DNA from: Galbibacter orientalis DSM 19592
GTDB taxonomy: Bacteria > Bacteroidota > Bacteroidia > Flavobacteriales > Flavobacteriaceae
Direction of reading: 5' to 3'
DNA length: 64,000 bases
Assembly: GCF_000260115.1 (NCBI RefSeq)
Contig: NZ_JH651380.1
Span: 434,001-498,000, forward strand
Notes under the pieces: generated by a model
The model's database searches: none
Seen by the model: the letters and a program-made list of their open reading frames with translations, nothing else
Told to the model about the DNA's origin: nothing
Program-made: the position numbers and the translations under genes
Shown: one piece after another, positions 1-64,000 of the stretch
How the letters are laid out: every line of letters starts with the position of its first letter
How positions within the stretch are numbered: the stretch's first letter is position 1

Positions 1-1622
1 AGAAATTTCACCAATTCTATTACGAATGAAAGTAATGTAGACAATGCAACTAATGCAATTGATACAGATTTTTCAACAAATGCGTCCATAAGGGCAAGTT
101 CAGGATTACTTATAGGAATTGGAGCGTATTCTGGAAATTTGGAAGTTCAATTTCCTACAACTGTTCCAGCTAATACCACGTCGTATGTAAAGATAGCTAC
201 CGATGACAATTTGTTACCAGCATTATTAGGAGGAAGTTTAGGCGGACTCTTATCGGATGTACTTGGGGTAGTGCTTATCGGAAACCAAGAATTTACGGTA
301 CAAGCGCTAAATGGAACCACTCCAATATTACAAGGTCAATCAGAAATTGATAATGATTTTGCAGGAGATAGACTTAGAATTGTAATTAATAGCCAAGGAG
401 AATATTTTATTGCTATAACTCCCGCTCAAGCTTATAATAGGGTAAGACTTACCAATAGATTAGGCTCGCTTATAGGGTTGGGAAATACCAAAAGTTTAAG
501 AATGTTTGAAACCTACTACGTTTCAAACCCATCAGTATGTGCAGATGCTGCTTTTACTTCGTTTGACGGTAGCGGGATTACATTAGACCTATTAAATCTC
601 GGACAAGCAGGGGTGGTAAATCCAAGAAATGCTATTGATGATAATCCAGATAACTACTCAGAACTCAACTTAGGAATTCTGGGTGTTTTAGCGTCCATTC
701 AGCAATCTATTTACTTTGAAGGTTCTTCAAATAGTACCGATAGTTATAGCATAAAATTACAATTATCACCATCACTTATTTCTGTAGGTGCTTTAGACAA
801 CATTAGAATTATTGCTAGTAATAAAGGAGAAGTAGTTCAAGATGTTGCATTTTCAAGCTTATTAAATGTTGATTTACTATCTTTAATTCAGCTTGAAGCA
901 AATAAAAATCTTCCTTCAACCATTCCATTTAGTCCAGGTGTACCAATAGATAGGGTAACGGTTAGATATACCTCTTTATTAAACGTTGAACTAGCACAAA
1001 GTTTAAATCTTTATGGAGTAACAAGAGCACCTGCTTTACCAACTATAGATGCTGCTTCTCTAGATAAAATGGTTTGTACAGGAAGTACTACAGATTTATT
1101 GGCAAACACAACACCAAATAATTTGGAGTTGAGATGGTATGATGCGCCATCAAATGGAAATCTACTTGGCACAGTAAATTCTGGAGAGACATTTACAACG
1201 CCAGCAATTACAGAAGATACAACTTTTTATGTAGCCGCAGCAACACCGGGTTGTGATACCGAATCTGCTAGGGTAGCTGTAGCTGTATCAGCTATAGAAA
1301 GACCTACCGCTGCAGCTATTTCTATAGTTGGCGCTGAAAATGATATTTGTGAGTCTAGTAATGTTATTTTAGTTCCTGCTAGTAGTATTGATGGAACTTA
1401 TTCTTGGTATTTTGATGCCAATAAAACAACACAAATAACAGACGGTTTAACACAAGGAACTGTAACCTATTCAATAGATAATGAAGGAAAACTCACCATA
1501 GCAGGACTAACAGCTACCGATACTCCTATTGATTATTTTGTAAGTATTACAGATCCAGACACTGGATGTAGTAATGCAAGTGGCGATTTAGCTACAGCAA
1601 CTGTAAATGTAATTATACACTA
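1..1622 (+). pseudogene. T9SS-type Ig-repeat adhesin, 5' portion (disrupted, runs off window)
   Basis: The reading frame is open from base 1, so the true start and signal peptide lie upstream of the window. Two copies of a beta-rich module can be seen, each opening with a short NAID/D..Y motif (near bases 55 and 630). An Ig-like domain follows, with motifs MVCTGSTT, WYDAP, FTTP and TTFYVAAATPGC at about 1068-1290, of the kind common in flavobacterial gliding or adhesion proteins. The natural frame ends at the insertion sequence left end; the stop at 1666-1668 lies inside the element. The 3' portion resumes at 2837. Together they would encode one surface protein of more than 1,800 residues. 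As it stands the fragment lacks the C-terminal T9SS signal, so it is probably not displayed. Its exact ligand cannot be told. Confidence 0.85.
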
Positions 1623-1662
1623 CTCCCCATCTGTAAGACAGTTTAAATATATATCTAATTAT

Positions 1663-2511
1663 TTATGATGCTATTCTTTTTGTATTATAAATTTGATCAG
1701 GTGGTACTTTTCCTATTTCAGTATGCCTTCTTTTGGTGTTATAGAATTCAATATATTCCGTGACCATTTGATAGAGATCTAGACCTCCGTTTGGTGGGTT
1801 TAGATAGATCTTTTCATATTTAAGAGACTTCCAGAAGCGCTCAATAAAAATGTTATCCAAAGCTCTTCCTTTGCTGTCCATAGATATTTGAATATCATGT
1901 TCTTTAAGCACTTCAATATATTCGGAGCTGGTATATTGTGACCCTTGATCGGAGTTATGGATCTCCGTATTGCCATATTGAGCGATAGTGTCTCTAAGAA
2001 GCTCGATACACCACTGTTTGTCCATTGAGTTTGAAATACTCCAATTAAGTATTTTTCTACTATATACATCAATGATAGCATTCATATACATAAAGCCACG
2101 GAACATAGGAATATAGGTGATGTCAGTCTGCCATACTTGGTTAGGGCGGTCTATTACTAAGCCCTTCAAGAGATAAGGGTACTTATAGTTTTTAGGATCC
2201 CTGATGGTGGTTTTAGGTTTTCTATATATGGTCTGTAATCCCATAATTTTATACAGCCGTCTTATTCTTTTCACATTTACGTGGTAGCCAAGATCAAGGA
2301 TGAGATAATCAGTCATCCGTTCGACTCCATAATAGGGGTGTTCCAGGAACTGCGCATCTATTGCCTTCATCAGTTCTAAATTCAATGGACTCTCACTTTT
2401 AGGCTTATAATACAGACCAGAGCGATGAATGTTAAGGATTTTACATTGTTGTGCAAGACTCAGCCTTGGATGAGATTTTACTACCTTTTGTCTTCTTTCA
2501 GTAGTACTCAT
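1663..2511 (-). CDS. IS3-family transposase OrfB (DDE integrase domain)
   Basis: This 282-residue protein is the catalytic half of an IS3-family transposase. The N-terminal 100 residues resemble the HTH_21 region, with the motif HPYYGVERM. The rve integrase core follows, and the catalytic triad can be placed: Asp130 in WQTDITYI, Asp188 in NSDQGSQYTS, and Glu224 in IERFWKSLKYE. The start ATG overlaps the orfA stop as ATGA. It is probably made mainly as an OrfAB fusion by -1 frameshifting at the slippery site within orfA. All key residues are present, so the element may still be active. Confidence 0.95.
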   Translation of the reverse strand: MSTTERRQKVVKSHPRLSLAQQCKILNIHRSGLYYKPKSESPLNLELMKAIDAQFLEHPYYGVERMTDYLILDLGYHVNVKRIRRLYKIMGLQTIYRKPKTTIRDPKNYKYPYLLKGLVIDRPNQVWQTDITYIPMFRGFMYMNAIIDVYSRKILNWSISNSMDKQWCIELLRDTIAQYGNTEIHNSDQGSQYTSSEYIEVLKEHDIQISMDSKGRALDNIFIERFWKSLKYEKIYLNPPNGGLDLYQMVTEYIEFYNTKRRHTEIGKVPPDQIYNTKRIAS

Positions 2512-2786
2512 TTGCCCAAGACTTTCTTTAAAAAATCATTCTCAACTTGTAATTGACCGATCTTACTATAAAGCGGTGCGGTATCCACAGCTGGAGTATC
2601 TTTTTCTGATTTGGACTCGAAAGCAAGTTCTGCGTTTTTTAAAAACTCTCGCTTCCAATTGGATATTTGGGCTGGATGCAATTCAAATTTGGCAGCAAGT
2701 TCAGGTATACTTGTCTGCTCTTTTATCGCTTCAATGGCTACTTTGGCCTTAAAGGATGCGCTGAATTTTCTTCTTGATGTTTTCAT
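2508..2786 (-). CDS. IS3-family transposase OrfA (helix-turn-helix)
   Basis: This 92-residue basic protein has the HTH_Tnp_1 pattern: SRRKFSASFKAKVAIEA, then ELAAKFELHPAQISNWKREF, then a leucine-rich C-terminal helix (residues 70-90). In the IS3 family this part binds the terminal repeats and pairs with OrfB. It overlaps orfB by ATGA and contains a T-TTT-TTA slippery heptamer close to its end. The length is normal for the family. Confidence 0.94.
   Translation of the reverse strand: MKTSRRKFSASFKAKVAIEAIKEQTSIPELAAKFELHPAQISNWKREFLKNAELAFESKSEKDTPAVDTAPLYSKIGQLQVENDFLKKVLGK
2529..2535 (-). promoter_or_regulatory. Slippery heptamer T TTT TTA for -1 frameshift (OrfAB fusion)
   Basis: On the minus strand the orfA codons GAT TTT TTA form the canonical X-XXY-YYZ heptamer T-TTT-TTA. 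Stepping back one base there reads on through KESLGQ into the orfB frame with no stop, giving a fused OrfAB transposase. IS3-family elements are known to use such sites; use here is inferred. Confidence 0.75.
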
Positions 2787-2836
2787 ATTGACAGGGTTAA
2801 AATTACAACTTAATTTCCTGTCCTAAATTTGGGGAG

Positions 2837-5800
2837 TATTATATTACTAATACATTAAATCCTACCATTACACTAGATGCTAATATTACTGCCGATGATG
2901 TAATTAATATTTCGGAGTCTCAAACCACCATTCCTATTTCTGGAAATGCTGGAGGCGATGCACAAGCTGGAGACATGATAACACTTATTATTAATAAAAT
3001 GGAATACACTGGAAATCTTGAAACAGATTTGAGTTTTAGTATTCCTGTAAATGGAAGTGATCTAATTGCAGATGCAGATTTAACCATTGAAGCTTTTGTA
3101 GAAACAGATAATGGTACATGTACAAGTAATGCTACCGATACAGAAACGTATACGTTGGATATTACATTACCAACAGTACCAACGGTTAATTCTCAACAAA
3201 CAAATGATACCACTCCTATTATAACGGGTACGGCAGATTCTTCCGACGATTTAAGTATTGTAGTTAATGGAGTAACTTATACTGAAGCAGATGGGAATCT
3301 TGTAGATAATACCGATGATACTTGGTCTTTGCAAATTCCTGCTGGGAATGATTTACCAGAAGGGATTTATGATGTAGTAGTAACTGCTACAGATTCCGCA
3401 GGAAATATGGCTAATGATGCCACTACCAATGAACTTACTATAGACTTAACAGCTCCAGAGATACCAACAGTAACTCCATTAACAACTAATAGTAGTACCC
3501 CTACTATTTCTGGAACTGCTACCTCGGAAGACGAGCTTACTATTCTACTAAATGGAATTACTTATACGGAAGGCGATGGTAATCTTACCGATAATGCAAA
3601 CGATACATGGACACTTGTAATTCCTGCTGCCAATGCCATTCCAGATGGAACGTATGATGTAGTTGCCACTGCAACAGATCTTGCAGGAAATATAGCTACA
3701 GATGCTACTACAGACGAGTTAATTATAAATGCTTTAGCTCCAAATGCTCCAACGGTAGACTTTTTAACAACTAATGATGCCACTCCTATACTAACAGGAA
3801 CCGCAGAATCTATTTATGATTTATCGGTGGAAGTTAATGGGGTTATTTATTTAGAAGCCGATGTGGATTTAACCGATAATGGAGACGATACTTGGGCATT
3901 ACAGATTCCAGATGCTAATTTAATCCCAGATGGAATGTATGATGTAAAAGCTGTTGTAAGCGATGGCGCTTTATCGGCTAATGATGGTACTATAAACGAA
4001 CTTTCTATAGATACAACACCACCTGCAACGCCAACTGTAGATGCTCAAGCTACAAATGATACCACCCCATTAATTACTGGTACAGCAAGCTCGGAAGACG
4101 ACTTAACCATTGATGTAAATGGAGTTGTTTATACGGAAGGGGATGGAAATTTAACCGACAATGGAGACGACACTTGGGCATTGCAAATCCCTGATGGGAA
4201 TGCATTACCAGATGGAACGTATGATGTAGCTGCTACCGCTACAGATCAAGTTGGAAATACCGCCACAGATGCTACGGTGGATGAATTAACTATAAGTACA
4301 AGTCTTCCAGCAGTGCCAACAGTAGATAAATTAATGACGGCAGATGCAACTCCAATAATTACAGGTACAGCAAGCTCTGGGGATGTGCTTACTGTAAAAA
4401 TAAATGGAATTACGTATACGGAAGGGGATGGAGATTTAACCGATAATGGAGATGATACATGGGCATTACAAATTCCAGATGCAAATATTCTTCCAGATGG
4501 TTTTTATGATGTAGAAGCAGTTGTAACAGACCAATTTGGAAATACAAATTCAGATACAACAATTAATGAAGTAACTATAGACACTATGGTGCCTACAGTA
4601 CCAACAGTGAATACTTTAATGACTAACGATTCTACTCCAACAATAACGGGTACTGCAGATTCTCAAGATCAATTAAGTGTTACGGTTAATGGAATTACGT
4701 ATACGGAAGGCGATGGTAGACTGAGAGATAGCGGTACAAACTTATGGTCGCTTGCCATTCCTTCTGCAAACTCAATTCCAGATGGAGTTTATGATGTGTT
4801 AGCATCTGTTATGGATTTAGCAGGAAATACTTCTGTTGATGCCACTACAGACGAGCTAACTATTAATACGGAACTTCCTACCATGCCTACAGTAAATGAA
4901 TTGGCAACAAACGATTCCACACCAACCATAACTGGTACAGCAGATTCTTCAGATAATCTTACCGTGGAAGTTAATGGTATTGTTTATACGGAAGGCGATG
5001 GGGATTTAGCCGATAATACGGATGGTACTTGGACGCTTCAAATACCGCAAGCAAATGAGCTACCCGATGGAGTTTATGATGTTATTGCAACGGCTTCAGA
5101 TGATATGGGAAATACTTCTACAGATAATACCACTAACGAGTTGTCTATAGATACAACAATTGTAATGCCTGTTGTTCCTACGGTGAATAAATTAACTACA
5201 GATGATACTACACCAGTAATTACGGGTACTGCAACCTCTGCAGATGAACTTACTGTTACTGTAAATGGTTTTACATATAGTGAAGGAGCAGGAAGTTTAG
5301 TAGATAATACAGATGATACATGGACTTTACAAATTCCAACAAGTAATGTATTAACTCCTAATGTATACAATGTTATAGCTACCGCAATGAATACATCTGG
5401 TGGATCTTCTACAGATGCCACTACTAATGAGTTATCTATAATAGTTGGGAATAACGATGAAGATCCTAATATCCCTACTATAAATGAAATAACTACTACA
5501 GATCCTACGCCAATTATAACTGGAACAGCAGATTCTGCAGATGATTTAGTAGTTGTTCTAGATGGAAATACGTACACAGAAGGCGATGGGAATCTTACCG
5601 ATAATGGAGATGATACTTGGACGTTACAAGTACCAGATGAGAATGCTTTAGACGCAGGAGTTTATGATGTGCAAGCTACTGTTACGGATAGTGTAGGAAA
5701 TACTGCAGATGATGTAACTACAGATGAGTTAACATTAAATTCAATTACGCCACCCGCTCCCCCTGCAACTACACCAACTGTGGATCAAATTGCTACTACA

Positions 5801-6694
5801 GATCTTACGCCAACTATTACAGGAACTGCAGATTCTGTACATGATTTAGTAGTTGTTCTAGATGGGAATACCTATACCGAAGGCGATGGGAATCTTACCG
5901 ATGATGGAGACAACACCTGGACGTTACAAGTACCAGATGCGAATGCATTAGCCGAAGGAGTTTATGATGTTTTAGCTACCGTTACAGATGGTTTAGGAAA
6001 TACAGAAAGCGATGTCACTACGAACGAGTTAACCATAGAAAGTCTTCCTGTATCGGATATCAATATTTTAAAAACTGTAAATAATATAAATCCGTTAGTG
6101 GGAGAAACCATAGAGTTTACCATTCTTATAACTAATAATGGAGAAACTGAATTTACTAATGTTAATATTGATGAAACTATAAATTCAGGATTTATATATA
6201 AAACTCATACTACAGATAGAGGTTACTACAATCCTTCAAATGGGGTTTGGGAAATAGATTTATTAGAGGCAAACCAGACAGCAACCTTAACACTTAGTGT
6301 TGAAGTAGTTCCTACTGGAGTTCATTCCAATGTAGCATCAATTAGAACTACTACGCCTATAGATGATAATACTGATAATAATACTTCGGAAGTAATTATC
6401 GAACTGAGTTGTTTGACTGTTTTTAACGAATTTACACCTAATAACGATGGTTATAACGATTATTTCAGAATAGAATGTATTGAGAAATATCCAACTAACG
6501 AACTGAGAGTTTTTAATCGTAACGGAAACAAAGTTTATGAAACCGTTGGATATTCAAACAATTGGGATGGAACCGCAAATGTTAACGGTGCTGTAGATAA
6601 GGGTAAAAAACTTCCTGCAGGGGTATACTTTTATTCCCTTAAAATAGATGAATTGGGAGAAGATAAATCAGGATGGTTATACATCGCAAAATAA
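2837..6694 (+). pseudogene. T9SS-type Ig-repeat adhesin, 3' portion with gliding-type C-terminal domain
   Basis: This continues the frame of the 1-1622 fragment after the IS element. The first codons, TAT TAT ATT ACT, join onto CAC at 1618-1620. In order it holds: a linker domain, ten tandem Ig-like repeats of about 95 residues (bases 3170-6045), a DUF11-type domain (about 6055-6360, opening SDINILKTVNNINP), and a C-terminal CHU_C/gliding-associated domain (about 6415-6694) with FTPNNDGYNDYF, NRNGNKVYE, NNWDGTA and LPAGVYFY. That last domain is the type B signal for T9SS export and surface attachment. An internal ATG at 2975 could give a 1,239-residue product, but without a signal peptide it would not be exported. 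PorP/SprF and OmpA partner genes follow directly. Confidence 0.88.
3170..6045 (+). repeat. Ten tandem Ig-like protein repeats, about 288 bases each
   Basis: Ten copies of a cassette with the pattern PTVPTVN..TTND.TPIITGTA.S.D.L, then NG..YTEGDGNLTDN.DDTW.LQIP, then YDV.ATATD..GNT..D.TT.EL.I. Copies are similar but not identical at base level, with local near-identity (for example 5,560-5,660 and 5,860-5,960). This resembles bacterial Ig-like (Big) domains in long surface adhesins, which act as a stalk. Copy number could change by recombination. Confidence 0.9.
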
Positions 6695-6719
6695 ACCAAA
6701 AACCTCAAAACAAAATTTC

Positions 6720-7643
6720 ATGAAAAATTCAATTCAATATAAATTAATTTTTATAACGCTCTTAGGCTTTTTAATAACGGAAAAAGCAACTGCGCAGCAA
6801 CAACCACAGTATACGCAATATATGTATAATACGCTCGTATTAAACTCTGGTTATGTTGCCGATAATAGGCTAGAGGTAGGGTTACTTCATCGTTCTCAAT
6901 GGGTTGGTATCGATGGAGCTCCTTCTACACAGTCCTTAACGGTAGGTGGAAAAGTAGGACAGCGTATAGGTGTTGGACTTACTATGGTTAACGATAATAT
7001 TGGACCATCTAACGAACTGGATATAAACGGAGTATTTTCATACAATATTCCTATTAGTTACAACGCTCGTTTATCCTTTGGGATGAATGCTGGGTTGGAT
7101 ATATTAAACGTGGATTGGTCTGAAGGAAGATATGCCAATACTCAAGATCCAATTCTTTCTAATAATGTAAATAATATAAGACCTATTATTGGAGCTGGTG
7201 CTTATTTATATAGTGATAAGTGGTATGTGGGACTTTCTACTCCTAATTTTATAAAAACCGAAACATATAATGACGATGAAGAACTTGTAATCGACCAAAC
7301 AACGCAGTTTTATTTGATGGGAGGTTATGTTTTTCAGGTAAGTAGAGATGTAAAACTTAAACCATCTACGTTGCTTAAATACAGTGAAGGAACTCCAATA
7401 ACGGTAGATTTATCATTAAATGCGCTTATCCAAGATAAATTTAGTGTTGGTGCAGCGTATCGATTTAATGATTCAATGAGTGCTATGCTTGGTTTTCAGA
7501 TATCAAGAAGCTTTTTTGCGGGTTATGCGTTTGATTATGCAACCACAGAGCTTAATAAATATAATGATGGTTCACACGAAATTATATTAAAATATACCTT
7601 ACCAGACTCGAATAGAAGAGCCAAATCACCTAGATTTTTCTAA
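6720..7643 (+). CDS. PorP/SprF family T9SS-associated outer-membrane protein
   Basis: The protein has 307 residues from the ATG at 6720. A longer in-frame start at 6648 would overlap the adhesin and bury the signal peptide, so 6720 is preferred. A signal peptide ends near TEKATAQQQ. It is followed by the family's QPQYTQYMYNTLVLNSGYV opening, and by alternating amphipathic strands to a C-terminal barrel end. PorP/SprF proteins are 14-stranded-type outer-membrane barrels that help export or anchor a cognate T9SS adhesin bearing a type B C-terminal domain; SprF serves SprB. Its position directly after the CHU_C adhesin and before an OmpA protein matches that cassette. With the adhesin split by the IS, its own client may be missing. 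Confidence 0.93.
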   Translation: MKNSIQYKLIFITLLGFLITEKATAQQQPQYTQYMYNTLVLNSGYVADNRLEVGLLHRSQWVGIDGAPSTQSLTVGGKVGQRIGVGLTMVNDNIGPSNELDINGVFSYNIPISYNARLSFGMNAGLDILNVDWSEGRYANTQDPILSNNVNNIRPIIGAGAYLYSDKWYVGLSTPNFIKTETYNDDEELVIDQTTQFYLMGGYVFQVSRDVKLKPSTLLKYSEGTPITVDLSLNALIQDKFSVGAAYRFNDSMSAMLGFQISRSFFAGYAFDYATTELNKYNDGSHEIILKYTLPDSNRRAKSPRFF

Positions 7644-7661
7644 CCAAAACCAACTACTATT

Positions 7662-9602
7662 ATGAAAAAAATACTAATCTTTATCGCTTTCCTTTCCTTT
7701 GGAATGTATGCCCAGAATAATACATGGAAAGCAGACGAACTTTATGCTGAATATCATTTTGAAGCAGCAGCAGATCAATATAAAAAAATTATAGATAAGA
7801 GCACTACCTTAAATCCGGATGCATTGGAACGCTTGGCAAATAGCTATTTTAATATTGCCGACTACCAAAATGCGTATGTATGGTATGATAAACTTTATAA
7901 TTTAAATAACGAACGGATGAAGGAAAGTACTTTTATAAAGTATTTACAGTCCGCAAAATCCAGTAGAGATTATGAGAAGGCAAACCGTCTTATTCAAGAT
8001 TATTATGCCGACGATTACAGTAGAATTGAAACAATAACCATTCAGAAAAGAAATCTTGACGAAATAAAAGTGTCAGATTCTCTTTACAAGATTCAGAATG
8101 TGTCTATTAACTCCAAGATGTCAGATTTTGCTCCGATATATTATAAAGATTATATTGTTTTCTCATCCACCAGAGATACAAGTGTTACAAAGGATAAATT
8201 ATATCCATGGAATAATCAGCCGTATTTGGATCTTTATATTGCTGAAAAAAACAAGGAAAATGGAGAACTGAAAGACGCAAAAAAATTCAGTTTAAAATCA
8301 AAATCCAATTTCCATGATGCCACATTATGCTTTAGTAAAGATGGAAAGTTTGTTTATTTTACAAGAAATTATAGTACTAATAAAAAGCTAAAAACTAATA
8401 AGGAAGGAGTTTCAAATTTTGAAATTGTTAGAGGGTATATTAATGGAGATAATATTACCAATATTGAAACGCTAAGCTTTAATAGTATGAAATATTCTTG
8501 TGGGCATCCTGCAATTTCTCCAGATGGGAAGTATTTGTATTTTGTATCTGATATGCCTGGTGGTTATGGAGCGTCTGATATTTACTACACTGAAATTTTT
8601 GAAGATGGAAAAACAAATACTCCAATAAACCTAGGGCCAACTATTAATACCCCAGGAAGAGAAATGTTTCCTTTTGTTACAGATAGTACGTTGTATTTCT
8701 CATCAGATGCGCATTATGGGTTAGGAGGGTTAGATATTTTTGAGAGTAAGATTAAAGGGAAAAACAGCTATGAGATTCCGTTAAATTTAGGCGGGAGTTT
8801 AAATAGTAATATGGACGATTTTAGTTTGATTTATAACCCTACCAATCGTACAGGTTATTTTGCTTCTAATAGAAGTTTAGGAAAAGGAGATGATGATATT
8901 TATTACTTCAGAAAAAAAGAACCTTTACTATTTCAAACTTTTTCAGGGCATGTATATGATGAAAAAACAAAAGAGCCACTTGAAGGAGTTTCTGTAGAAG
9001 TTAAAGATATTCTTAATGATGCTGTTACACAAACTATACAAACAGGAGATAGTGGATATTATGAACTAGAACTTCCATTTAAAATGGAACAACAGTTAAC
9101 ATTTTCTAAGCCAGATTATACATCAGAAAAAATATATGCAAAGACTACAGAAGATCCTAAAGTAGCGCTAAGAGGGAATGATGTATACCTAACTTCTTTA
9201 AAAAGTTTAACGGTTAAAGAGGGCAACGATTTAAAAATAGATGTAGATCCTATCTATTTTGAGTATAACAAAGCCGATATTACCCCACAAGCGCAAGTAG
9301 CACTAGAAAAAGTGCTATATGTTATGAAAGAATTTCCAACGCTTCATATAATGATAGAATCTCACACCGATTCTAGGGGTTCCGATAGTTATAATATGAG
9401 CCTTTCAAATTCTAGAGCAGAGCATACAAAACGTTACATTATTGCAAACGGAATTGAAGCAAATAGAATTGAAGGTGCTAGAGGGTTTGGAGAGAGTAAA
9501 TTAAAAAATAAATGTTCAAATGGGGTAAGTTGCAGTGAGGAAGAACATTCCTTAAACCGAAGGTCCAATTTTATCATAGTTGAGAATAAACCAGACTTTT
9601 AA
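7662..9602 (+). CDS. PorE-like OmpA family protein (TPR, PD40 propeller, CarboxypepD_reg, OmpA)
   Basis: This 646-residue exported protein has a signal peptide ending AQN. TPR-like helices (residues about 25-130) are followed by a PD40/WD40-like beta-propeller (about 140-420), with repeats such as SPDGKYLYFVSD and GGYGASDIYYTE. A carboxypeptidase-regulatory-like domain (about 425-520, GHVYDEKTKEPLEGVSVEV) precedes a C-terminal OmpA peptidoglycan-binding domain (about 535-640: YFEYNKADI, SHTDSRGS, LSNSRAEH). The order equals that of PorE, which links the T9SS to peptidoglycan. It sits 18 bases after PorP/SprF and probably forms an operon with the adhesin. A strong terminator follows. Confidence 0.92.
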   Translation: MKKILIFIAFLSFGMYAQNNTWKADELYAEYHFEAAADQYKKIIDKSTTLNPDALERLANSYFNIADYQNAYVWYDKLYNLNNERMKESTFIKYLQSAKSSRDYEKANRLIQDYYADDYSRIETITIQKRNLDEIKVSDSLYKIQNVSINSKMSDFAPIYYKDYIVFSSTRDTSVTKDKLYPWNNQPYLDLYIAEKNKENGELKDAKKFSLKSKSNFHDATLCFSKDGKFVYFTRNYSTNKKLKTNKEGVSNFEIVRGYINGDNITNIETLSFNSMKYSCGHPAISPDGKYLYFVSDMPGGYGASDIYYTEIFEDGKTNTPINLGPTINTPGREMFPFVTDSTLYFSSDAHYGLGGLDIFESKIKGKNSYEIPLNLGGSLNSNMDDFSLIYNPTNRTGYFASNRSLGKGDDDIYYFRKKEPLLFQTFSGHVYDEKTKEPLEGVSVEVKDILNDAVTQTIQTGDSGYYELELPFKMEQQLTFSKPDYTSEKIYAKTTEDPKVALRGNDVYLTSLKSLTVKEGNDLKIDVDPIYFEYNKADITPQAQVALEKVLYVMKEFPTLHIMIESHTDSRGSDSYNMSLSNSRAEHTKRYIIANGIEANRIEGARGFGESKLKNKCSNGVSCSEEEHSLNRRSNFIIVENKPDF

Positions 9603-9618
9603 ATCCTCTAAAATATAG

Positions 9619-9667
9619 AAAGTGACTGTCTAAAAAAGCATGTTTTTATGACAGTCACTTTTTTTTA
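9619..9667 (+). terminator. Rho-independent terminator after the adhesin/PorP/PorE operon
   Basis: Inverted arms AAAGTGACTGTC (9619-9630) and GACAGTCACTTT (9650-9661) extend inward through TAAAAA/TTTTTA with a one-base bulge, then a T-run follows. This cleanly ends the 1-9602 operon. Confidence 0.9.
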
Positions 9668-10136
9668 ATCACTTATCCTAAGAGTGAAATGCATATGTGC
9701 TTTAGATAATAATACGAATGTTATAATAATTTCAGAACTTCATTTTCATTCTTTATAAGGTATAAACTAGGAGTTCTATTTTTAAGAATATTTTCGAACA
9801 ACTTCTGATAAATATGTTGCATACTCCCCAATTTTCTTTCTCGTTTTTGAATTATATAAAATCTAAAATACGTCGAATCTCTTTTGTAATGAAGTATATT
9901 CGCCAAAAATAGGTTTAATTGAAAGACAACTAACCATCGTAAAATTCTTACGAATTTTTACGATAGTATTGATTTTGTTTACTAAATTAGTCGCCAGAAC
10001 CAAAGTAATAAACCACACCTGAATTATTATATAAAAACGATTAAATTTTTTAATAAAAAGAAGATTAATATTATATAAAATCGGGTTATGAACATATATA
10101 GTCAACGCATTGTATAATCTATTGCGTTATCATCAA
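9668..10136. other. Intergenic region with a 12-base inverted repeat
   Basis: No credible gene is seen here; the minus-strand open frames are AT-rich and lack family features. An inverted repeat lies at 9936-9964, with arms ATCGTAAAATTC and GAATTTTTACGAT and the loop TTAC. It has no following T-run, so an operator or mRNA hairpin is likelier than a terminator. The promoter of the next operon must lie in this region, but I cannot place it. Confidence 0.5.
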
Positions 10137-10964
10137 ATGTATATTACACTATTCATTTGGATGCTTGTAATATATTCATCAAACGTATATGGGCAAAGGG
10201 TTTATGCTACTACACAACAAAATAGCCATTCACTTTCTGCGAGTATAAGTAATGAGAACAGGGCAATAGATGCAGATTACGCCAACTACTCTACACTAAA
10301 TATTGGAGTGGGTTTTGGTGGACTTTTTTTTGCGCAACAAAATCTTCAGTTTACGGGGGTTCTTCGGCCAAGACCTACCTCACCTATTATTATAAAGTTT
10401 GGATCTACTATAATGCTTTCAGAGCTGACAGACGAAATAGCTATTCAGCGTACCAATGGAGGAATTAATGGAACAGTAGGAACCGCCTATACAAGTGCTC
10501 CATTGGCAGCCCTCATTACCACAAATGGTGGCGCTAACGCAACAGAAGTTTCAATACCAATTTCTGGATCTAGTGAAGAAAGTGATGGTTTGCGTTTAAG
10601 ATTAAGTACTTCTTCACGATTTTCAATATCTGCTAGGCTTTATTACGCTTTTTTCATAGCACCTCCTATTCTTGTAAATACCAGTATCGCTATTTGTGAG
10701 GGAGAAATAGGAGCTGTAGGAATAAATAATTTTCAACCCAACTATACCTATAAATTATATGATTCTCTTACAGGTGGAAATCTTGTAGGAAGTAGTACTA
10801 GTCAAGTTATTTCTTTTAACGCTGCAAATTTGACGAGTGGGAATTATTATGTAGCAGCTGTTGAAACTGCCACCAATTTTTCATCATCTAGAACTCTTAT
10901 TCAGATAACAAAATATTTAAAACCAGGGAATCCAGCTATAGAAATCAATATAAATCAGAATTAA
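10137..10964 (+). CDS. Secreted protein with adhesin-like N-terminal domain
   Basis: From the ATG at 10137 the protein has 275 residues, with a clear signal peptide (hydrophobic core LFIWMLVIYSS, cleavage near VYGQ). An in-frame TTG at 10110 is unlikely. Residues 30-180 carry the NRAIDADYANYSTLNIGVG pattern also seen at the start of the disrupted adhesin (NAIDTDF..NASI). A short Ig-like tail follows (ICEGE, SGNYYVAAVE). No C-terminal T9SS domain is seen. It is the first of three adjacent secreted proteins, each with its own signal peptide. The function is unknown; a surface or matrix role is inferred from domain similarity. Confidence 0.8.
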   Translation: MYITLFIWMLVIYSSNVYGQRVYATTQQNSHSLSASISNENRAIDADYANYSTLNIGVGFGGLFFAQQNLQFTGVLRPRPTSPIIIKFGSTIMLSELTDEIAIQRTNGGINGTVGTAYTSAPLAALITTNGGANATEVSIPISGSSEESDGLRLRLSTSSRFSISARLYYAFFIAPPILVNTSIAICEGEIGAVGINNFQPNYTYKLYDSLTGGNLVGSSTSQVISFNAANLTSGNYYVAAVETATNFSSSRTLIQITKYLKPGNPAIEININQN

Positions 10965-10995
10965 ATAATTAAGCATTAATCTAAAATGTAAAAAA

Positions 10996-11886
10996 ATGAA
11001 AACGTTCAACAAAATTTTATTTACAACTCTTTTGGGAATAGGGTTATTAACCTCATTTCAGAGTTATGCGCAAACTGCGCCAAATCCACAAGCGTCCATT
11101 TCAACACCTACACATCTGGATGTTGGAACAATTAATAGTGATGCTACCACCGTAACAGTTATTAATGACGCTGTATTATTTTACAACCCTGCTACAAGTG
11201 GCCCTTCAATTACACTAACTGCTAGTTTAGATGATGGAAATGGGAATGTATTCAACTCTTATCAATGGTATTTAGTATTGCAAAATGGGACTGAGAATAT
11301 AGTATCTGGCCAAACAACTGCAAATTTATCTTTAGCACAGCTTGCTCCTGGATATCATAAATATAGAGTATATGGTTTGGTAAATAATGAAGGAGGAACC
11401 GTTATTTGTCAATCCGAAGAATATCAGGATATAATCCTTTTTGTATTATCGCCTTTAGATATTACTACTACTGTAACTTTAAATGATAATCCGCAAGAGT
11501 ATTGCGCAAACAATGTGTTTGATACCCCTACAAATCTTTCAGTAACCAATATTACAGCAGATTATAGTGCAAATACAAACGGGTATAGCAATCCTTTAGG
11601 GAGTAATTTTGAAGTTAGCTATAATTGGTATGCAGTTTTAGAAGGAGGAACAGCTAATCCAATTAATCTTGGAACCGCTGTAAATAACTATAATATTTCT
11701 ATAACAGACCCTGGAACCTATACTTTTTATGTGGAAGTTAAGTATGTGGTAAAAACAGATGATGGCACAAGAAGTTATATAACCTATGTTGGAAATATTA
11801 AAGATTCTACAGGGGATCCATTTGAAATTACTATAACAGCTGTTCCAGGAGCTCCAACTATTTCAATTGGTAACATTACCAATTAA
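10996..11886 (+). CDS. Secreted hypothetical protein, Ig-like
   Basis: A 296-residue protein with a signal peptide ending SYAQ (residues 1-26). The mature part is rich in Thr, Asn and beta-strand patterns, with two repeats of the type YQWYLVLQNGT and YNWYAVLEGGT about 125 residues apart, each followed by a section reading YHKYRVYG or YTFYVEV. This suggests two Ig/PKD-like domains. I do not recognise a named family. It lies 31 bases after the previous gene and 55 before the next, so all three are probably one operon. Confidence 0.75.
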   Translation: MKTFNKILFTTLLGIGLLTSFQSYAQTAPNPQASISTPTHLDVGTINSDATTVTVINDAVLFYNPATSGPSITLTASLDDGNGNVFNSYQWYLVLQNGTENIVSGQTTANLSLAQLAPGYHKYRVYGLVNNEGGTVICQSEEYQDIILFVLSPLDITTTVTLNDNPQEYCANNVFDTPTNLSVTNITADYSANTNGYSNPLGSNFEVSYNWYAVLEGGTANPINLGTAVNNYNISITDPGTYTFYVEVKYVVKTDDGTRSYITYVGNIKDSTGDPFEITITAVPGAPTISIGNITN

Positions 11887-11941
11887 GAGAGTTCCATAAA
11901 TTAAAATTTGATTTTGCTATTGTTTTACAATGAATTAATTT

Positions 11942-13114
11942 ATGCAAACTCCTTATTCGTTATATTATCTCAGAATATATCTGGGGATGCTAGTGGTTAT
12001 TGCAAGTTTTTTTGAGAAAGCGTATGCGCAATCAGAAAATGAACAAATAACTATTAGTCCTGGAGAATCTGTGCAATTAAATGCTTTTTCAGAAGGCACC
12101 ACTTATTATGTATGGTTACGAAATAATGAAGTTATTGAGAATGCAACAAATAGTGTTTATTCAGTAATAAAAGAAGGGATTTATAAGGCTATAGCGTATA
12201 ACGATTATAACTGTGGGTCTGTTTTATCAAATAGCATTGAGGTTAGGTATAGCAAAACTTCTGAAAAGTTTACAGCGCTTCATTTTTGTGAGAAGGCAAA
12301 ACCAACTATTATGGAGTTGGATATTGGAGTAAATGATTTGATTTGGCATTCAACTAAAGAGCGGAATGTAAGTTTACCTGCAACCACACTTTTGGAAGAT
12401 GGTAAAATGTATTATGCTTCAAGTCTGAGTTCAGAAGTTAGCTATGCTGTTGAGGTATTTATGGATGCCTGTATAGACATAGCAATACAGAAAGAAGTAG
12501 ATAAAGTAAAAGTTCCTTATGAAACTATTGTAAACTTTACTATTTCAGTTTTTAATACAACCAATATTCCAGCTATAAATGTTATAGTTAAGGAAGAATT
12601 GCCATCTGGTTATATTTATCAAGAACATCAATCTAGTGCGGGAATTTATAAGGTTGCAGAAGGTATTTGGAGTATCCCAAAATTAGCATCCAAGGCACAA
12701 GAAAATTTAAAGATAAAAGTGAAGGTTGCTAATAAAGGCGATTATCAGAACCAAGTAAGCTTAGTTTATTCAGAACCAGAAGATTTTGAAATACAAAACA
12801 ATGTTTCAACTGCTTCTGTAAATCCGTTAGGCATAATAGTACATGATATTTTTACTCCCAATAATGATGGAATGAACGATACTTTTGTAATTGATTCTAT
12901 AGATAACTATCCAGAAAATGTACTTAAAATTTATAACAGATATGGGACGTTAGTATATCATAAAAAAACGTACGATAATAGCTGGGATGGATTTATTAAT
13001 GTAAATGGAATGCTTAATAAAAGCGAACGCCTGCCTCCAGGAGTATATTTTTATAATTTAGATTTAGGAAGCGATACTGAACCAATAACAGGTTGGATTT
13101 TTATTGGATATTAA
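11942..13114 (+). CDS. T9SS cargo protein: Ig-like, DUF11 and gliding-type C-terminal domain
   Basis: A 390-residue exported protein with a signal peptide ending KAYAQ. It has an Ig-like N-terminal domain (about 35-110, with SPGESVQLNA and YYVWLRNNEVI), then a DUF11-type domain (about 175-300, CIDIAIQKEVDKVKVPYETI). The C-terminal CHU_C/gliding-associated domain (about 300-390) carries FTPNNDGMNDTF, NRYGTLVYHKK, SWDGFINVNG and LPPGVYFYNLDLG. That domain is a type B T9SS export signal. It closely matches the tail of the large adhesin, so the same PorP/SprF-PorE pair might serve both (inference). Confidence 0.88.
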   Translation: MQTPYSLYYLRIYLGMLVVIASFFEKAYAQSENEQITISPGESVQLNAFSEGTTYYVWLRNNEVIENATNSVYSVIKEGIYKAIAYNDYNCGSVLSNSIEVRYSKTSEKFTALHFCEKAKPTIMELDIGVNDLIWHSTKERNVSLPATTLLEDGKMYYASSLSSEVSYAVEVFMDACIDIAIQKEVDKVKVPYETIVNFTISVFNTTNIPAINVIVKEELPSGYIYQEHQSSAGIYKVAEGIWSIPKLASKAQENLKIKVKVANKGDYQNQVSLVYSEPEDFEIQNNVSTASVNPLGIIVHDIFTPNNDGMNDTFVIDSIDNYPENVLKIYNRYGTLVYHKKTYDNSWDGFINVNGMLNKSERLPPGVYFYNLDLGSDTEPITGWIFIGY

Positions 13115-13394
13115 AAGCTTCATCTTCTTTTCCAAGAGTATATATAAACTGTTATTCATTAATTTTTAAGGATATTGATTGTCGATAAATTTTAAGGAGT
13201 TTCCTCAATTAATTAATACAATGATTATAATTATGATATATGTCATATGAGAAGGTAGAATAGATGTATAGTTTTGGCATTACTATTGATTTTATAAGAA
13301 CTAAATAAATTTATGAAGGTTAGAAATTATAAAATTCAGTATATTTATTTTTAAATAATTGATATAAAGCGTGTTAAGTAATAAAAAAAGTATT

Positions 13395-13910
13395 ATGATT
13401 ATTAGAAAAATAGTATTAGCTGTATTTGCTACAGCAATGATTGTGGCTTGTGGCGATAAAAAAGGAGAAAAAAACAGTAGTGAAAGTGAGTTTACTAGGG
13501 TTGGAGAACCAGAGAATATGGAAGTAGAAGTGGTTGAAAATTATTTTCCAAAGAAAGAAATTACACCAAATGTAATTCAATTTTATACTATTGACAATGA
13601 AAAAGAATTTAATCAAAAATTTGGGGTAGCTAAAACCATGAATAATAAAGTAACTCCAATTGATTTTAGTAAGAATAGAGTAGGGGTTATTATTTTACCA
13701 GAAACCAATAAACAAACAACTATAGATATTGAGGATACAGAAAGAATAGGTTCTGGAGCTGTTATTGAATATGAAATTACAGAAGGCGAAGAACAATCGT
13801 TTAGTACAACTCCAGCTCTTATATTTAAGCTTCCAGGAGATAACCGTTTAAAAACAATCGAATTTAAAGCGGGGAAAGAAGTTAATGTTATTGGAGTTCC
13901 CGAAAAATAA
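13395..13910 (+). CDS. Lipoprotein of unknown function
   Basis: From the ATG at 13395 the protein has 171 residues; a GTG at 13371 is less likely because it would displace the signal peptide. The lipobox is MIVAC with Cys18, followed by a charged linker. The remainder is acidic and beta-rich (QFYTIDNEKEFNQKFGVAK, GVIILPETN, GSGAVIEYEIT) and does not match a family I know. It stands alone, with a terminator directly after it. Confidence 0.75.
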   Translation: MIIRKIVLAVFATAMIVACGDKKGEKNSSESEFTRVGEPENMEVEVVENYFPKKEITPNVIQFYTIDNEKEFNQKFGVAKTMNNKVTPIDFSKNRVGVIILPETNKQTTIDIEDTERIGSGAVIEYEITEGEEQSFSTTPALIFKLPGDNRLKTIEFKAGKEVNVIGVPEK

Positions 13911-13934
13911 TAAAATCATTTATATAAATAAAAT

Positions 13935-13966
13935 GAGGCTGTCTAGATATTTAGGCAGCTTTTTTG
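13935..13966 (+). terminator. Rho-independent terminator
   Basis: GAGGCTGTCT, a short AT loop and AGGCAGCTTTTTT make a GC-containing stem with a T-run, starting about 25 bases after the lipoprotein stop. Confidence 0.8.
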
Positions 13967-14073
13967 TTGTTTAAAGAATATGTTTAAATCCCGCATTGTG
14001 GGTTTTATTCCCAGAGCATGTCCTGAGTATCTTGAAAAGTTCTACGTCGAAATGGATTAAATTATTTTCCTTT

Positions 14074-14108
14074 GAATACCTCCTAGGCTCACCTTGAGTT
14101 AGTTTATT
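14074..14108 (+). repeat. Dispersed intergenic repeat, copy 1
   Basis: The pattern ATACCTCCTAGGCT, two bases, then CCTTGAGTTAGTTTATT is found again, with small changes, at 31606-31653 (plus) and 31782-31839 (minus). All copies are intergenic and they bracket the polysaccharide locus. The rest of 13967-14248 holds no gene that I can see. Confidence 0.65.
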
Positions 14109-14248
14109 GTGATATATATTTTTATTTTTTTAAATGAATATGGTTGTATGGTGGGTATTTTTAGACAAATTTAGTTTTCGTTTAAATCAATTTAGTAAGT
14201 TTTACTATATTTAATCCAAATGAGTAAACCATCCTATTATAATTAATT

Positions 14249-15121
14249 ATGAACAGAAGAAAATTTATCAAACAAACTGGACTTGTAACAGCTGGGGTAT
14301 ATACCTTGAGCACTTCAAATTTAATGGCAAGTATTGTAAATAATAAATCCATTAATCCATTTGGAGTGCAGCTATATAGTGTTAGAGATGTATTGCCAGA
14401 TGACCCAAGAGGAGTAATGACCAAATTGGCGAAAATGGGGTATAAACAGTTTGAAAGTTACAGTGGAGAAAAAGGATTTTTATGGGGACTTTCTCCAAAA
14501 GAAATGAAAGTTTTTTTAGGAGATATTGGGGTTGATATGGTGAGTACCCATTTTAATTATCTTGATGTGGTTAACAATTCAGATACATTAAAAAAGAATA
14601 TAGAAATGGCCAAAGGTGCTGGTCTAAAATATATGCTTTGCCCATATCTTGGTCCTCAAAAAAATTGGGATGAGTGGAAGCAAGTTGCAGATAACCTTAA
14701 TAAAGTAGGGGAAGAGGTTAGTAAAGCTGGATTAAAATTTGGATACCATAATCATGATTATTCGTTCAAACCTTTAGAAGGAAAACTTCCTCAAGATTAT
14801 CTAATTGAAAATACAGATCCAAACTACGTAATGTTTGAATTAGACCTTTGTTGGATTGATGTAGCGGGTGTAGATACAGAAGATCATTTAAAAAAATATG
14901 GCGATCGTTATGAATTATGTCACATTAAAGATTATACAATCAAAGACGGGAAACCGTTGCAAAACGATTTAGGAAAAGGTACTGTAAATATTAAAGACAC
15001 TTTAAACGCTGCCTTAAAAAGTAATATTAAATACTACATAGTAGAACAAGAAGAATATCCAAACTCTTCATTAGAGAGTTTAGAATATGATGCTAAATAT
15101 ATGGAACTTCTTAGTTTGTAG
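14249..15121 (+). CDS. Tat-exported sugar phosphate isomerase/epimerase-like TIM barrel
   Basis: A 290-residue protein with a twin-arginine signal (NRRKFIKQTG, then a hydrophobic stretch to about residue 28). An AP-endonuclease-2/xylose-isomerase-like TIM barrel follows: GVQLYSVRD, YKQFESYSGE, GYHNHDYSF, MFELDLCWIDVAG, CHIKDYT, and EQEEYPNSS near the end. Members of this family bind a divalent metal through Glu, Asp and His residues at the barrel mouth; candidates here are in FELD, HNHD and HIKD. The export signal points to periplasmic sugar chemistry. It lies upstream of the PUL but is separated from it by nearly 900 bases, so a shared role is only a guess. Confidence 0.85.
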   Translation: MNRRKFIKQTGLVTAGVYTLSTSNLMASIVNNKSINPFGVQLYSVRDVLPDDPRGVMTKLAKMGYKQFESYSGEKGFLWGLSPKEMKVFLGDIGVDMVSTHFNYLDVVNNSDTLKKNIEMAKGAGLKYMLCPYLGPQKNWDEWKQVADNLNKVGEEVSKAGLKFGYHNHDYSFKPLEGKLPQDYLIENTDPNYVMFELDLCWIDVAGVDTEDHLKKYGDRYELCHIKDYTIKDGKPLQNDLGKGTVNIKDTLNAALKSNIKYYIVEQEEYPNSSLESLEYDAKYMELLSL

Positions 15122-15234
15122 GAGTATCAGAAATTTTATCTTAAAAAAAATGGCTGTATAAGAAAGTACCTAAGCTGTATGTGTTATCTAACTTATATTG
15201 TTATAGGCGCATGTTTTGTCGTCAAAAACTGGGT

Positions 15235-15412
15235 TTGTCTTGTTTTCAAACTGATTTTTTCTTTTTGTAAACTGAGCTTGTCTTGTTTTCAAACTAATTT
15301 TTTCTTTTTGTAAGCTGAGCTTGTTTTGTTTTCAAATTGGGCTTGTCCTGTTGTCAAACTGAGCTTGTCGAAGTTTAGCTACTAACTCTCAATAAAATCC
15401 TTCGACAAGTTC
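15235..15412. repeat. Short direct repeats and terminal inverted repeat in intergenic DNA
   Basis: Two near-identical 43-base units (opening TTGTCTTGTTTTCAAACT, closing CTGAGC) are followed by two shortened 22-base units and a last TTGTCGAAG. GAGCTTGTCGAAG (15361-15373) pairs with CTTCGACAAGTTC (15400-15412). The core TTCGACAAG...CTCAGTTTGACA resembles a dispersed element common in flavobacterial genomes (recalled, not checked). No coding potential is seen. Confidence 0.75.
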
Positions 15413-15879
15413 GACAACTACAAATTACTCTTTAAACGACCACTTTTTCTTGATTTTAAACCCTTATATTCAGGTATTTCTTTCCAATAGCTATAATTCT
15501 TTCTTACAGGAAATTACCTTATTTCTTTCAGTATAAAATAAAACATCTATTACAACTAATAGGCAGCATTTCTAATAGGAGTCATTAATGTCCGTAAGAA
15601 ATACAAGAACGCTTTGCTGTAAGAAAAAACAAAGACTAAATATTAACTATCATAAAATAAGTAGTTTAAAGAAATAACATTCCTACAATCTTCTTTTTAT
15701 TCATTTTTATTAATAGCAAGGGGCTATTTTGAAAACCTCATTTAAACCTAGATATAAGTAGCGTTCAATAAATTTCGTTAACCTTTATCGCACAACAATA
15801 ATTAGGAATTAATTATTCATCATAAATAAGGTTCGTACACATTATAAATGTTAAAATAACACTTTTTTAATTATTTCTA

Positions 15880-15909
15880 TTGTTTTTTTAAAAGTAAATT
15901 ATACATTTA
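15880..15909 (+). promoter_or_regulatory. Possible Bacteroidetes-type promoter for the SusC operon
   Basis: TTG at 15880-15882, then 19 bases, then TACATTTA at 15902-15909 fits the -33 TTG / -7 TAnnTTTG pattern of Bacteroidetes sigma-A promoters, with the last base differing. The region is AT-rich, so chance matches are possible. Confidence 0.35.
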
Positions 15910-15944
15910 CAAAACCTACGATGTTAAATTTCTGTTATATTAAA

Positions 15945-15964
15945 AAATTCAATCGATTGAATTT
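15945..15964. promoter_or_regulatory. 20-base perfect palindrome with central CG, likely operator
   Basis: AAATTCAATC and its exact complement make a perfect 20-base palindrome centred on CG, ending 50 bases before the SusC start codon. LacI-family operators typically have such a central CG flanked by A/T-rich half-sites. No LacI-type regulator gene is in the window, so the binding protein is unknown. Confidence 0.6.
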
Positions 15965-16014
15965 GAGGTATAATCGAATAAACGTTAAATAATTATTAAT
16001 AAACTAACTAAGAA

Positions 16015-19002
16015 ATGAAAACAAAAAAAACTAACAAAAGTTATTTCTTTTGCTGTTTTCTCTATTTACTAATAGGGATAACCTCTATAACAGCGGCAGA
16101 AAGGAATTCTAATCTAATGCAAACTCCAATTAGTGGAACTGTAACTTCTGGTACCGATAATGCCCCATTGCCTGGGGTTAGTGTGGTAGTAAAAGGAACC
16201 AATAATGGAGTTGTAACCGATTTTGATGGATTCTATGAATTGAGTGGGGTAGCACCAGATGCAATTTTAGAATTTTCTTACATAGGTTTTAAAACACAAT
16301 CTATTTCGGTAAATGGAAAAACAACTTTAAATGTAACATTAGAGGAAGATTTAGCACAATTAGACGAAGTAGTTGTAGTAGGTTACGGAACCCAAAAACG
16401 TTCGGATGTAACTGGATCTGTTTCTTCGGTTCCAGAAGATAGGCTTGAAAATCTTCCTGTTACTAACGTTACTCAAGCTATCCAAGGTACAACAGCAGGA
16501 CTTAATATTACAGAAGGTTCTTCGGTTCCAGGAAGTACTGGTTCCATACAAATTAGAGGGGTTAACTCCATTAACGCCAATACGAGTCCGTTTATAGTAG
16601 TAGATGGAACTCCATTTTATGGCTCGATGAACGATATTAATACCCGAGATATTAAATCTATAGAAATTTTAAAAGATGCATCTGCAGTGGCTATTTATGG
16701 TACACGTGGTTCTAATGGGGTTATTTTAATAACAACCAAAAGAGGGGTAACTGGGAAACCAACCATTAATTATTCTGTTTACACAGGATTGGAGAGTATC
16801 TCTCATGTTTTACAGCCTAGAAGTCCAGAAGCTTATGTTCAAAAGTATCAAGATTACATGACAGCGCGTGGTTTGGAACAAACAGGGGTTTTATTAAACC
16901 AATCTGAAATTGATAATTATAATGCGGGAAGAACTACAGATTGGGTTGATGAGACTACACGTGCTGGTTCAATTCAAGAACATAATTTAAGCATCCGAGG
17001 AGGTTCTGAAACCGCTAAATATTTTGTATCAGGGAGCTTTTTGGATCAAGATGGGGTGATAAAAGGATACGAATTTCAAAAAGTTAATTTACGTACCAAT
17101 TTGGATTTAGACGTAACAGATTTCTTGAAAGTAGGAATGAATGCCTTTTATGCTAATAATGATTTTGGTGGGGGTAGAGCAAACCTTTTAAACGGCTCTG
17201 CCATGAGCCCTTATTCGGTTCCTTATGACGAAAATGGAAACTATGTTATCTTCCCAATGGCTCCAGAGCAGTTGTGGGAAAATCCATTACTTGGTTTAAC
17301 AACAGATAGAGTTCAAAAAGATAAAAACCTTTCTGGAACAGTATATGCCGAACTTACTCCTAGTTTTGTTAAAGGACTTAAATACAGGGTAAATGCTTCT
17401 TATACAAGCAATCCATATCATTATGCTAATTATGAAGGAAGGGCTGCTAACGACCAAAATGGGACAGCCACCATTACCGATTCAGAAGAAACTAACTGGG
17501 TAATTGAGAACATATTAACTTATAGTAAAGATTTTGGAAAACATCATATAGATTTAACGGCATTGTATAGTGCGCAAAAAAATGAGTTTTTCGAATCTTC
17601 TGCTACTGGAGTTGGATTTATAAATGATGAACTTTCTTATAACAATATAGAATCTGCACAAAATATTTCTGCTTCTTCGCAAAGTTGGGAATCTACTTTA
17701 TTGTCTCAAATGGGAAGGATAAATTATTCTTATGACAGCAGATACTTACTAACATTAACTGCCAGAAGAGATGGTTATTCTGCATTTGGAGCAAATACAA
17801 GTAAATATGGGGTGTTTCCATCTGTAGCATTAGGATGGAATATTCATAATGAGAATTTTTTAGAAGACTCTAAAACATTGAATCAGTTAAAACTGAGGTT
17901 GTCGTACGGGGAAACTGGAAATCAGGCGGTAGATGCTGGACAAACAGTAACAACAGCGGGTACTGTTTTATATCCTTTTGGAGGAAGCGCTTTAATAGGG
18001 ACCTATATAAATGGTTTAGGAAATGCTAATTTAAATTGGGAAACTACTTCTTCTTTTAATGTTGGTCTTGATTTTGGTTTATTCCGTAATAGAATTTCAG
18101 GAAGTATTGAAGCTTATAGAAGTAAAACTAGAGATATTTTATTGCGAAGAAGTATTCCTGCAATTACTGGTTCCGATCAGATTTGGGATAATTTAGGAGA
18201 AATGCAAAACACAGGTTTTGAATTTACGTTAAATACAAAGAATATTCAAAATGAAAATTTTCAGTGGGAAACCAATATTAATTTTTCAACTTTTAAGAAC
18301 GAATTGTTGGAAATTTATGGAGATGGAGAAGATGATATAGCTAATAGATGGTTTATAGGAAAACCCCTAAACGCAATATACGACTATAAAATGGTCGGAA
18401 TTTGGCAAGAAGGAGAAGATCCTTCTGGCGTTGATCCTACTGCACAACCTGGAGATATTAAATTTGCCGACCTTAATGGAGATGGGGTAATAGACCCTGA
18501 AAACGATAGAACGTATTTAGGAACTAGTTTACCAGATTGGACTGGAGGGATTACTAATACCTTAACTTATAAAAACTTAACATTTAGCTTTTTTATTCAA
18601 ACGTCTCAAGGAGTGTTTAAAGGGAATCCAGATATAAATTATGGAGATGAAGCTGGCCGTAGAAATACACCAGAAGATGTTGGATATTGGACACCAGAGA
18701 ACCAAAGTAACGAATGGCCTTCTATTGGCTATAGAAACACAAGAGGATATGGTTACCCTAGAGATGCCAGTTATGTTAGAATTAAAGATGTGAGATTGAG
18801 TTATAGAATTCCAAGGAAACATTTGGAGAAATATGGAATTAATGACTTGATGTTTTATATAGCAGGAAGAAACCTATATACTTTTACAGATTGGATTGGA
18901 TGGGATCCTGAGAGTGACCAAACGTATAGAGGAAGCGAAAACTGGACAAATAATTACCCAGTAGTGAGAACCATATCATTAGGTCTAAACCTTTCACTTT
19001 AA
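16015..19002 (+). CDS. SusC/RagA-type TonB-dependent glycan importer
   Basis: A 995-residue outer-membrane transporter. A signal peptide (residues about 1-28) is followed by a carboxypeptidase-regulatory-like domain (about 38-115: ISGTVTSG, LPGVSVVVKGTNNGVVTDFDGFYEL, LEFSYIGFK). The SusC TonB-box region LDEVVVVGYGTQKRSDVTGSV precedes the plug (about 145-245, with GSIQIRGVNS, PFIVVDGTPFYG, IEILKDASAVAIYGTRGSNGVILITTKRG) and the barrel, which ends VRTISLGLNLSL. It imports oligosaccharides together with the SusD protein encoded next. It is the first gene of a same-strand locus reaching 31596, behind a palindromic operator candidate. Length and motifs are typical. Confidence 0.97.
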   Translation: MKTKKTNKSYFFCCFLYLLIGITSITAAERNSNLMQTPISGTVTSGTDNAPLPGVSVVVKGTNNGVVTDFDGFYELSGVAPDAILEFSYIGFKTQSISVNGKTTLNVTLEEDLAQLDEVVVVGYGTQKRSDVTGSVSSVPEDRLENLPVTNVTQAIQGTTAGLNITEGSSVPGSTGSIQIRGVNSINANTSPFIVVDGTPFYGSMNDINTRDIKSIEILKDASAVAIYGTRGSNGVILITTKRGVTGKPTINYSVYTGLESISHVLQPRSPEAYVQKYQDYMTARGLEQTGVLLNQSEIDNYNAGRTTDWVDETTRAGSIQEHNLSIRGGSETAKYFVSGSFLDQDGVIKGYEFQKVNLRTNLDLDVTDFLKVGMNAFYANNDFGGGRANLLNGSAMSPYSVPYDENGNYVIFPMAPEQLWENPLLGLTTDRVQKDKNLSGTVYAELTPSFVKGLKYRVNASYTSNPYHYANYEGRAANDQNGTATITDSEETNWVIENILTYSKDFGKHHIDLTALYSAQKNEFFESSATGVGFINDELSYNNIESAQNISASSQSWESTLLSQMGRINYSYDSRYLLTLTARRDGYSAFGANTSKYGVFPSVALGWNIHNENFLEDSKTLNQLKLRLSYGETGNQAVDAGQTVTTAGTVLYPFGGSALIGTYINGLGNANLNWETTSSFNVGLDFGLFRNRISGSIEAYRSKTRDILLRRSIPAITGSDQIWDNLGEMQNTGFEFTLNTKNIQNENFQWETNINFSTFKNELLEIYGDGEDDIANRWFIGKPLNAIYDYKMVGIWQEGEDPSGVDPTAQPGDIKFADLNGDGVIDPENDRTYLGTSLPDWTGGITNTLTYKNLTFSFFIQTSQGVFKGNPDINYGDEAGRRNTPEDVGYWTPENQSNEWPSIGYRNTRGYGYPRDASYVRIKDVRLSYRIPRKHLEKYGINDLMFYIAGRNLYTFTDWIGWDPESDQTYRGSENWTNNYPVVRTISLGLNLSL

Positions 19003-19056
19003 AACAGAGTGCGAGTTATGAATTTCACAAAGAACAACATTATAAAAGGCAATAAA

Positions 19057-20664
19057 ATGAAAAAATATATCAATAAAACACTATTCTTAATAGGAGTATT
19101 GACCTTGGTCTTTACTTCTTGTAGTGACTCTTTTTTAGACGAAGAAGTAGAATCTTCCTATACCCCAGAGTCTCTTAACGATGAACTAGGTTTCGAATCG
19201 GCTATAATTGGATTATACCAACAAATGAGTACGCTTTATACTAGAAGTTCCGATCAAGGTTGGGTTGGAGTATGGCAAGTAGGAACAGATATCGTTTGGC
19301 CAACACAACCACAAGGAATAGAGGTTCCTTATTATGAATACGATTTGTTAACTGCAGACGATAATGCTGCTTACCAAACATGGAATTTTGCATATAATAT
19401 GATTGAAAATGCCAATAGTATTATCTACAATGTTGAAAATCCAACTGGGGAAGCACTAAATATAGCTGAAGATGATCGGAAAAAAATAAGTGCTGAAGCT
19501 CGCTTTTTTAGAGGGTATGCATATAATTTATTGGCAACTTTATACGGAGGAGTTCCTTTGGTTACCGACCCACTTTCGGAACCTAAAACAGATTTTGTTA
19601 GGGCGCCAATAGAAGATATAAATGCTTTAATTGAAGAAGATTTAATGTATGCTTCTCAAAATCTTCCGCAGATAGATAACACTCCTGAAGAATCGCGAGT
19701 AAGTAGATATGCTGCAAATCAGCTTTTTGCTGAATTTTATTTACGTATTGGACAAGCAAAAAAAGCAGAAGATCAAACAAATCTTATAATTAATAGTGAT
19801 AGATTTGACTTGGTAGACGAAAGATATGGTGTAAAAGCCGATCAACCTGGCGACCCATTTGCAGATATGTTCTATAAAGGAAATCAGCGTCGTTCTCAAG
19901 GAAATTCAGAAGCTATTTGGGTTTTAGAAAACGAGAATCCAAGCGACGTTCGTGGAGGAAGCTCGGGGAATCCACAACAAAGACGTGTATGGGGAGCTGG
20001 TTACCATAATAGAAACGGGATGTTACCGGCCGATTCTCTTGGAGGAAGAGGAATAGCACGGATTAGATTAAATAATTGGGTTTTATACAATCTTTATGAT
20101 GATACAGATATGAGAAATTCAAAATACAATATTCACAGAAGGTTTACATATAACAATCCTGATTTTGAATTGTATGGAGAAGATGTGCCTTATTCAGGAC
20201 CTGATACGTTGTTTATCATCAATCCATATACTTTAAAATGGGGGCATTTTGACCCAAGAGACACCTTTGGTTTTGGGATGTGGAAAGATTTTATTTTGAT
20301 GCGTTTAGGAGAAACTTATTTGTTAAAAGCTGAAGCTCAGTTTAGACAAGGAGATTTAGCAGGGGCTGCTACAACTATTAATATTCTTAGAGATCGGGCT
20401 AATGCGCCAACGGTAAGTGCTTCGGATATTGATTTGGATTTTATTTTAGATGAACGTGTTCGAGAACTTTTAGCTGAAGAAAATAGAAGAATAACGCTAA
20501 TGAGAACTGGTACTTTGGTTGAAAGAGCAAATAGATTAAATAACGATGCTCCTAGCGGAATGCAAATTCAAGGACTAACAGATAAAAATCTTTTGTTTCC
20601 AATTCCTTTGAGAGAAATTCAATTAAATAAAGACGGAGATTTAAAACAGAATCCAGGATACTAA
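19057..20664 (+). CDS. SusD/RagB-type surface glycan-binding lipoprotein
   Basis: The 535-residue form from ATG 19057 is preferred over starts at 19009 or 19018, because it puts a normal lipoprotein signal (FLIGVLTLVFTSC) at the N-terminus. SusD hallmarks are present: DSFLDEEVESSYTPE, AEARFFRGYAYNLLATLYGGVPLVTDPL, SRYAANQLFAEFYLRIG, then the C-terminal SusD/RagB region with RLGETYLLKAEAQFRQGDLAGA, ILRDRA, ILDERVRELLAEENRR and LLFPIPLREIQLNKDLKQNPGY-like ending. It caps the SusC importer and captures glycan at the surface. Confidence 0.96.
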   Translation: MKKYINKTLFLIGVLTLVFTSCSDSFLDEEVESSYTPESLNDELGFESAIIGLYQQMSTLYTRSSDQGWVGVWQVGTDIVWPTQPQGIEVPYYEYDLLTADDNAAYQTWNFAYNMIENANSIIYNVENPTGEALNIAEDDRKKISAEARFFRGYAYNLLATLYGGVPLVTDPLSEPKTDFVRAPIEDINALIEEDLMYASQNLPQIDNTPEESRVSRYAANQLFAEFYLRIGQAKKAEDQTNLIINSDRFDLVDERYGVKADQPGDPFADMFYKGNQRRSQGNSEAIWVLENENPSDVRGGSSGNPQQRRVWGAGYHNRNGMLPADSLGGRGIARIRLNNWVLYNLYDDTDMRNSKYNIHRRFTYNNPDFELYGEDVPYSGPDTLFIINPYTLKWGHFDPRDTFGFGMWKDFILMRLGETYLLKAEAQFRQGDLAGAATTINILRDRANAPTVSASDIDLDFILDERVRELLAEENRRITLMRTGTLVERANRLNNDAPSGMQIQGLTDKNLLFPIPLREIQLNKDGDLKQNPGY

Positions 20665-20677
20665 ATACATAACAAGA

Positions 20678-22660
20678 ATGATAAAACGCATTGTAGTTTT
20701 AATAATTTATATAATTCCTTTTTTAGGCTTGACAAATAGTGTCAAGCCTAATGAGGTATTAAAAGACACTACAGATAGGGCTTATTTTGTTCAAATGATG
20801 AATAAAATAGCCTATCCAGTAATAAAAAGTCTGAGTGAAGATAAGTTAAAAGAAAAAATGCCAGTAGAAAAGGCTATAAATCCTTATGGTGGAAGAGAAC
20901 AGGTAACATATTTAGAGGCTTTTGGGAGAACGCTTGTAGGAATAGCTCCTTGGTTAGAATTAGGACCCGATGCTACCGAAGAAGGAAAGCTTAGAGAAGA
21001 GTATATACAATTATGCGTAAAAGCAATAGACAATGCTACTAACCCTTCTGCTAAAGATTATATGAACTTTACTGAAGGAGGACAACCCCTTGTAGATGCT
21101 GCCTTTTTAGCTGAAGCTTTAATAAGGGCACCTCATCAATTATGGGATAATTTAACTGCAGAAACTCAACAAAATGTATTAAGAGAATTAAAGAAAACAA
21201 GAACTATTTCTCCTCCTTATATGAATTGGTTGCTTTTTAGCGCTACCGTAGAAGCTGCTTTGCTAAAATTTGGTGGAGAAGCAGATATGATGCGAATGGA
21301 ATATGCGCTTTTTAAGCATGACGAATGGTATCTAGGAGATGGGATGTATGGAGATGGTCCAGATTTTCATTGGGATTATTACAACAGCTATGTAATTCAA
21401 CCTATGATATTAGATGTTCTTTTAGTTTTAGAAGAAAAAAAAGAAGAATTAAAGTATTGGCGATATAAAAATAAATTTATTGATAGAGCCAATGTATTTA
21501 TAGAAAGAGCGCAGCGTTATGCAGCCATACAAGAACGACTTATTTCTCCCGAAGGGACATTTCCTCCTATAGGTAGGTCTTTGGCATACCGTTGTGGAGC
21601 ATTTCAGCTATTGTCGCAAGTAGCGTTGATGCAAAAATTACCAAAAAATATTAATCCAGCTCAAGTTCGATCGGCTTTATTAGCGGTAATAAAAAATCAG
21701 ATGGAGGCTCCTGGAACTTTTGATGAAAACGGATGGCTTCAAATTGGATTTTATGGAAAGCAAAAGGAGATAGCAGAACCTTATATTTCTACAGGAAGTT
21801 TATATTTATGTAGTACTGCTTTTTTAGTTTTAGGCTTACCACAGCAAACTCCTTTTTGGGCTGCACCTTCTGCCAATTGGACGCAAAAAAATATTTGGAG
21901 CGGAAAAGAAGCTAAAATAGACCATGCCTATAGTGGGAATTATCATAAAAACGAAGATAACTGGGAAACTGTAACCGACAGTAGTTCATTTTTAAGTAAG
22001 AAAGAATTTAACAAGCATTGGAACTATTTTTATCCGTGGGGAACAGATCATAACGGTACTGCTAGAATGTATAAATCCAATGTTTCTTTAAATGATGGAG
22101 TATTGGAATTAAAAGCAGAAAGAACTTCAAAAAATGAGGGTAAAAGTAAGTCTTCTCCTCATTTAGAAATAAAATATAAATCTGGTGCTATTCATGCAAA
22201 ACATAAAATTGTGGTGAATAAAGCATATCCAGAATATGAAGTTACAGGAGAATTTAAAGCCCCAACCTCAAGTGGGACATGGCCAGCATTTTGGTTAACA
22301 GCAGTAGATGGTTGGCCGCCAGAAACGGATATTTTGGAGTTTAAAGGTGATGATGTCAATTGGCAAAATACATTTTTAACACCGCAAAATGTAACTACTA
22401 TAAAAAAGAAAATTCCAGATGCTTCTAAAGAATGGCATACATATACTGCCAAACTCAAAAGGGTAGACAACACACACACAACAATTACCTATTTTATTGA
22501 TGGAAAACAGACGGGAGTTCATTACACAGATTTTACTGATAAACCTCTTTGGTTAATTATAAATTTACAGATGGAAGGATCTTCAGGGAACGCAAATGGT
22601 TTGGAACAAGCTTCCTATTTCAGTAAAAATGTGACTATAAAAAGAATTTCAGCAAAATGA
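20678..22660 (+). CDS. DUF2264-GH16 fusion, secreted glycan hydrolase
   Basis: A 660-residue exported protein with two catalytic-type modules. After a signal peptide, residues about 30-405 form a DUF2264 alpha/alpha-toroid (motifs NPYGGREQVTYLEAFGRTLVGIAPWLELG, NWLLFSATVEAALL, GMYGDGPDFHWDYYNSYVIQPMIL). DUF2264 is, from memory, linked with beta-glucuronidases of CAZy family GH154; this needs checking. Residues about 435-660 form a GH16 jelly roll with the active-site motif ETDILE (Glu549, Asp551, Glu554), plus SSGTWPAFWLTAV and a C-terminal NLQMEGSSG. GH16 enzymes cut internal beta-1,3 or beta-1,4 bonds in galactans, glucans or agar-type glycans. It lies 13 bases after susD, and its stop overlaps the next start (ATGA). 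The combination is unusual. Confidence 0.85.
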   Translation: MIKRIVVLIIYIIPFLGLTNSVKPNEVLKDTTDRAYFVQMMNKIAYPVIKSLSEDKLKEKMPVEKAINPYGGREQVTYLEAFGRTLVGIAPWLELGPDATEEGKLREEYIQLCVKAIDNATNPSAKDYMNFTEGGQPLVDAAFLAEALIRAPHQLWDNLTAETQQNVLRELKKTRTISPPYMNWLLFSATVEAALLKFGGEADMMRMEYALFKHDEWYLGDGMYGDGPDFHWDYYNSYVIQPMILDVLLVLEEKKEELKYWRYKNKFIDRANVFIERAQRYAAIQERLISPEGTFPPIGRSLAYRCGAFQLLSQVALMQKLPKNINPAQVRSALLAVIKNQMEAPGTFDENGWLQIGFYGKQKEIAEPYISTGSLYLCSTAFLVLGLPQQTPFWAAPSANWTQKNIWSGKEAKIDHAYSGNYHKNEDNWETVTDSSSFLSKKEFNKHWNYFYPWGTDHNGTARMYKSNVSLNDGVLELKAERTSKNEGKSKSSPHLEIKYKSGAIHAKHKIVVNKAYPEYEVTGEFKAPTSSGTWPAFWLTAVDGWPPETDILEFKGDDVNWQNTFLTPQNVTTIKKKIPDASKEWHTYTAKLKRVDNTHTTITYFIDGKQTGVHYTDFTDKPLWLIINLQMEGSSGNANGLEQASYFSKNVTIKRISAK

Positions 22661-23961
22661 ATTCATCATTCTTAACTCTTCATAAATTAATCGTTTTATT
22701 ATTAGGTTTTACTTTTATTGGTTGTAACTCTTTAAAAGTAGAAGAATCGGTTGTGGGATTGGGCTGGAGTAATAATTCAGTAAATACAGTTGTTTTTAGA
22801 AATTCTGCTGTGGTGAGCACGAACGAGTATCAATTTACAGCATATTACAATCCTGAGGGTTATTTAATATTAGCAAAGCGAAGATTAAATAGTAATACAT
22901 GGAAAATTAAGAAGACTGCCTATAAAGGAAATGTAAAAGATGCTCATAATACCATTAGTATTGCTATGGATGCCGATGGATTTTTGCATGTTTCATGGGA
23001 TCAACACAATACAAAACTCCGCTATGCAAGAAGTAAGTTCCCCTTAGAATTAGAGCTGACAGAGGAATTATCTATGACAGGGCTTCAGGAAGATAAAGTA
23101 ACCTATCCTGAGTTTCATAATTTACCAAATGGAAAGTTACTTTTTTGTTATCGGTCGGGAGAATCTGGTCGTGGAAATATGGTTATTAATAGCTATGATG
23201 TTGAAACTAATAAATGGACACAATTACAAAATAATCTGTTAGATGGAGAAGAGAAAAGGAGCGCCTATTGGCAAACCGCAATAGATAGTTTAGGAAACAT
23301 CCATTTGTCTTGGGTATGGAGAGAAACTTGGGATGTATCTTCTAATCATGATATGTGTTATGCCATATCAAGAGATGGTGGGATAACATGGGAGCAATCA
23401 AATGGAAAGAAATACGAGCTTCCAATTACTCAAGAAACGGCAGAAATAGCTTGGGAAATACCTCAAAAAAGTAGCTTAATTAATCAAACCTCCATGGTAG
23501 TAGACAAAGAGGGAGTTCCATATATTGCTACTTATTGGAATAATGATAAATCTCCTCAATATAAAGTAGTCTATTTAAAAGATAAACAATGGAAACTTTT
23601 AAATACAGATTTTCGTAAAAGTAGTTTTTATTTAGGCGGCGGCGGAACAAAAAGAATTCCTATTTCTCGACCTAAAATTATTATAGATTCAGAAAGAATC
23701 CATTTATTATTTAGAGATGAAGAAAGAGGAAATAAAATTTTATTAGCTTCCACATTAAAGAATTCAATCCAATGGAATTTAAAGGAAATTTCTAAAGAGT
23801 CCGTTGGACAATGGGAACCCAATTATGATGTAGATTTATGGGAAAAAGAAAAGGTTTTACATATTTTTTCTCAAAAAGTTACCCAATTAGATGGAGAAGG
23901 GGTTTCTGAAACGGAACCACAACCAATAAAAATAATTCAAATAAAAAATATTGCAGACTAA
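22657..23961 (+). CDS. BNR_4-family seven-bladed propeller lipoprotein (glycan lyase or glycosidase)
   Basis: A 434-residue lipoprotein (LGFTFIGC signal). The BNR_4 pattern is seen: AYYNPEGYLILAKRRL, WKIKKTAYKGNVKDAHNTISIAMDADGFLHVSWDQHNTKLRYARSK, YPEFHNLPNGKLLFCYRSGESGRGNMVINSY, and ISRDGGITWEQ. Proteins with this fold include ulvan lyases (PL24/PL25), rhamnose-glucuronate lyases (PL27) and GH145 alpha-L-rhamnosidases. All act next to uronic acid residues. The GH88 gene directly after it, whose substrate is the unsaturated uronide a lyase would leave, favours a lyase role. The exact family cannot be set by eye. Confidence 0.8.
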   Translation: MNSSFLTLHKLIVLLLGFTFIGCNSLKVEESVVGLGWSNNSVNTVVFRNSAVVSTNEYQFTAYYNPEGYLILAKRRLNSNTWKIKKTAYKGNVKDAHNTISIAMDADGFLHVSWDQHNTKLRYARSKFPLELELTEELSMTGLQEDKVTYPEFHNLPNGKLLFCYRSGESGRGNMVINSYDVETNKWTQLQNNLLDGEEKRSAYWQTAIDSLGNIHLSWVWRETWDVSSNHDMCYAISRDGGITWEQSNGKKYELPITQETAEIAWEIPQKSSLINQTSMVVDKEGVPYIATYWNNDKSPQYKVVYLKDKQWKLLNTDFRKSSFYLGGGGTKRIPISRPKIIIDSERIHLLFRDEERGNKILLASTLKNSIQWNLKEISKESVGQWEPNYDVDLWEKEKVLHIFSQKVTQLDGEGVSETEPQPIKIIQIKNIAD

Positions 23962-23985
23962 TACTATTAACAACTAAAATAAGCC

Positions 23986-25203
23986 ATGAAAAAATTATTA
24001 TTTACAGTACTTTCTATACTGACTCTTGCTGGATGTAAAGAAAAAACACAAAAAGAAGAAATTGAAAAGGACACCCTTGATGTAAAAATAGATTCTACAT
24101 TTCAAACAGCTGTTAAACAATACAGATACTTAAGTAATCAAGTTACATTAGGTGAATATCCAAAAACTTTTTATAAAGATAAAGAAGGACTGGAAACAAG
24201 TAATTCAGGTTGGTGGTGTAGTGGTTTTTTTCCTGGAACGTTATTTTATTTAGACGAAGCAGTTGGCGCTCAAGATTTAAAAGAAGAAGGAGTAGCAATA
24301 TTAGAAGATTTAAAAAAGGAGCAGTTCAATACCTCTACACACGACCTTGGTTTTATGATGTATTGTAGCTTTGGAAATGCAGAACGTTTAGCGCCTAAAA
24401 AAGAATATGAAGAGATATTGATGAACAGCGCAAAATCGTTATCAACTCGATACAATGATACAGTTCAAGCTATTCGCTCATGGAATAGTGCGCCATGGAA
24501 TAAAGCAGGAGAAGACGACCTAGTGGTTATAATAGATAATATGATGAATCTAGAATTATTGTTTTGGGCAACAAAGCACAGTGGAGATAGCACATATTAT
24601 GATATTGCAGTAAACCATGCTAATACAACTATAGAAAATCATTTTAGAAAAGATTATAGCTCTTATCATGAGGTTATTTATGATGAGCTTACTGGTAAGG
24701 CTAAATTAAAAATCACAAATCAAGGAGCAGCAGATTCTTCAGCTTGGGCTAGAGGACAAGCATGGGGGTTATATGGTTATGTGGTAATGTATAGAGAAAC
24801 TAAAGACAAAAAATACTTAGAACAAGCCAAAAACATTGCAAATTTTTTATTGAACCATCCTAATCTTCCAAAAGATAAGATTCCGTATTGGGACTTTAAT
24901 GCTCCTAAAATACCAAATGCATTGAGAGATTCTTCTGCCGGAGCCATTATAGCTTCAGCATTAATAGAACTTAGTACGTATACTACAGGAGAAATTTCTT
25001 CTAAATATTTAAACGATGCAAAAGTGATGTTAGAGAGTTTACTTTCATCAGAATATATTGCAGAAGTAGAAACAAATGGAGGTTTTATATTAAAACACGG
25101 GGTGGGTAATATGCCAAATAACACAGAGGTAGACACTCCGCTTTCTTATGGAGATTATTACTTAATTGAAGCAATGTTGAGATATAAAGAATTAAATAAA
25201 TAA
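23986..25203 (+). CDS. GH88 unsaturated glucuronyl hydrolase, lipoprotein
   Basis: A 405-residue lipoprotein (LSILTLAGC). The alpha/alpha-barrel GH88 fold is clear from SGWWCSGFFPGTLFYL, THDLGFMMYCSFG, NSAPWNKAGEDD, VVIIDNMMNLELLFWA, SSAWARGQAWGLYGYV and YWDFNAPKIPNALRDSSAGAIIASAL. The two catalytic aspartates are probably Asp120 (THDLG) and Asp184 (IIDNMMN), matching the pair known in Bacillus unsaturated glucuronyl hydrolase. The enzyme removes the 4,5-unsaturated uronic acid that a polysaccharide lyase leaves at the non-reducing end, which fits with the BNR_4 protein before it. It sits in the middle of the PUL operon. Confidence 0.92.
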   Translation: MKKLLFTVLSILTLAGCKEKTQKEEIEKDTLDVKIDSTFQTAVKQYRYLSNQVTLGEYPKTFYKDKEGLETSNSGWWCSGFFPGTLFYLDEAVGAQDLKEEGVAILEDLKKEQFNTSTHDLGFMMYCSFGNAERLAPKKEYEEILMNSAKSLSTRYNDTVQAIRSWNSAPWNKAGEDDLVVIIDNMMNLELLFWATKHSGDSTYYDIAVNHANTTIENHFRKDYSSYHEVIYDELTGKAKLKITNQGAADSSAWARGQAWGLYGYVVMYRETKDKKYLEQAKNIANFLLNHPNLPKDKIPYWDFNAPKIPNALRDSSAGAIIASALIELSTYTTGEISSKYLNDAKVMLESLLSSEYIAEVETNGGFILKHGVGNMPNNTEVDTPLSYGDYYLIEAMLRYKELNK

Positions 25204-29671
<4,468 letters not shown>

Positions 29672-29691
29672 TTTTTAGACTTAATTATAAA

Positions 29692-31596
29692 ATGCAAATC
29701 ATGATAAAATACCTTTTTAGTGTGCTGTCGTTACTTTTTACCTGTATTACATTTGTTCAGGGAAAGCATCAAATTTTGGAAAAGGATTACAAAGCATATT
29801 TGTTTACATATTTCACTGGAAATAATGTGGAAGATGAAGCTATTCATTTTGCCATTAGCCCAGACGGATATAATTATTATGCCCTAAATAATAATAAACC
29901 AGTATTAAACTCTAAAGAAATAAGTTCTACGGGAGGAGTTAGAGATCCGCATATTTTAAGGAGCGAAGATGGGAGTTATTTTTATATGGTAGTAACAGAT
30001 ATGACTTCATACAAAGGATGGAGTTCCAATCGAGCTATGGTATTGTTAAAGTCCAAAGATCTTATAAACTGGACTTCCAGTGTGGTAAATATTCAAGAAC
30101 GTTTTTCTGGTAATGAAGACTTGAAACGTGTTTGGGCACCTCAAACTATATATGATAAAGAAGCTGGAAAATACATGGTTTATTTCTCAATGAAACACGG
30201 AGATCAGGCAGACATCATTTATTATGCATATGCAAATAAAGATTTCACCGATTTAGAAGCAAGTCCAAAACCTTTATTTATTCCAACCTCAAAAAAGGCA
30301 TGTATAGATGGAGATATTGTTTTAAAAGATGGAGTATATCATTTGTTTTATAAAACTGAAACAGATAAACCTGGGATAAAAGTAGCTACCACTACAAATC
30401 TAACTTCAGGAGAATGGAAGGAAAAAGAAGGATATCTCCAACAAACAAAGGAAAGTGTGGAAGGATCGTCTGTTTTTAAAATGAAAAACTCTGAGCAGTA
30501 TATTTTGATGTATGATGTATATATGAAGGGAGCATACCAGTTTACCAAAAGCAACGATTTAGAAAACTTTGAAGTGATTGATGAAGAAATTTCGATGAAT
30601 TTTTCTCCAAGACATGGAACGGTAATTCCTATAACTAACAAAGAATTAAAAAGTTTAATAAATAAATGGGGGAGTCCTGTTGATTATCCTTCACTAGACA
30701 ATAATCCTGTTTTAGAAGGCTATTATGCCGATCCTGAAATTATATATTCTCATAAAACTGGAAAGTATTATTTATATCCAACTTCCGATGGATTTGATCA
30801 TTGGAGCGGAGATTATTTTGAAACTTTCTCTTCTATAGATTTAAAGGAATGGAAAAATGAAGGTACAATTCTCGACTTAAAAAAGGATGTAAGCTGGGCA
30901 GATAGAAATGCTTGGGCACCATGTATTATTGAGAAAAAGATAAAAGGAATTTATAAATATTTCTATTACTTTACCGCTGCCCAAAAAATAGGAGTTGCAG
31001 TTTCAGATAATCCAGAAGGACCATTTGTAGATAGTGGAAAGGCGTTAATAGACTCTCAACCAGCTGGAACAAAAGGTGGGCAGGAAATAGACCCTGATAT
31101 TTTTGAAGACCCAGTAAGTGGTAAAAATTATTTGTATTGGGGAAATGGGCATATGGCCTGTGTTGAGTTAAATAAAGATATGGTTTCTATTAAAGAGAAC
31201 ACTTTGAAAATTTTAAATCCTGGAAATACTTTTAGAGAAGGAACAGAAGTTTTTTATAGAAATGGAACTTATTATTTTATGTGGAGTGAAGACGATACTA
31301 GAAGCCCTAATTACAGAGTTAGGTATGCTACATCTAGTAGTCCCACAGGACCATTAGATATTCCAGAAAACAATTTAATTTTAGAGAAAAGACCTGAAGA
31401 AGGAATTTATGGTACAGGTCACAATTCTGTAATAAGAGTTCCAGAAACAGATGAATGGTATATTGTTTATCATCGTTTTTCAAGGCCTAATGGTATTTTA
31501 ATGGGAGATGCTGCAGGTTACCATCGGGAAGTTTGTATTGATAAACTTAAATTTAACGATAAAGGAGAGATACTACCTATTATTCCTACTCTTTAA
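29692..31596 (+). CDS. Tandem double GH43 exported glycoside hydrolase
   Basis: This 634-residue protein has a signal peptide and two five-bladed GH43-type propellers. Domain 1 (about 30-325) opens GGVRDPHILRSEDGSYFYMVVTD and includes VWAPQTIYDKEAGKYMVYFS and the conserved CIDGDIVLKDGVYHLFYK. Domain 2 (about 335-630) opens EGYYADPEIIYSHKTGKYYLYPTSDG, with NAWAPCI, GGQEIDPDIFEDP, FREGTEVFYRNGTYYFMWSEDD and YGTGHNSVIRVPETDEWYIVYHR. The Asp base positions (RDPH and ADPE) are kept in both. Known GH43 activities include alpha-L-arabinofuranosidase, beta-xylosidase and exo-beta-1,3-galactanase. It is the last gene of the PUL. Confidence 0.88.
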   Translation: MQIMIKYLFSVLSLLFTCITFVQGKHQILEKDYKAYLFTYFTGNNVEDEAIHFAISPDGYNYYALNNNKPVLNSKEISSTGGVRDPHILRSEDGSYFYMVVTDMTSYKGWSSNRAMVLLKSKDLINWTSSVVNIQERFSGNEDLKRVWAPQTIYDKEAGKYMVYFSMKHGDQADIIYYAYANKDFTDLEASPKPLFIPTSKKACIDGDIVLKDGVYHLFYKTETDKPGIKVATTTNLTSGEWKEKEGYLQQTKESVEGSSVFKMKNSEQYILMYDVYMKGAYQFTKSNDLENFEVIDEEISMNFSPRHGTVIPITNKELKSLINKWGSPVDYPSLDNNPVLEGYYADPEIIYSHKTGKYYLYPTSDGFDHWSGDYFETFSSIDLKEWKNEGTILDLKKDVSWADRNAWAPCIIEKKIKGIYKYFYYFTAAQKIGVAVSDNPEGPFVDSGKALIDSQPAGTKGGQEIDPDIFEDPVSGKNYLYWGNGHMACVELNKDMVSIKENTLKILNPGNTFREGTEVFYRNGTYYFMWSEDDTRSPNYRVRYATSSSPTGPLDIPENNLILEKRPEEGIYGTGHNSVIRVPETDEWYIVYHRFSRPNGILMGDAAGYHREVCIDKLKFNDKGEILPIIPTL

Positions 31597-31605
31597 AGGT
31601 TTATT

Positions 31606-31839
31606 AAATACTCCTGAATGCCTTGTAGGCTTGCCTTGAGGTAGTTGATTTACTTATTTTATGATAGTTAAGATTTAGTCTTTGTTCTTTGTTCTTTGTT
31701 CTTATAGCGAAGCGGTCTTGTCTCATATGCCTGCAATAAATCTTCACATCTTTTGAAGAGAGGGGTTTATTATTAGGTTTTTAATCAATTACCTCAGGGT
31801 AAGCCTGTCTGCCTACAAAGGCAAGTCCGCTAGGTATTT
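31606..31839. repeat. Inverted pair of dispersed repeats around a (TTTGTTC)3 tandem
   Basis: The copy at 31606-31653 on the plus strand (TTGCCTTGAGGTAGTTGATT within it) is repeated inverted at 31782-31839. Between them is a perfect triple repeat of TTTGTTC at 31681-31701. A related copy lies at 14074-14108. No gene is seen in 31597-31917. Confidence 0.65.
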
Positions 31840-31917
31840 AAAGGGAATAAATTTAACTCATTTTGATACAGAGCGTCAATTAGACTCTCTATGAGGGATT
31901 AAAGGAAAGCTTAGGAG

Positions 31918-32184
31918 TTATGCGTATATAGCTCCAATAATTCCAATAATTACCCATATTACTCCCCAAATTTGTAATGGGAGAAAGTATAAATCATGTT
32001 TTTTGATGCTTTTTTTCTTAAAAATAAGCCCTAAAAGAAATGTTAGAGTTCCTGCTATAATTAAACTATAAAATAATATGGATAGAGTGGCATTACCGTT
32101 TTTTCCAAAAAAGCTTATGCCTAAAAGAATTATCGTAATTGGTATTAAAAAAGCTAGAATTCCCCAGCCACGAGATATAATCAT
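31918..32184 (-). CDS. Small membrane protein of unknown function
   Basis: An 88-residue very hydrophobic protein with three predicted membrane segments (about 8-25, 35-53 and 69-87) and a basic loop KKKSIKKHD. It begins MIISRGWGILAFLIPI, which resembles small uncharacterised Bacteroidetes membrane proteins. It is on the strand opposite its neighbours, and its 5' end lies about 25 bases from the IS21 left end, so its upstream promoter may have been replaced by the IS. Confidence 0.65.
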   Translation of the reverse strand: MIISRGWGILAFLIPITIILLGISFFGKNGNATLSILFYSLIIAGTLTFLLGLIFKKKSIKKHDLYFLPLQIWGVIWVIIGIIGAIYA

Positions 32185-32358
32185 TGTATGTTATTTTTCT
32201 AGTAGTGGAAATTCTTGCCAAACTGACCCATGTAATCCTGCGAAAGTGACCCACTGAATCCTATTTAAAGTGACCCGGGTATTCCTGTCTAAATTGACCC
32301 ACCTCTAGAAAGAGCATGTATTAAATAACTTGTATGGTTATAATCAAGAAAAATAACC

Positions 32359-33903
32359 ATGGCAAACATACATTTAGACATGCGAAAAATCAAACAACTA
32401 TATCGTTTACATACTCAAGGAGTTAGTAAGCGGAGCATCAGTAAACAACTTGGTATATCCAGGAATACTGTTCGCAAATACATCGAATTATTACTAAAGA
32501 GCAAGCTTACAAGTGAAGAGGTTGATAAGCTTGGTTTTGAAGATTTACGTATATTATTGCATATTGATGAGACCCACATAACGACTCGTCATGAGTATGT
32601 TTTTAAGTTATACCCAGAGGTAAGCAAACGCCTTAAAAAGGTTGGAGTTACTCGTTACATGATCTGGGAGGACTATTATCAAAATAAAAAGGTATTTATC
32701 TCTTATTCTAGATTTTGTCATTTGTATAGAGTTTGGTCTCGTACTCAAAATCCAGTCATGCGATTTAACCATAAGGCTGGGGATAAAATGTTTGTGGACT
32801 TCACAGGAAAGAAATTAGCTATCATAGATCCCGCTACTGGTTTACTAAAAGAAATGGAAGTATTTATTGCTGTACTAGGAGCAAGCGGCTATACCTATGT
32901 AGAAGCTTGTCGTTCACAAAAACGAGAGGATTTTATTGGGTGCATAGTAGGTGCATTACATTTTTTCGGAGGCGTTCCTAGAGCAATAGTAACTGATAAC
33001 TTAAAGTCAGCTGTTACAAAAAGTAGCAAGTATGAGCCTATCCTTAATGAGAGTTTATTGGCTATGGCAACTCATTATGATACCACGATACTTCCAACAA
33101 GAACCTATCGTCCAAGAGATAAGGCACTAGTAGAAAATGCTGTAAAGATTATCTACACAAGAGTTTTTGCTCCATTAAATGGGAATGATTATTATACCTT
33201 AAGTGCTTTAAATGAAGCTGTATTAGAACTCACGGGGAAGCATAATAAAATTAACTTTCAAGCAAGGGACTGTTCTAGGTTAGATTTATTTACATCTTTG
33301 GAGCAAGAAGAATTATTGCCATTGCCTACAGATAAATATCAACTACGTGCCTACCTAATGGGAACAGTATATAAGACCTCTCATATCCACATTAATAAAG
33401 ATAAGCATTATTACAGCGTTCCTTATCGTTATATAGGAAAGAAGGTTCGCATCATTTATACAAAAGACACCGTTGAAATTTACTATAAGCAAAAACGGAT
33501 TGCTGTTCATAAAAGAGGCTTAAAACGTCATGGTTACACTACCGATAGCGAGCATATGCCTTCAACACATCGTTATGTAGCTGATTGGAATCCTGACACC
33601 TTTTTAAATTGGGCTGAAGGTATTGGAGGCCATTGTAAAACTTTCATCACTTTATTATTAGGAAAAAGACAACATCCTGAACAATCCTATAAATCTTGTG
33701 CTGGTGTATTAGGGCTAGCTAAAAAAGTTGGGAATGAACGTCTTGATAATGCTTGTAAACGAGCTTTAGATTATGAACGCATCAATTATCAAAGTGTTAA
33801 AAGTATTCTTGAAAAAGGATTGGATTTTATACAGGAAGATACCAATACAGAATCTACAATCCCTAAGCATGGAAACATCAGAGGGGGCGATTATTATAAA
33901 TAA
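32359..33903 (+). CDS. istA: IS21-family transposase IstA
   Basis: A 514-residue transposase with an N-terminal HTH (QLYRLHTQGVSKRSISKQLGISRNTVRKYI) and an rve-type DDE core. The acidic residues are seen in KMFVDFTGKKL, AIVTDNLKSAVTK and ALVENAVKIIYTR. A C-terminal Mu-transposase-like domain (HYYSVPYRYIGKKVRIIYT) follows. Full length and apparently intact. It catalyses strand transfer together with IstB. Confidence 0.96.
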   Translation: MANIHLDMRKIKQLYRLHTQGVSKRSISKQLGISRNTVRKYIELLLKSKLTSEEVDKLGFEDLRILLHIDETHITTRHEYVFKLYPEVSKRLKKVGVTRYMIWEDYYQNKKVFISYSRFCHLYRVWSRTQNPVMRFNHKAGDKMFVDFTGKKLAIIDPATGLLKEMEVFIAVLGASGYTYVEACRSQKREDFIGCIVGALHFFGGVPRAIVTDNLKSAVTKSSKYEPILNESLLAMATHYDTTILPTRTYRPRDKALVENAVKIIYTRVFAPLNGNDYYTLSALNEAVLELTGKHNKINFQARDCSRLDLFTSLEQEELLPLPTDKYQLRAYLMGTVYKTSHIHINKDKHYYSVPYRYIGKKVRIIYTKDTVEIYYKQKRIAVHKRGLKRHGYTTDSEHMPSTHRYVADWNPDTFLNWAEGIGGHCKTFITLLLGKRQHPEQSYKSCAGVLGLAKKVGNERLDNACKRALDYERINYQSVKSILEKGLDFIQEDTNTESTIPKHGNIRGGDYYK

Positions 33904-33920
33904 TTAAATCATTATAAATT

Positions 33921-34667
33921 ATGAATGACCAAACATTACAACAAATGAAACAACTAAGGCTATATGGCATGCATAGAGCCTTTACGACAACACTAGAAGC
34001 AAATCATCTAGCATATACTAATGATGAGCTAGTAGCGTATTTATTACAATCTGAATGGGATGATAAACACAATAGAAAAATAGAACGATTAACCAAAGCA
34101 GCCAAGTTTAGATATAAAGCTTCTGTAGAAGAGATATCTTTTGAATCCAGCCGAATGATTGACAAAAACCTATTAATTAGGTTCACATCGTGCGAGTTTA
34201 TTAAAAACAAGGAAAACATACTCATTACAGGAAGCACAGGTGTTGGTAAAAGCTTTATTGCCTCAGCTATTGGATACCAAGCTTGTTCTCTAGGGTATAA
34301 AGTCAAATATTACAATATCAATAAGCTTTTTGCTAAACTCAAACTAGCTAAAGCAGACGGTTCATACATGAAAGAAATCGATAGAATAGAAAAACAGGAT
34401 TTGCTCATTCTTGATGATTTTGGACTTCAAGAACTTGATACTAATAAAAGACAAGCTTTTATGGAAATCATCGAAGACAGACATGGAAAACGTGCTACTA
34501 TCATAGCCTCACAACTACCAATTATGGGATGGCATCAAATTATCGGAGAACAAACTATTGCTGATGCTATTTTAGATCGACTGGTACATGCAGCACATAG
34601 AGTGGAACTTAAAGGTGAATCCATGAGAAAAAAAGAAAAAACAATGATAAATTTTATATTTTTATAA
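33921..34667 (+). CDS. istB: IS21-family helper ATPase IstB
   Basis: A 248-residue DnaC-like AAA+ ATPase, 17 bases after istA. The IstB N-terminal region reads MKQLRLYGMHRAFTTTLEA, then Walker A ITGSTGVGKSFIASAIG, Walker B DLLILDDFGLQ, and sensor segment IIASQLPIMGWHQIIGEQTIADAILDRLVH. It regulates target choice and activates IstA. Intact. Confidence 0.96.
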   Translation: MNDQTLQQMKQLRLYGMHRAFTTTLEANHLAYTNDELVAYLLQSEWDDKHNRKIERLTKAAKFRYKASVEEISFESSRMIDKNLLIRFTSCEFIKNKENILITGSTGVGKSFIASAIGYQACSLGYKVKYYNINKLFAKLKLAKADGSYMKEIDRIEKQDLLILDDFGLQELDTNKRQAFMEIIEDRHGKRATIIASQLPIMGWHQIIGEQTIADAILDRLVHAAHRVELKGESMRKKEKTMINFIFL

Positions 34668-34720
34668 GCACAAAACTGCTCTTTTTAGAACCTGTTTTAC
34701 TATGCTCAATTTAAACAGGA

Positions 34721-35176
34721 ATGGGTGGGTCAACTTTACAGGAATTTACAAATACAGGTGTTAATGCGGTGGAACTTTCACATATTAATCATAAAATTGG
34801 AGCCAGTGTGGGTTTACATCTTGACATTCCTATCTATGATGGGAACAGGCGAAAGTATATGCTGGATCAATATAAATTGAAAAAGGAAAATTTAGAAAGG
34901 TATAAGAAAAATGATGCCGTTAAGCTGAATAATGATCTAAAGGCATTGCATAATCAGGTAGACGCCTTACAGAATCAAATGATTCTGCTTAATAAACAAT
35001 TGGATCAGTATGCCCATATCCAAGAAATCTATAAAGAAAAGTTCGTGCAGGGACAGGTTTCTATTGTTGATTATTTAAATGTGATTCAGAATTATAAATC
35101 GAACATGTATACCAAATTACAAGCACAAACAAATTTATGGCTTTTAAAAAGTCAGTTTAACTATACAAATTGGTAA
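34721..35176 (+). pseudogene. TolC-family outer-membrane efflux protein, 5'-truncated by IS21
   Basis: Only the C-terminal half of an outer-membrane efflux protein is left. It includes GASVGLHLDIPIYDGNRRKYMLDQYKLKKENL, long alpha-helical heptads, and VQGQVSIVDYLNVIQNYKSN. A full TolC protein has roughly 420-500 residues; this frame has 151. An ATG at 34721 inside the IS right end happens to be in frame and could start a chimeric peptide, but it would have no signal peptide. The missing 5' half is not found left of the IS. The adaptor gene follows within 3 bases, so this was the first gene of a tripartite efflux operon. Confidence 0.88.
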
Positions 35177-35178
35177 TT

Positions 35179-36102
35179 ATGAAGATAGATATCTCAAAAT
35201 TCTATTTGGTATTCATTTTTTTGATAATAGCGATTGGATGCAATACACCTCCTGTACCTCAAAATAAAGCTAAGACCTTTGTTAGGGTTCAAACAACAAC
35301 AGTTAAAAAAGGTACTATTGATCAATATCGTTTATTTAATGGAGTTACCAAATATCAGCGAAAGGAAGCTATCCGAGCCAACGTAACTGGATATATTTCT
35401 ACAATCAATTTTGAGGTTGGTAATTCTATTAATAAAGGGCAAGTTTTATGCTACATAAGAACAAAAGAACAACAAGCTCTTGGAGCTGCTGTAAAAATAG
35501 ATAGTTCTCTGGCAAAACTTACCATTCCTATGGATATAAAAAGTAAGGCGACTGGGGTAGTTTCCATTATAAATTATAATGAGAATAGTTATGTTTCAGA
35601 AGGGGCTATTATAGCCACTGTTACACAACCAAATTCGTTGACTATACAAGTAAGTATTCCTTTCGATCAAAGTAAAGAAATAAACAAGGGAATGCCTTGT
35701 GAGGTTATTTTAAAAGACACCACCATCAATGCTAAAATTAGTCAACAATTGCCCATAATTGAACCTTTGACCCAAAATCAACAATTTTTAATTGAAATGC
35801 CAAAGATTGTTTTACCAGAAAGCTTAAAAGTACAGATTCGAATGTTGGGAAAAATAGCTATGAATGCGATGGTACTTCCCAAATCTGCCATACAGACTAA
35901 TGAACTGCAAACTAAGTTTTGGGTTATGAAAGTTTTAAATGATTCTTTAGCTGTAAAAATTAATGTAATTCCATTATTGGAAAATGATTCTTTGGTTCAA
36001 ATAAAATCAACTATGTTAGATTATAAAGATACTATTATTATTAAGGGAGCATATCAATTACAAGATACTACTGTAGTCCGTATTGAAAATCCAGCGCCAT
36101 GA
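35179..36102 (+). CDS. RND efflux periplasmic adaptor lipoprotein (HlyD/MFP family)
   Basis: From ATG 35179 the protein has 307 residues; the TTG at 35170 overlaps the TolC stop and is unlikely. The lipobox is FLIIAIGC. The membrane-fusion-protein fold shows as a split lipoyl domain: FNGVTKYQRKEAIRANVTGYISTINFEVGNSINKGQVLCYI and KATGVVSIINYNENSYVSEGAIIATV. Beta-barrel strands and a proximal domain follow. The usual long alpha-hairpin between the lipoyl halves is very short, so the adaptor is of the compact type. It bridges the inner-membrane pump to an outer-membrane channel. Its end overlaps the pump start (ATGA). Confidence 0.9.
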   Translation: MKIDISKFYLVFIFLIIAIGCNTPPVPQNKAKTFVRVQTTTVKKGTIDQYRLFNGVTKYQRKEAIRANVTGYISTINFEVGNSINKGQVLCYIRTKEQQALGAAVKIDSSLAKLTIPMDIKSKATGVVSIINYNENSYVSEGAIIATVTQPNSLTIQVSIPFDQSKEINKGMPCEVILKDTTINAKISQQLPIIEPLTQNQQFLIEMPKIVLPESLKVQIRMLGKIAMNAMVLPKSAIQTNELQTKFWVMKVLNDSLAVKINVIPLLENDSLVQIKSTMLDYKDTIIIKGAYQLQDTTVVRIENPAP

Positions 36103-39100
36103 ATGTTAACTTCGTAAAATACAAATATCCTTTTTTGATTTTGGCAATACTCATCTTAGCTGGTGGGCTTTTTTCTTACCAAAAATTAAAAACAGGATTG
36201 TTTCCGGATATCACTTTTCCAAAGATCAAAGTAATTGCTGATGCAGGACAACAACCAGTGGATAAAATGATGACAGCGGTTACCATTCCTCTAGAAAATG
36301 CATTGAGACGAACAGAAGGATTACAATATATTAAAAGTACTACCTCTCGTGGAAGTTGTGAGATTTCCGTATTTCTAGATTGGGATATGGATATTAATAT
36401 AGCTAAATCTCAAATAGAATCCTATATTAATCAATCACAGGGAAGTATTCTCCCAAACACCAATTTTTTAGTAGAGAAAATGAACCCTTCCATATTGCCA
36501 GTTATAGGCTATTCTTTGGAAGGAGATAATTACTCTTTGGTAGATTTAAAGAAAATAGCTAAATATCAAATAAAGCCCTATTTGGCTGCAAGTCCAGGAG
36601 TTGCAGATGTGGTGGTGGTTGGGGGGAAGGAAAAAGAGTATCAGGTGGTATTGGATCCTGTAAAGTTCAATAAGTTTGGAATTGGTATTTCTACAGTTAA
36701 GAATGCTATTGTCAATGCCAATATTCTTCAATCCAATGGGTATATTGCAGATCATAATCGTTTGTATCTAACACTTACTGATAATGCCATAACTCAAAGA
36801 ACCGATTTGGAAAATATCCCAATTATTAATACTTCCAGTGGATTTATTCGCTTAAAGGATATTGCTTCTATTGATATTAAAGAGGTAAAAGAATATGTTA
36901 GAATTTTGGCCAATGGGAAAAATACACCTCTTATTGCCATAGTGAAACAATCAACAGCCAATTTAATGGAGGTTACCACTGAAACAGAGAAAAAAATTGA
37001 TGAATTGGCAAGCATTTTGCCCAAAGGAATTTATCTAAAACCTTACTATAAGCAAGCCGATTTTGTAGGTGAAAGCATTCGTAGTATAAAAGATGTCCTA
37101 TGGATTGGACTTTTATTAGCATTGTTTGTTGTTGTTTATTTTTTAAAATCAATTTCAGCAAGTTTATTGGTGCTGTTTTCCATTCCTATTTCTTTATCGC
37201 TTACCTTGATTGGTTTAGATATTATGGGTTACTCGTTTAATATTATGACCCTTGGAGCTATTGCAGCTGCAATAGGCCTGATGATAGATGACGTGGTAAT
37301 TGTGATAGAACAAATCCATAAAATTAGAGAGGAAAATCTTGAAGAATCTATTGGAGGGATTGTTCACAGAAGTATTCAATATTTATTTCCAGCAATGATA
37401 GGGTCATCTCTTAGCACATTAGTTATATTCATCCCTTTTATACTTATGACAGGAGTAGCAGGGGCTTATTTCAAAGTAATGGCCTTTACAATGGTTATTG
37501 CGCTCATTGCTTCCTTTGTCGTTTCGTGGTTGGTGTTACCCGTTTTAGCGATTTTTTTATCCAAGGGATCTCATAAAAAGAATATAAAGAGACAAAGTAC
37601 CAAATGGATACACTTTATTTTAAGGCGTCCAATTATTGGAGTTTTATTTGCTTTTTTATGTGTTTTAATTCTACTGGCTGTTCCTTCTAGATTAACCACG
37701 GGTTTTTTACCCGAAATGGACGAGGGGAGTATTGTGTTGGATTTTAATAGTCCACCTGGTACAACCTTGGAGGAAACCAACCGAATGCTTTCAGAGGTTA
37801 ATCATATATTGAACAATCAAGAAGAGGTGGAGGCGTACTCTGCTCGTATGGGAACTCAAATGGGCTTTTTTATTACGGAACCAAACCGTGGGGATTACCT
37901 CATAAAATTAAAAGATTCTAAAAATAAAACTACAACAGCCGTAGCCGATGAAATAAGACAAAAATTAGAGATGTCAATTCCGCAACTTACGGTAGATTTT
38001 GGCCAGGTTATTGGTGATATGTTGGGAGATTTAATGAGTTCTGTACAACCAATAGAAATAAAAGTATTTGGATCGGATGTGAAAACACTTCAAATACTTT
38101 CAAAACAAATTGCTGCTGAGATAAAACAGGTGGATGGAACTGTTGATGTAAATGATGGAGTAATTGTTGCCGGACCTACGCTCTCAATAATACCAAATAC
38201 CTATACACTTTCTCAATTGGGACTTACAGCAAATGATTTACAATTACAATTACAAACCCAAATAGAAGGGATGGTAGTGAGTACTATATATGAAAACGAA
38301 CAAATAGTGCCTATTCGTTTGATATATTCCAATATTAAAAATTTAGACATTGATAATATCAGGAATACTAAAATAATATTACCAAATGGATCATCAATTG
38401 CTATTGATAAAGTAGCTTCCATAACTTTAGGAAAAGGAGTGGCTGAAATTAATAGAGAAAACCAAAAATCCATGGGGGTAATTACTGCACGATTGGATCA
38501 GCGTGATCTAGGATCTGCCGTAGTGGAAATCAAGAATCTAATAACCGAAAAAATCAGTATTCCAAGTGGATATCACATAGCTTATGGGGGAGCTTATAAA
38601 GAACAACAACAGGCATTTCAGGAATTGTTATTAATTCTAATTAGTGCTTTTTTATTAGTCTTTATGATTATTCTCTGTTTGTTTCGAAAGCTTATTATTG
38701 CTATTATGATACTCATTATAGGAGTGCTCGGGGTTGCAGGTTGTTTGTTAAGTCTTTTTATTACAGGAACCCCATTGAATGTTGGAAGTTATACAGGGAT
38801 TATCATGATTGTTGGGATTTTAGGGGAGAACAGCATCTTTACCTATTTACAGTTTTTAGAGACAGATACAAAGTGGTCTGTTTTAAAAAGGATCGAATAT
38901 GCCATAGCTGAAAGGTTGCGACCAAAGCTAATGACAACTACCGCCGCAATGATGGCTTTGATTCCTTTGGCACTTGGTATCGGAACGGGTGCACAATTAC
39001 ATCAACCATTAGCTATTGCGGTTATTGGAGGGCTACTATTTGCTTTGCCACTTTTATTAGTGGTATTGCCTACAATGCTTGAATACATTGAAAAAAAGAG

Positions 39101-39107
39101 AAAGTGA
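36099..39107 (+). CDS. RND efflux inner-membrane transporter
   Basis: A 1,002-residue RND pump with the usual 12 membrane segments and two large periplasmic loops. It starts with NFVKYKYPFLILAILILAGGLFSYQKLKTGLFPDITFPKI. TM4 carries the proton-relay motif in IAAAIGLMIDDVVIVIEQ. The porter domains include IKSTTSRGSCEISVFLDWDMD and EMDEGSIVLDFNSPPGTTLEETN. The second half repeats the TM pattern, with MIVGILGENSIFTYLQ and PKLMTTTAAMMALIPLALG. The substrate is unknown; the absence of a Met-rich cluster argues weakly against a copper exporter. Encoded with its adaptor, but the cognate TolC gene is broken. Confidence 0.94.
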   Translation: MNVNFVKYKYPFLILAILILAGGLFSYQKLKTGLFPDITFPKIKVIADAGQQPVDKMMTAVTIPLENALRRTEGLQYIKSTTSRGSCEISVFLDWDMDINIAKSQIESYINQSQGSILPNTNFLVEKMNPSILPVIGYSLEGDNYSLVDLKKIAKYQIKPYLAASPGVADVVVVGGKEKEYQVVLDPVKFNKFGIGISTVKNAIVNANILQSNGYIADHNRLYLTLTDNAITQRTDLENIPIINTSSGFIRLKDIASIDIKEVKEYVRILANGKNTPLIAIVKQSTANLMEVTTETEKKIDELASILPKGIYLKPYYKQADFVGESIRSIKDVLWIGLLLALFVVVYFLKSISASLLVLFSIPISLSLTLIGLDIMGYSFNIMTLGAIAAAIGLMIDDVVIVIEQIHKIREENLEESIGGIVHRSIQYLFPAMIGSSLSTLVIFIPFILMTGVAGAYFKVMAFTMVIALIASFVVSWLVLPVLAIFLSKGSHKKNIKRQSTKWIHFILRRPIIGVLFAFLCVLILLAVPSRLTTGFLPEMDEGSIVLDFNSPPGTTLEETNRMLSEVNHILNNQEEVEAYSARMGTQMGFFITEPNRGDYLIKLKDSKNKTTTAVADEIRQKLEMSIPQLTVDFGQVIGDMLGDLMSSVQPIEIKVFGSDVKTLQILSKQIAAEIKQVDGTVDVNDGVIVAGPTLSIIPNTYTLSQLGLTANDLQLQLQTQIEGMVVSTIYENEQIVPIRLIYSNIKNLDIDNIRNTKIILPNGSSIAIDKVASITLGKGVAEINRENQKSMGVITARLDQRDLGSAVVEIKNLITEKISIPSGYHIAYGGAYKEQQQAFQELLLILISAFLLVFMIILCLFRKLIIAIMILIIGVLGVAGCLLSLFITGTPLNVGSYTGIIMIVGILGENSIFTYLQFLETDTKWSVLKRIEYAIAERLRPKLMTTTAAMMALIPLALGIGTGAQLHQPLAIAVIGGLLFALPLLLVVLPTMLEYIEKKRK

Positions 39108-39153
39108 TAAAAGGAATATTGATTTTTAAATTGAAAGAACTAACTTTAATACT

Positions 39154-39831
39154 ATGAAAATATTAATTGCAGAGGATGAATTTTCTTTACAGCAGTCTAT
39201 TGCCATTTATCTTGAAAAGCAAGGGAATGTGTGCGAAGTGGCTTCAGATTTTAATGAAGCGTCTTATAAGGTGTCACTATATGATTATGATATTGTTATA
39301 CTGGATCTCAATTTGTTGACTGGGAGTGGGATTGATATCTTGAAGCAGTTGAAGAAGGAACAGGATGCTAATACCGCTGTTATTATTATATCTGCAAATA
39401 ATTCTTTGGATGATAAATTAAAAGGTTTGGATCTCGGAGCAGATGATTATTTAACAAAACCATTTCATTTAGCGGAGCTTAATTCCCGAGTAAAGGCCAT
39501 CTTAAGAAGGCAAAAGTTTGGAGGAGGTACAATTGTTGTTTTTAACGAGATTAAAATAGATACTGATGGACATGTGGTTACAGTGGGAGAAAAAGTGATT
39601 GTACTCACTAAAAAAGAATATGATTTGTTACTTTTTTTTGTAACCAATAAAAATAGGGTACTATCCAAGGAAATTATAGCAGAACACCTCTGGGGAGACA
39701 ACAGTGATTTAATTGACAATTTTGATTTTATTTATGTGCATGTCAATAATTTACGAAAAAAACTCACGAAAGAAGGAGCAAAATATATTAAAACAGCCTA
39801 TGGAAGTGGGTACAAATTCATAGATGATTAA
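39154..39831 (+). CDS. OmpR/PhoB-family response regulator
   Basis: A 225-residue protein. The receiver domain has the acidic pair in LIAEDE, the phospho-acceptor Asp51 in DIVILDLNLLTGSG, and Lys in DDYLTKPFHLAEL. A winged-helix C-terminal domain follows (VVTVGEKVIVLTKKEYDLLLFFVTNKNRVLSKEIIAEHLWG, FIYVHVNNLRKKL, IKTAYGSGYKFID). It directly precedes its kinase, with the kinase ATG right after the stop. It is the obvious candidate to bind the 7-4-7 direct repeats found before four nearby genes (inference). Confidence 0.96.
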   Translation: MKILIAEDEFSLQQSIAIYLEKQGNVCEVASDFNEASYKVSLYDYDIVILDLNLLTGSGIDILKQLKKEQDANTAVIIISANNSLDDKLKGLDLGADDYLTKPFHLAELNSRVKAILRRQKFGGGTIVVFNEIKIDTDGHVVTVGEKVIVLTKKEYDLLLFFVTNKNRVLSKEIIAEHLWGDNSDLIDNFDFIYVHVNNLRKKLTKEGAKYIKTAYGSGYKFIDD

Positions 39832-41088
39832 ATGAATAAGAATAGGAAAAAGGTAGGTCTCATACAAAAGACTTCCAATATTTTTATAATGGTAAGCTTA
39901 CTGTTAATGTCTTTAAGTTCAATTGCGCTTTATTTTTATTTACGAAATATTTTGGAAGTGGAAATTGAGGAGCAGTTGTATTCTACAGCTGCTAGGATTG
40001 AAAGTTCACTGGAAGCGGGTAAAAATCCATATTCATTGCCGCCAGCAGTAGAAGTAGCTACTTCCAATAAATCTCTTCCTGATATTTTGAAAGATACCTT
40101 AATTTATGACCCTTCACAAGATGAGATAGAACTTTTTAGGGAACTTTCAAGTTTTAAAAAAATCAATAATATTAATTATAAAATCACAGTGCGTGATCTT
40201 GTAGTGGAATCTGAAAATATATTGATGGCCATAATTATTTCCTATTTATTAATTATTATAACGGTATTTGTAGTGTTGTATTACTTTAACAAAGTAGGAA
40301 ATTCCTATTTGTGGAAACCATTTTTTAATACGTTGGAACAAATAAAAGAATTTTCTCTATCCACTAAAGAACCAGTAGCACTGTCAATCTCTAATATTAG
40401 AGAGTTTAGTGAACTGAATACCCAAGTAAAAATACTTACTGATAAAGTAAGGGGAGATTATAACAATCTAAAGCAATTTACAGAGGATGTTTCCCATGAA
40501 TTACAAACTCCCTTGGCCATCATGCAGGTTAAAATAGAGAGTGTTATAAATGATGCACCATTAAGCAACCAACAATATGATCAGTTGACATCCATTCAAA
40601 AAGATATTAAGCGAGTAACTCAAATGAATAAGGGATTGACACTGCTTACAAAAATAGAGAACAATCAATTTATAAACCCAAAACAAGTTTCATTGACTTC
40701 TATCGTAGAGGGGAATATTGCTAATTTTAAAGAGATATTCCAACAAGATATTCAGTTCGTAAATGAAAATGAGCTTTTGGTGACTATGGATTACCATTTG
40801 GCAGAAATTCTATGTAATAATTTAATTTCCAATGCTATTAAGCATCACATAGGTAGTGGGGATATAGTTATTGAAATTACTAAAGAGCATTTATCTGTAT
40901 GTAATAAGGGGGAGAAACCAATTTTACATGCAGATCGGATATTCAATCGTTTTTATAAAGAAAATGAGAGTGTGAAATCCACTGGTTTAGGGCTTGCCAT
41001 TGCAAAGAAGATTTGCGATATGTATAATTTTAAGCTTACCTATACATTCGAAAAAGGATTCCATATATTTTTAGTTCAATTTTCATAA
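39832..41088 (+). CDS. Two-component sensor histidine kinase
   Basis: A 418-residue membrane kinase. TM1 spans about 14-35 and TM2 about 130-152, enclosing a small periplasmic sensor of about 95 residues (ILEVEIEEQLYSTAARIESSLEAGKNPYS). The H-box is FTEDVSHELQTPLAIMQVKIE with phospho-His222, the N-box LCNNLISNAIKHH, and the G-box STGLGLAIAKKICD. It pairs with the response regulator encoded immediately before it. The signal is unknown; the gene set it probably controls suggests envelope stress or a cationic agent (inference). Confidence 0.95.
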   Translation: MNKNRKKVGLIQKTSNIFIMVSLLLMSLSSIALYFYLRNILEVEIEEQLYSTAARIESSLEAGKNPYSLPPAVEVATSNKSLPDILKDTLIYDPSQDEIELFRELSSFKKINNINYKITVRDLVVESENILMAIIISYLLIIITVFVVLYYFNKVGNSYLWKPFFNTLEQIKEFSLSTKEPVALSISNIREFSELNTQVKILTDKVRGDYNNLKQFTEDVSHELQTPLAIMQVKIESVINDAPLSNQQYDQLTSIQKDIKRVTQMNKGLTLLTKIENNQFINPKQVSLTSIVEGNIANFKEIFQQDIQFVNENELLVTMDYHLAEILCNNLISNAIKHHIGSGDIVIEITKEHLSVCNKGEKPILHADRIFNRFYKENESVKSTGLGLAIAKKICDMYNFKLTYTFEKGFHIFLVQFS

Positions 41089-41129
41089 ATAACTAAGTGT
41101 TAACCACTAAGTAATAATTTAATTTTCCA

Positions 41130-41164
41130 CTTTAAACCATCTTTAAATTTGCTTTTTAAGTTTA
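41130..41164 (+). promoter_or_regulatory. Response-regulator box and promoter, site A (TonB receptor)
   Basis: CTTTAAA (41130-41136), CCAT, CTTTAAA (41141-41147), then 9 bases, then TAAGTTTA (41157-41164). The predicted transcript begins just before ATG 41182, which rules out the upstream TTG at 41149 as the start. Same geometry as sites B, C and D. Confidence 0.75.
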
Positions 41165-41181
41165 TCCAAAATTCAGACATA

Positions 41182-43605
41182 ATGGATAAAATAAAGATAC
41201 GATTGTTGTCTTCCTTTTTGGCAATATTTGGTGTTTGCGAAGCGCAGGAAAAAATAACAATTTCTGGAAAAGTAAAAGATAATCAAACCAATGAAGTATT
41301 ACCTTTTACTTCTGTAACAGTAAATAAAGAAACTTCTGAGACGTTTGTAGTAGGAACAATTACAGATGAAGCGGGTAATTTTCAGATAGAAGGATTGGCA
41401 TTGGGAAATTATAGTATAAACATCTCTTTTGTAGGCTATGAGCAATCGCAACGGATGATTTATGCAAGCGGAATAAATACCACTTTTAATCTAGGAGTAA
41501 TTCCGTTGAATCCCACATCCGAAACTTTGGAAGCGGTGGAGGTTTCAGTAAAAAGAGAAGTGACCAATGCTGCATTAAGTAAAAAAAGTTTTTCACTTAC
41601 CGATAATATTGCTAATTCTGGTGGCTCGGTATTGGAAGCTATGAAATCAATGCCCGGGGTTACTTTTGATCAAGATGGAAAAGTGTTGTTGAGAGGGAGT
41701 GATAAGGTTACTGTGCTTATAGATGGAAAACAGTCCAGTTTAACTGGGTTTGGAAACCAAAAAGGATTGGGAAATATTCCAGTTTCAAATATTGATAGGA
41801 TAGAGATCATTAATAATCCTTCGGCTAAGTATGATGCCAATGGCTTGGCGGGAATTATTAATATCATCTATAAAGATGAGCAAGAAAGAGGATTAAATGG
41901 AACTGTAGGACTTTCATCTGGGATAGGGGCTTTCAGTAAGCGAAAGGAGGATCTCCCGACCGATCTGGGTTCTTATTATATGAATCCGAAATTAATTCCA
42001 AGCATAGATTTTAACTATAGAACTAAAAAGTTCAATTACTTTTTTCAGTCAGAATTTATCATTCAAGAAGCGCTTCCCAATAATGAGTATACCACTAGAT
42101 TCTATAATGATGGAAGGAAGATTACATCCCAAGTTCCTGAGAACAGAAAACAGTTCAGGGTTATCTTAAAAGGAGGTATTGATTGGAATTTTAATGAGAA
42201 TAATAGGTTTACTTTTTCAGGGATGTACGATAGAGAAAAACATATAGATACCTCTCAAGTAGCTTTTATCAACCTAGCCTCCAGTCAAAGAGAACGCTAT
42301 TATAACTGGAAAGAAGAAGAGATAACAAGTAACATTAATGTGGTAGCAGATTATGAACATTCATTTTCGCAGCCTGGGCAAACCTTTAATGCAAACCTAC
42401 AATATACAAGAGGTTTGGAGGATGAAAGTTATTTTTTGAATGATAGTTCTTCCATTCGGTTGGGGAGGGATGTTACGCATATAAAAGCGGTAGAACATAC
42501 CCTGGGAGTGTCAGCTAATTACGCACAGGCACTAGCAGCTGGGAAGTTGGAGGTGGGCACCAAAGTTAGAGTTCGCCGTCTTCCTGTGGATTATATTGTT
42601 GAAAGAGGAAATAATTCAATTATTTATGAAGGGCTCGGGGATTATTCCGATTGGGGAGAGAATCTCTTTGCAGGGTATGCAAACTTTGTATATGAAAGAG
42701 CACATTTTGAAATAGAAGCAGGTTTAAGAGCTGAGTATACCGAGGTTTTTTATACTCTCGACCCTACAAATATCTACTACAATTCCAACGACGATTACGA
42801 CTATTTTAAATTTTTTCCAAGTGTACGATATACTCAAAAGCTGAACCAAAATAACAATATATCCCTTTTTTATAATCGTCGAATTGATCGTCCTGGAGAA
42901 GCAGAACTCAGGATTTTTCCAAAGTATGATGACCCTGAACTCTTAAAAGTAGGGAATCCCTATTTACGTCCTCAATACACAGAATCTATAGAATTGGCAC
43001 ATAAATTTTCATGGACCACAGGTTCTTTATTTTCCGCTTTATATCACAAAAAGATAACCGATGAATATCGAAGAATTTATAGTATTGATGATTCGAATCC
43101 AACGTATGATATTATCAATAGAATATATCAAAATACAGGAAAGACGTTGTCAAGCGGAATAGAAATACTTTTTAATCAGGATATTTCCTCTTATTGGGAA
43201 TTGGGTATGAGTGCAAATTTTTTTAGAAATAAGGTAGCAGCTTATACTGGAACTGTCTTGTTTCCCTATGAAAGATCCTTTTATATAGAAGAATCTAAGG
43301 CAAATGCTACTATTTTAAAACTAACCAATGAATTTCAGCTGCCTTGGGAGTTACAATTTCAAGTGGTAGGGCTTTATTATTCACCAAAAAATATACCGCA
43401 AGGAAAGGAGCTTTCTCGTTCTTCGGTAGATATTGGAGTGAAGAAAGTCGTATGGAATAAAAAAGGAGAGGTTGCTTTTTCAATGAGTGATATTTTTAAT
43501 ACTTATGGCATTCGACAAGAAATAAACGAAAGCGATTTTACTGCCTTATATCAGAATTATTATGAGACACAGATTGCGAGAATATCTTTTAAATATAAGT
43601 TCTAA
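41182..43605 (+). CDS. TonB-dependent receptor-like outer-membrane protein
   Basis: From ATG 41182 the protein has 807 residues, with a signal peptide ending CEAQ. A carboxypeptidase-regulatory-like domain (KITISGKVKDNQTNEVLPFTSVTV, GNFQIEGLALGNYSI, SFVGYEQ) is followed by a TonB plug (SGGSVLEAMKSMPGVTFDQDGKVLLRGSDKVTVLIDGKQS, IEIINNPSAKYDANGLAGIINIIYK). The long barrel of the outer-membrane beta-barrel type ends RISFKYKF. It is not a SusC protein: the SusC box is missing and there is no SusD. The substrate is unknown. It is preceded by response-regulator site A, so it is likely controlled by the adjacent two-component system. Confidence 0.9.
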   Translation: MDKIKIRLLSSFLAIFGVCEAQEKITISGKVKDNQTNEVLPFTSVTVNKETSETFVVGTITDEAGNFQIEGLALGNYSINISFVGYEQSQRMIYASGINTTFNLGVIPLNPTSETLEAVEVSVKREVTNAALSKKSFSLTDNIANSGGSVLEAMKSMPGVTFDQDGKVLLRGSDKVTVLIDGKQSSLTGFGNQKGLGNIPVSNIDRIEIINNPSAKYDANGLAGIINIIYKDEQERGLNGTVGLSSGIGAFSKRKEDLPTDLGSYYMNPKLIPSIDFNYRTKKFNYFFQSEFIIQEALPNNEYTTRFYNDGRKITSQVPENRKQFRVILKGGIDWNFNENNRFTFSGMYDREKHIDTSQVAFINLASSQRERYYNWKEEEITSNINVVADYEHSFSQPGQTFNANLQYTRGLEDESYFLNDSSSIRLGRDVTHIKAVEHTLGVSANYAQALAAGKLEVGTKVRVRRLPVDYIVERGNNSIIYEGLGDYSDWGENLFAGYANFVYERAHFEIEAGLRAEYTEVFYTLDPTNIYYNSNDDYDYFKFFPSVRYTQKLNQNNNISLFYNRRIDRPGEAELRIFPKYDDPELLKVGNPYLRPQYTESIELAHKFSWTTGSLFSALYHKKITDEYRRIYSIDDSNPTYDIINRIYQNTGKTLSSGIEILFNQDISSYWELGMSANFFRNKVAAYTGTVLFPYERSFYIEESKANATILKLTNEFQLPWELQFQVVGLYYSPKNIPQGKELSRSSVDIGVKKVVWNKKGEVAFSMSDIFNTYGIRQEINESDFTALYQNYYETQIARISFKYKF

Positions 43606-43608
43606 CCA

Positions 43609-43643
43609 CTTAAACATTCCTTTAGAATTAGTTCCTAATTTTA
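43609..43643 (+). promoter_or_regulatory. Response-regulator box and promoter, site B (PepSY-like gene)
   Basis: CTTAAAC (43609-43615), ATTC, CTTTAGA (43620-43626), then 9 bases, then TAATTTTA (43636-43643), 28 bases before the ATG. It starts 4 bases after the TonB receptor stop. Confidence 0.7.
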
Positions 43644-43671
43644 ATATTATTAACTAAAAATAAAACTTATA

Positions 43672-44124
43672 ATGAAAGTATTAAAGTTATTATTTATGGT
43701 GGTCTCAGTAACAGGGTTAAGTGCCTTTGCCATTAAAAAAGAGGTGCCAGAAAAAGTAGAAGAAGCATTTAATAAAAAATTCCCTGAAGCTAAGGCCGTA
43801 CATTGGGATCAGGAATCTGATCATGAATGGGAAGCAGCATTTAAATATGGTGGACATCGGTATTCAGCCAATTTCATGGATGATGGTACGTGGAAAGAAA
43901 CAGAACATGAAATTAAGTTGAAGCAATTACCAGACAGGGTTCGAATTTCCTTATTTCAAAAGTTCCAAAATTATAAAATTAAAGCGCAAGAAATTTCGGA
44001 AACAACTAATGGTATTCTATACGAATGTGAAATTAAAAAAGGAAAATCCAAATTGGAAGTAGCTTTTGATGAAAAAGGAGAATTAAAGAAAAAAGAAGTG
44101 TTAACAGGAGAAGATGAAGATTAG
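43672..44124 (+). CDS. PepSY-like periplasmic protein
   Basis: A 150-residue exported protein with a signal peptide to about residue 21 (GLSAFA). Two PepSY-like/DUF2874 repeats are seen: VPEKVEEAFNKKFPEAKAVHWDQESDHEWEAAFKYGGHRYSANFMDDGTWKETE-type, then a second starting LPDRVRISLFQKF and ending LEVAFDEKGELKKKEVL. In Bacteroidetes such proteins often accompany two-component systems and TonB receptors, and are thought to be periplasmic binding or inhibitory proteins. It has its own regulated promoter (site B) and a terminator after it. Confidence 0.88.
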   Translation: MKVLKLLFMVVSVTGLSAFAIKKEVPEKVEEAFNKKFPEAKAVHWDQESDHEWEAAFKYGGHRYSANFMDDGTWKETEHEIKLKQLPDRVRISLFQKFQNYKIKAQEISETTNGILYECEIKKGKSKLEVAFDEKGELKKKEVLTGEDED

Positions 44125-44144
44125 GTTTTGATTGTTTCGTATTG

Positions 44145-44180
44145 ATGGGATTTGAATTTATTTTCAAATCCCATTTTTTT
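44145..44180 (+). terminator. Rho-independent terminator after the PepSY-like gene
   Basis: ATGGGATTTGAA (44145-44156) pairs perfectly with TTCAAATCCCAT (44163-44174), followed by six T. Site C lies just after it, so the downstream gene is a separate transcription unit. Confidence 0.92.
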
Positions 44181-44204
44181 GCAATAATCGGAATGAAATA
44201 CAAA

Positions 44205-44239
44205 CTTTAATTTTCCTTTAGATTCTGGTACTAATTTTA
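44205..44239 (+). promoter_or_regulatory. Response-regulator box and promoter, site C (LTA-synthase-like gene)
   Basis: CTTTAAT (44205-44211), TTTC, CTTTAGA (44216-44222), then 9 bases, then TAATTTTA (44232-44239), 27 bases before the ATG. Confidence 0.75.
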
Positions 44240-44266
44240 CCGCTTAAATTTAGATGCAGTAATTTT

Positions 44267-46246
44267 ATGTGGTATTGTCCCCCTAAACGTTTTGAATTAT
44301 TGAAGGTTTTTGTTCTTTTTTTTATAAGCCTTTCATTTGTTGTAAGATCAATTTTTTTATTGTGGAATTTAGGTGAGGTGGATGTACATTTTATTGATAT
44401 AATACGAATTTTTATAACAGGTTTGTTTTATGACTTGGGAACAATTTCGTTTTTTACCCTTCCGTATTTGCTGTATTTAATGATTATTCCTAATAAATGG
44501 ATTGGGAGTTTATTTGATCGAATAGCTACCTATACAGGTTTTACCATAGGAATATTGATGCTCTATTTTTCATTTTTTGCAGAAATTACATTCTGGGATG
44601 AATTCCATAGAAGATTTAATTTTATAGCAGTAGATTATCTAATCTATACCTATGAGGTAGTTCAAAATATAAATGAGTCCTATCCCTTACCGATTTTAAT
44701 TTCTAGCATCTTGTTATTGGCTATTGGTACCTTATATTTAATATATAAATGCAAGGTTTTTAAACATATATTTCTGACGCAAATAACATTTAAAAAGAAA
44801 GTATTATTTTCTTTACCTTGGATTGTAATAGCCATTTGTTTTAGCATGTTTGTTTCCAATGAAGGTGCTGATTGGTCTAGAAACCGGTACAATAATGAAC
44901 TTTCTAAGGCGGGGATTTATTCCTTTTTTGCCGCCTTTAGAAATAATGCACTTTCTTACACGGAATTTTACAAAACCCTTACAGAAAAAGAATCTCATGC
45001 TTTGGTTAGCAAACAATACGAAGCTTCTGGAAAATTGATTAATCCGAAAAAAAATCCAATATATAGAAATATTTCACGGCATGATTCACTTCAAAGTGAA
45101 ATAACCCCCAATGTTATATTTATTTGTGTGGAGAGTTTAAGTGCAAAATTCTTAGGAGTATTTGGCAATGAAAAGGGGCTTACTCCGAACTTGGATAAGC
45201 TTTCTAAGGATGGGGTTTTGTTTTCAAATCTATATGCTACAGGAACCAGGACGGTTCGTGGAATGGAAGCCATAACCTTATCGATTCCACCAACACCTGG
45301 ACGAAGTATTGTGAAAAGAGAACGGAATACGGGAATGTTTACTATTGGTGAAGTGTTTAAAAATAAAGGGTATACCCGTAACTTCTATTATGGGGGAGAT
45401 GGCTATTTCGATAATATGAATACGTATTTTAGTGGTAATGGTTTTAATATTATAGATAGAGGAAGAAATTTTTTGATTGGAGATGAGATAGAAACCATTA
45501 GGACGAATATTAATGATGAAGAAGTAAGTTTTGAAAATGCTTGGGGTGTATGCGATGAGGATCTTTTTAGTAAAGTCTTACAACAAGCAGATTTGCAGAC
45601 TGTTAATGGAACACCTTTTTTTGACTTTATCATGACTACTTCTAATCATAAACCTTATACCTATCCTAATGGAAAAATAGACATCCCGTCGGGGAGTGGT
45701 CGCGATGGAGCCGTTAAATATACAGATTATGCGATTGGAAAGTTTATTGAAAAAGCTAAAACAAAGCCGTGGTTTAAAAATACTGTATTTGTGATTATGA
45801 GTGATCATTGTGCCAGTAGTGCTGGAAGGTGGGAATTAGATGTTAAGAATTATCATATTCCTGCTATTATCTACAACCTGCCTAATAAACACTCAGAAAA
45901 GGTTGAGAAACTCTGTTCTCAAATCGATCTTTTCCCAACACTATTCGGTTATTTTAATTGGGAGTATAGTTCAAACTTCTTTGGGCAGGATATCACAAAT
46001 AAAGCTTCAGATAGGGAAAGGGCTTTTATTGGAAATTATAGAAAACTTGGACTTTTAAAAGGAAATGATGTAATGATCCTTGGAGACCAAAAAACTGCTA
46101 ATTTTTATACATGGGATGATAAAACCAATGAACTGACGAAACAAACATTATCCAATGACTATTTAAATCAGACCATATCTTTTTATCAAACTGCCGATGA
46201 TTTATATACCAGCGGTAAGCTCACTTTAAAAAGTTTAAACAAATGA
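44267..46246 (+). CDS. LTA-synthase-like sulfatase-fold phospho-head-group transferase
   Basis: A 659-residue inner-membrane enzyme. Five hydrophobic segments lie in residues about 10-205, followed by a periplasmic alkaline-phosphatase/sulfatase-fold domain (about 275-610). Active-site candidates are metal-binding Glu289 in IFICVESLSAKF, nucleophile Thr329 in TGTRTVRGMEA, and Asp513-His514 in IMSDHCAS. The family includes LtaS, OpgB and EptA-like enzymes, which move phosphoglycerol or phosphoethanolamine from phospholipid to an acceptor, releasing diacylglycerol. The Thr nucleophile separates it from true sulfatases (Cys/Ser). Its promoter carries site C, and its stop overlaps the lipid kinase start. 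The acceptor is unknown: lipid A, a periplasmic glycan, or other. Confidence 0.88.
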   Translation: MWYCPPKRFELLKVFVLFFISLSFVVRSIFLLWNLGEVDVHFIDIIRIFITGLFYDLGTISFFTLPYLLYLMIIPNKWIGSLFDRIATYTGFTIGILMLYFSFFAEITFWDEFHRRFNFIAVDYLIYTYEVVQNINESYPLPILISSILLLAIGTLYLIYKCKVFKHIFLTQITFKKKVLFSLPWIVIAICFSMFVSNEGADWSRNRYNNELSKAGIYSFFAAFRNNALSYTEFYKTLTEKESHALVSKQYEASGKLINPKKNPIYRNISRHDSLQSEITPNVIFICVESLSAKFLGVFGNEKGLTPNLDKLSKDGVLFSNLYATGTRTVRGMEAITLSIPPTPGRSIVKRERNTGMFTIGEVFKNKGYTRNFYYGGDGYFDNMNTYFSGNGFNIIDRGRNFLIGDEIETIRTNINDEEVSFENAWGVCDEDLFSKVLQQADLQTVNGTPFFDFIMTTSNHKPYTYPNGKIDIPSGSGRDGAVKYTDYAIGKFIEKAKTKPWFKNTVFVIMSDHCASSAGRWELDVKNYHIPAIIYNLPNKHSEKVEKLCSQIDLFPTLFGYFNWEYSSNFFGQDITNKASDRERAFIGNYRKLGLLKGNDVMILGDQKTANFYTWDDKTNELTKQTLSNDYLNQTISFYQTADDLYTSGKLTLKSLNK

Positions 46247-47124
46247 AAAAAATTCATTTCATTGTAAATCCAATTGCAGGAAAAGGGAATAAACATATTG
46301 ATGAAACGCTTTTGAGCAGCTATTTTTCAAAAGACCATTATGAGGTGAGAGTTAAGAGTACAAAGTATAAAGGTGAGGCTGTAGTGCTGACCCAAGAATC
46401 TGTTAGCCAAGGTGCCACTATTATTGTAGCATGTGGTGGTGATGGAACCGTTAATGAGGTAGCTTCTGTCTTAGTGAATTCTCAATGCATCTTAGGGATT
46501 GTACCCATTGGTTCTGGAAATGGATTGGCTTCTCATTTGAAAATACCTAAAGATATTGAAAAGGCACTTTTACTGATTCAGCATGAGATAACAACCAGAA
46601 TTGATGTAGGAAGCTGCAATGGCACTTATTTTTTTAGTAATACAGGCTTTGGATTTGATGCAAAAGTAATACGAAGGTATGAAGGTTTTACTGGGCGTAC
46701 CCTTAATAGTTATTTAAAAGCTTGTGTTGTTACTTTTTTTAATAATAAGAATGAAGATTCTCTTGTAGTAACCATTAACGGAACAAAAAAGTATAAAGAC
46801 CCATTTTTAATTTTTGCATCAAACTCCAATGAATTGGGCTATAATTTTAGTCTTACGCCAAAAGCATCACTACAAGATGGTCTTTTGGATGTTCTTATAA
46901 TCCCAAAGATGCAGAAGCTACAGTTAGTATGGTTTGGGGTAATGTTAATTTTTAAAAGACATCTAGGTTTAAATGGAGTGGTTAGTTATCAAACAAATAA
47001 GCTAGATATAATAAGAAATGAAGGAAGGTATTTTGAATCTCAAATGGATGGTGAATATAAAACTTTAGAAGAAATAGAGGTATCTATTGAATTATTGAAA
47101 GACTCAATTATAGTAATCAATTAA
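46243..47124 (+). CDS. Diacylglycerol/lipid kinase (YegS/DgkB type)
   Basis: A 293-residue cytosolic or membrane-associated kinase. The DAGK catalytic domain shows IVNPIAGKGN, then the nucleotide-binding ACGGDGTVNEVASVL, GIVPIGSGNGLASHLKIP, and FFSNTGFGFDAKVI. It overlaps the transferase gene by ATGA, indicating tight co-expression. The likely role is to phosphorylate diacylglycerol left over when the transferase removes a phospholipid head group, returning phosphatidic acid to lipid synthesis (inference from context; DgkA does this for OpgB in E. coli). Confidence 0.9.
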   Translation: MKKIHFIVNPIAGKGNKHIDETLLSSYFSKDHYEVRVKSTKYKGEAVVLTQESVSQGATIIVACGGDGTVNEVASVLVNSQCILGIVPIGSGNGLASHLKIPKDIEKALLLIQHEITTRIDVGSCNGTYFFSNTGFGFDAKVIRRYEGFTGRTLNSYLKACVVTFFNNKNEDSLVVTINGTKKYKDPFLIFASNSNELGYNFSLTPKASLQDGLLDVLIIPKMQKLQLVWFGVMLIFKRHLGLNGVVSYQTNKLDIIRNEGRYFESQMDGEYKTLEEIEVSIELLKDSIIVIN

Positions 47125-47136
47125 TATTCACTTAAA

Positions 47137-47171
47137 CTTTAGAATGTCTTTAGAATCAAGATTTACTTTTA
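47137..47171 (+). promoter_or_regulatory. Response-regulator box and promoter, site D (PAP2 gene)
   Basis: CTTTAGA (47137-47143), ATGT, CTTTAGA (47148-47154), then 9 bases, then TACTTTTA (47164-47171). The two boxes are identical. A further CTTAAAC directly precedes them at 47131. Confidence 0.75.
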
Positions 47172-47237
47172 GTAGCTTAATCCTAAGAAATACTCATGCC
47201 TATACTATTAAAACTACATAACTGATAGCGTAAATTT

Positions 47238-47822
47238 ATGTGTTCTCTTTTTAATTCCCCTACCAAAACCTTCCATTTTAAAATTCAGAGGTGCTTTATA
47301 TTTTTTGTTTGTCTTATTTGCTTTTGGAATTTGAGATTGTATTCACAAGAAAAAGCGATTGAAATCTCAGGAGATATTCTTTTGTATGCTATGCCTACTA
47401 TTTCATTAGGATCTACCCTTGTCATTGGTGATAAACAAGGAACTTGGCAGTTTCTAAAAGGTTTTGCCGTAAACGAAGCCATGACTTTTGGGTTAAAACT
47501 AGCCATTAGTAAGCCACGACCCAATGAAGCTAATAATAATTCTTTTCCATCAGGGCATACCTCCACGACATTTCAGAGTGCGGCTTTTATTCAAAAACGA
47601 TATGGCTGGAAATATGGAATACCTGCTTATGCATTAGCTGGGTTCACTGGATTTAGTAGGATTTACGCCGATCAGCATGATATACTGGATGTTTTAGCGG
47701 GAGCAGTCATAGGTGTTGGAAGTAGTTATTTATTTACGACTGAATATCAAAAGAAACATATGGAAGTTACATTTACTTCCAATCGAGATAACATATTACT
47801 GGGATTTAATTATAAGTTTTAA
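47238..47822 (+). CDS. PAP2-family membrane phosphatase
   Basis: A 194-residue protein with an N-terminal hydrophobic segment and the full PAP2 signature: KLAISKPRPNE, then SFPSGHTST, then SRIYADQHDILDVLAG. The Arg, both His and the Asp needed for phosphatase activity are present. Such enzymes dephosphorylate phosphatidic acid, undecaprenyl diphosphate or lipid A phosphates on the periplasmic side. It has its own regulated promoter (site D). The context with a head-group transferase and lipid kinase suggests envelope lipid modification or recycling. Confidence 0.92.
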   Translation: MCSLFNSPTKTFHFKIQRCFIFFVCLICFWNLRLYSQEKAIEISGDILLYAMPTISLGSTLVIGDKQGTWQFLKGFAVNEAMTFGLKLAISKPRPNEANNNSFPSGHTSTTFQSAAFIQKRYGWKYGIPAYALAGFTGFSRIYADQHDILDVLAGAVIGVGSSYLFTTEYQKKHMEVTFTSNRDNILLGFNYKF

Positions 47823-48157
47823 CACCAATTTAGCCATATAAATAAGGTAGAATATTTAAAACCAATACTATATATTTAACATATTAGTTTAATATAAATT
47901 CATCCAATCTTATGATGTGGGTCACTTATTCCTTTTTAGCATCAAATTATACATGACAACATATTAAATATATCTATCCAATATTTCCGAAAGTTAAACT
48001 CGCAAAATATTTCTCGGAAAAGGGACGGCATAAAGCCGTTCCGTTGTCTCTTTTTATTCCGTTTCCTTTCCACTCCAAAATTTTGCCTTCCGTTTGGGTT
48101 ATGCTCAAATATTGTTTAACCTGCCTGTCGGTAGACAGGTCTAAAAATTTCATTATT
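47823..48157. other. Intergenic boundary between envelope genes and mobile-element remnant
   Basis: No gene is seen. GTGGGTCACTT at 47917-47927 matches the inverted core of the IS21 end repeats (AAGTGACCCAC). ACGGCATAAAGCCGT near 48024-48040 forms a small hairpin. CCTGTC/GACAGG at 48124-48139 forms another just before the next gene. The change of context here suggests the edge of an acquired segment. Confidence 0.45.
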
Positions 48158-48565
48158 ATGGAAACAAAAACAAAAGCAAGCGGTGTAGCAAAAAAACAAA
48201 GTGCTACCGTTAAAAAGGACGTTCAAAAGAAATTGACCCAAGAGGCAGTTGAGAAAACTGTAAAAGCTGAAACGAAGGTTGTTCCTCAAAAGCCTGAAAT
48301 TAGTCTGGATGATCGCATCCAGAAGTTTGAAAAGTTACGAGGTTTGGCAACGCAGCGGGAACGCTTGGCAGAGACCTTAACCGAACTCACCAAATTCAAT
48401 TACAATCAGGATGGTTCGAGTAGTTTCTTTATTCGAGATTCCCGTCATCTGGAATTTAAAACCACCAATTCAAATCTTATCAAATTGGTGACCTCGCATT
48501 TACAATCCACTTTAGAACAGCGTAAAGCGGAAATTGAACAGCAGATTGTTCAATTTGAGTTGTAA
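48158..48565 (+). CDS. Conserved mobile-element protein, unknown function
   Basis: From ATG 48158 the protein has 135 residues. The first 50 are rich in Lys, Ala and Glu (low complexity), and the rest is helical (SLDDRIQKFEKLRGLATQRERLAETL, then FKTTNSNLIKLVTSHLQSTLEQRKAEIEQQI). I associate proteins of this type with flavobacterial integrative elements and plasmids, beside DUF932 and PRTRC genes (recalled, not checked). A longer frame from 48044 is unlikely. A terminator follows. Confidence 0.7.
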   Translation: METKTKASGVAKKQSATVKKDVQKKLTQEAVEKTVKAETKVVPQKPEISLDDRIQKFEKLRGLATQRERLAETLTELTKFNYNQDGSSSFFIRDSRHLEFKTTNSNLIKLVTSHLQSTLEQRKAEIEQQIVQFEL

Positions 48566-48586
48566 AACTTAATTTTCTATTTATTA

Positions 48587-48622
48587 AAAAGCCTACTCGC
48601 AAGAGTGGGCTTTTCTTTTTTT
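48587..48622 (+). terminator. Rho-independent terminator
   Basis: AAAAGCCTACTC, loop GCAA, GAGTGGGCTTTT (one T-G pair), then a T-run. Confidence 0.88.
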
Positions 48623-48641
48623 AATCTAAAATTTTAACATT

Positions 48642-49478
48642 ATGTATTTAAATCATTTACAACAGGACGAGATTTTTATTCCATCAGCAATAAAATCTTT
48701 TGAAAGTATTACAGGAATTAAGTCCCGTAGAGGGCTTGAAAATGTCATTGTATCAAATGGCAAAATTGTTAATGTGGTATCCAAAAGTTATGGGCATATT
48801 CCCAATGAACTATTTTTTCATAAAGCAGAACAACTTCTGGTAGATGCCAATCTAAAGTATCGTAAACGAACCATCAATCGAAATGACAGGTCGTTTGTGA
48901 TGGATTTTATCATCGACAATGACAATCTATTTGAACTTAAAAATAAACAAGACCAAATACTACCCATGCTCCGTTTTAAGAATTCTTACGATGGGAGTGA
49001 AAAAACGTCGGGACATTTTGGATTTTTTAGACAAATTTGTTCAAATGGACTTCATATAGCTCAGTCAAAAATTGCCTTTTCCATTAGACACACTAAAAAC
49101 AGTACGAATTTGATTATGCCTGAATTGGAATGGCTTTTTGAAAAGTTTATGGATAATGAGTTTTATAGTATTTCAAATCAATTTCTACAAATGAGCGCTG
49201 CTTCCATAAATGATGAAGAGGCCTTTGTTTTCGAAGTGCTGAATCGTATAAAATTGTTTCAATATGCGTGTAGTGCTAAAAACAATAATCCTTCAAAAAA
49301 AGCAAGAATGGTACTAGATACCCTGTATAAAGAATCCATACGCCTTGGTGAATCACCAAATTTATGACTTGGCTACAATGCTTTTAATAGGGTGTTACAT
49401 ACACAGCTTAAAAAGGGTTTTTCCCAACAAGAGAAACTAGATAAGGCGCTGTTTGAAGCAATTTATGCAATGGTATAA
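48642..49478 (+). pseudogene. DUF932-like mobile-element protein with in-frame TGA
   Basis: The frame reads 241 residues to TGA at 49365-49367, then continues in the same frame with LGYNAFNRVLHTQLKKGF-type sequence and a natural-looking end at TAA 49476-49478 (278 codons in all). The TGA stands where a Trp (TGG) would fit. The body (EIFIPSAIKSFESITGIKSRRGLENVIVSNGKIVNVVSKSYGHIPN, FFRQICSNGLHIA) resembles DUF932/DUF945-type proteins of plasmids and integrative elements. Either one base change has truncated it or this is a sequencing error. Confidence 0.75.
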
Positions 49479-49494
49479 ATACACGGTTAGGCCG

Positions 49495-49526
49495 CTCCAG
49501 TGCCTTGTAAAACTGGAGTTTTATTT
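49495..49526 (+). terminator. Small hairpin with T-rich tail
   Basis: CTCCAGT (49495-49501) and ACTGGAG (49512-49518), then TTTTATTT. It may be a terminator or a leader hairpin for the next gene, 20 bases on. Confidence 0.6.
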
Positions 49527-49538
49527 CATTTGTAACCT

Positions 49539-49874
49539 ATGGAATCTCACAAAAAATCAACTAGAAAAGCAGTAGATAAAACAATAACGTTTAATGCACA
49601 ATGGAACGGAATTCCACTACTTATTACCTATACTAAAAATTATTACAAAGTTGCTGGTATTTCGCATATAACAGTAAAAGCTCCTGAACCGTTGCCCATA
49701 ACCGAAACTGGATTTCGGTCTATGTGGTTGCATGAGGAAGAATTAAGCAGCACAACCCCAGTAGCCTACCTCCTTGAAATCCTTAACCTTGAGAGCCAAA
49801 CTAGGCAATGGAAAAAATACATAGCGGCTCAAAAACTGAAAGCAAAACAAAGCAATCAATTGGAACTGTTTTAA
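49539..49874 (+). CDS. Small mobile-element protein, unknown function
   Basis: A 111-residue protein with motifs ITFNAQWNGIPLLITYTKNYYKVAGISHITVKA and TETGFRSMWLHEEEL, and a basic tail ending QLELF. I do not know a functional family. Proteins like it occur with DUF932 genes in flavobacterial conjugative elements (recalled). It is the last recognisable gene of that remnant. Confidence 0.7.
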   Translation: MESHKKSTRKAVDKTITFNAQWNGIPLLITYTKNYYKVAGISHITVKAPEPLPITETGFRSMWLHEEELSSTTPVAYLLEILNLESQTRQWKKYIAAQKLKAKQSNQLELF

Positions 49875-49943
49875 GGATACCTACGTTTTGGAAATTCTAT
49901 TAGTTTTTACCTGAACTTCGTTTTGAATGTTTGTTATTGCTTT

Positions 49944-50735
49944 TTAAATGGTTTTCAATACTCCTGAATCTGCTCTTAAAGAAGCTCCATTTGTGGCAAT
50001 GGATAGAGGGCTTGCTAAATAAGCTACTAAACTTGCTATTTCGCTTGGATCAATGAATCGCTGCAATAAAATGTGTGGATTGGTCTGTTGTACAATTGCA
50101 TTTTTCATTTGTTCTAATTCTAGGTTTTGTGTTTCTGCAATTTGCGCTACTGTTGCTGCAACGCCATCGGAATAGGTTGGTCCTCCCAAAATAGTATTGA
50201 CCGTAATCTCCGTTCCTTTTGTTAATTTAGAAAGGCCATTTGCAATGGCAGCCATAGCCGCTTTTGACATTCCATAATGGATCATATTTTCAGGAACATT
50301 TACACCTGATTCGCTACTGATAAAAATGATTCGTCCCCAATTATTGTTTTGCATTTGCGGGAATAATTTTCGAGATAAACGAACAGCACTCATTACGTTT
50401 ATCTCAAAATATCTGTACCAATCTTGATCGTTTATGTTTTTAAATTCTTCAATTTCAAAGATTCCGACATTGTTTATCAAAATAGCTATATCAGTTAATT
50501 GATTAAGTAAGTTTTCAACTTCTTCTTTCTTTGAAAAATCTGCTGAAATTGCCGAAACCTGAGTATTAGGAAATTGTTTTTGTAGTTTTTCTTTCGCCTG
50601 TTCTGTCTTTGATTTTTGTCGTCCATTAATTGTCACAGAAGCTCCCTCTTCTAATAATTGTTGTGCAATAGCAAAACCAATGCCTTGTGTTGAGCCACTA
50701 ATAAATGCTCTTTTTCCTTTTAATTTTAAATCCAT
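49944..50735 (-). CDS. SDR-family oxidoreductase
   Basis: A 263-residue classical short-chain dehydrogenase. It has the cofactor motif GSTQGIGFAIAQ, then NNVGIFE, the catalytic Ser in ISSESGV, and Tyr-x-x-x-Lys in HYGMSKAAMAAIA. A C-terminal substrate loop ends NGASLRADSGVLKTI. GRQKSK after the second strand suggests NADP(H) preference. The substrate is unknown. It lies on the minus strand beside a decayed gene and has no informative neighbours. Confidence 0.93.
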   Translation of the reverse strand: MDLKLKGKRAFISGSTQGIGFAIAQQLLEEGASVTINGRQKSKTEQAKEKLQKQFPNTQVSAISADFSKKEEVENLLNQLTDIAILINNVGIFEIEEFKNINDQDWYRYFEINVMSAVRLSRKLFPQMQNNNWGRIIFISSESGVNVPENMIHYGMSKAAMAAIANGLSKLTKGTEITVNTILGGPTYSDGVAATVAQIAETQNLELEQMKNAIVQQTNPHILLQRFIDPSEIASLVAYLASPLSIATNGASLRADSGVLKTI

Positions 50736-50776
50736 TTTATTTTTGTAATGATTATTAAATAAATAATTAAATTTTT

Positions 50777-51122
50777 TTAATTGATTAGCTGTAGTTGTAA
50801 TTCAATTTGTTGTTTTAAAATTTCTTTATCCGGATAAATTCTTCGTAATGTGTTAATTCCGCACCAAAGGGTAATTCAAGAAGAGTTCGCGTAAAGGACA
50901 GGGATTACGTCTTTTACTATTTTAAATTTCTTATTGGTTTCTTTTGAAGTAGTTCCGCCAGCAAAAAAAGAATCAATAATGGCTTCGATTTTCTTGATTT
51001 TATAAGTTCTTAACTCTCCCTGTTTATTCTTGTATTTTTATGTTCTGCCGCTACCAACTGCTTATTTTTTCCTTACAACCTATAATTAGAGAGATAACAG
51101 CCAAGATTATAATTTTTTTCAT
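50777..51122 (-). pseudogene. Decayed lipoprotein gene
   Basis: On the minus strand it starts ATG at 51122 with a perfect lipoprotein signal (MKKIIILAVISLIIGC, then KEK), then hits a stop after about 24 codons. Shifted frames continue with NKQLVAAEHKNT-like and TYKIKKIEAIIDSFFAGG sequence, reading to an in-frame TGA near 50880, beyond which ITLWCGINTLRRIYPDKEIL and QIELQLQLIN carry on to TAA at 50777. At least one frameshift and one nonsense codon are needed. The function is unknown. Confidence 0.65.
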
Positions 51123-51515
51123 TAATAAAATGATTTTTTAGTTGTATGGTAACTTATATGTAGATGGTTTTCAGTCTTTTTAAATATTTGATATAGCAAC
51201 TTGAAAGGGAAGATAAAAGACATTCTATTTAATTTACCTTTTCCATATTTCACGTAAGTTTATATACTTAGAGATGGTAATAATAGAGAAGTGTACTTTT
51301 TTTGAGGTTTCCCCGTAAAAATGAAGGGGATTTAGGTCGGGATACCATTAAAATAATAATGAATCATTTCTTGAGTTTATAGTTATGACTTTATGTATCA
51401 ATTATATATAAAGTCAATAAGGAATAGATGAAGTGTTTGTAAAATAAATTCTATAATTTATCTTTTACATATAACTTAAAAATAATACTTTTGCTCTCAA
51501 TTTAAGAATATAAAA
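51123..51515. other. Intergenic DNA, nothing recognised
   Basis: AT-rich sequence between the decayed lipoprotein gene and the riboswitch. I see no open frame with family features and no clear hairpin; the riboswitch promoter should be near its right end. Confidence 0.4.
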
Positions 51516-51516
51516 T

Positions 51517-51682
51517 GGTTGTCTTACTTGTGTAAAGTATAGACATTAAAAGGGAATTCAGTTTAAATCTGGAACTGTCCCGCAGCTGTAAACTCATATA
51601 CTGAAGCCCATTCAATGGCCACTTTTTTTTAAAGGGGAAGGCTGGGTGGAAGGAGTAAGTCAGAAGACCTGCCATTTTAATA
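51517..51682 (+). promoter_or_regulatory. Cobalamin (B12) riboswitch without recognisable target gene
   Basis: The conserved cores are in order: AAAAGGGAATTCAGTTTAAATCTGGAACTGTCCCGCAGCTGTAA (51549-51592, written here only as location plus key parts GGGAA, CTGGAAC, TGTCCCGCAGCTGTAA), a middle arm with GGAAGGCTGGG, and GTCAGAAGACCTGCC near 51659-51673. This matches the B12-box class. The usual downstream targets (BtuB receptor, cobalamin synthesis or B12-independent enzymes) are absent; the next real gene is a Sel1-repeat protein at 52069, almost 390 bases away. Confidence 0.85.
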
Positions 51683-52068
51683 ATTCATTGAGCTTTCGAG
51701 GATTGAAGCCAGAATTAGATATAATATACACCTTGCTATTTGTTAGAGTAATTTGTAGTATTATATACTTCTTCAGCCTCATATGCTAAAATTATAAATA
51801 TATGAGGATTCACAATTTTTACCCGATACATATTATCTTTTTTTTTGTAAAATATTTCTCAGGATCTATCCTTAATAAGGGTCATAGGAAATATTTTAAA
51901 AAAATTCAAATTCACTACAATTACTCCTTTCAAATAACTTCTATTATGAATTTATTTATTTTCTATTTTTTACTTAAAAATAAGTAATCAATTAGTACTA
52001 CCTATTTATAATTTATACTGATTTTTTAATAGTAATTCACAACCATAAATTTCATTTAATACTATAGC

Positions 52069-53409
52069 ATGAGAAAGAATTTATTAATCACATTAATCCT
52101 TGGATTGTATAGTCCATTTGTATTTCCCCAATTTGAACAATCGAAAAAGATTAGCATGATATGGGAACTTAAGAAAATAGAACACTATTTAGAAAGTAAT
52201 AATCAAACTGTAGAGAAATCTAAAGAAGTATTCAACAAAGTACTCTCTTATGCAATTGAAGGAAACTCTAAAGCTGCTTGTATAATGGGAATACTATATA
52301 AAGATGGTATTGGATGTCCTATAGACTATAATAAGGCTCGGGTATGGTTTTCTTTTGCGTATACAGCGGGAAGTGATAAAGCAGCATATAGCTTGGGATA
52401 TCTATATTTAAAGGGATTGGGCGATGTTGAACAAGATTATTCAAAAGCCATTGAATGGTTTGAAAAAAGTAATTATGGGATGGCAATTCATTGGCTTTCG
52501 AAATGCTATTATTTTGGATTAGGAGTAGAAGAAAATAAAGAAAAGGCTATAACAATTCTTCGAGATAATCCAATTTATAATAGTCAAACACTACTTAAAC
52601 AATGGGAAGAATATGAAAGAGAAGGAAATAAAAGTTTACAAAATCAGATTGTGGAAACTAAAGAAAGTGTAAGAGATCAAACTCTTATTATTAATGATGT
52701 ATCCAATATTAAAATCAATTTAGATTCTCTCTATGGAGAATGGAAGGGAAGTTTATATGAAATGGATTTCTCTGGAAATGAAATAATGGAAGTACAACCT
52801 ACAACAATTAACTTTATTAAAAAGGATGGCGAGGAAACTCTTTCTTTAGTAAATATTTCTATAGACAATCAGCAAATTAAATGCCCAGTTTTGTGGGATG
52901 ATAATTCTTTTTCATTAACAAATGCGACTATTCCAATGAAGAAAAAATTTTATGACCACCCCAATGAAGAAGTACTGGAATACGAGATAAATTACATAGC
53001 ATTAAAACCATACAACTTAAATGGGAATATCTTCTTGATCGCTCGTTTAGAATCATGGATTAAGAATTGGTCAGAACCTGGTCCTCCTCTAATTATGGTT
53101 GTTCATAAAGATATCAATATAGAAAGTGTCACTGATGAACCTTTAAGAGAAACACCTTCAATTACAGTATCCCCTAACCCCTTTGTTGAAGACATTTTAG
53201 TCACTTACCAAGTACAGAACTCATCAGAGGTATCCATCTCTTTATACGATTTTTATGGTAGGTTAAAGTATAGTTCATCTGTAATTGATGAAAAACAAAA
53301 AGGAAATTACACTCTAATAATCCCAGGTCAAAATCTAATTCCAGGAATTTATATTATTCAGATTCAGATAGCTGGTGAAAAATATTCTAAACAAATTATA
53401 AAGAAATAA
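52069..53409 (+). CDS. Sel1-repeat protein with T9SS type A sorting domain
   Basis: A 446-residue exported protein with a signal peptide ending FPQ. Sel1-like helical repeats (about 60-180) include AACIMGILYKDGIGCPIDYNKARVWFSFAYTAGSDKAAYSLGYLYLKGLGDVEQDYSKAIEWF-type units. A beta-rich middle part (about 215-355) follows, then a C-terminal type A T9SS sorting domain (about 365-446: ITVSPNPFVEDILVTYQV, VSISLYDFYGRLKY, LIPGIYIIQIQIAGEKYSKQIIKK). It is exported by T9SS and probably cleaved and fixed at the surface. Sel1 repeats bind proteins. It is 12 bases before the next gene, so it heads a likely three-gene unit, and it is the first gene after the riboswitch. Confidence 0.88.
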   Translation: MRKNLLITLILGLYSPFVFPQFEQSKKISMIWELKKIEHYLESNNQTVEKSKEVFNKVLSYAIEGNSKAACIMGILYKDGIGCPIDYNKARVWFSFAYTAGSDKAAYSLGYLYLKGLGDVEQDYSKAIEWFEKSNYGMAIHWLSKCYYFGLGVEENKEKAITILRDNPIYNSQTLLKQWEEYEREGNKSLQNQIVETKESVRDQTLIINDVSNIKINLDSLYGEWKGSLYEMDFSGNEIMEVQPTTINFIKKDGEETLSLVNISIDNQQIKCPVLWDDNSFSLTNATIPMKKKFYDHPNEEVLEYEINYIALKPYNLNGNIFLIARLESWIKNWSEPGPPLIMVVHKDINIESVTDEPLRETPSITVSPNPFVEDILVTYQVQNSSEVSISLYDFYGRLKYSSSVIDEKQKGNYTLIIPGQNLIPGIYIIQIQIAGEKYSKQIIKK

Positions 53410-53421
53410 TCTCCCGAACAC

Positions 53422-55227
53422 ATGATAAAAAACTACAATTTCATTATTCTTATTTGTTTCTGTTTTTTACAAAATAGTAACCTTTTGGCTCAATATAAAC
53501 AATATAAAAATACTTCGGTAGAAGAAAAATTGAAAACAAAGCATAAAATATCTTCTGCTGCAAGAGAAGAACCTTTTAATTATACGATTAAATTTAATTC
53601 TATTAATGATTTAATGGCACTTGATAATGCTATGAGATTGGCTCAAAAAAAGGCATTGAATGAATGGCTTGCAAAACAAGAAGGCACATTAGAGAAGGCT
53701 ATTGAGAATACACTCCATAAAAGCTTTAGCGGGTTTCGAAATGCGCAAAAAGCTATGTTTAAAGCATTTGAAGAAAATAAAATGAGGACAAAATATAAGG
53801 CTTCTGATTTAGCAAGTAGTTACTATAAAACGGCGTCAACAGAAGCTCGATTACGGGATAATTACACTGCTGAACTACTGATGCTAAAGTATAGAAAGGC
53901 TGAAATAAATCAAGGAAAGATTAATCAATCTGATATTGGAGATTTTAAGATTCAAGGAGTTAGAATAAAAGATATTAGGTCTATCGCTAAACATGATGAA
54001 TTAAGAGTGAAAGCTGTTTCTAGTTTTGGAAAGCACCATTTGAAAAGTAGTGAAAATTATGCAATCGAAAAAGGTATAATGAAGGTAGGTTGGAAATCAG
54101 ATATCCTTATTGATAAATTAGTTCAAGATAGGATTTCTCATTATAACAGTCGTTCAACACAAGATAAAATAGGTCTTATGACCGCCTATTTGATTTCTTA
54201 CAATCAACAAAGTATATTAGAATATCCACCTATATTGTCTCAATACCGTATTCCAAATTATGCAACAAATTCTTATATACTACAAATCGCAAATCAGAAT
54301 TCAGCTGAAATCTCAGGTTCAATCAAAGCCTTTGATCCTATTCATTGTCAAAATTTAATAAATATGGCTGCAGCTGGATTAATCCCAAATATCCGTCCAG
54401 AAAATATGGCTAAAATTTTAGAGGATTTAAGAGAATCTGAAATTCGTAAAATGATAGGTAACCCTCCTTCAAATACAGCTATCACCCTTTCCGAACTCAA
54501 GTCTTTCGACGATTATCTACAATCAGGAAACTTTAATCCTTTAAACTCACCATGGCTTAAAAAAGCTAGAGAGTATGCAGAAAAAGTATATAAGCTAAAA
54601 GACCAGATTCCAGATTATTTAGAAAAGGAAATGATGGAGGCAGTTGATGAATCCTTTATTTTTGCCTTGAAAGAAACGGCTCTATATATGAATCCAAAAG
54701 CCAACATTACCTCTGAACCGGAAAAAATAACGCAATTTAGAGATAATGGTAAGAATGGCGTGGCTATCTTGCTATATGAATTTGCCACAGGAACTGGAGC
54801 AAATATTAGAGACTTTCCATTCGATTATGACATGACTAAACAAATGTTAGCGGGTAATGTTCCTTCTGATATAAAAAAAGATTTTCTAAATCAATTATCT
54901 AAAAGAGGTGCTACTTTTGAAGAATTTGTTGAGCAAAATCAAACTATTGCTGGATCATATGCTTTTAGTCCCGATCATACGAATGTACAAGATTCATTTA
55001 ATAAACATGTTAAGGCCAATTGGGTACAGTTCTTCATCGGTGGCGCAAGTGCTAAATACTCTCCAAGCCCAGATGTAGGTTGGATCAACGTGGAATTAAG
55101 TAACGGTACTAGCAGAAGTTCATTAATTTTACATATTGCTGAGAATTATCCTAGATCCGAAAACGGAAAAAATCGCCCATTGTCAACAATTAAACAAACA
55201 TTTAAATTCAAATTAAAAATTAAATAG
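53422..55227 (+). CDS. Large exported protein of unknown function
   Basis: A 601-residue protein with a signal peptide ending LLAQ (residues 1-24). I do not recognise a family. Residues about 50-130 and 330-440 are helical and charged (MRLAQKKALNEWLAKQEG, KKAREYAEKVYKLKDQIPDYLEKEMMEAVDES). The last 75 residues form a distinct beta-rich end, with WVQFFIGGASAKYSPSPDVGW near 534, then LSNGTSRSSLILHIAENYPRS. No T9SS sorting domain is visible. It sits between a T9SS Sel1 protein and a lipoprotein (1 base gap). The sharply different C-terminal module raises the possibility of a secreted effector with the next gene as partner, but this is speculation. Confidence 0.75.
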   Translation: MIKNYNFIILICFCFLQNSNLLAQYKQYKNTSVEEKLKTKHKISSAAREEPFNYTIKFNSINDLMALDNAMRLAQKKALNEWLAKQEGTLEKAIENTLHKSFSGFRNAQKAMFKAFEENKMRTKYKASDLASSYYKTASTEARLRDNYTAELLMLKYRKAEINQGKINQSDIGDFKIQGVRIKDIRSIAKHDELRVKAVSSFGKHHLKSSENYAIEKGIMKVGWKSDILIDKLVQDRISHYNSRSTQDKIGLMTAYLISYNQQSILEYPPILSQYRIPNYATNSYILQIANQNSAEISGSIKAFDPIHCQNLINMAAAGLIPNIRPENMAKILEDLRESEIRKMIGNPPSNTAITLSELKSFDDYLQSGNFNPLNSPWLKKAREYAEKVYKLKDQIPDYLEKEMMEAVDESFIFALKETALYMNPKANITSEPEKITQFRDNGKNGVAILLYEFATGTGANIRDFPFDYDMTKQMLAGNVPSDIKKDFLNQLSKRGATFEEFVEQNQTIAGSYAFSPDHTNVQDSFNKHVKANWVQFFIGGASAKYSPSPDVGWINVELSNGTSRSSLILHIAENYPRSENGKNRPLSTIKQTFKFKLKIK

Positions 55228-55228
55228 T

Positions 55229-55753
55229 ATGAAAAAAACAGACTTATATCGATTCGCTATTTTACGATTTTTTCTAATTAGTATACTCTTTATTAGCTGT
55301 TCGCGGGTTAATAAATGCAATATAGAGTCGGATTTAACTCCTATAAGAATAGCACCTAAAGAGAATTTTATAACTGGAGATTACACCCCTGATATGTTTA
55401 CTCAAGAAGTTTTAAAAGAATATAAAACTATAGAAAATGCATCTTTAAATATCAAGTCGGATGGTTCTTTTGAAATTAAACAAGTTCCCATTGGAACATT
55501 GGATTTAGACGCTTTTTATGAAAAAGAAAAAATAAAATTAACAGATGTTAAAGGAAATTGGAAATTAGTAACACATGATAGCGTTTCCTTTTTGTCAGTT
55601 AATCTGTTCTTTAATGAAGAGCAAACCCATGCTGAAAATTATGGTACCTCTTGGCAAATTTATTCAAAAGAAGAAAGCACTGTTGTAGTAATCCCTGTTG
55701 GTGATCCAGATGCGTGTAGAGCTATAAGGTTTATAAAACCCCTTACTAAATAA
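55229..55753 (+). CDS. Lipoprotein of unknown function
   Basis: A 174-residue lipoprotein (ISILFISC, then SRVNKC). The mature part is acidic and beta-rich: NFITGDYTPDMFTQEVLKEY, SLNIKSDGSFEIKQVPIG, DVKGNWKLV, VSFLSVNLFF and SWQIYSKEES. SDGSF and GNWKL fit a lipocalin-like or META-like small beta barrel, which I cannot confirm. It begins 1 base after the stop of the 601-residue protein, so the two are translationally linked and may act together. Confidence 0.75.
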   Translation: MKKTDLYRFAILRFFLISILFISCSRVNKCNIESDLTPIRIAPKENFITGDYTPDMFTQEVLKEYKTIENASLNIKSDGSFEIKQVPIGTLDLDAFYEKEKIKLTDVKGNWKLVTHDSVSFLSVNLFFNEEQTHAENYGTSWQIYSKEESTVVVIPVGDPDACRAIRFIKPLTK

Positions 55754-55825
55754 ATTTATTATTTTGATGGCTATACTTTAAGTTTTAACCTAGATCATGA
55801 ATAATTAAATTATTAAGACAACATT

Positions 55826-56306
55826 ATGGATAAAGCTAGAATCTTAACGGTAAACTTAAAAAAAGCCATAAATGAAACTAAGAATTGGCGCTAATTCTAT
55901 AAGAAAAATATAGCTAAAGAAAAGTTAGAGACAATAATATTTTCGTGGGTTTAGAATTCCACTGGATGATATAAAAGATATTTTAGAGCGGAAAGAGTTA
56001 TATAATAAATCACTTAAAGATAATAAAGAGAATATTCATTCCTTAAGGGTGTATTTGGCAAAAAGTAATGTGAATTCTCATGATGCTAGTGACATACATG
56101 TCTACTTAGTACCAATAGCAGGAGAAGAGGAAATGGAAGGAGAAATAAATACTAATACTCCCTTACCCCAATATGGGAAAGATATACTAAAGTTAGGAGA
56201 TGAAGCCGAACTTGAGCTTGCTTCAGCAATTTATAATTTTAGCACCCCATGTCCACAGCAATGTGATGAAGGTGGTGAACTCTATAGCGAGAATAATATA
56301 GATTGA
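55826..56306 (+). pseudogene. Decayed gene of a flavobacterial PCPxxCD-type family
   Basis: ATG 55826 opens MDKARILTVNLKKAINETKNWR, then an in-frame TAA. After a frame change the rest reads FRIPLDDIKDIL, SLRVYLAKSN, ASDIHVYLVPIAGEE, AIYNFSTPCPQQCDEGG and ends at 56306. I recall intact relatives of about 150-170 residues with the pattern F(T/R)IPLDDI...RVYLG...PCPxxCD in flavobacteria; the function is unknown. At least one stop and one frameshift are present. Confidence 0.65.
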
Positions 56307-56307
56307 T

Positions 56308-56628
56308 ATGTCAACACTGTATATGGGAGTAATTGCTCCTAGCATTGTATTGTTGCCAATAATCATAGGAATATTTAGAATGACTTTTTGGAATCACTCC
56401 CAAAGAGTTGTTTTTTATATGATTTTTCGCCTATTTTTTAATATAATTGCTATGTTAACTGCCTTCTACGGAATTAATAATATGCCCTTGTTACATCTGT
56501 ATACCATATTGGAATTTTGTATCTTATCATATGTATTTGTGATCTTTTTTCGGCATAGATTAATTTCAAAGATGCTGATATGTATAAATGTGCTTTTTAT
56601 AATATATGCTGCCACACAGGAGAAGTAA
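56308..56628 (+). pseudogene. Truncated multi-pass membrane protein
   Basis: A 106-residue hydrophobic protein with four predicted membrane segments and the motif PLLHLYTILEFCILSYVF. I recall relatives of about 220 residues following PCPxxCD genes and preceding a kinase, so this looks like the N-terminal half. It ends in a short polar tail (AATQEK) with no continuation I can see. It begins 1 base after the stop of the decayed gene, keeping the ancestral operon order. Confidence 0.55.
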
Positions 56629-56734
56629 ATTGAAACCTGATTACTTTTCATTAAAAGGGAAATCATCCTACATAACATTTATTTTTAATAATTACATAAT
56701 GTTTAATTAACTTGGGCATTTTAAAGGCATAAGT

Positions 56735-59452
56735 ATGAGGATTCATTGTTTACTTTACTTTTTATTTTTGATACTATCATTTATTTCCTGTACTCCCCGT
56801 GAAACTAAAAAAACAATTCATATAGGGTTTTCTCAAGCTATGAGTTCTGATAATTGGAGAAAGGAAATGGAAAAAAGCATGCAGGTTCAAGCTTCGTTAT
56901 ATCCCCGTGTTGAGTTAGAGATCAAGAGCGCCAATAATAATGTTAAAAGCCAAATCGAACAAATCAAGGATTTTGTGGAAGCGCAGGTTGATGTACTTAT
57001 TGTTTCGCCTATTAAGTCCAAACCGGTAACTACAGCAATTGAAAACGCTTTAAAGGCTGGCATCCCTACAATCGTTATTGATCGTAAGATAGAAAGTAAC
57101 AATTACACTGCCTATATTGGAGCCAATAATGTTGATATTGGAGAAGATGCAGCTAAGTACATCCTATCGGGAATTAGAGAAGAATCAACGGTGGTACAAA
57201 TTACTGGAGATATTGCTTCTTCCCCGGCAAAAGAGCGTCAATTAGGGTTTGAATCCGTTCTGAAGCATTCAAAAAAAGTAAAACTGTTAGCTACCATACA
57301 TGGAGATTGGGAGAAACCTTCTATAAAAGCCCCCTTGAATAAGCTTTTAGACAGTGTGAATCCTGACTATATATTTGCTCATAATGATCGTATGGCGATA
57401 GGTGGATGGGAAGTACTTCAACAGCATAATATTCAGAATCAAGTTAAAATTATAGGAGTTGATGGGTTGTATGGACCAAATGGAGGGATTCAGTATGTAA
57501 AGGATGAAATACTATTAGCCACTATTTTATACCCAACAGGAGGAGCCGAGGCCATTGATCTTGCCGTAAAAATAGTAAATGGGGAATTTGTAAACAAAAA
57601 TAATACGCTGAATACAGTAGTAATCGATTCGGTCAATGTTGATTTGATGCAGAATCAGTTTAATAAACTCGTAGAACAACAAAATGACATTGAAGGACAA
57701 CAAGAGGTAATAGATGAACAGGTAAGAGCATACCAATCACAAAACAGTATGATCAAATTAATGATTGGGCTATTGATTTTGTTGTTGGCTTTAGCGCTAT
57801 GGAGCATATACTCAGCTATTAAGATCAGTCGGGGCAAGCGTAAATTAGAAATAATCAATGAAAAAATCAAAACCCAGCGAAATCAGATAAAGAAATTTGC
57901 CCAACAATTAAAAGTGTCCAATGAAAGTAAAATTAATTTTTTTACAGCATTGTCGCATGAATTTAAAACACCCCTTACCCTGATTACCAGTTCCATTGAA
58001 ACTATTTCTGAACAAAATAAAGCTTTGGCAGGTGAATCTTCTTTCGAAATTAACCTTATTTTAAACAATTCCAGACGTTTAATAAGGCTTATCAATGAGT
58101 TATTAGATTTTAGAAAGTTGGAGACGGACTCCATCACCTTAAAACCACGAAAAATTGATGTTAAAGAGATTTTAGAGCATGTACTTAATGATTTCAAATT
58201 AGAGGCAGTCAAAAATTCAGTCCAATTAAAGGTAAAATATTCTAAAGATCCCTGTTTTCTTTGGATTGATGTTCACGCATTGGACAAAGTTTTTTTCAAT
58301 GTACTTTCCAATGCCATGAAGTTTACTCCACCTCATGGTAAGATTGAAGTTGAGACTATTGAGGAAGTGGATAAAGTAAAGATAAGTATAAAGGATACTG
58401 GGATTGGAATTCCACAGGAAGATATAGAGAACATTTTTAACCCTTTTGTACAAGCCAGTAACAATGAAAGACCAAGTTCCGGATTGGGGCTATATATTGC
58501 CAAACAATTTATAGAGTTGCATAAAGGGACTATAAATATACATACTCAAAAAGGAACAGAATTCGTTATTACCATCCCTAAAGGGTATGAACACTTACAA
58601 CATGTTGAAATATATACTGATCACATAAATAGCATAGTTAGAGATCAAGAGCCTTTAAAGCGAAGTGAATATGAGGTCTTAGCGTTGGAACCTACTGTTG
58701 TTCAGGATTATTTCCCCAACTTACTTATTATTGAAGACAATATGGACCTATGTCGTTTATTGGTTAAACAGTTGAAAAATGATTTCAATATGTATATATC
58801 CAACGGGGATGGGGCGTTTAAAAAAGTACTTGATTTAATACCCGATGTTATTATTTGTGATTTAAACCTTCCTGAAACTTCTGGTTTTGAATTGGCAAAG
58901 AAACTGAAAGAGGATCTTAGAACATCACATATCCCAGTAATTATATTGACTGCAATGGCAGATGAAGATTCGTATATAGAGGCATTGACCGCTGGAGCAG
59001 ATTTTTATATGACCAAACCGTTTCAAATGGATGCACTAAAACAGGTGTTAAAGACCGTTTTATACAATAAGGAACGTTTACGGTATTACTATACCAATAA
59101 ATTAGACAGCGTTACAAGCACTGACTTTGATAAGGAAGAACAGGATTTTATTAAAAAAATGAATAAATATCTACTTAATAATTTAAATAATCCAGAGTTT
59201 TCTGTAGAAGAATTGGCAAGGGGATTACATATTTCAAGAGTTCAACTCTATCGTAAAGTAAAGGCTATATTAGGAGTTTCTGTGAGTGATTATATAAACG
59301 GGCTTCGTTTGGAAAAAGCACAAGAACTTCTTCAAGATACCTCGCTTCAAATTTCAGAAATAGCCTATGAGGTTGGTTTTTCTTCACCTGGCTATTTTTC
59401 GACTGCTTTTAAGAATAAATATGGAATGACTCCAAAACACTATAGGGGCTAG
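56735..59452 (+). CDS. Hybrid two-component system (periplasmic sugar-binding sensor, kinase, receiver, AraC)
   Basis: A 905-residue one-protein two-component regulator. It has a lipoprotein-like or uncleaved signal (LSFISC), a Peripla_BP_4 sugar-binding domain (about 28-300: HIGFSQAMSSDNWRKEMEKS, DVLIVSPIKSKP, GIPTIVIDRKI, DYIFAHNDRMAIGGWEVL), a coiled coil (about 305-340) and one membrane helix (about 340-362). The kinase has phospho-His408 in FFTALSHEFKTPLTLI, an ATPase domain (NVLSNAMKFTPPHG, DTGIGIP, SSGLGLYIAKQF), then a receiver (Asp709 in VIICDLNLPETSG) and an AraC HTH (about 800-905). In Bacteroides a protein of this type (BT1754) senses fructose; the GH32 nearby supports that ligand. 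Confidence 0.94.
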   Translation: MRIHCLLYFLFLILSFISCTPRETKKTIHIGFSQAMSSDNWRKEMEKSMQVQASLYPRVELEIKSANNNVKSQIEQIKDFVEAQVDVLIVSPIKSKPVTTAIENALKAGIPTIVIDRKIESNNYTAYIGANNVDIGEDAAKYILSGIREESTVVQITGDIASSPAKERQLGFESVLKHSKKVKLLATIHGDWEKPSIKAPLNKLLDSVNPDYIFAHNDRMAIGGWEVLQQHNIQNQVKIIGVDGLYGPNGGIQYVKDEILLATILYPTGGAEAIDLAVKIVNGEFVNKNNTLNTVVIDSVNVDLMQNQFNKLVEQQNDIEGQQEVIDEQVRAYQSQNSMIKLMIGLLILLLALALWSIYSAIKISRGKRKLEIINEKIKTQRNQIKKFAQQLKVSNESKINFFTALSHEFKTPLTLITSSIETISEQNKALAGESSFEINLILNNSRRLIRLINELLDFRKLETDSITLKPRKIDVKEILEHVLNDFKLEAVKNSVQLKVKYSKDPCFLWIDVHALDKVFFNVLSNAMKFTPPHGKIEVETIEEVDKVKISIKDTGIGIPQEDIENIFNPFVQASNNERPSSGLGLYIAKQFIELHKGTINIHTQKGTEFVITIPKGYEHLQHVEIYTDHINSIVRDQEPLKRSEYEVLALEPTVVQDYFPNLLIIEDNMDLCRLLVKQLKNDFNMYISNGDGAFKKVLDLIPDVIICDLNLPETSGFELAKKLKEDLRTSHIPVIILTAMADEDSYIEALTAGADFYMTKPFQMDALKQVLKTVLYNKERLRYYYTNKLDSVTSTDFDKEEQDFIKKMNKYLLNNLNNPEFSVEELARGLHISRVQLYRKVKAILGVSVSDYINGLRLEKAQELLQDTSLQISEIAYEVGFSSPGYFSTAFKNKYGMTPKHYRG

Positions 59453-59469
59453 AATCGACCGGTTTACTT

Positions 59470-59546
59470 TAACGTTGTAGTTACCTATTTTTATGTATCA
59501 ATTTCTAAAGTGATGTTACATGGTTAAAACTATAACGTTATAGTTA
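59470..59546 (+). promoter_or_regulatory. Paired TAACGTTRTAGTTA boxes upstream of the sugar porter
   Basis: TAACGTTGTAGTTA (59470-59483) and TAACGTTATAGTTA (59533-59546) differ at one base and start 63 bases apart, six helical turns. The second lies in a perfect 18-base palindrome at 59528-59545 (AACTATAAC and its complement). A weaker TTATAGTTTAG occurs near 59663. They are likely binding sites of the adjacent hybrid regulator. Confidence 0.6.
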
Positions 59547-59696
59547 TTAAGCATGTAAAACTTTTAACTTACTGTAAATAAGATTCTTACTCCTAAATGT
59601 GTTGTTGATTAACAATTTTAGAAGTTTTTGAATTTTTCTTAAAATAGCTATTGGTTTATTAGTTATAGTTTAGTTTTCGAACATTTAAATTATGAT

Positions 59697-61037
59697 ATGA
59701 ATAAATTGATAGTTTGGTCAATTAGTGCTGCACTGGCAGGTTTCCTTTTTGGTTTTGACACAGTAGTTATATCAGGAGCGGACAAACAACTACAGGAATT
59801 ATGGAATTCATCGGATGCTTTTCACGGATCGGTTGTAATGGCGATGGCTTTGTGGGGAACCGTAGTTGGAGCTATATTTGGTGGGATTCCGACTAATAAA
59901 TTTGGGAGAAAGAATACCTTATTTATAATTGGAGCCTTATACTTGGTTTCGGCACTAGGCTCTGCTCTTGCAAATGACCCTTTAACTTTCGCCGTATTTA
60001 GATTTATAGGAGGCTTGGGAGTTGGGGCTTCTACCATTGCAGCTCCAGCATACATATCGGAAATAGCTCCTCCAAAGAGCCGAGGGCGCTTGGTATCCCT
60101 ATATCAATTCAATATTGTATTCGGAATATTAATGGCTTTTCTATCGAATTACCTACTAAAGGATGTTGGAAGCCAACCTTGGCGATGGATGCTAGGAGTA
60201 GAGGCGATTCCAGCTTTTTTATACATGCTCTTTGTAGTCATTATTCCAAAGAGTCCACGCTGGTTAATTTCTAAATCTAAAAAAATAGAGGCGGCCAAAG
60301 TATTGGATATTATTGGCAGTGATGTAAGTGTTGACCAATTGTGGTTAGAGGTTAATTCTGGGAATAAGAGGAAGAATACGGGAGAGTCGATATTTATGAA
60401 AAAATATGGACTTCCACTAATGTTGGCATTTCTAATAGCATTTTTTAATCAAATGTCTGGAATCAATGCTTTTCTATATTACGCTCCCCGCATATTTGAA
60501 ATAGCCGGATTAGAACAGGATGCCTCTTTGTTGAGTAGTATAGGTGTTGGGGTAATCAATTTGCTTTTTACCTTAATAGGTGTTTTTTTAATAGATAGAG
60601 TCGGAAGGAAACAATTGATGCTGGTTGGTTCTGTAGGCTATATTATATCGCTCCTATTGGTTGCCTTTGCATTTTTCTTTAATTGGGGAGGGATTTGGGT
60701 ACCAATATTCCTGTTTTTATTTATAGCATCTCATGCTGTGGGACAGGGAGCCGTGATATGGGTTTTTATATCTGAAATTTTCCCTAACCATTTAAGGGCT
60801 TCTGGTCAGGCTTTCGGATCTTCCGTGCATTGGGTTTTGGCCGCCATTGTGCCTTCTATTGTCCCCGTATTGTTTACATCTATTGGAGCTGGATATGTAT
60901 TCTTATTTTTTGCCTTTATGATGTTCCTACAACTTCTTTTTGTTATATATATGATGCCTGAGACTAAAGGCAAGACACTTGAAGAGTTAAGTGGGGAACT
61001 TTCCTTAAAAACTAAATTAAAATCTAATCGGATATGA
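59697..61037 (+). CDS. MFS sugar porter (probable fructose/hexose transporter)
   Basis: A 446-residue, 12-segment MFS protein of the sugar porter family. Signatures are GFLFGFDTVVISGA, FGRKNTLF, RGRLVSLYQFNIVFGI, PKSPRWLISK, NQMSGINAFLYYAPRIFE, DRVGRKQLMLVG, and the end motif PETKGKTLEEL. It imports free hexose across the inner membrane. Its stop overlaps the GH32 start (ATGA), so monosaccharide released from fructan is the likely substrate. Confidence 0.94.
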   Translation: MNKLIVWSISAALAGFLFGFDTVVISGADKQLQELWNSSDAFHGSVVMAMALWGTVVGAIFGGIPTNKFGRKNTLFIIGALYLVSALGSALANDPLTFAVFRFIGGLGVGASTIAAPAYISEIAPPKSRGRLVSLYQFNIVFGILMAFLSNYLLKDVGSQPWRWMLGVEAIPAFLYMLFVVIIPKSPRWLISKSKKIEAAKVLDIIGSDVSVDQLWLEVNSGNKRKNTGESIFMKKYGLPLMLAFLIAFFNQMSGINAFLYYAPRIFEIAGLEQDASLLSSIGVGVINLLFTLIGVFLIDRVGRKQLMLVGSVGYIISLLLVAFAFFFNWGGIWVPIFLFLFIASHAVGQGAVIWVFISEIFPNHLRASGQAFGSSVHWVLAAIVPSIVPVLFTSIGAGYVFLFFAFMMFLQLLFVIYMMPETKGKTLEELSGELSLKTKLKSNRI

Positions 61038-62620
61038 AAACTAAAATGCTAACCATTACATTGTATACTTGTTTGGTTATTTTACTGATTGCTTGTCAAA
61101 ACGGACAAACAAAAACTGAAACTAAATTTGAGACTTCTTCCATAATGAAGGATACGGACTACCGTCCAAACCTACATTTTACACCTGAAAAAAACTGGAT
61201 GAATGACCCAAATGGTATGTTCTATCTCAACGGTGTCTATCATTTGTTTTATCAGCACTATCCTGAAGGAAATACATGGGGACCTATGCATTGGGGGCAT
61301 GCCACTTCCAAAGACATGATTGCTTGGAACTATGAGTCCATAGCCCTGTATCCAGATGAGAAAGGTTATATATTTTCAGGGAATTCGGTTGTTGATAAAA
61401 ATAATACTTCCGGCTTTGGGGATGGCACTGAGACACCTATTGTGGCCTTGTTTACCTACCACGATCCTAAAGGCGAAAAAGATGGAAGAGACGATTACCA
61501 AACCCAAGGATTGGCCTATAGTCTTGATAAGGGAAAAACATGGACTAAATACAAAAACAACCCTGTTATAAAAAACCCGGGGATAAAGGATTTTCGAGAC
61601 CCAAATATAATTTGGAATGAGGCTCATAAACAGTGGGTTTTGGTTTTGGCTACTTATGAAAAAACAATGTTTTTCACTTCCAAAAACTTAATTGATTGGA
61701 ACCATGTTTCAGATTTTGGTGAAGGAATTGGAGCCCATGGCGGAGTATGGGAATGTCCCGATTTCATAAAAATGAAAGTAGCTGGCACTGATGATGAAAA
61801 ATGGGTGCTTATCCAAAGCTTAAATCCCGGTGCATATAACGGGGGGTCAGGAACGCAATATTTTGTGGGCGATTTTGATGGGGTCAAGTTTACCCCTGAG
61901 CCTTATGTAAACTCTCTAGGGGAGAAACATGATTTTTGGATTGATTTCGGAAAGGACAATTATGCCGGTGTTACCTGGCATAATGCCCCGAACGGCAGAA
62001 CTCTTTTTATAGGTTGGATGTCTAATTGGGAGTATGCCAATGTCGTTCCAACAGAAACATGGAGAAGTACTTCGACCATAGCTAGGGAGCTAAAATTAAA
62101 AAAACTTGATGGAAAATACAGGATTTTTTCTTCGCCCGTAAAGGAGTTGCAAAACTATATTGAAAAAAGTATATCAAAAGAAGCTATTGAAGTGTCAAAT
62201 AGTGAAGTCATACTTACCAAAAATGAAATTTCCTTATCCAAAACAGAAGTGTCTTTTGAGATCCCTACCTTGAAAAATAACGACTATAAATTTTTACTTA
62301 CCAATGCTATTGGGGATAGTTTGACTTTTGGATACGACCACTCCCAGAAACAATTCTATATCGACAGGTCGAAATCGGGGAGGGTTAATTTCAATGAACA
62401 ATTTGCAGAAAAAACTTCAATAGCCCCCAGAATTTCTAATGAAGAGAAATTAAAAGTAACTCTTCTACTGGATAAAACCTCCATAGAATTGTTCTTTGAT
62501 GATGGGGCATCCGTTATGACAGAAATATTTTTTCCCAAAAATCCCTTTCAAGAATTCAAAGCATTGTCCAACCAATCGTTTTACATAAATAATTTAAATG
62601 CACGCGAACTAAAACTTTAA
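61034..62620 (+). CDS. GH32 fructan hydrolase, lipoprotein
   Basis: A 528-residue lipoprotein (LVILLIAC). The GH32 five-bladed propeller has NWMNDPNG with nucleophile Asp58, a RDPNI segment with Asp189, and WECPDF with acid/base Glu240. FSGNSVVD and the C-terminal beta-sandwich (about 380-528, ELFFDDGASVMTEIFFP) are also seen. It releases fructose from levan, inulin or sucrose-type glycans. The exact linkage cannot be read from the sequence. It lies between the sugar porter and a SusC gene, in a fructan utilisation locus. Confidence 0.95.
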   Translation: MKTKMLTITLYTCLVILLIACQNGQTKTETKFETSSIMKDTDYRPNLHFTPEKNWMNDPNGMFYLNGVYHLFYQHYPEGNTWGPMHWGHATSKDMIAWNYESIALYPDEKGYIFSGNSVVDKNNTSGFGDGTETPIVALFTYHDPKGEKDGRDDYQTQGLAYSLDKGKTWTKYKNNPVIKNPGIKDFRDPNIIWNEAHKQWVLVLATYEKTMFFTSKNLIDWNHVSDFGEGIGAHGGVWECPDFIKMKVAGTDDEKWVLIQSLNPGAYNGGSGTQYFVGDFDGVKFTPEPYVNSLGEKHDFWIDFGKDNYAGVTWHNAPNGRTLFIGWMSNWEYANVVPTETWRSTSTIARELKLKKLDGKYRIFSSPVKELQNYIEKSISKEAIEVSNSEVILTKNEISLSKTEVSFEIPTLKNNDYKFLLTNAIGDSLTFGYDHSQKQFYIDRSKSGRVNFNEQFAEKTSIAPRISNEEKLKVTLLLDKTSIELFFDDGASVMTEIFFPKNPFQEFKALSNQSFYINNLNARELKL

Positions 62621-62631
62621 AACTCAAACTT

Positions 62632-64000
62632 ATGAAACATTACGGAGTATTGTTCTTCTGTTTGTTGATATCTATGTCGATTTGGAGTCAACAAATGGAA
62701 GTAAGGGGTACTATTACCTCTGAAGAAGACCAAATGCCTTTGCCTGGGGTTACGGTGATTGTTAAAGGCACAGAAAAGGGAACTGTAACGGACTTTGATG
62801 GAAACTATAGTCTCTCTAATGTAAATACAGAGGCTACATTAGTAATGAGCTATATAGGATTTTCTACTGTCGAAATACCCATCAATGGCAGTAATGCCAT
62901 CGATATTGCTATGAAAATTGACGCCCAACAACTGGATGAAGTAGTACTGACTGGATATACAACACAGAAAAAAGCAGATATTACTGGAGCAGTTTCTGTG
63001 GTTGATATCGATGAGATGAGCAAACAACCACAAGCCAATCCGATACAGGCTATGCAGGGCAGGGTAGCAGGAGTGAAAATAACTTCTGATGGATCTCCAA
63101 GTGGTGGAAATACCAGAGTATTAATCAGGGGTGTAGGTACCCTAAACAATTTAGATCCTTTATACATCATTGATGGGATACCTACCAAATCTGGGATGCA
63201 GGAACTTAACCCCAACGATATAGCGTCCATTCAGGTGCTAAAAGATGCGGCTTCGGCAAGTATTTATGGTTCACGTGCATCCAACGGCGTTATTGTAATT
63301 ACCACCAAAACAGGTAAGCATGGAAAAATGAGGGTGAATTTTCAAAATTATACATCCTTTTCCCAATATGCCAATAGACAGGATGTGTTGGATGTAGATC
63401 AATATGGACAGGTACTGTGGCAGGCCATGATTAATGACGGAATAGATCCCAATACCAATAATTTGAGCTATCAATTTGATTGGAGTGAAAACGGAGGAAA
63501 TCCAGTTCTAAATAATATTATGGTTCCAGAATATTTGGACGGAGAAAAAACTTTAAAGTCAGCCAATACGGACTGGTACGATGAAATATCTAGACTTGGT
63601 ATCGCCCAGTCTTATAATTTGTCGGTATCCAATGGATCTGAAAAAGGGAATTATCTGTTATCGCTGGGCTATTACGATAATGAAGGGATTATTAAAGAGA
63701 CCAACTTCAATAGGATTTCAGCAAGGATGAACAGCTCTTATAAACTTCTTAATGGTAAACTGACTATTGGAGAGAATTTCACTATCAATAGAACCGAAGA
63801 AGTATCAGACCCTGGGGTATTGGATCCAGCATTGAGAGCCTTGCCAATTATACCCGTTAGAACAATTGACGGAAAAGGCTGGGGAGGACCTGTAGGAGGG
63901 ATGAACGATCGTCAGAATCCCGTGCGGTTGCTGGAATACAATAAGGATAATGGGTATGAATTTCAACGAATTTTTGGAAATGTTTATATTGATGTAGAGC
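62632..64000 (+). CDS. SusC/RagA-type TonB-dependent importer (3' end beyond window)
   Basis: The first 456 codons are present. A signal peptide ending SIWSQ is followed by a carboxypeptidase-regulatory-like domain (about 23-97: LPGVTVIVKGTEKGTVTDFDGNYSL, LVMSYIGFS). The TonB-box region LDEVVLTGYTTQKKADITGAV precedes the plug (about 130-225: TRVLIRGVGTLNN, PLYIIDGIPT, IQVLKDAASASIYGSRASNGVIVITTKTG) and the start of the barrel. It begins 11 bases after the GH32 stop, so it belongs to the same operon. It probably imports fructan oligosaccharides; a susD gene is expected just outside the window. Confidence 0.96.
   Translation, partial: MKHYGVLFFCLLISMSIWSQQMEVRGTITSEEDQMPLPGVTVIVKGTEKGTVTDFDGNYSLSNVNTEATLVMSYIGFSTVEIPINGSNAIDIAMKIDAQQLDEVVLTGYTTQKKADITGAVSVVDIDEMSKQPQANPIQAMQGRVAGVKITSDGSPSGGNTRVLIRGVGTLNNLDPLYIIDGIPTKSGMQELNPNDIASIQVLKDAASASIYGSRASNGVIVITTKTGKHGKMRVNFQNYTSFSQYANRQDVLDVDQYGQVLWQAMINDGIDPNTNNLSYQFDWSENGGNPVLNNIMVPEYLDGEKTLKSANTDWYDEISRLGIAQSYNLSVSNGSEKGNYLLSLGYYDNEGIIKETNFNRISARMNSSYKLLNGKLTIGENFTINRTEEVSDPGVLDPALRALPIIPVRTIDGKGWGGPVGGMNDRQNPVRLLEYNKDNGYEFQRIFGNVYIDVE

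Follow-up and report, generated by a model that had tools for sequence, protein, structure and literature searches.

What controls a set of envelope genes in Galbibacter orientalis DSM 19592, and through which promoter sequences, is the question raised by a 64,000-nucleotide stretch of its genome (contig NZ_JH651380.1, positions 434,001 to 498,000; hereafter the window). Few response-regulator binding sites are, to our knowledge, defined in the Bacteroidota, although this is one of the major phyla of marine, soil, and gut habitats. A first-pass annotation of the window described four promoters sharing a 7-4-7 direct repeat and, 9 bases further on, a promoter element, and attributed them to the response regulator encoded at 39154. 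We find that the four sites are very probably the operator-promoters of one two-component envelope-response system, a reading drawn from sequence comparison. The 7-4-7-9-8 layout can be read directly from the letters in all four cases, and each set stands just ahead of a gene, as listed here in window positions (mismatches are scored against CTTTARA boxes).

32359-34667, + strand: IS21-type transposase pair inside the TolC gene (from translations; IS21 is a name read from the sequence, with no family search)
34721-35176, + strand: TolC remnant, last 151 codons (from translations; TolC likewise read from the sequence, with no family search)
35170-39107, + strand: RND adaptor and pump genes, directly upstream of the regulator gene 39154
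39154-39831, + strand: OmpR/PhoB-type response regulator (Pfam Response_reg and Trans_reg_C), the proposed binder of the sites
39832-41088, + strand: sensor histidine kinase, PorY family (NCBIfam NF052314, 408.2 bits, cut-off 350)
41130-41164, + strand: site 1, CTTTAAA-CCAT-CTTTAAA-N9-TAAGTTTA, 0 mismatches, 17 nt upstream of ATG 41182, preceding the TonB receptor gene
41182-43605, + strand: target, TonB-dependent receptor of OMP_b-brl_3 type (Pfam PF14905, PF07715; start reassigned from TTG 41149)
43609-43643, + strand: site 2, CTTAAAC-ATTC-CTTTAGA-N9-TAATTTTA, 2 mismatches, 28 nt upstream of ATG 43672, preceding the PepSY-like gene
43672-44124, + strand: target, PepSY-like protein (Pfam PF11396)
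44205-44239, + strand: site 3, CTTTAAT-TTTC-CTTTAGA-N9-TAATTTTA, 1 mismatch, 27 nt upstream of ATG 44267, preceding the LtaS-like and lipid kinase genes
44267-46246, + strand: target, LtaS/phosphoglycerol-transferase-like membrane sulfatase-fold protein (Pfam PF00884)
46243-47124, + strand: YegS/DAGK-like lipid kinase (Pfam PF00781; TIGR00147, 125.5 bits, cut-off 118.65)
47137-47171, + strand: site 4, CTTTAGA-ATGT-CTTTAGA-N9-TACTTTTA, 0 mismatches, 66 nt upstream of ATG 47238, preceding the PAP2 gene
47238-47822, + strand: target, PAP2 phosphatase (Pfam PF01569)

The four sites are where the first-pass annotation placed them. The start of the TonB receptor calls for a correction: site 1 overlaps the listed TTG start at 41149, and the in-frame ATG 41182 fits as the start by the site-to-start spacing seen elsewhere, which is why we prefer it. 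The regulator has a receiver (PF00072, 87.1 bits) and a winged-helix output domain (PF00486, 70.2 bits) with the recognition helix YVHVNNLR at residues 194–201. All six kinases tested from relatives pass the NF052314 cut-off as well, so that all seven kinases tested belong to the PorY family. Phosphoglycerol transferases, under cut-off, are the top NCBIfam matches of the LtaS-like protein, whose gene overlaps the lipid kinase gene by 4 nt and likely forms one operon with it; for the PAP2 protein the top model is LpxE, at 46.5 bits against a cut-off of 177.

The sites occur far above chance, as judged by shuffles and reversed controls. Its strict pattern, used as a scan query, matches twice in the window and never in 100 shuffles but misses two of the four sites, whereas CTTTARA boxes with up to 3 mismatches give 6 window matches against a mean of 0.46 and a largest count of 3 (100 shuffles). 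Across the 4.51-Mb genome the strict pattern is found 3 times and the reversed control not at all, and with up to 2 mismatches there are 11 matches against 3 for the control. Seven of the 11 are concentrated at two loci, 4 in the window and 3 at the paralogous locus C1:2048751-2051707, a chromosomal second copy of the kinase and regulator genes in which one site precedes the copy's own regulator. Three of the other 4 fall inside open frames 150 codons long or more; the one left over does not, and a forward frame next opens some 160 nt downstream of it. The proposed regulon reaches beyond the window, to the paralogous locus and, in other genomes, to relatives.

Among sampled genomes of the family, strict sites are found in 13 of the 16 that carry a regulator at least 60% identical (a line chosen in this analysis) and in 0 of 133 others; in each genome the regulator was sought among the top 19 candidates of a first look, so that an ortholog could have been missed. 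Under a looser regulator call (E<=1e-60) the figures become 13/32 and 0/117, and the reversed pattern has 2 matches across all 149 genomes. The three regulator-bearing genomes without a strict site (G013, G138, and G120) have sites with 1–2 mismatches, and another of the 16 (G117) has an internal stop codon in its regulator. At 20 loci we count 57 matches with up to 3 mismatches against 4 for the reversed control, with 3 of the loci lacking any such match. Only the N4/N9 spacing stands out (54 matches, against 9 or fewer at any of 55 alternative spacings); conservation stops at the box edges, and positions 19–20 are conserved although the pattern did not demand them. In close-ortholog loci an open reading frame starts 15–30 nt downstream of 47 of 57 sites (up to 2 mismatches), and the regulator gene is itself preceded by a site (best, up to 2 mismatches) in 15 of 17 such loci, two of which (L055 and L094) are one and the same contig, against 0/17 for the control. 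Beyond these orthologs the signal thins: for regulators 45–59% identical, sites with up to 2 mismatches appear in 13 of 60 upstream windows (control 0) and 12 of 57 post-kinase windows (control 1), and 34 of the 80 regulators in the tree lack any site with 0 or 1 mismatches. A third, upstream half-site at -11 is seen in 10 of 51 distinct sites against 6 or fewer at any of 15 other offsets, a signal too weak for us to claim it as a general feature.

The genes behind these sites in relatives encode the regulator itself, TonB receptors, PepSY-like proteins, LtaS-like proteins with lipid kinases, PAP2 phosphatases, TolC-RND pumps, and ArnC/ArnT-like proteins. No site was found before the RND operon in the window; in four related loci one precedes that operon's TolC gene. 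With such matches before envelope genes across Bacteroidota, the sites and the regulator look like a real envelope-response switch. A search of five loci (L061, L062, L100, L067, and L012) against Rfam at gathering thresholds returned only a fluoride riboswitch, and in the open PMC literature we found no description of the box or the regulon. In Bacteroides thetaiotaomicron the PepSY-like genes BT0922-0923 and the RND genes BT2038-2040 are entered in iron-response tables, as far as the accessible part of that source goes (PMC10434189).

The best link between sites and regulator is covariation between recognition-helix residues and half-site bases. At base 4, all 46 half-sites that go with a Lys198 regulator have C, against 4 of 52 with Asn198; counted by locus, all half-sites have this C in 23/23 Lys198 loci and 0/23 others. 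Residues 195 and 198 align with the base-touching Val192 and His195 of PmrA. The covariation depends on about four evolutionary changes, each trait changing 4 times on the tree, and an independent-pairs test finds 2 supported pairs (p = 0.5). Together the repeats and the covariation support the predicted binding of the regulator to direct repeats about 11 bp apart.

The primary-sigma promoter of Bacteroidota has TAnnTTTG at -7 and TTTG at -33. The sites have TAnnTTTR as a -7 element, which is not independent evidence since the pattern searched for it. The first-pass proposal that the boxes replace the -33 element holds insofar as box 1 occupies the TTTG position; that TTTG is absent from all 51 distinct sites at spacers of 17–23 is no independent proof, because the searched position of box 1 largely excludes it. 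In the mechanism we propose, the PorY-family kinase would sense an envelope disturbance and, as expected of its family, phosphorylate the adjoining OmpR/PhoB-type regulator, a dimer of which, as sequence comparison strongly supports, would sit on two head-to-tail CTTTARA half-sites 11 bp apart on one face of the DNA. There it would occupy the -33 position, with 9 bp between it and the -7 element downstream; the geometry suggests that it acts as a class II activator that brings in RNA polymerase, and not as a repressor. Outer-membrane lipids and transport would then be altered through the LtaS-like transferase, lipid kinase, PAP2 phosphatase, PepSY-like protein, and TonB receptor, with the TolC-RND pump and ArnC/ArnT-like genes as presumed further outputs at the paralogous locus or in relatives.

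One alternative concerns which regulator acts on the four window sites. The attribution to regulator 39154 is favored by co-occurrence, by the sites before relatives' regulator genes, by the single spacing, and by the base-4 covariation, but the chromosomal paralog (C1:2048807-2049478), 70% identical and with the nearly identical helix YVHINNLR, may share the sites, and because of this near identity regulator 39154 is unproven as sole actor. The paralog has a site of the same kind before its own gene, whereas the regulator gene in the window has none upstream, and it is conceivable, if somewhat doubtful, that the paralog, alone or jointly, controls the four genes while regulator 39154 contributes little; against this, sites in related loci adjoin one regulator gene, and the window genes are neighbors of 39154. 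The genome's third regulator paralog (L066) shows no such site.

That the sites are instead repressor or dual-purpose operators, at which the regulator blocks the promoter until modified, seems unlikely to us: the boxes do lie directly against the -7 element, with box 1 over the -33 region, so that a bound protein could exclude polymerase, yet a promoter lacking the TTTG element should be weak on its own, and PhoB and PmrA activate from boxes placed right beside the core promoter. An alternative sigma factor of the ECF type, acting without any response regulator, would also suit the constant two-part spacing ahead of a -10-like element; we reject this as the main reading and consider it very improbable, as a pair of equal boxes at an 11-bp distance does not make a sigma -35 element, occurrence follows the regulator, and base 4 follows its helix residues. 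The region is AT-rich, and chance similarity or a small repeat element present in several copies might be suspected, but with so few matches in shuffles, reversed controls, and other spacings, and with conservation ending at the boxes, both are rejected and have next to no likelihood left.

Operator-promoters of one two-component system, as we read the four sites, invite comparison with PmrA, the polymyxin-resistance regulator of enteric bacteria, which has envelope-lipid outputs and a CTTAA-like box. Regulator 39154 shares with PmrA/BasR-PmrB the OmpR/PhoB class and, judging from gene content, envelope-lipid outputs; it differs in phylum, promoter type, and PorY-family kinase, and in targets that include a TonB receptor, a PepSY-like protein, and an RND pump. 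The base-contacting Val192, His195, and Asn196 of PmrA align with its Val195, Asn198, and Asn199, and tandem half-sites are common to both, as described for PmrA in the available portion of PMC4660055. Orthology is rejected by NCBIfam NF007928 (157.8 bits, cut-off 330), so the system, which appears to work like PmrA, is not a PmrA equivalog. PhoP of Mycobacterium tuberculosis likewise uses direct repeats of 7 bp with a spacer of strictly 4 bp, according to the accessible part of PMC4832192, as in the window sites, but differs in motif (TCACAGC), recognition residues, and regulon. In Porphyromonas gingivalis, PorY is an orphan gene whose partner PorX, a PglZ-domain regulator, acts on type IX secretion via SigP (PMC4800418, in the part available). 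The window kinase shares with PorY a score over the family cut-off, whereas its neighbor is an OmpR-type regulator and not a PglZ-domain protein. The same pairing is found in 12 of 12 loci (one for each of 12 genomes, at its top-scoring kinase; 16 kinases exceed the cut-off in all), which suggests that 'PorY family' kinases are usually paired with an adjacent OmpR-type regulator and not with PorX.

A wider reading, which we offer tentatively, is that PorY-family kinases ancestrally acted through an OmpR-type regulator that had an 11-bp box of its own. This arrangement, spread in Bacteroidota and also seen in one KSB1 bin and one Calditrichota bin, would be a PmrAB-like response of envelope lipids with an origin separate from that of PmrAB, and the PorX-PorY pair of P. 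gingivalis would be a rewired exception to it. Helix residues 195, 196, and 198 would set half-site bases 1 and 4, a specificity code that could be read from the protein sequence, and tandem small RNAs would be driven as well in one branch. We rate this reading lower because a kinase exceeds the PorY cut-off in only 12 of 61 sampled genomes of the phylum. The pairing with OmpR-type regulators bears on how the 'PorY family' label is used in work on type IX secretion, and for this phylum the analysis offers a precise and testable site, envelope genes that recur behind it, and a candidate protein-DNA code at named residues.

The arrangement described for the four sites in the first-pass annotation, two 7-nt boxes 4 nt apart and then, after a further 9 nt, TAnnTTTR (41130, 43609, 44205 and 47137, ahead of TonB receptor, PepSY-like, LtaS-like and PAP2 genes), is present as stated when the sequence is read directly. 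Its strict pattern matches two of the four sites, with no matches across 100 shuffles, and a relaxed pattern (up to three mismatches), from which the four sites differ by 0, 2, 1 and 0, gives six matches in the window against a mean of 0.46. The genome scan proposed as a check (4.51 Mb in two contigs, the window belonging to the one of 0.56 Mb) returned three strict matches against none for the same pattern reversed as a control, and 11 against 3 at up to two mismatches. Seven of these 11 lie at two loci, four in the window and three at C1:2048751-2051707 on the chromosomal contig. The remaining four look like background; three fall within open frames of 150 codons or more, whereas the fourth is outside such a frame, about 160 nt from the next one to open on the forward strand. 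We regard the site system as real and functional-looking; of the compact regulon that had been proposed, the sites hold, and the system extends beyond what was first seen.

The chromosomal stretch holds a regulator 70% identical to that of the window, together with a PorY-family kinase, and its sites stand ahead of the regulator, of the PepSY-like gene (there as three half-sites in an 11-bp register) and of GT2. After the kinase the gene order is:

PepSY-like, then GT2, LAB_N, PMT, PEMT, HD-like ORF, PAP2, TolC (OEP) and RND adaptor genes

We take GT2 and PMT to be ArnC/ArnT-like and the one ORF to be HD-like. Beside this locus a fluoride riboswitch (L012:4286-4346, minus strand) lies 5' of a presumably CrcB-like gene.

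Co-occurrence was assessed in 149 family genomes, our own included, with the 19 best first-look regulator candidates scored per genome; 32 have a regulator match at E<=1e-60. The pattern CTTHARA-N4-CTTTAGA-N9-TANNTTTR finds 29 sites in 13 genomes, and its reversed control two matches, in two genomes without any pattern match. Strict sites occur in 13/16 genomes whose regulator reaches 60% identity and in 0/133 others (Fisher p = 3e-16, the 60% line having been set post hoc, once regulator matches and locus sites had been seen); under the looser E<=1e-60 grouping the counts are 13/32 and 0/117. The three genomes with such a regulator and no strict site (G013, G138, G120) carry sites with one or two mismatches, and one of the 13 site-bearing genomes, G117 (locus L058), has an in-frame TAG stop within the regulator gene.

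Twenty loci fetched around regulator matches yielded 57 pattern matches at up to three mismatches against 4 in the control, with none in L063, L064 and L066. When eight box-box and seven box-TA spacings were compared over 18 sequences (355 kb, up to two mismatches), N4/N9 gave 54 matches and every other spacing at most 9. A second set, also of 57 sites (51 distinct sequences; up to two mismatches), comes from the 17 loci whose regulator shares 65% identity or more (two of them, L055 and L094, are one contig). An ORF of at least 80 codons starts 15-30 nt downstream in 47 of the 57. Among the 51 distinct sites, G stands at position 17 in 50, and positions 19-20 are [AT]T although unspecified by the pattern (T at 20 in 46); upstream of box 1 relative entropy is at most 0.28 bit. 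TTTG at spacers 17-23 was found in 0/51, an outcome largely forced by the searched box 1.

The genes behind the sites were tallied in 15 loci (window, L012, L047-L059; up to two mismatches). Sites precede the regulator in 12, the PepSY-like gene in 9, the TonB receptor and PAP2 in 6 each, the LtaS-like gene in 5, TolC in 4 and GT2 in 2. In the window, at 32359-35176, an IS21-type istA/istB pair (named by reading) interrupts TolC, leaving its last 151 codons, in the TolC-adaptor-RND operon that lies upstream of the regulator; since four related loci have a site ahead of TolC, the operon may have lost its site to this insertion. Away from the regulator locus the contexts are mixed, with genes named from sequence: one site stands ahead of a TolC-like gene 1.27 Mb from the regulator (G125), another ahead of a beta-propeller-like gene (G037), and G119 has two sites upstream of gyrB, the first ahead of a 47-codon frame and the second with no 20-codon frame in the next 120 nt, plus one site within a frame and one 167 nt ahead of a 103-codon frame. 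The unlinked site of G025 has no ORF of 60 codons following. A C/T-tolerant pattern (up to three mismatches), run over 80 further loci that are more distant or were chosen by name, gave 70 matches against 11 in the control. Twenty proteins picked downstream of these were searched against Pfam: OMP_b-brl_3 was found in four, including, as putative assignments, one each from metagenome bins labelled KSB1 (L124) and Calditrichota (L141); PAP2 and OEP in two each; sulfatase, YNCE and glycosyltransferase in one each; PepSY-like domains in two over and two under the cut-off; and a sub-threshold zinc finger in one, with no match in four.

Four kinases of our genome exceed the PorY-family cut-off. Of these, the third (L066, G000:C1:3420000-3438000) accompanies an OmpR-type regulator with helix YYQIKNLR, with a PepSY-like gene nearby and no site of the CTTTARA 7-4-7 kind; the fourth is at G000:C1:3900204-3901475. 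In a sister branch (L061, L062, L100; helix THMRNLR), two or three tandem sites about 280 bp apart follow the kinase gene and are themselves followed by about 250 nt in which no 20-codon ORF starts within 120 nt, apart from a 21-codon frame in L100. TGAGGGGA is common to six of the seven copies and missing from the third one in L062, and terminator-like hairpins are visible by eye. These copies are possible regulator-driven small RNAs; an Rfam search of them gave no match, and a consensus fold of the six had almost no covariation support.

The sites are also linked to the regulator by position and by covariation with its recognition helix. Of the 17 loci of at least 65% identity, 15 have a best site (up to two mismatches) upstream of the regulator and 12 have one after the kinase (control 0 for both); between 59% and 65% the counts are 0/5 and 4/5, and at 45-59% they are 13/60 (control 0) and 12/57 (control 1). 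A pattern blind to half-site bases 1, 3 and 4 (at most one mismatch) found sites in 56 of 161 sequence windows against 3 in the control, and 55 were used, L058 being left out for its unreadable helix. Base 4 is C in 46/46 half-sites with Lys198 and 4/52 with Asn198 (Fisher p = 1e-23, half-sites not being independent), in 3/10 with Arg198 and in 0/2 with Gly198; per locus, all are C in 23/23 with Lys198 and 0/23 without. On the tree, where 34 of the 80 regulators have no blind-pattern site at up to one mismatch, each trait needs four changes, and an independent-pairs test finds just two pairs with support, each running the way expected (p = 0.5). Where residue 196 is Gln, both half-sites begin with T at base 1 in 11 of the 16 best matches listed after the kinase, 9 of the 11 with 2-4 mismatches, which is a lead only.

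The 7-4-7 geometry is identical to that of M. tuberculosis PhoP, in which, according to PMC4832192, Tyr217 contacts motif bases 1-2 and Ser219 a phosphate. By hand alignment these are residues 196 and 198 of the window regulator, and since Ser219 contacts a phosphate, PhoP alone leaves the connection between base 4 and residue 198 unexplained. In K. pneumoniae PmrA, as PMC4660055 describes it, bases are read by Asn188 and Asn196 and contacted by Thr187, Val192 and His195; Val192 and His195 correspond to residues 195 and 198 (BasR alignment, same numbering assumed). The window regulator resembles PmrA in DNA-contact residues and, presumably, in function, but it scores below the PmrA cut-off, and orthology to PmrA was rejected on that score. 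The window kinase exceeds the PorY-family cut-off and adjoins an OmpR-type regulator, unlike P. gingivalis porY, which PMC4800418 gives as an orphan working with PorX. Among 61 phylum genomes, 12 hold 16 kinases over this cut-off, and an OmpR-type regulator 43-57% identical directly adjoins the kinase in 12/12 loci (best kinase per genome). Our searches of the open PMC literature found no description of this envelope regulon.

The site, its spacing, its co-occurrence and covariation with the regulator and the gene content are established at the level of sequence, where the protein-DNA code appears unusually clear. In the scheme that we propose, a signal would lead to phosphorylation of the regulator, which would bind the sites and activate their promoters, with a probable effect on lipids.
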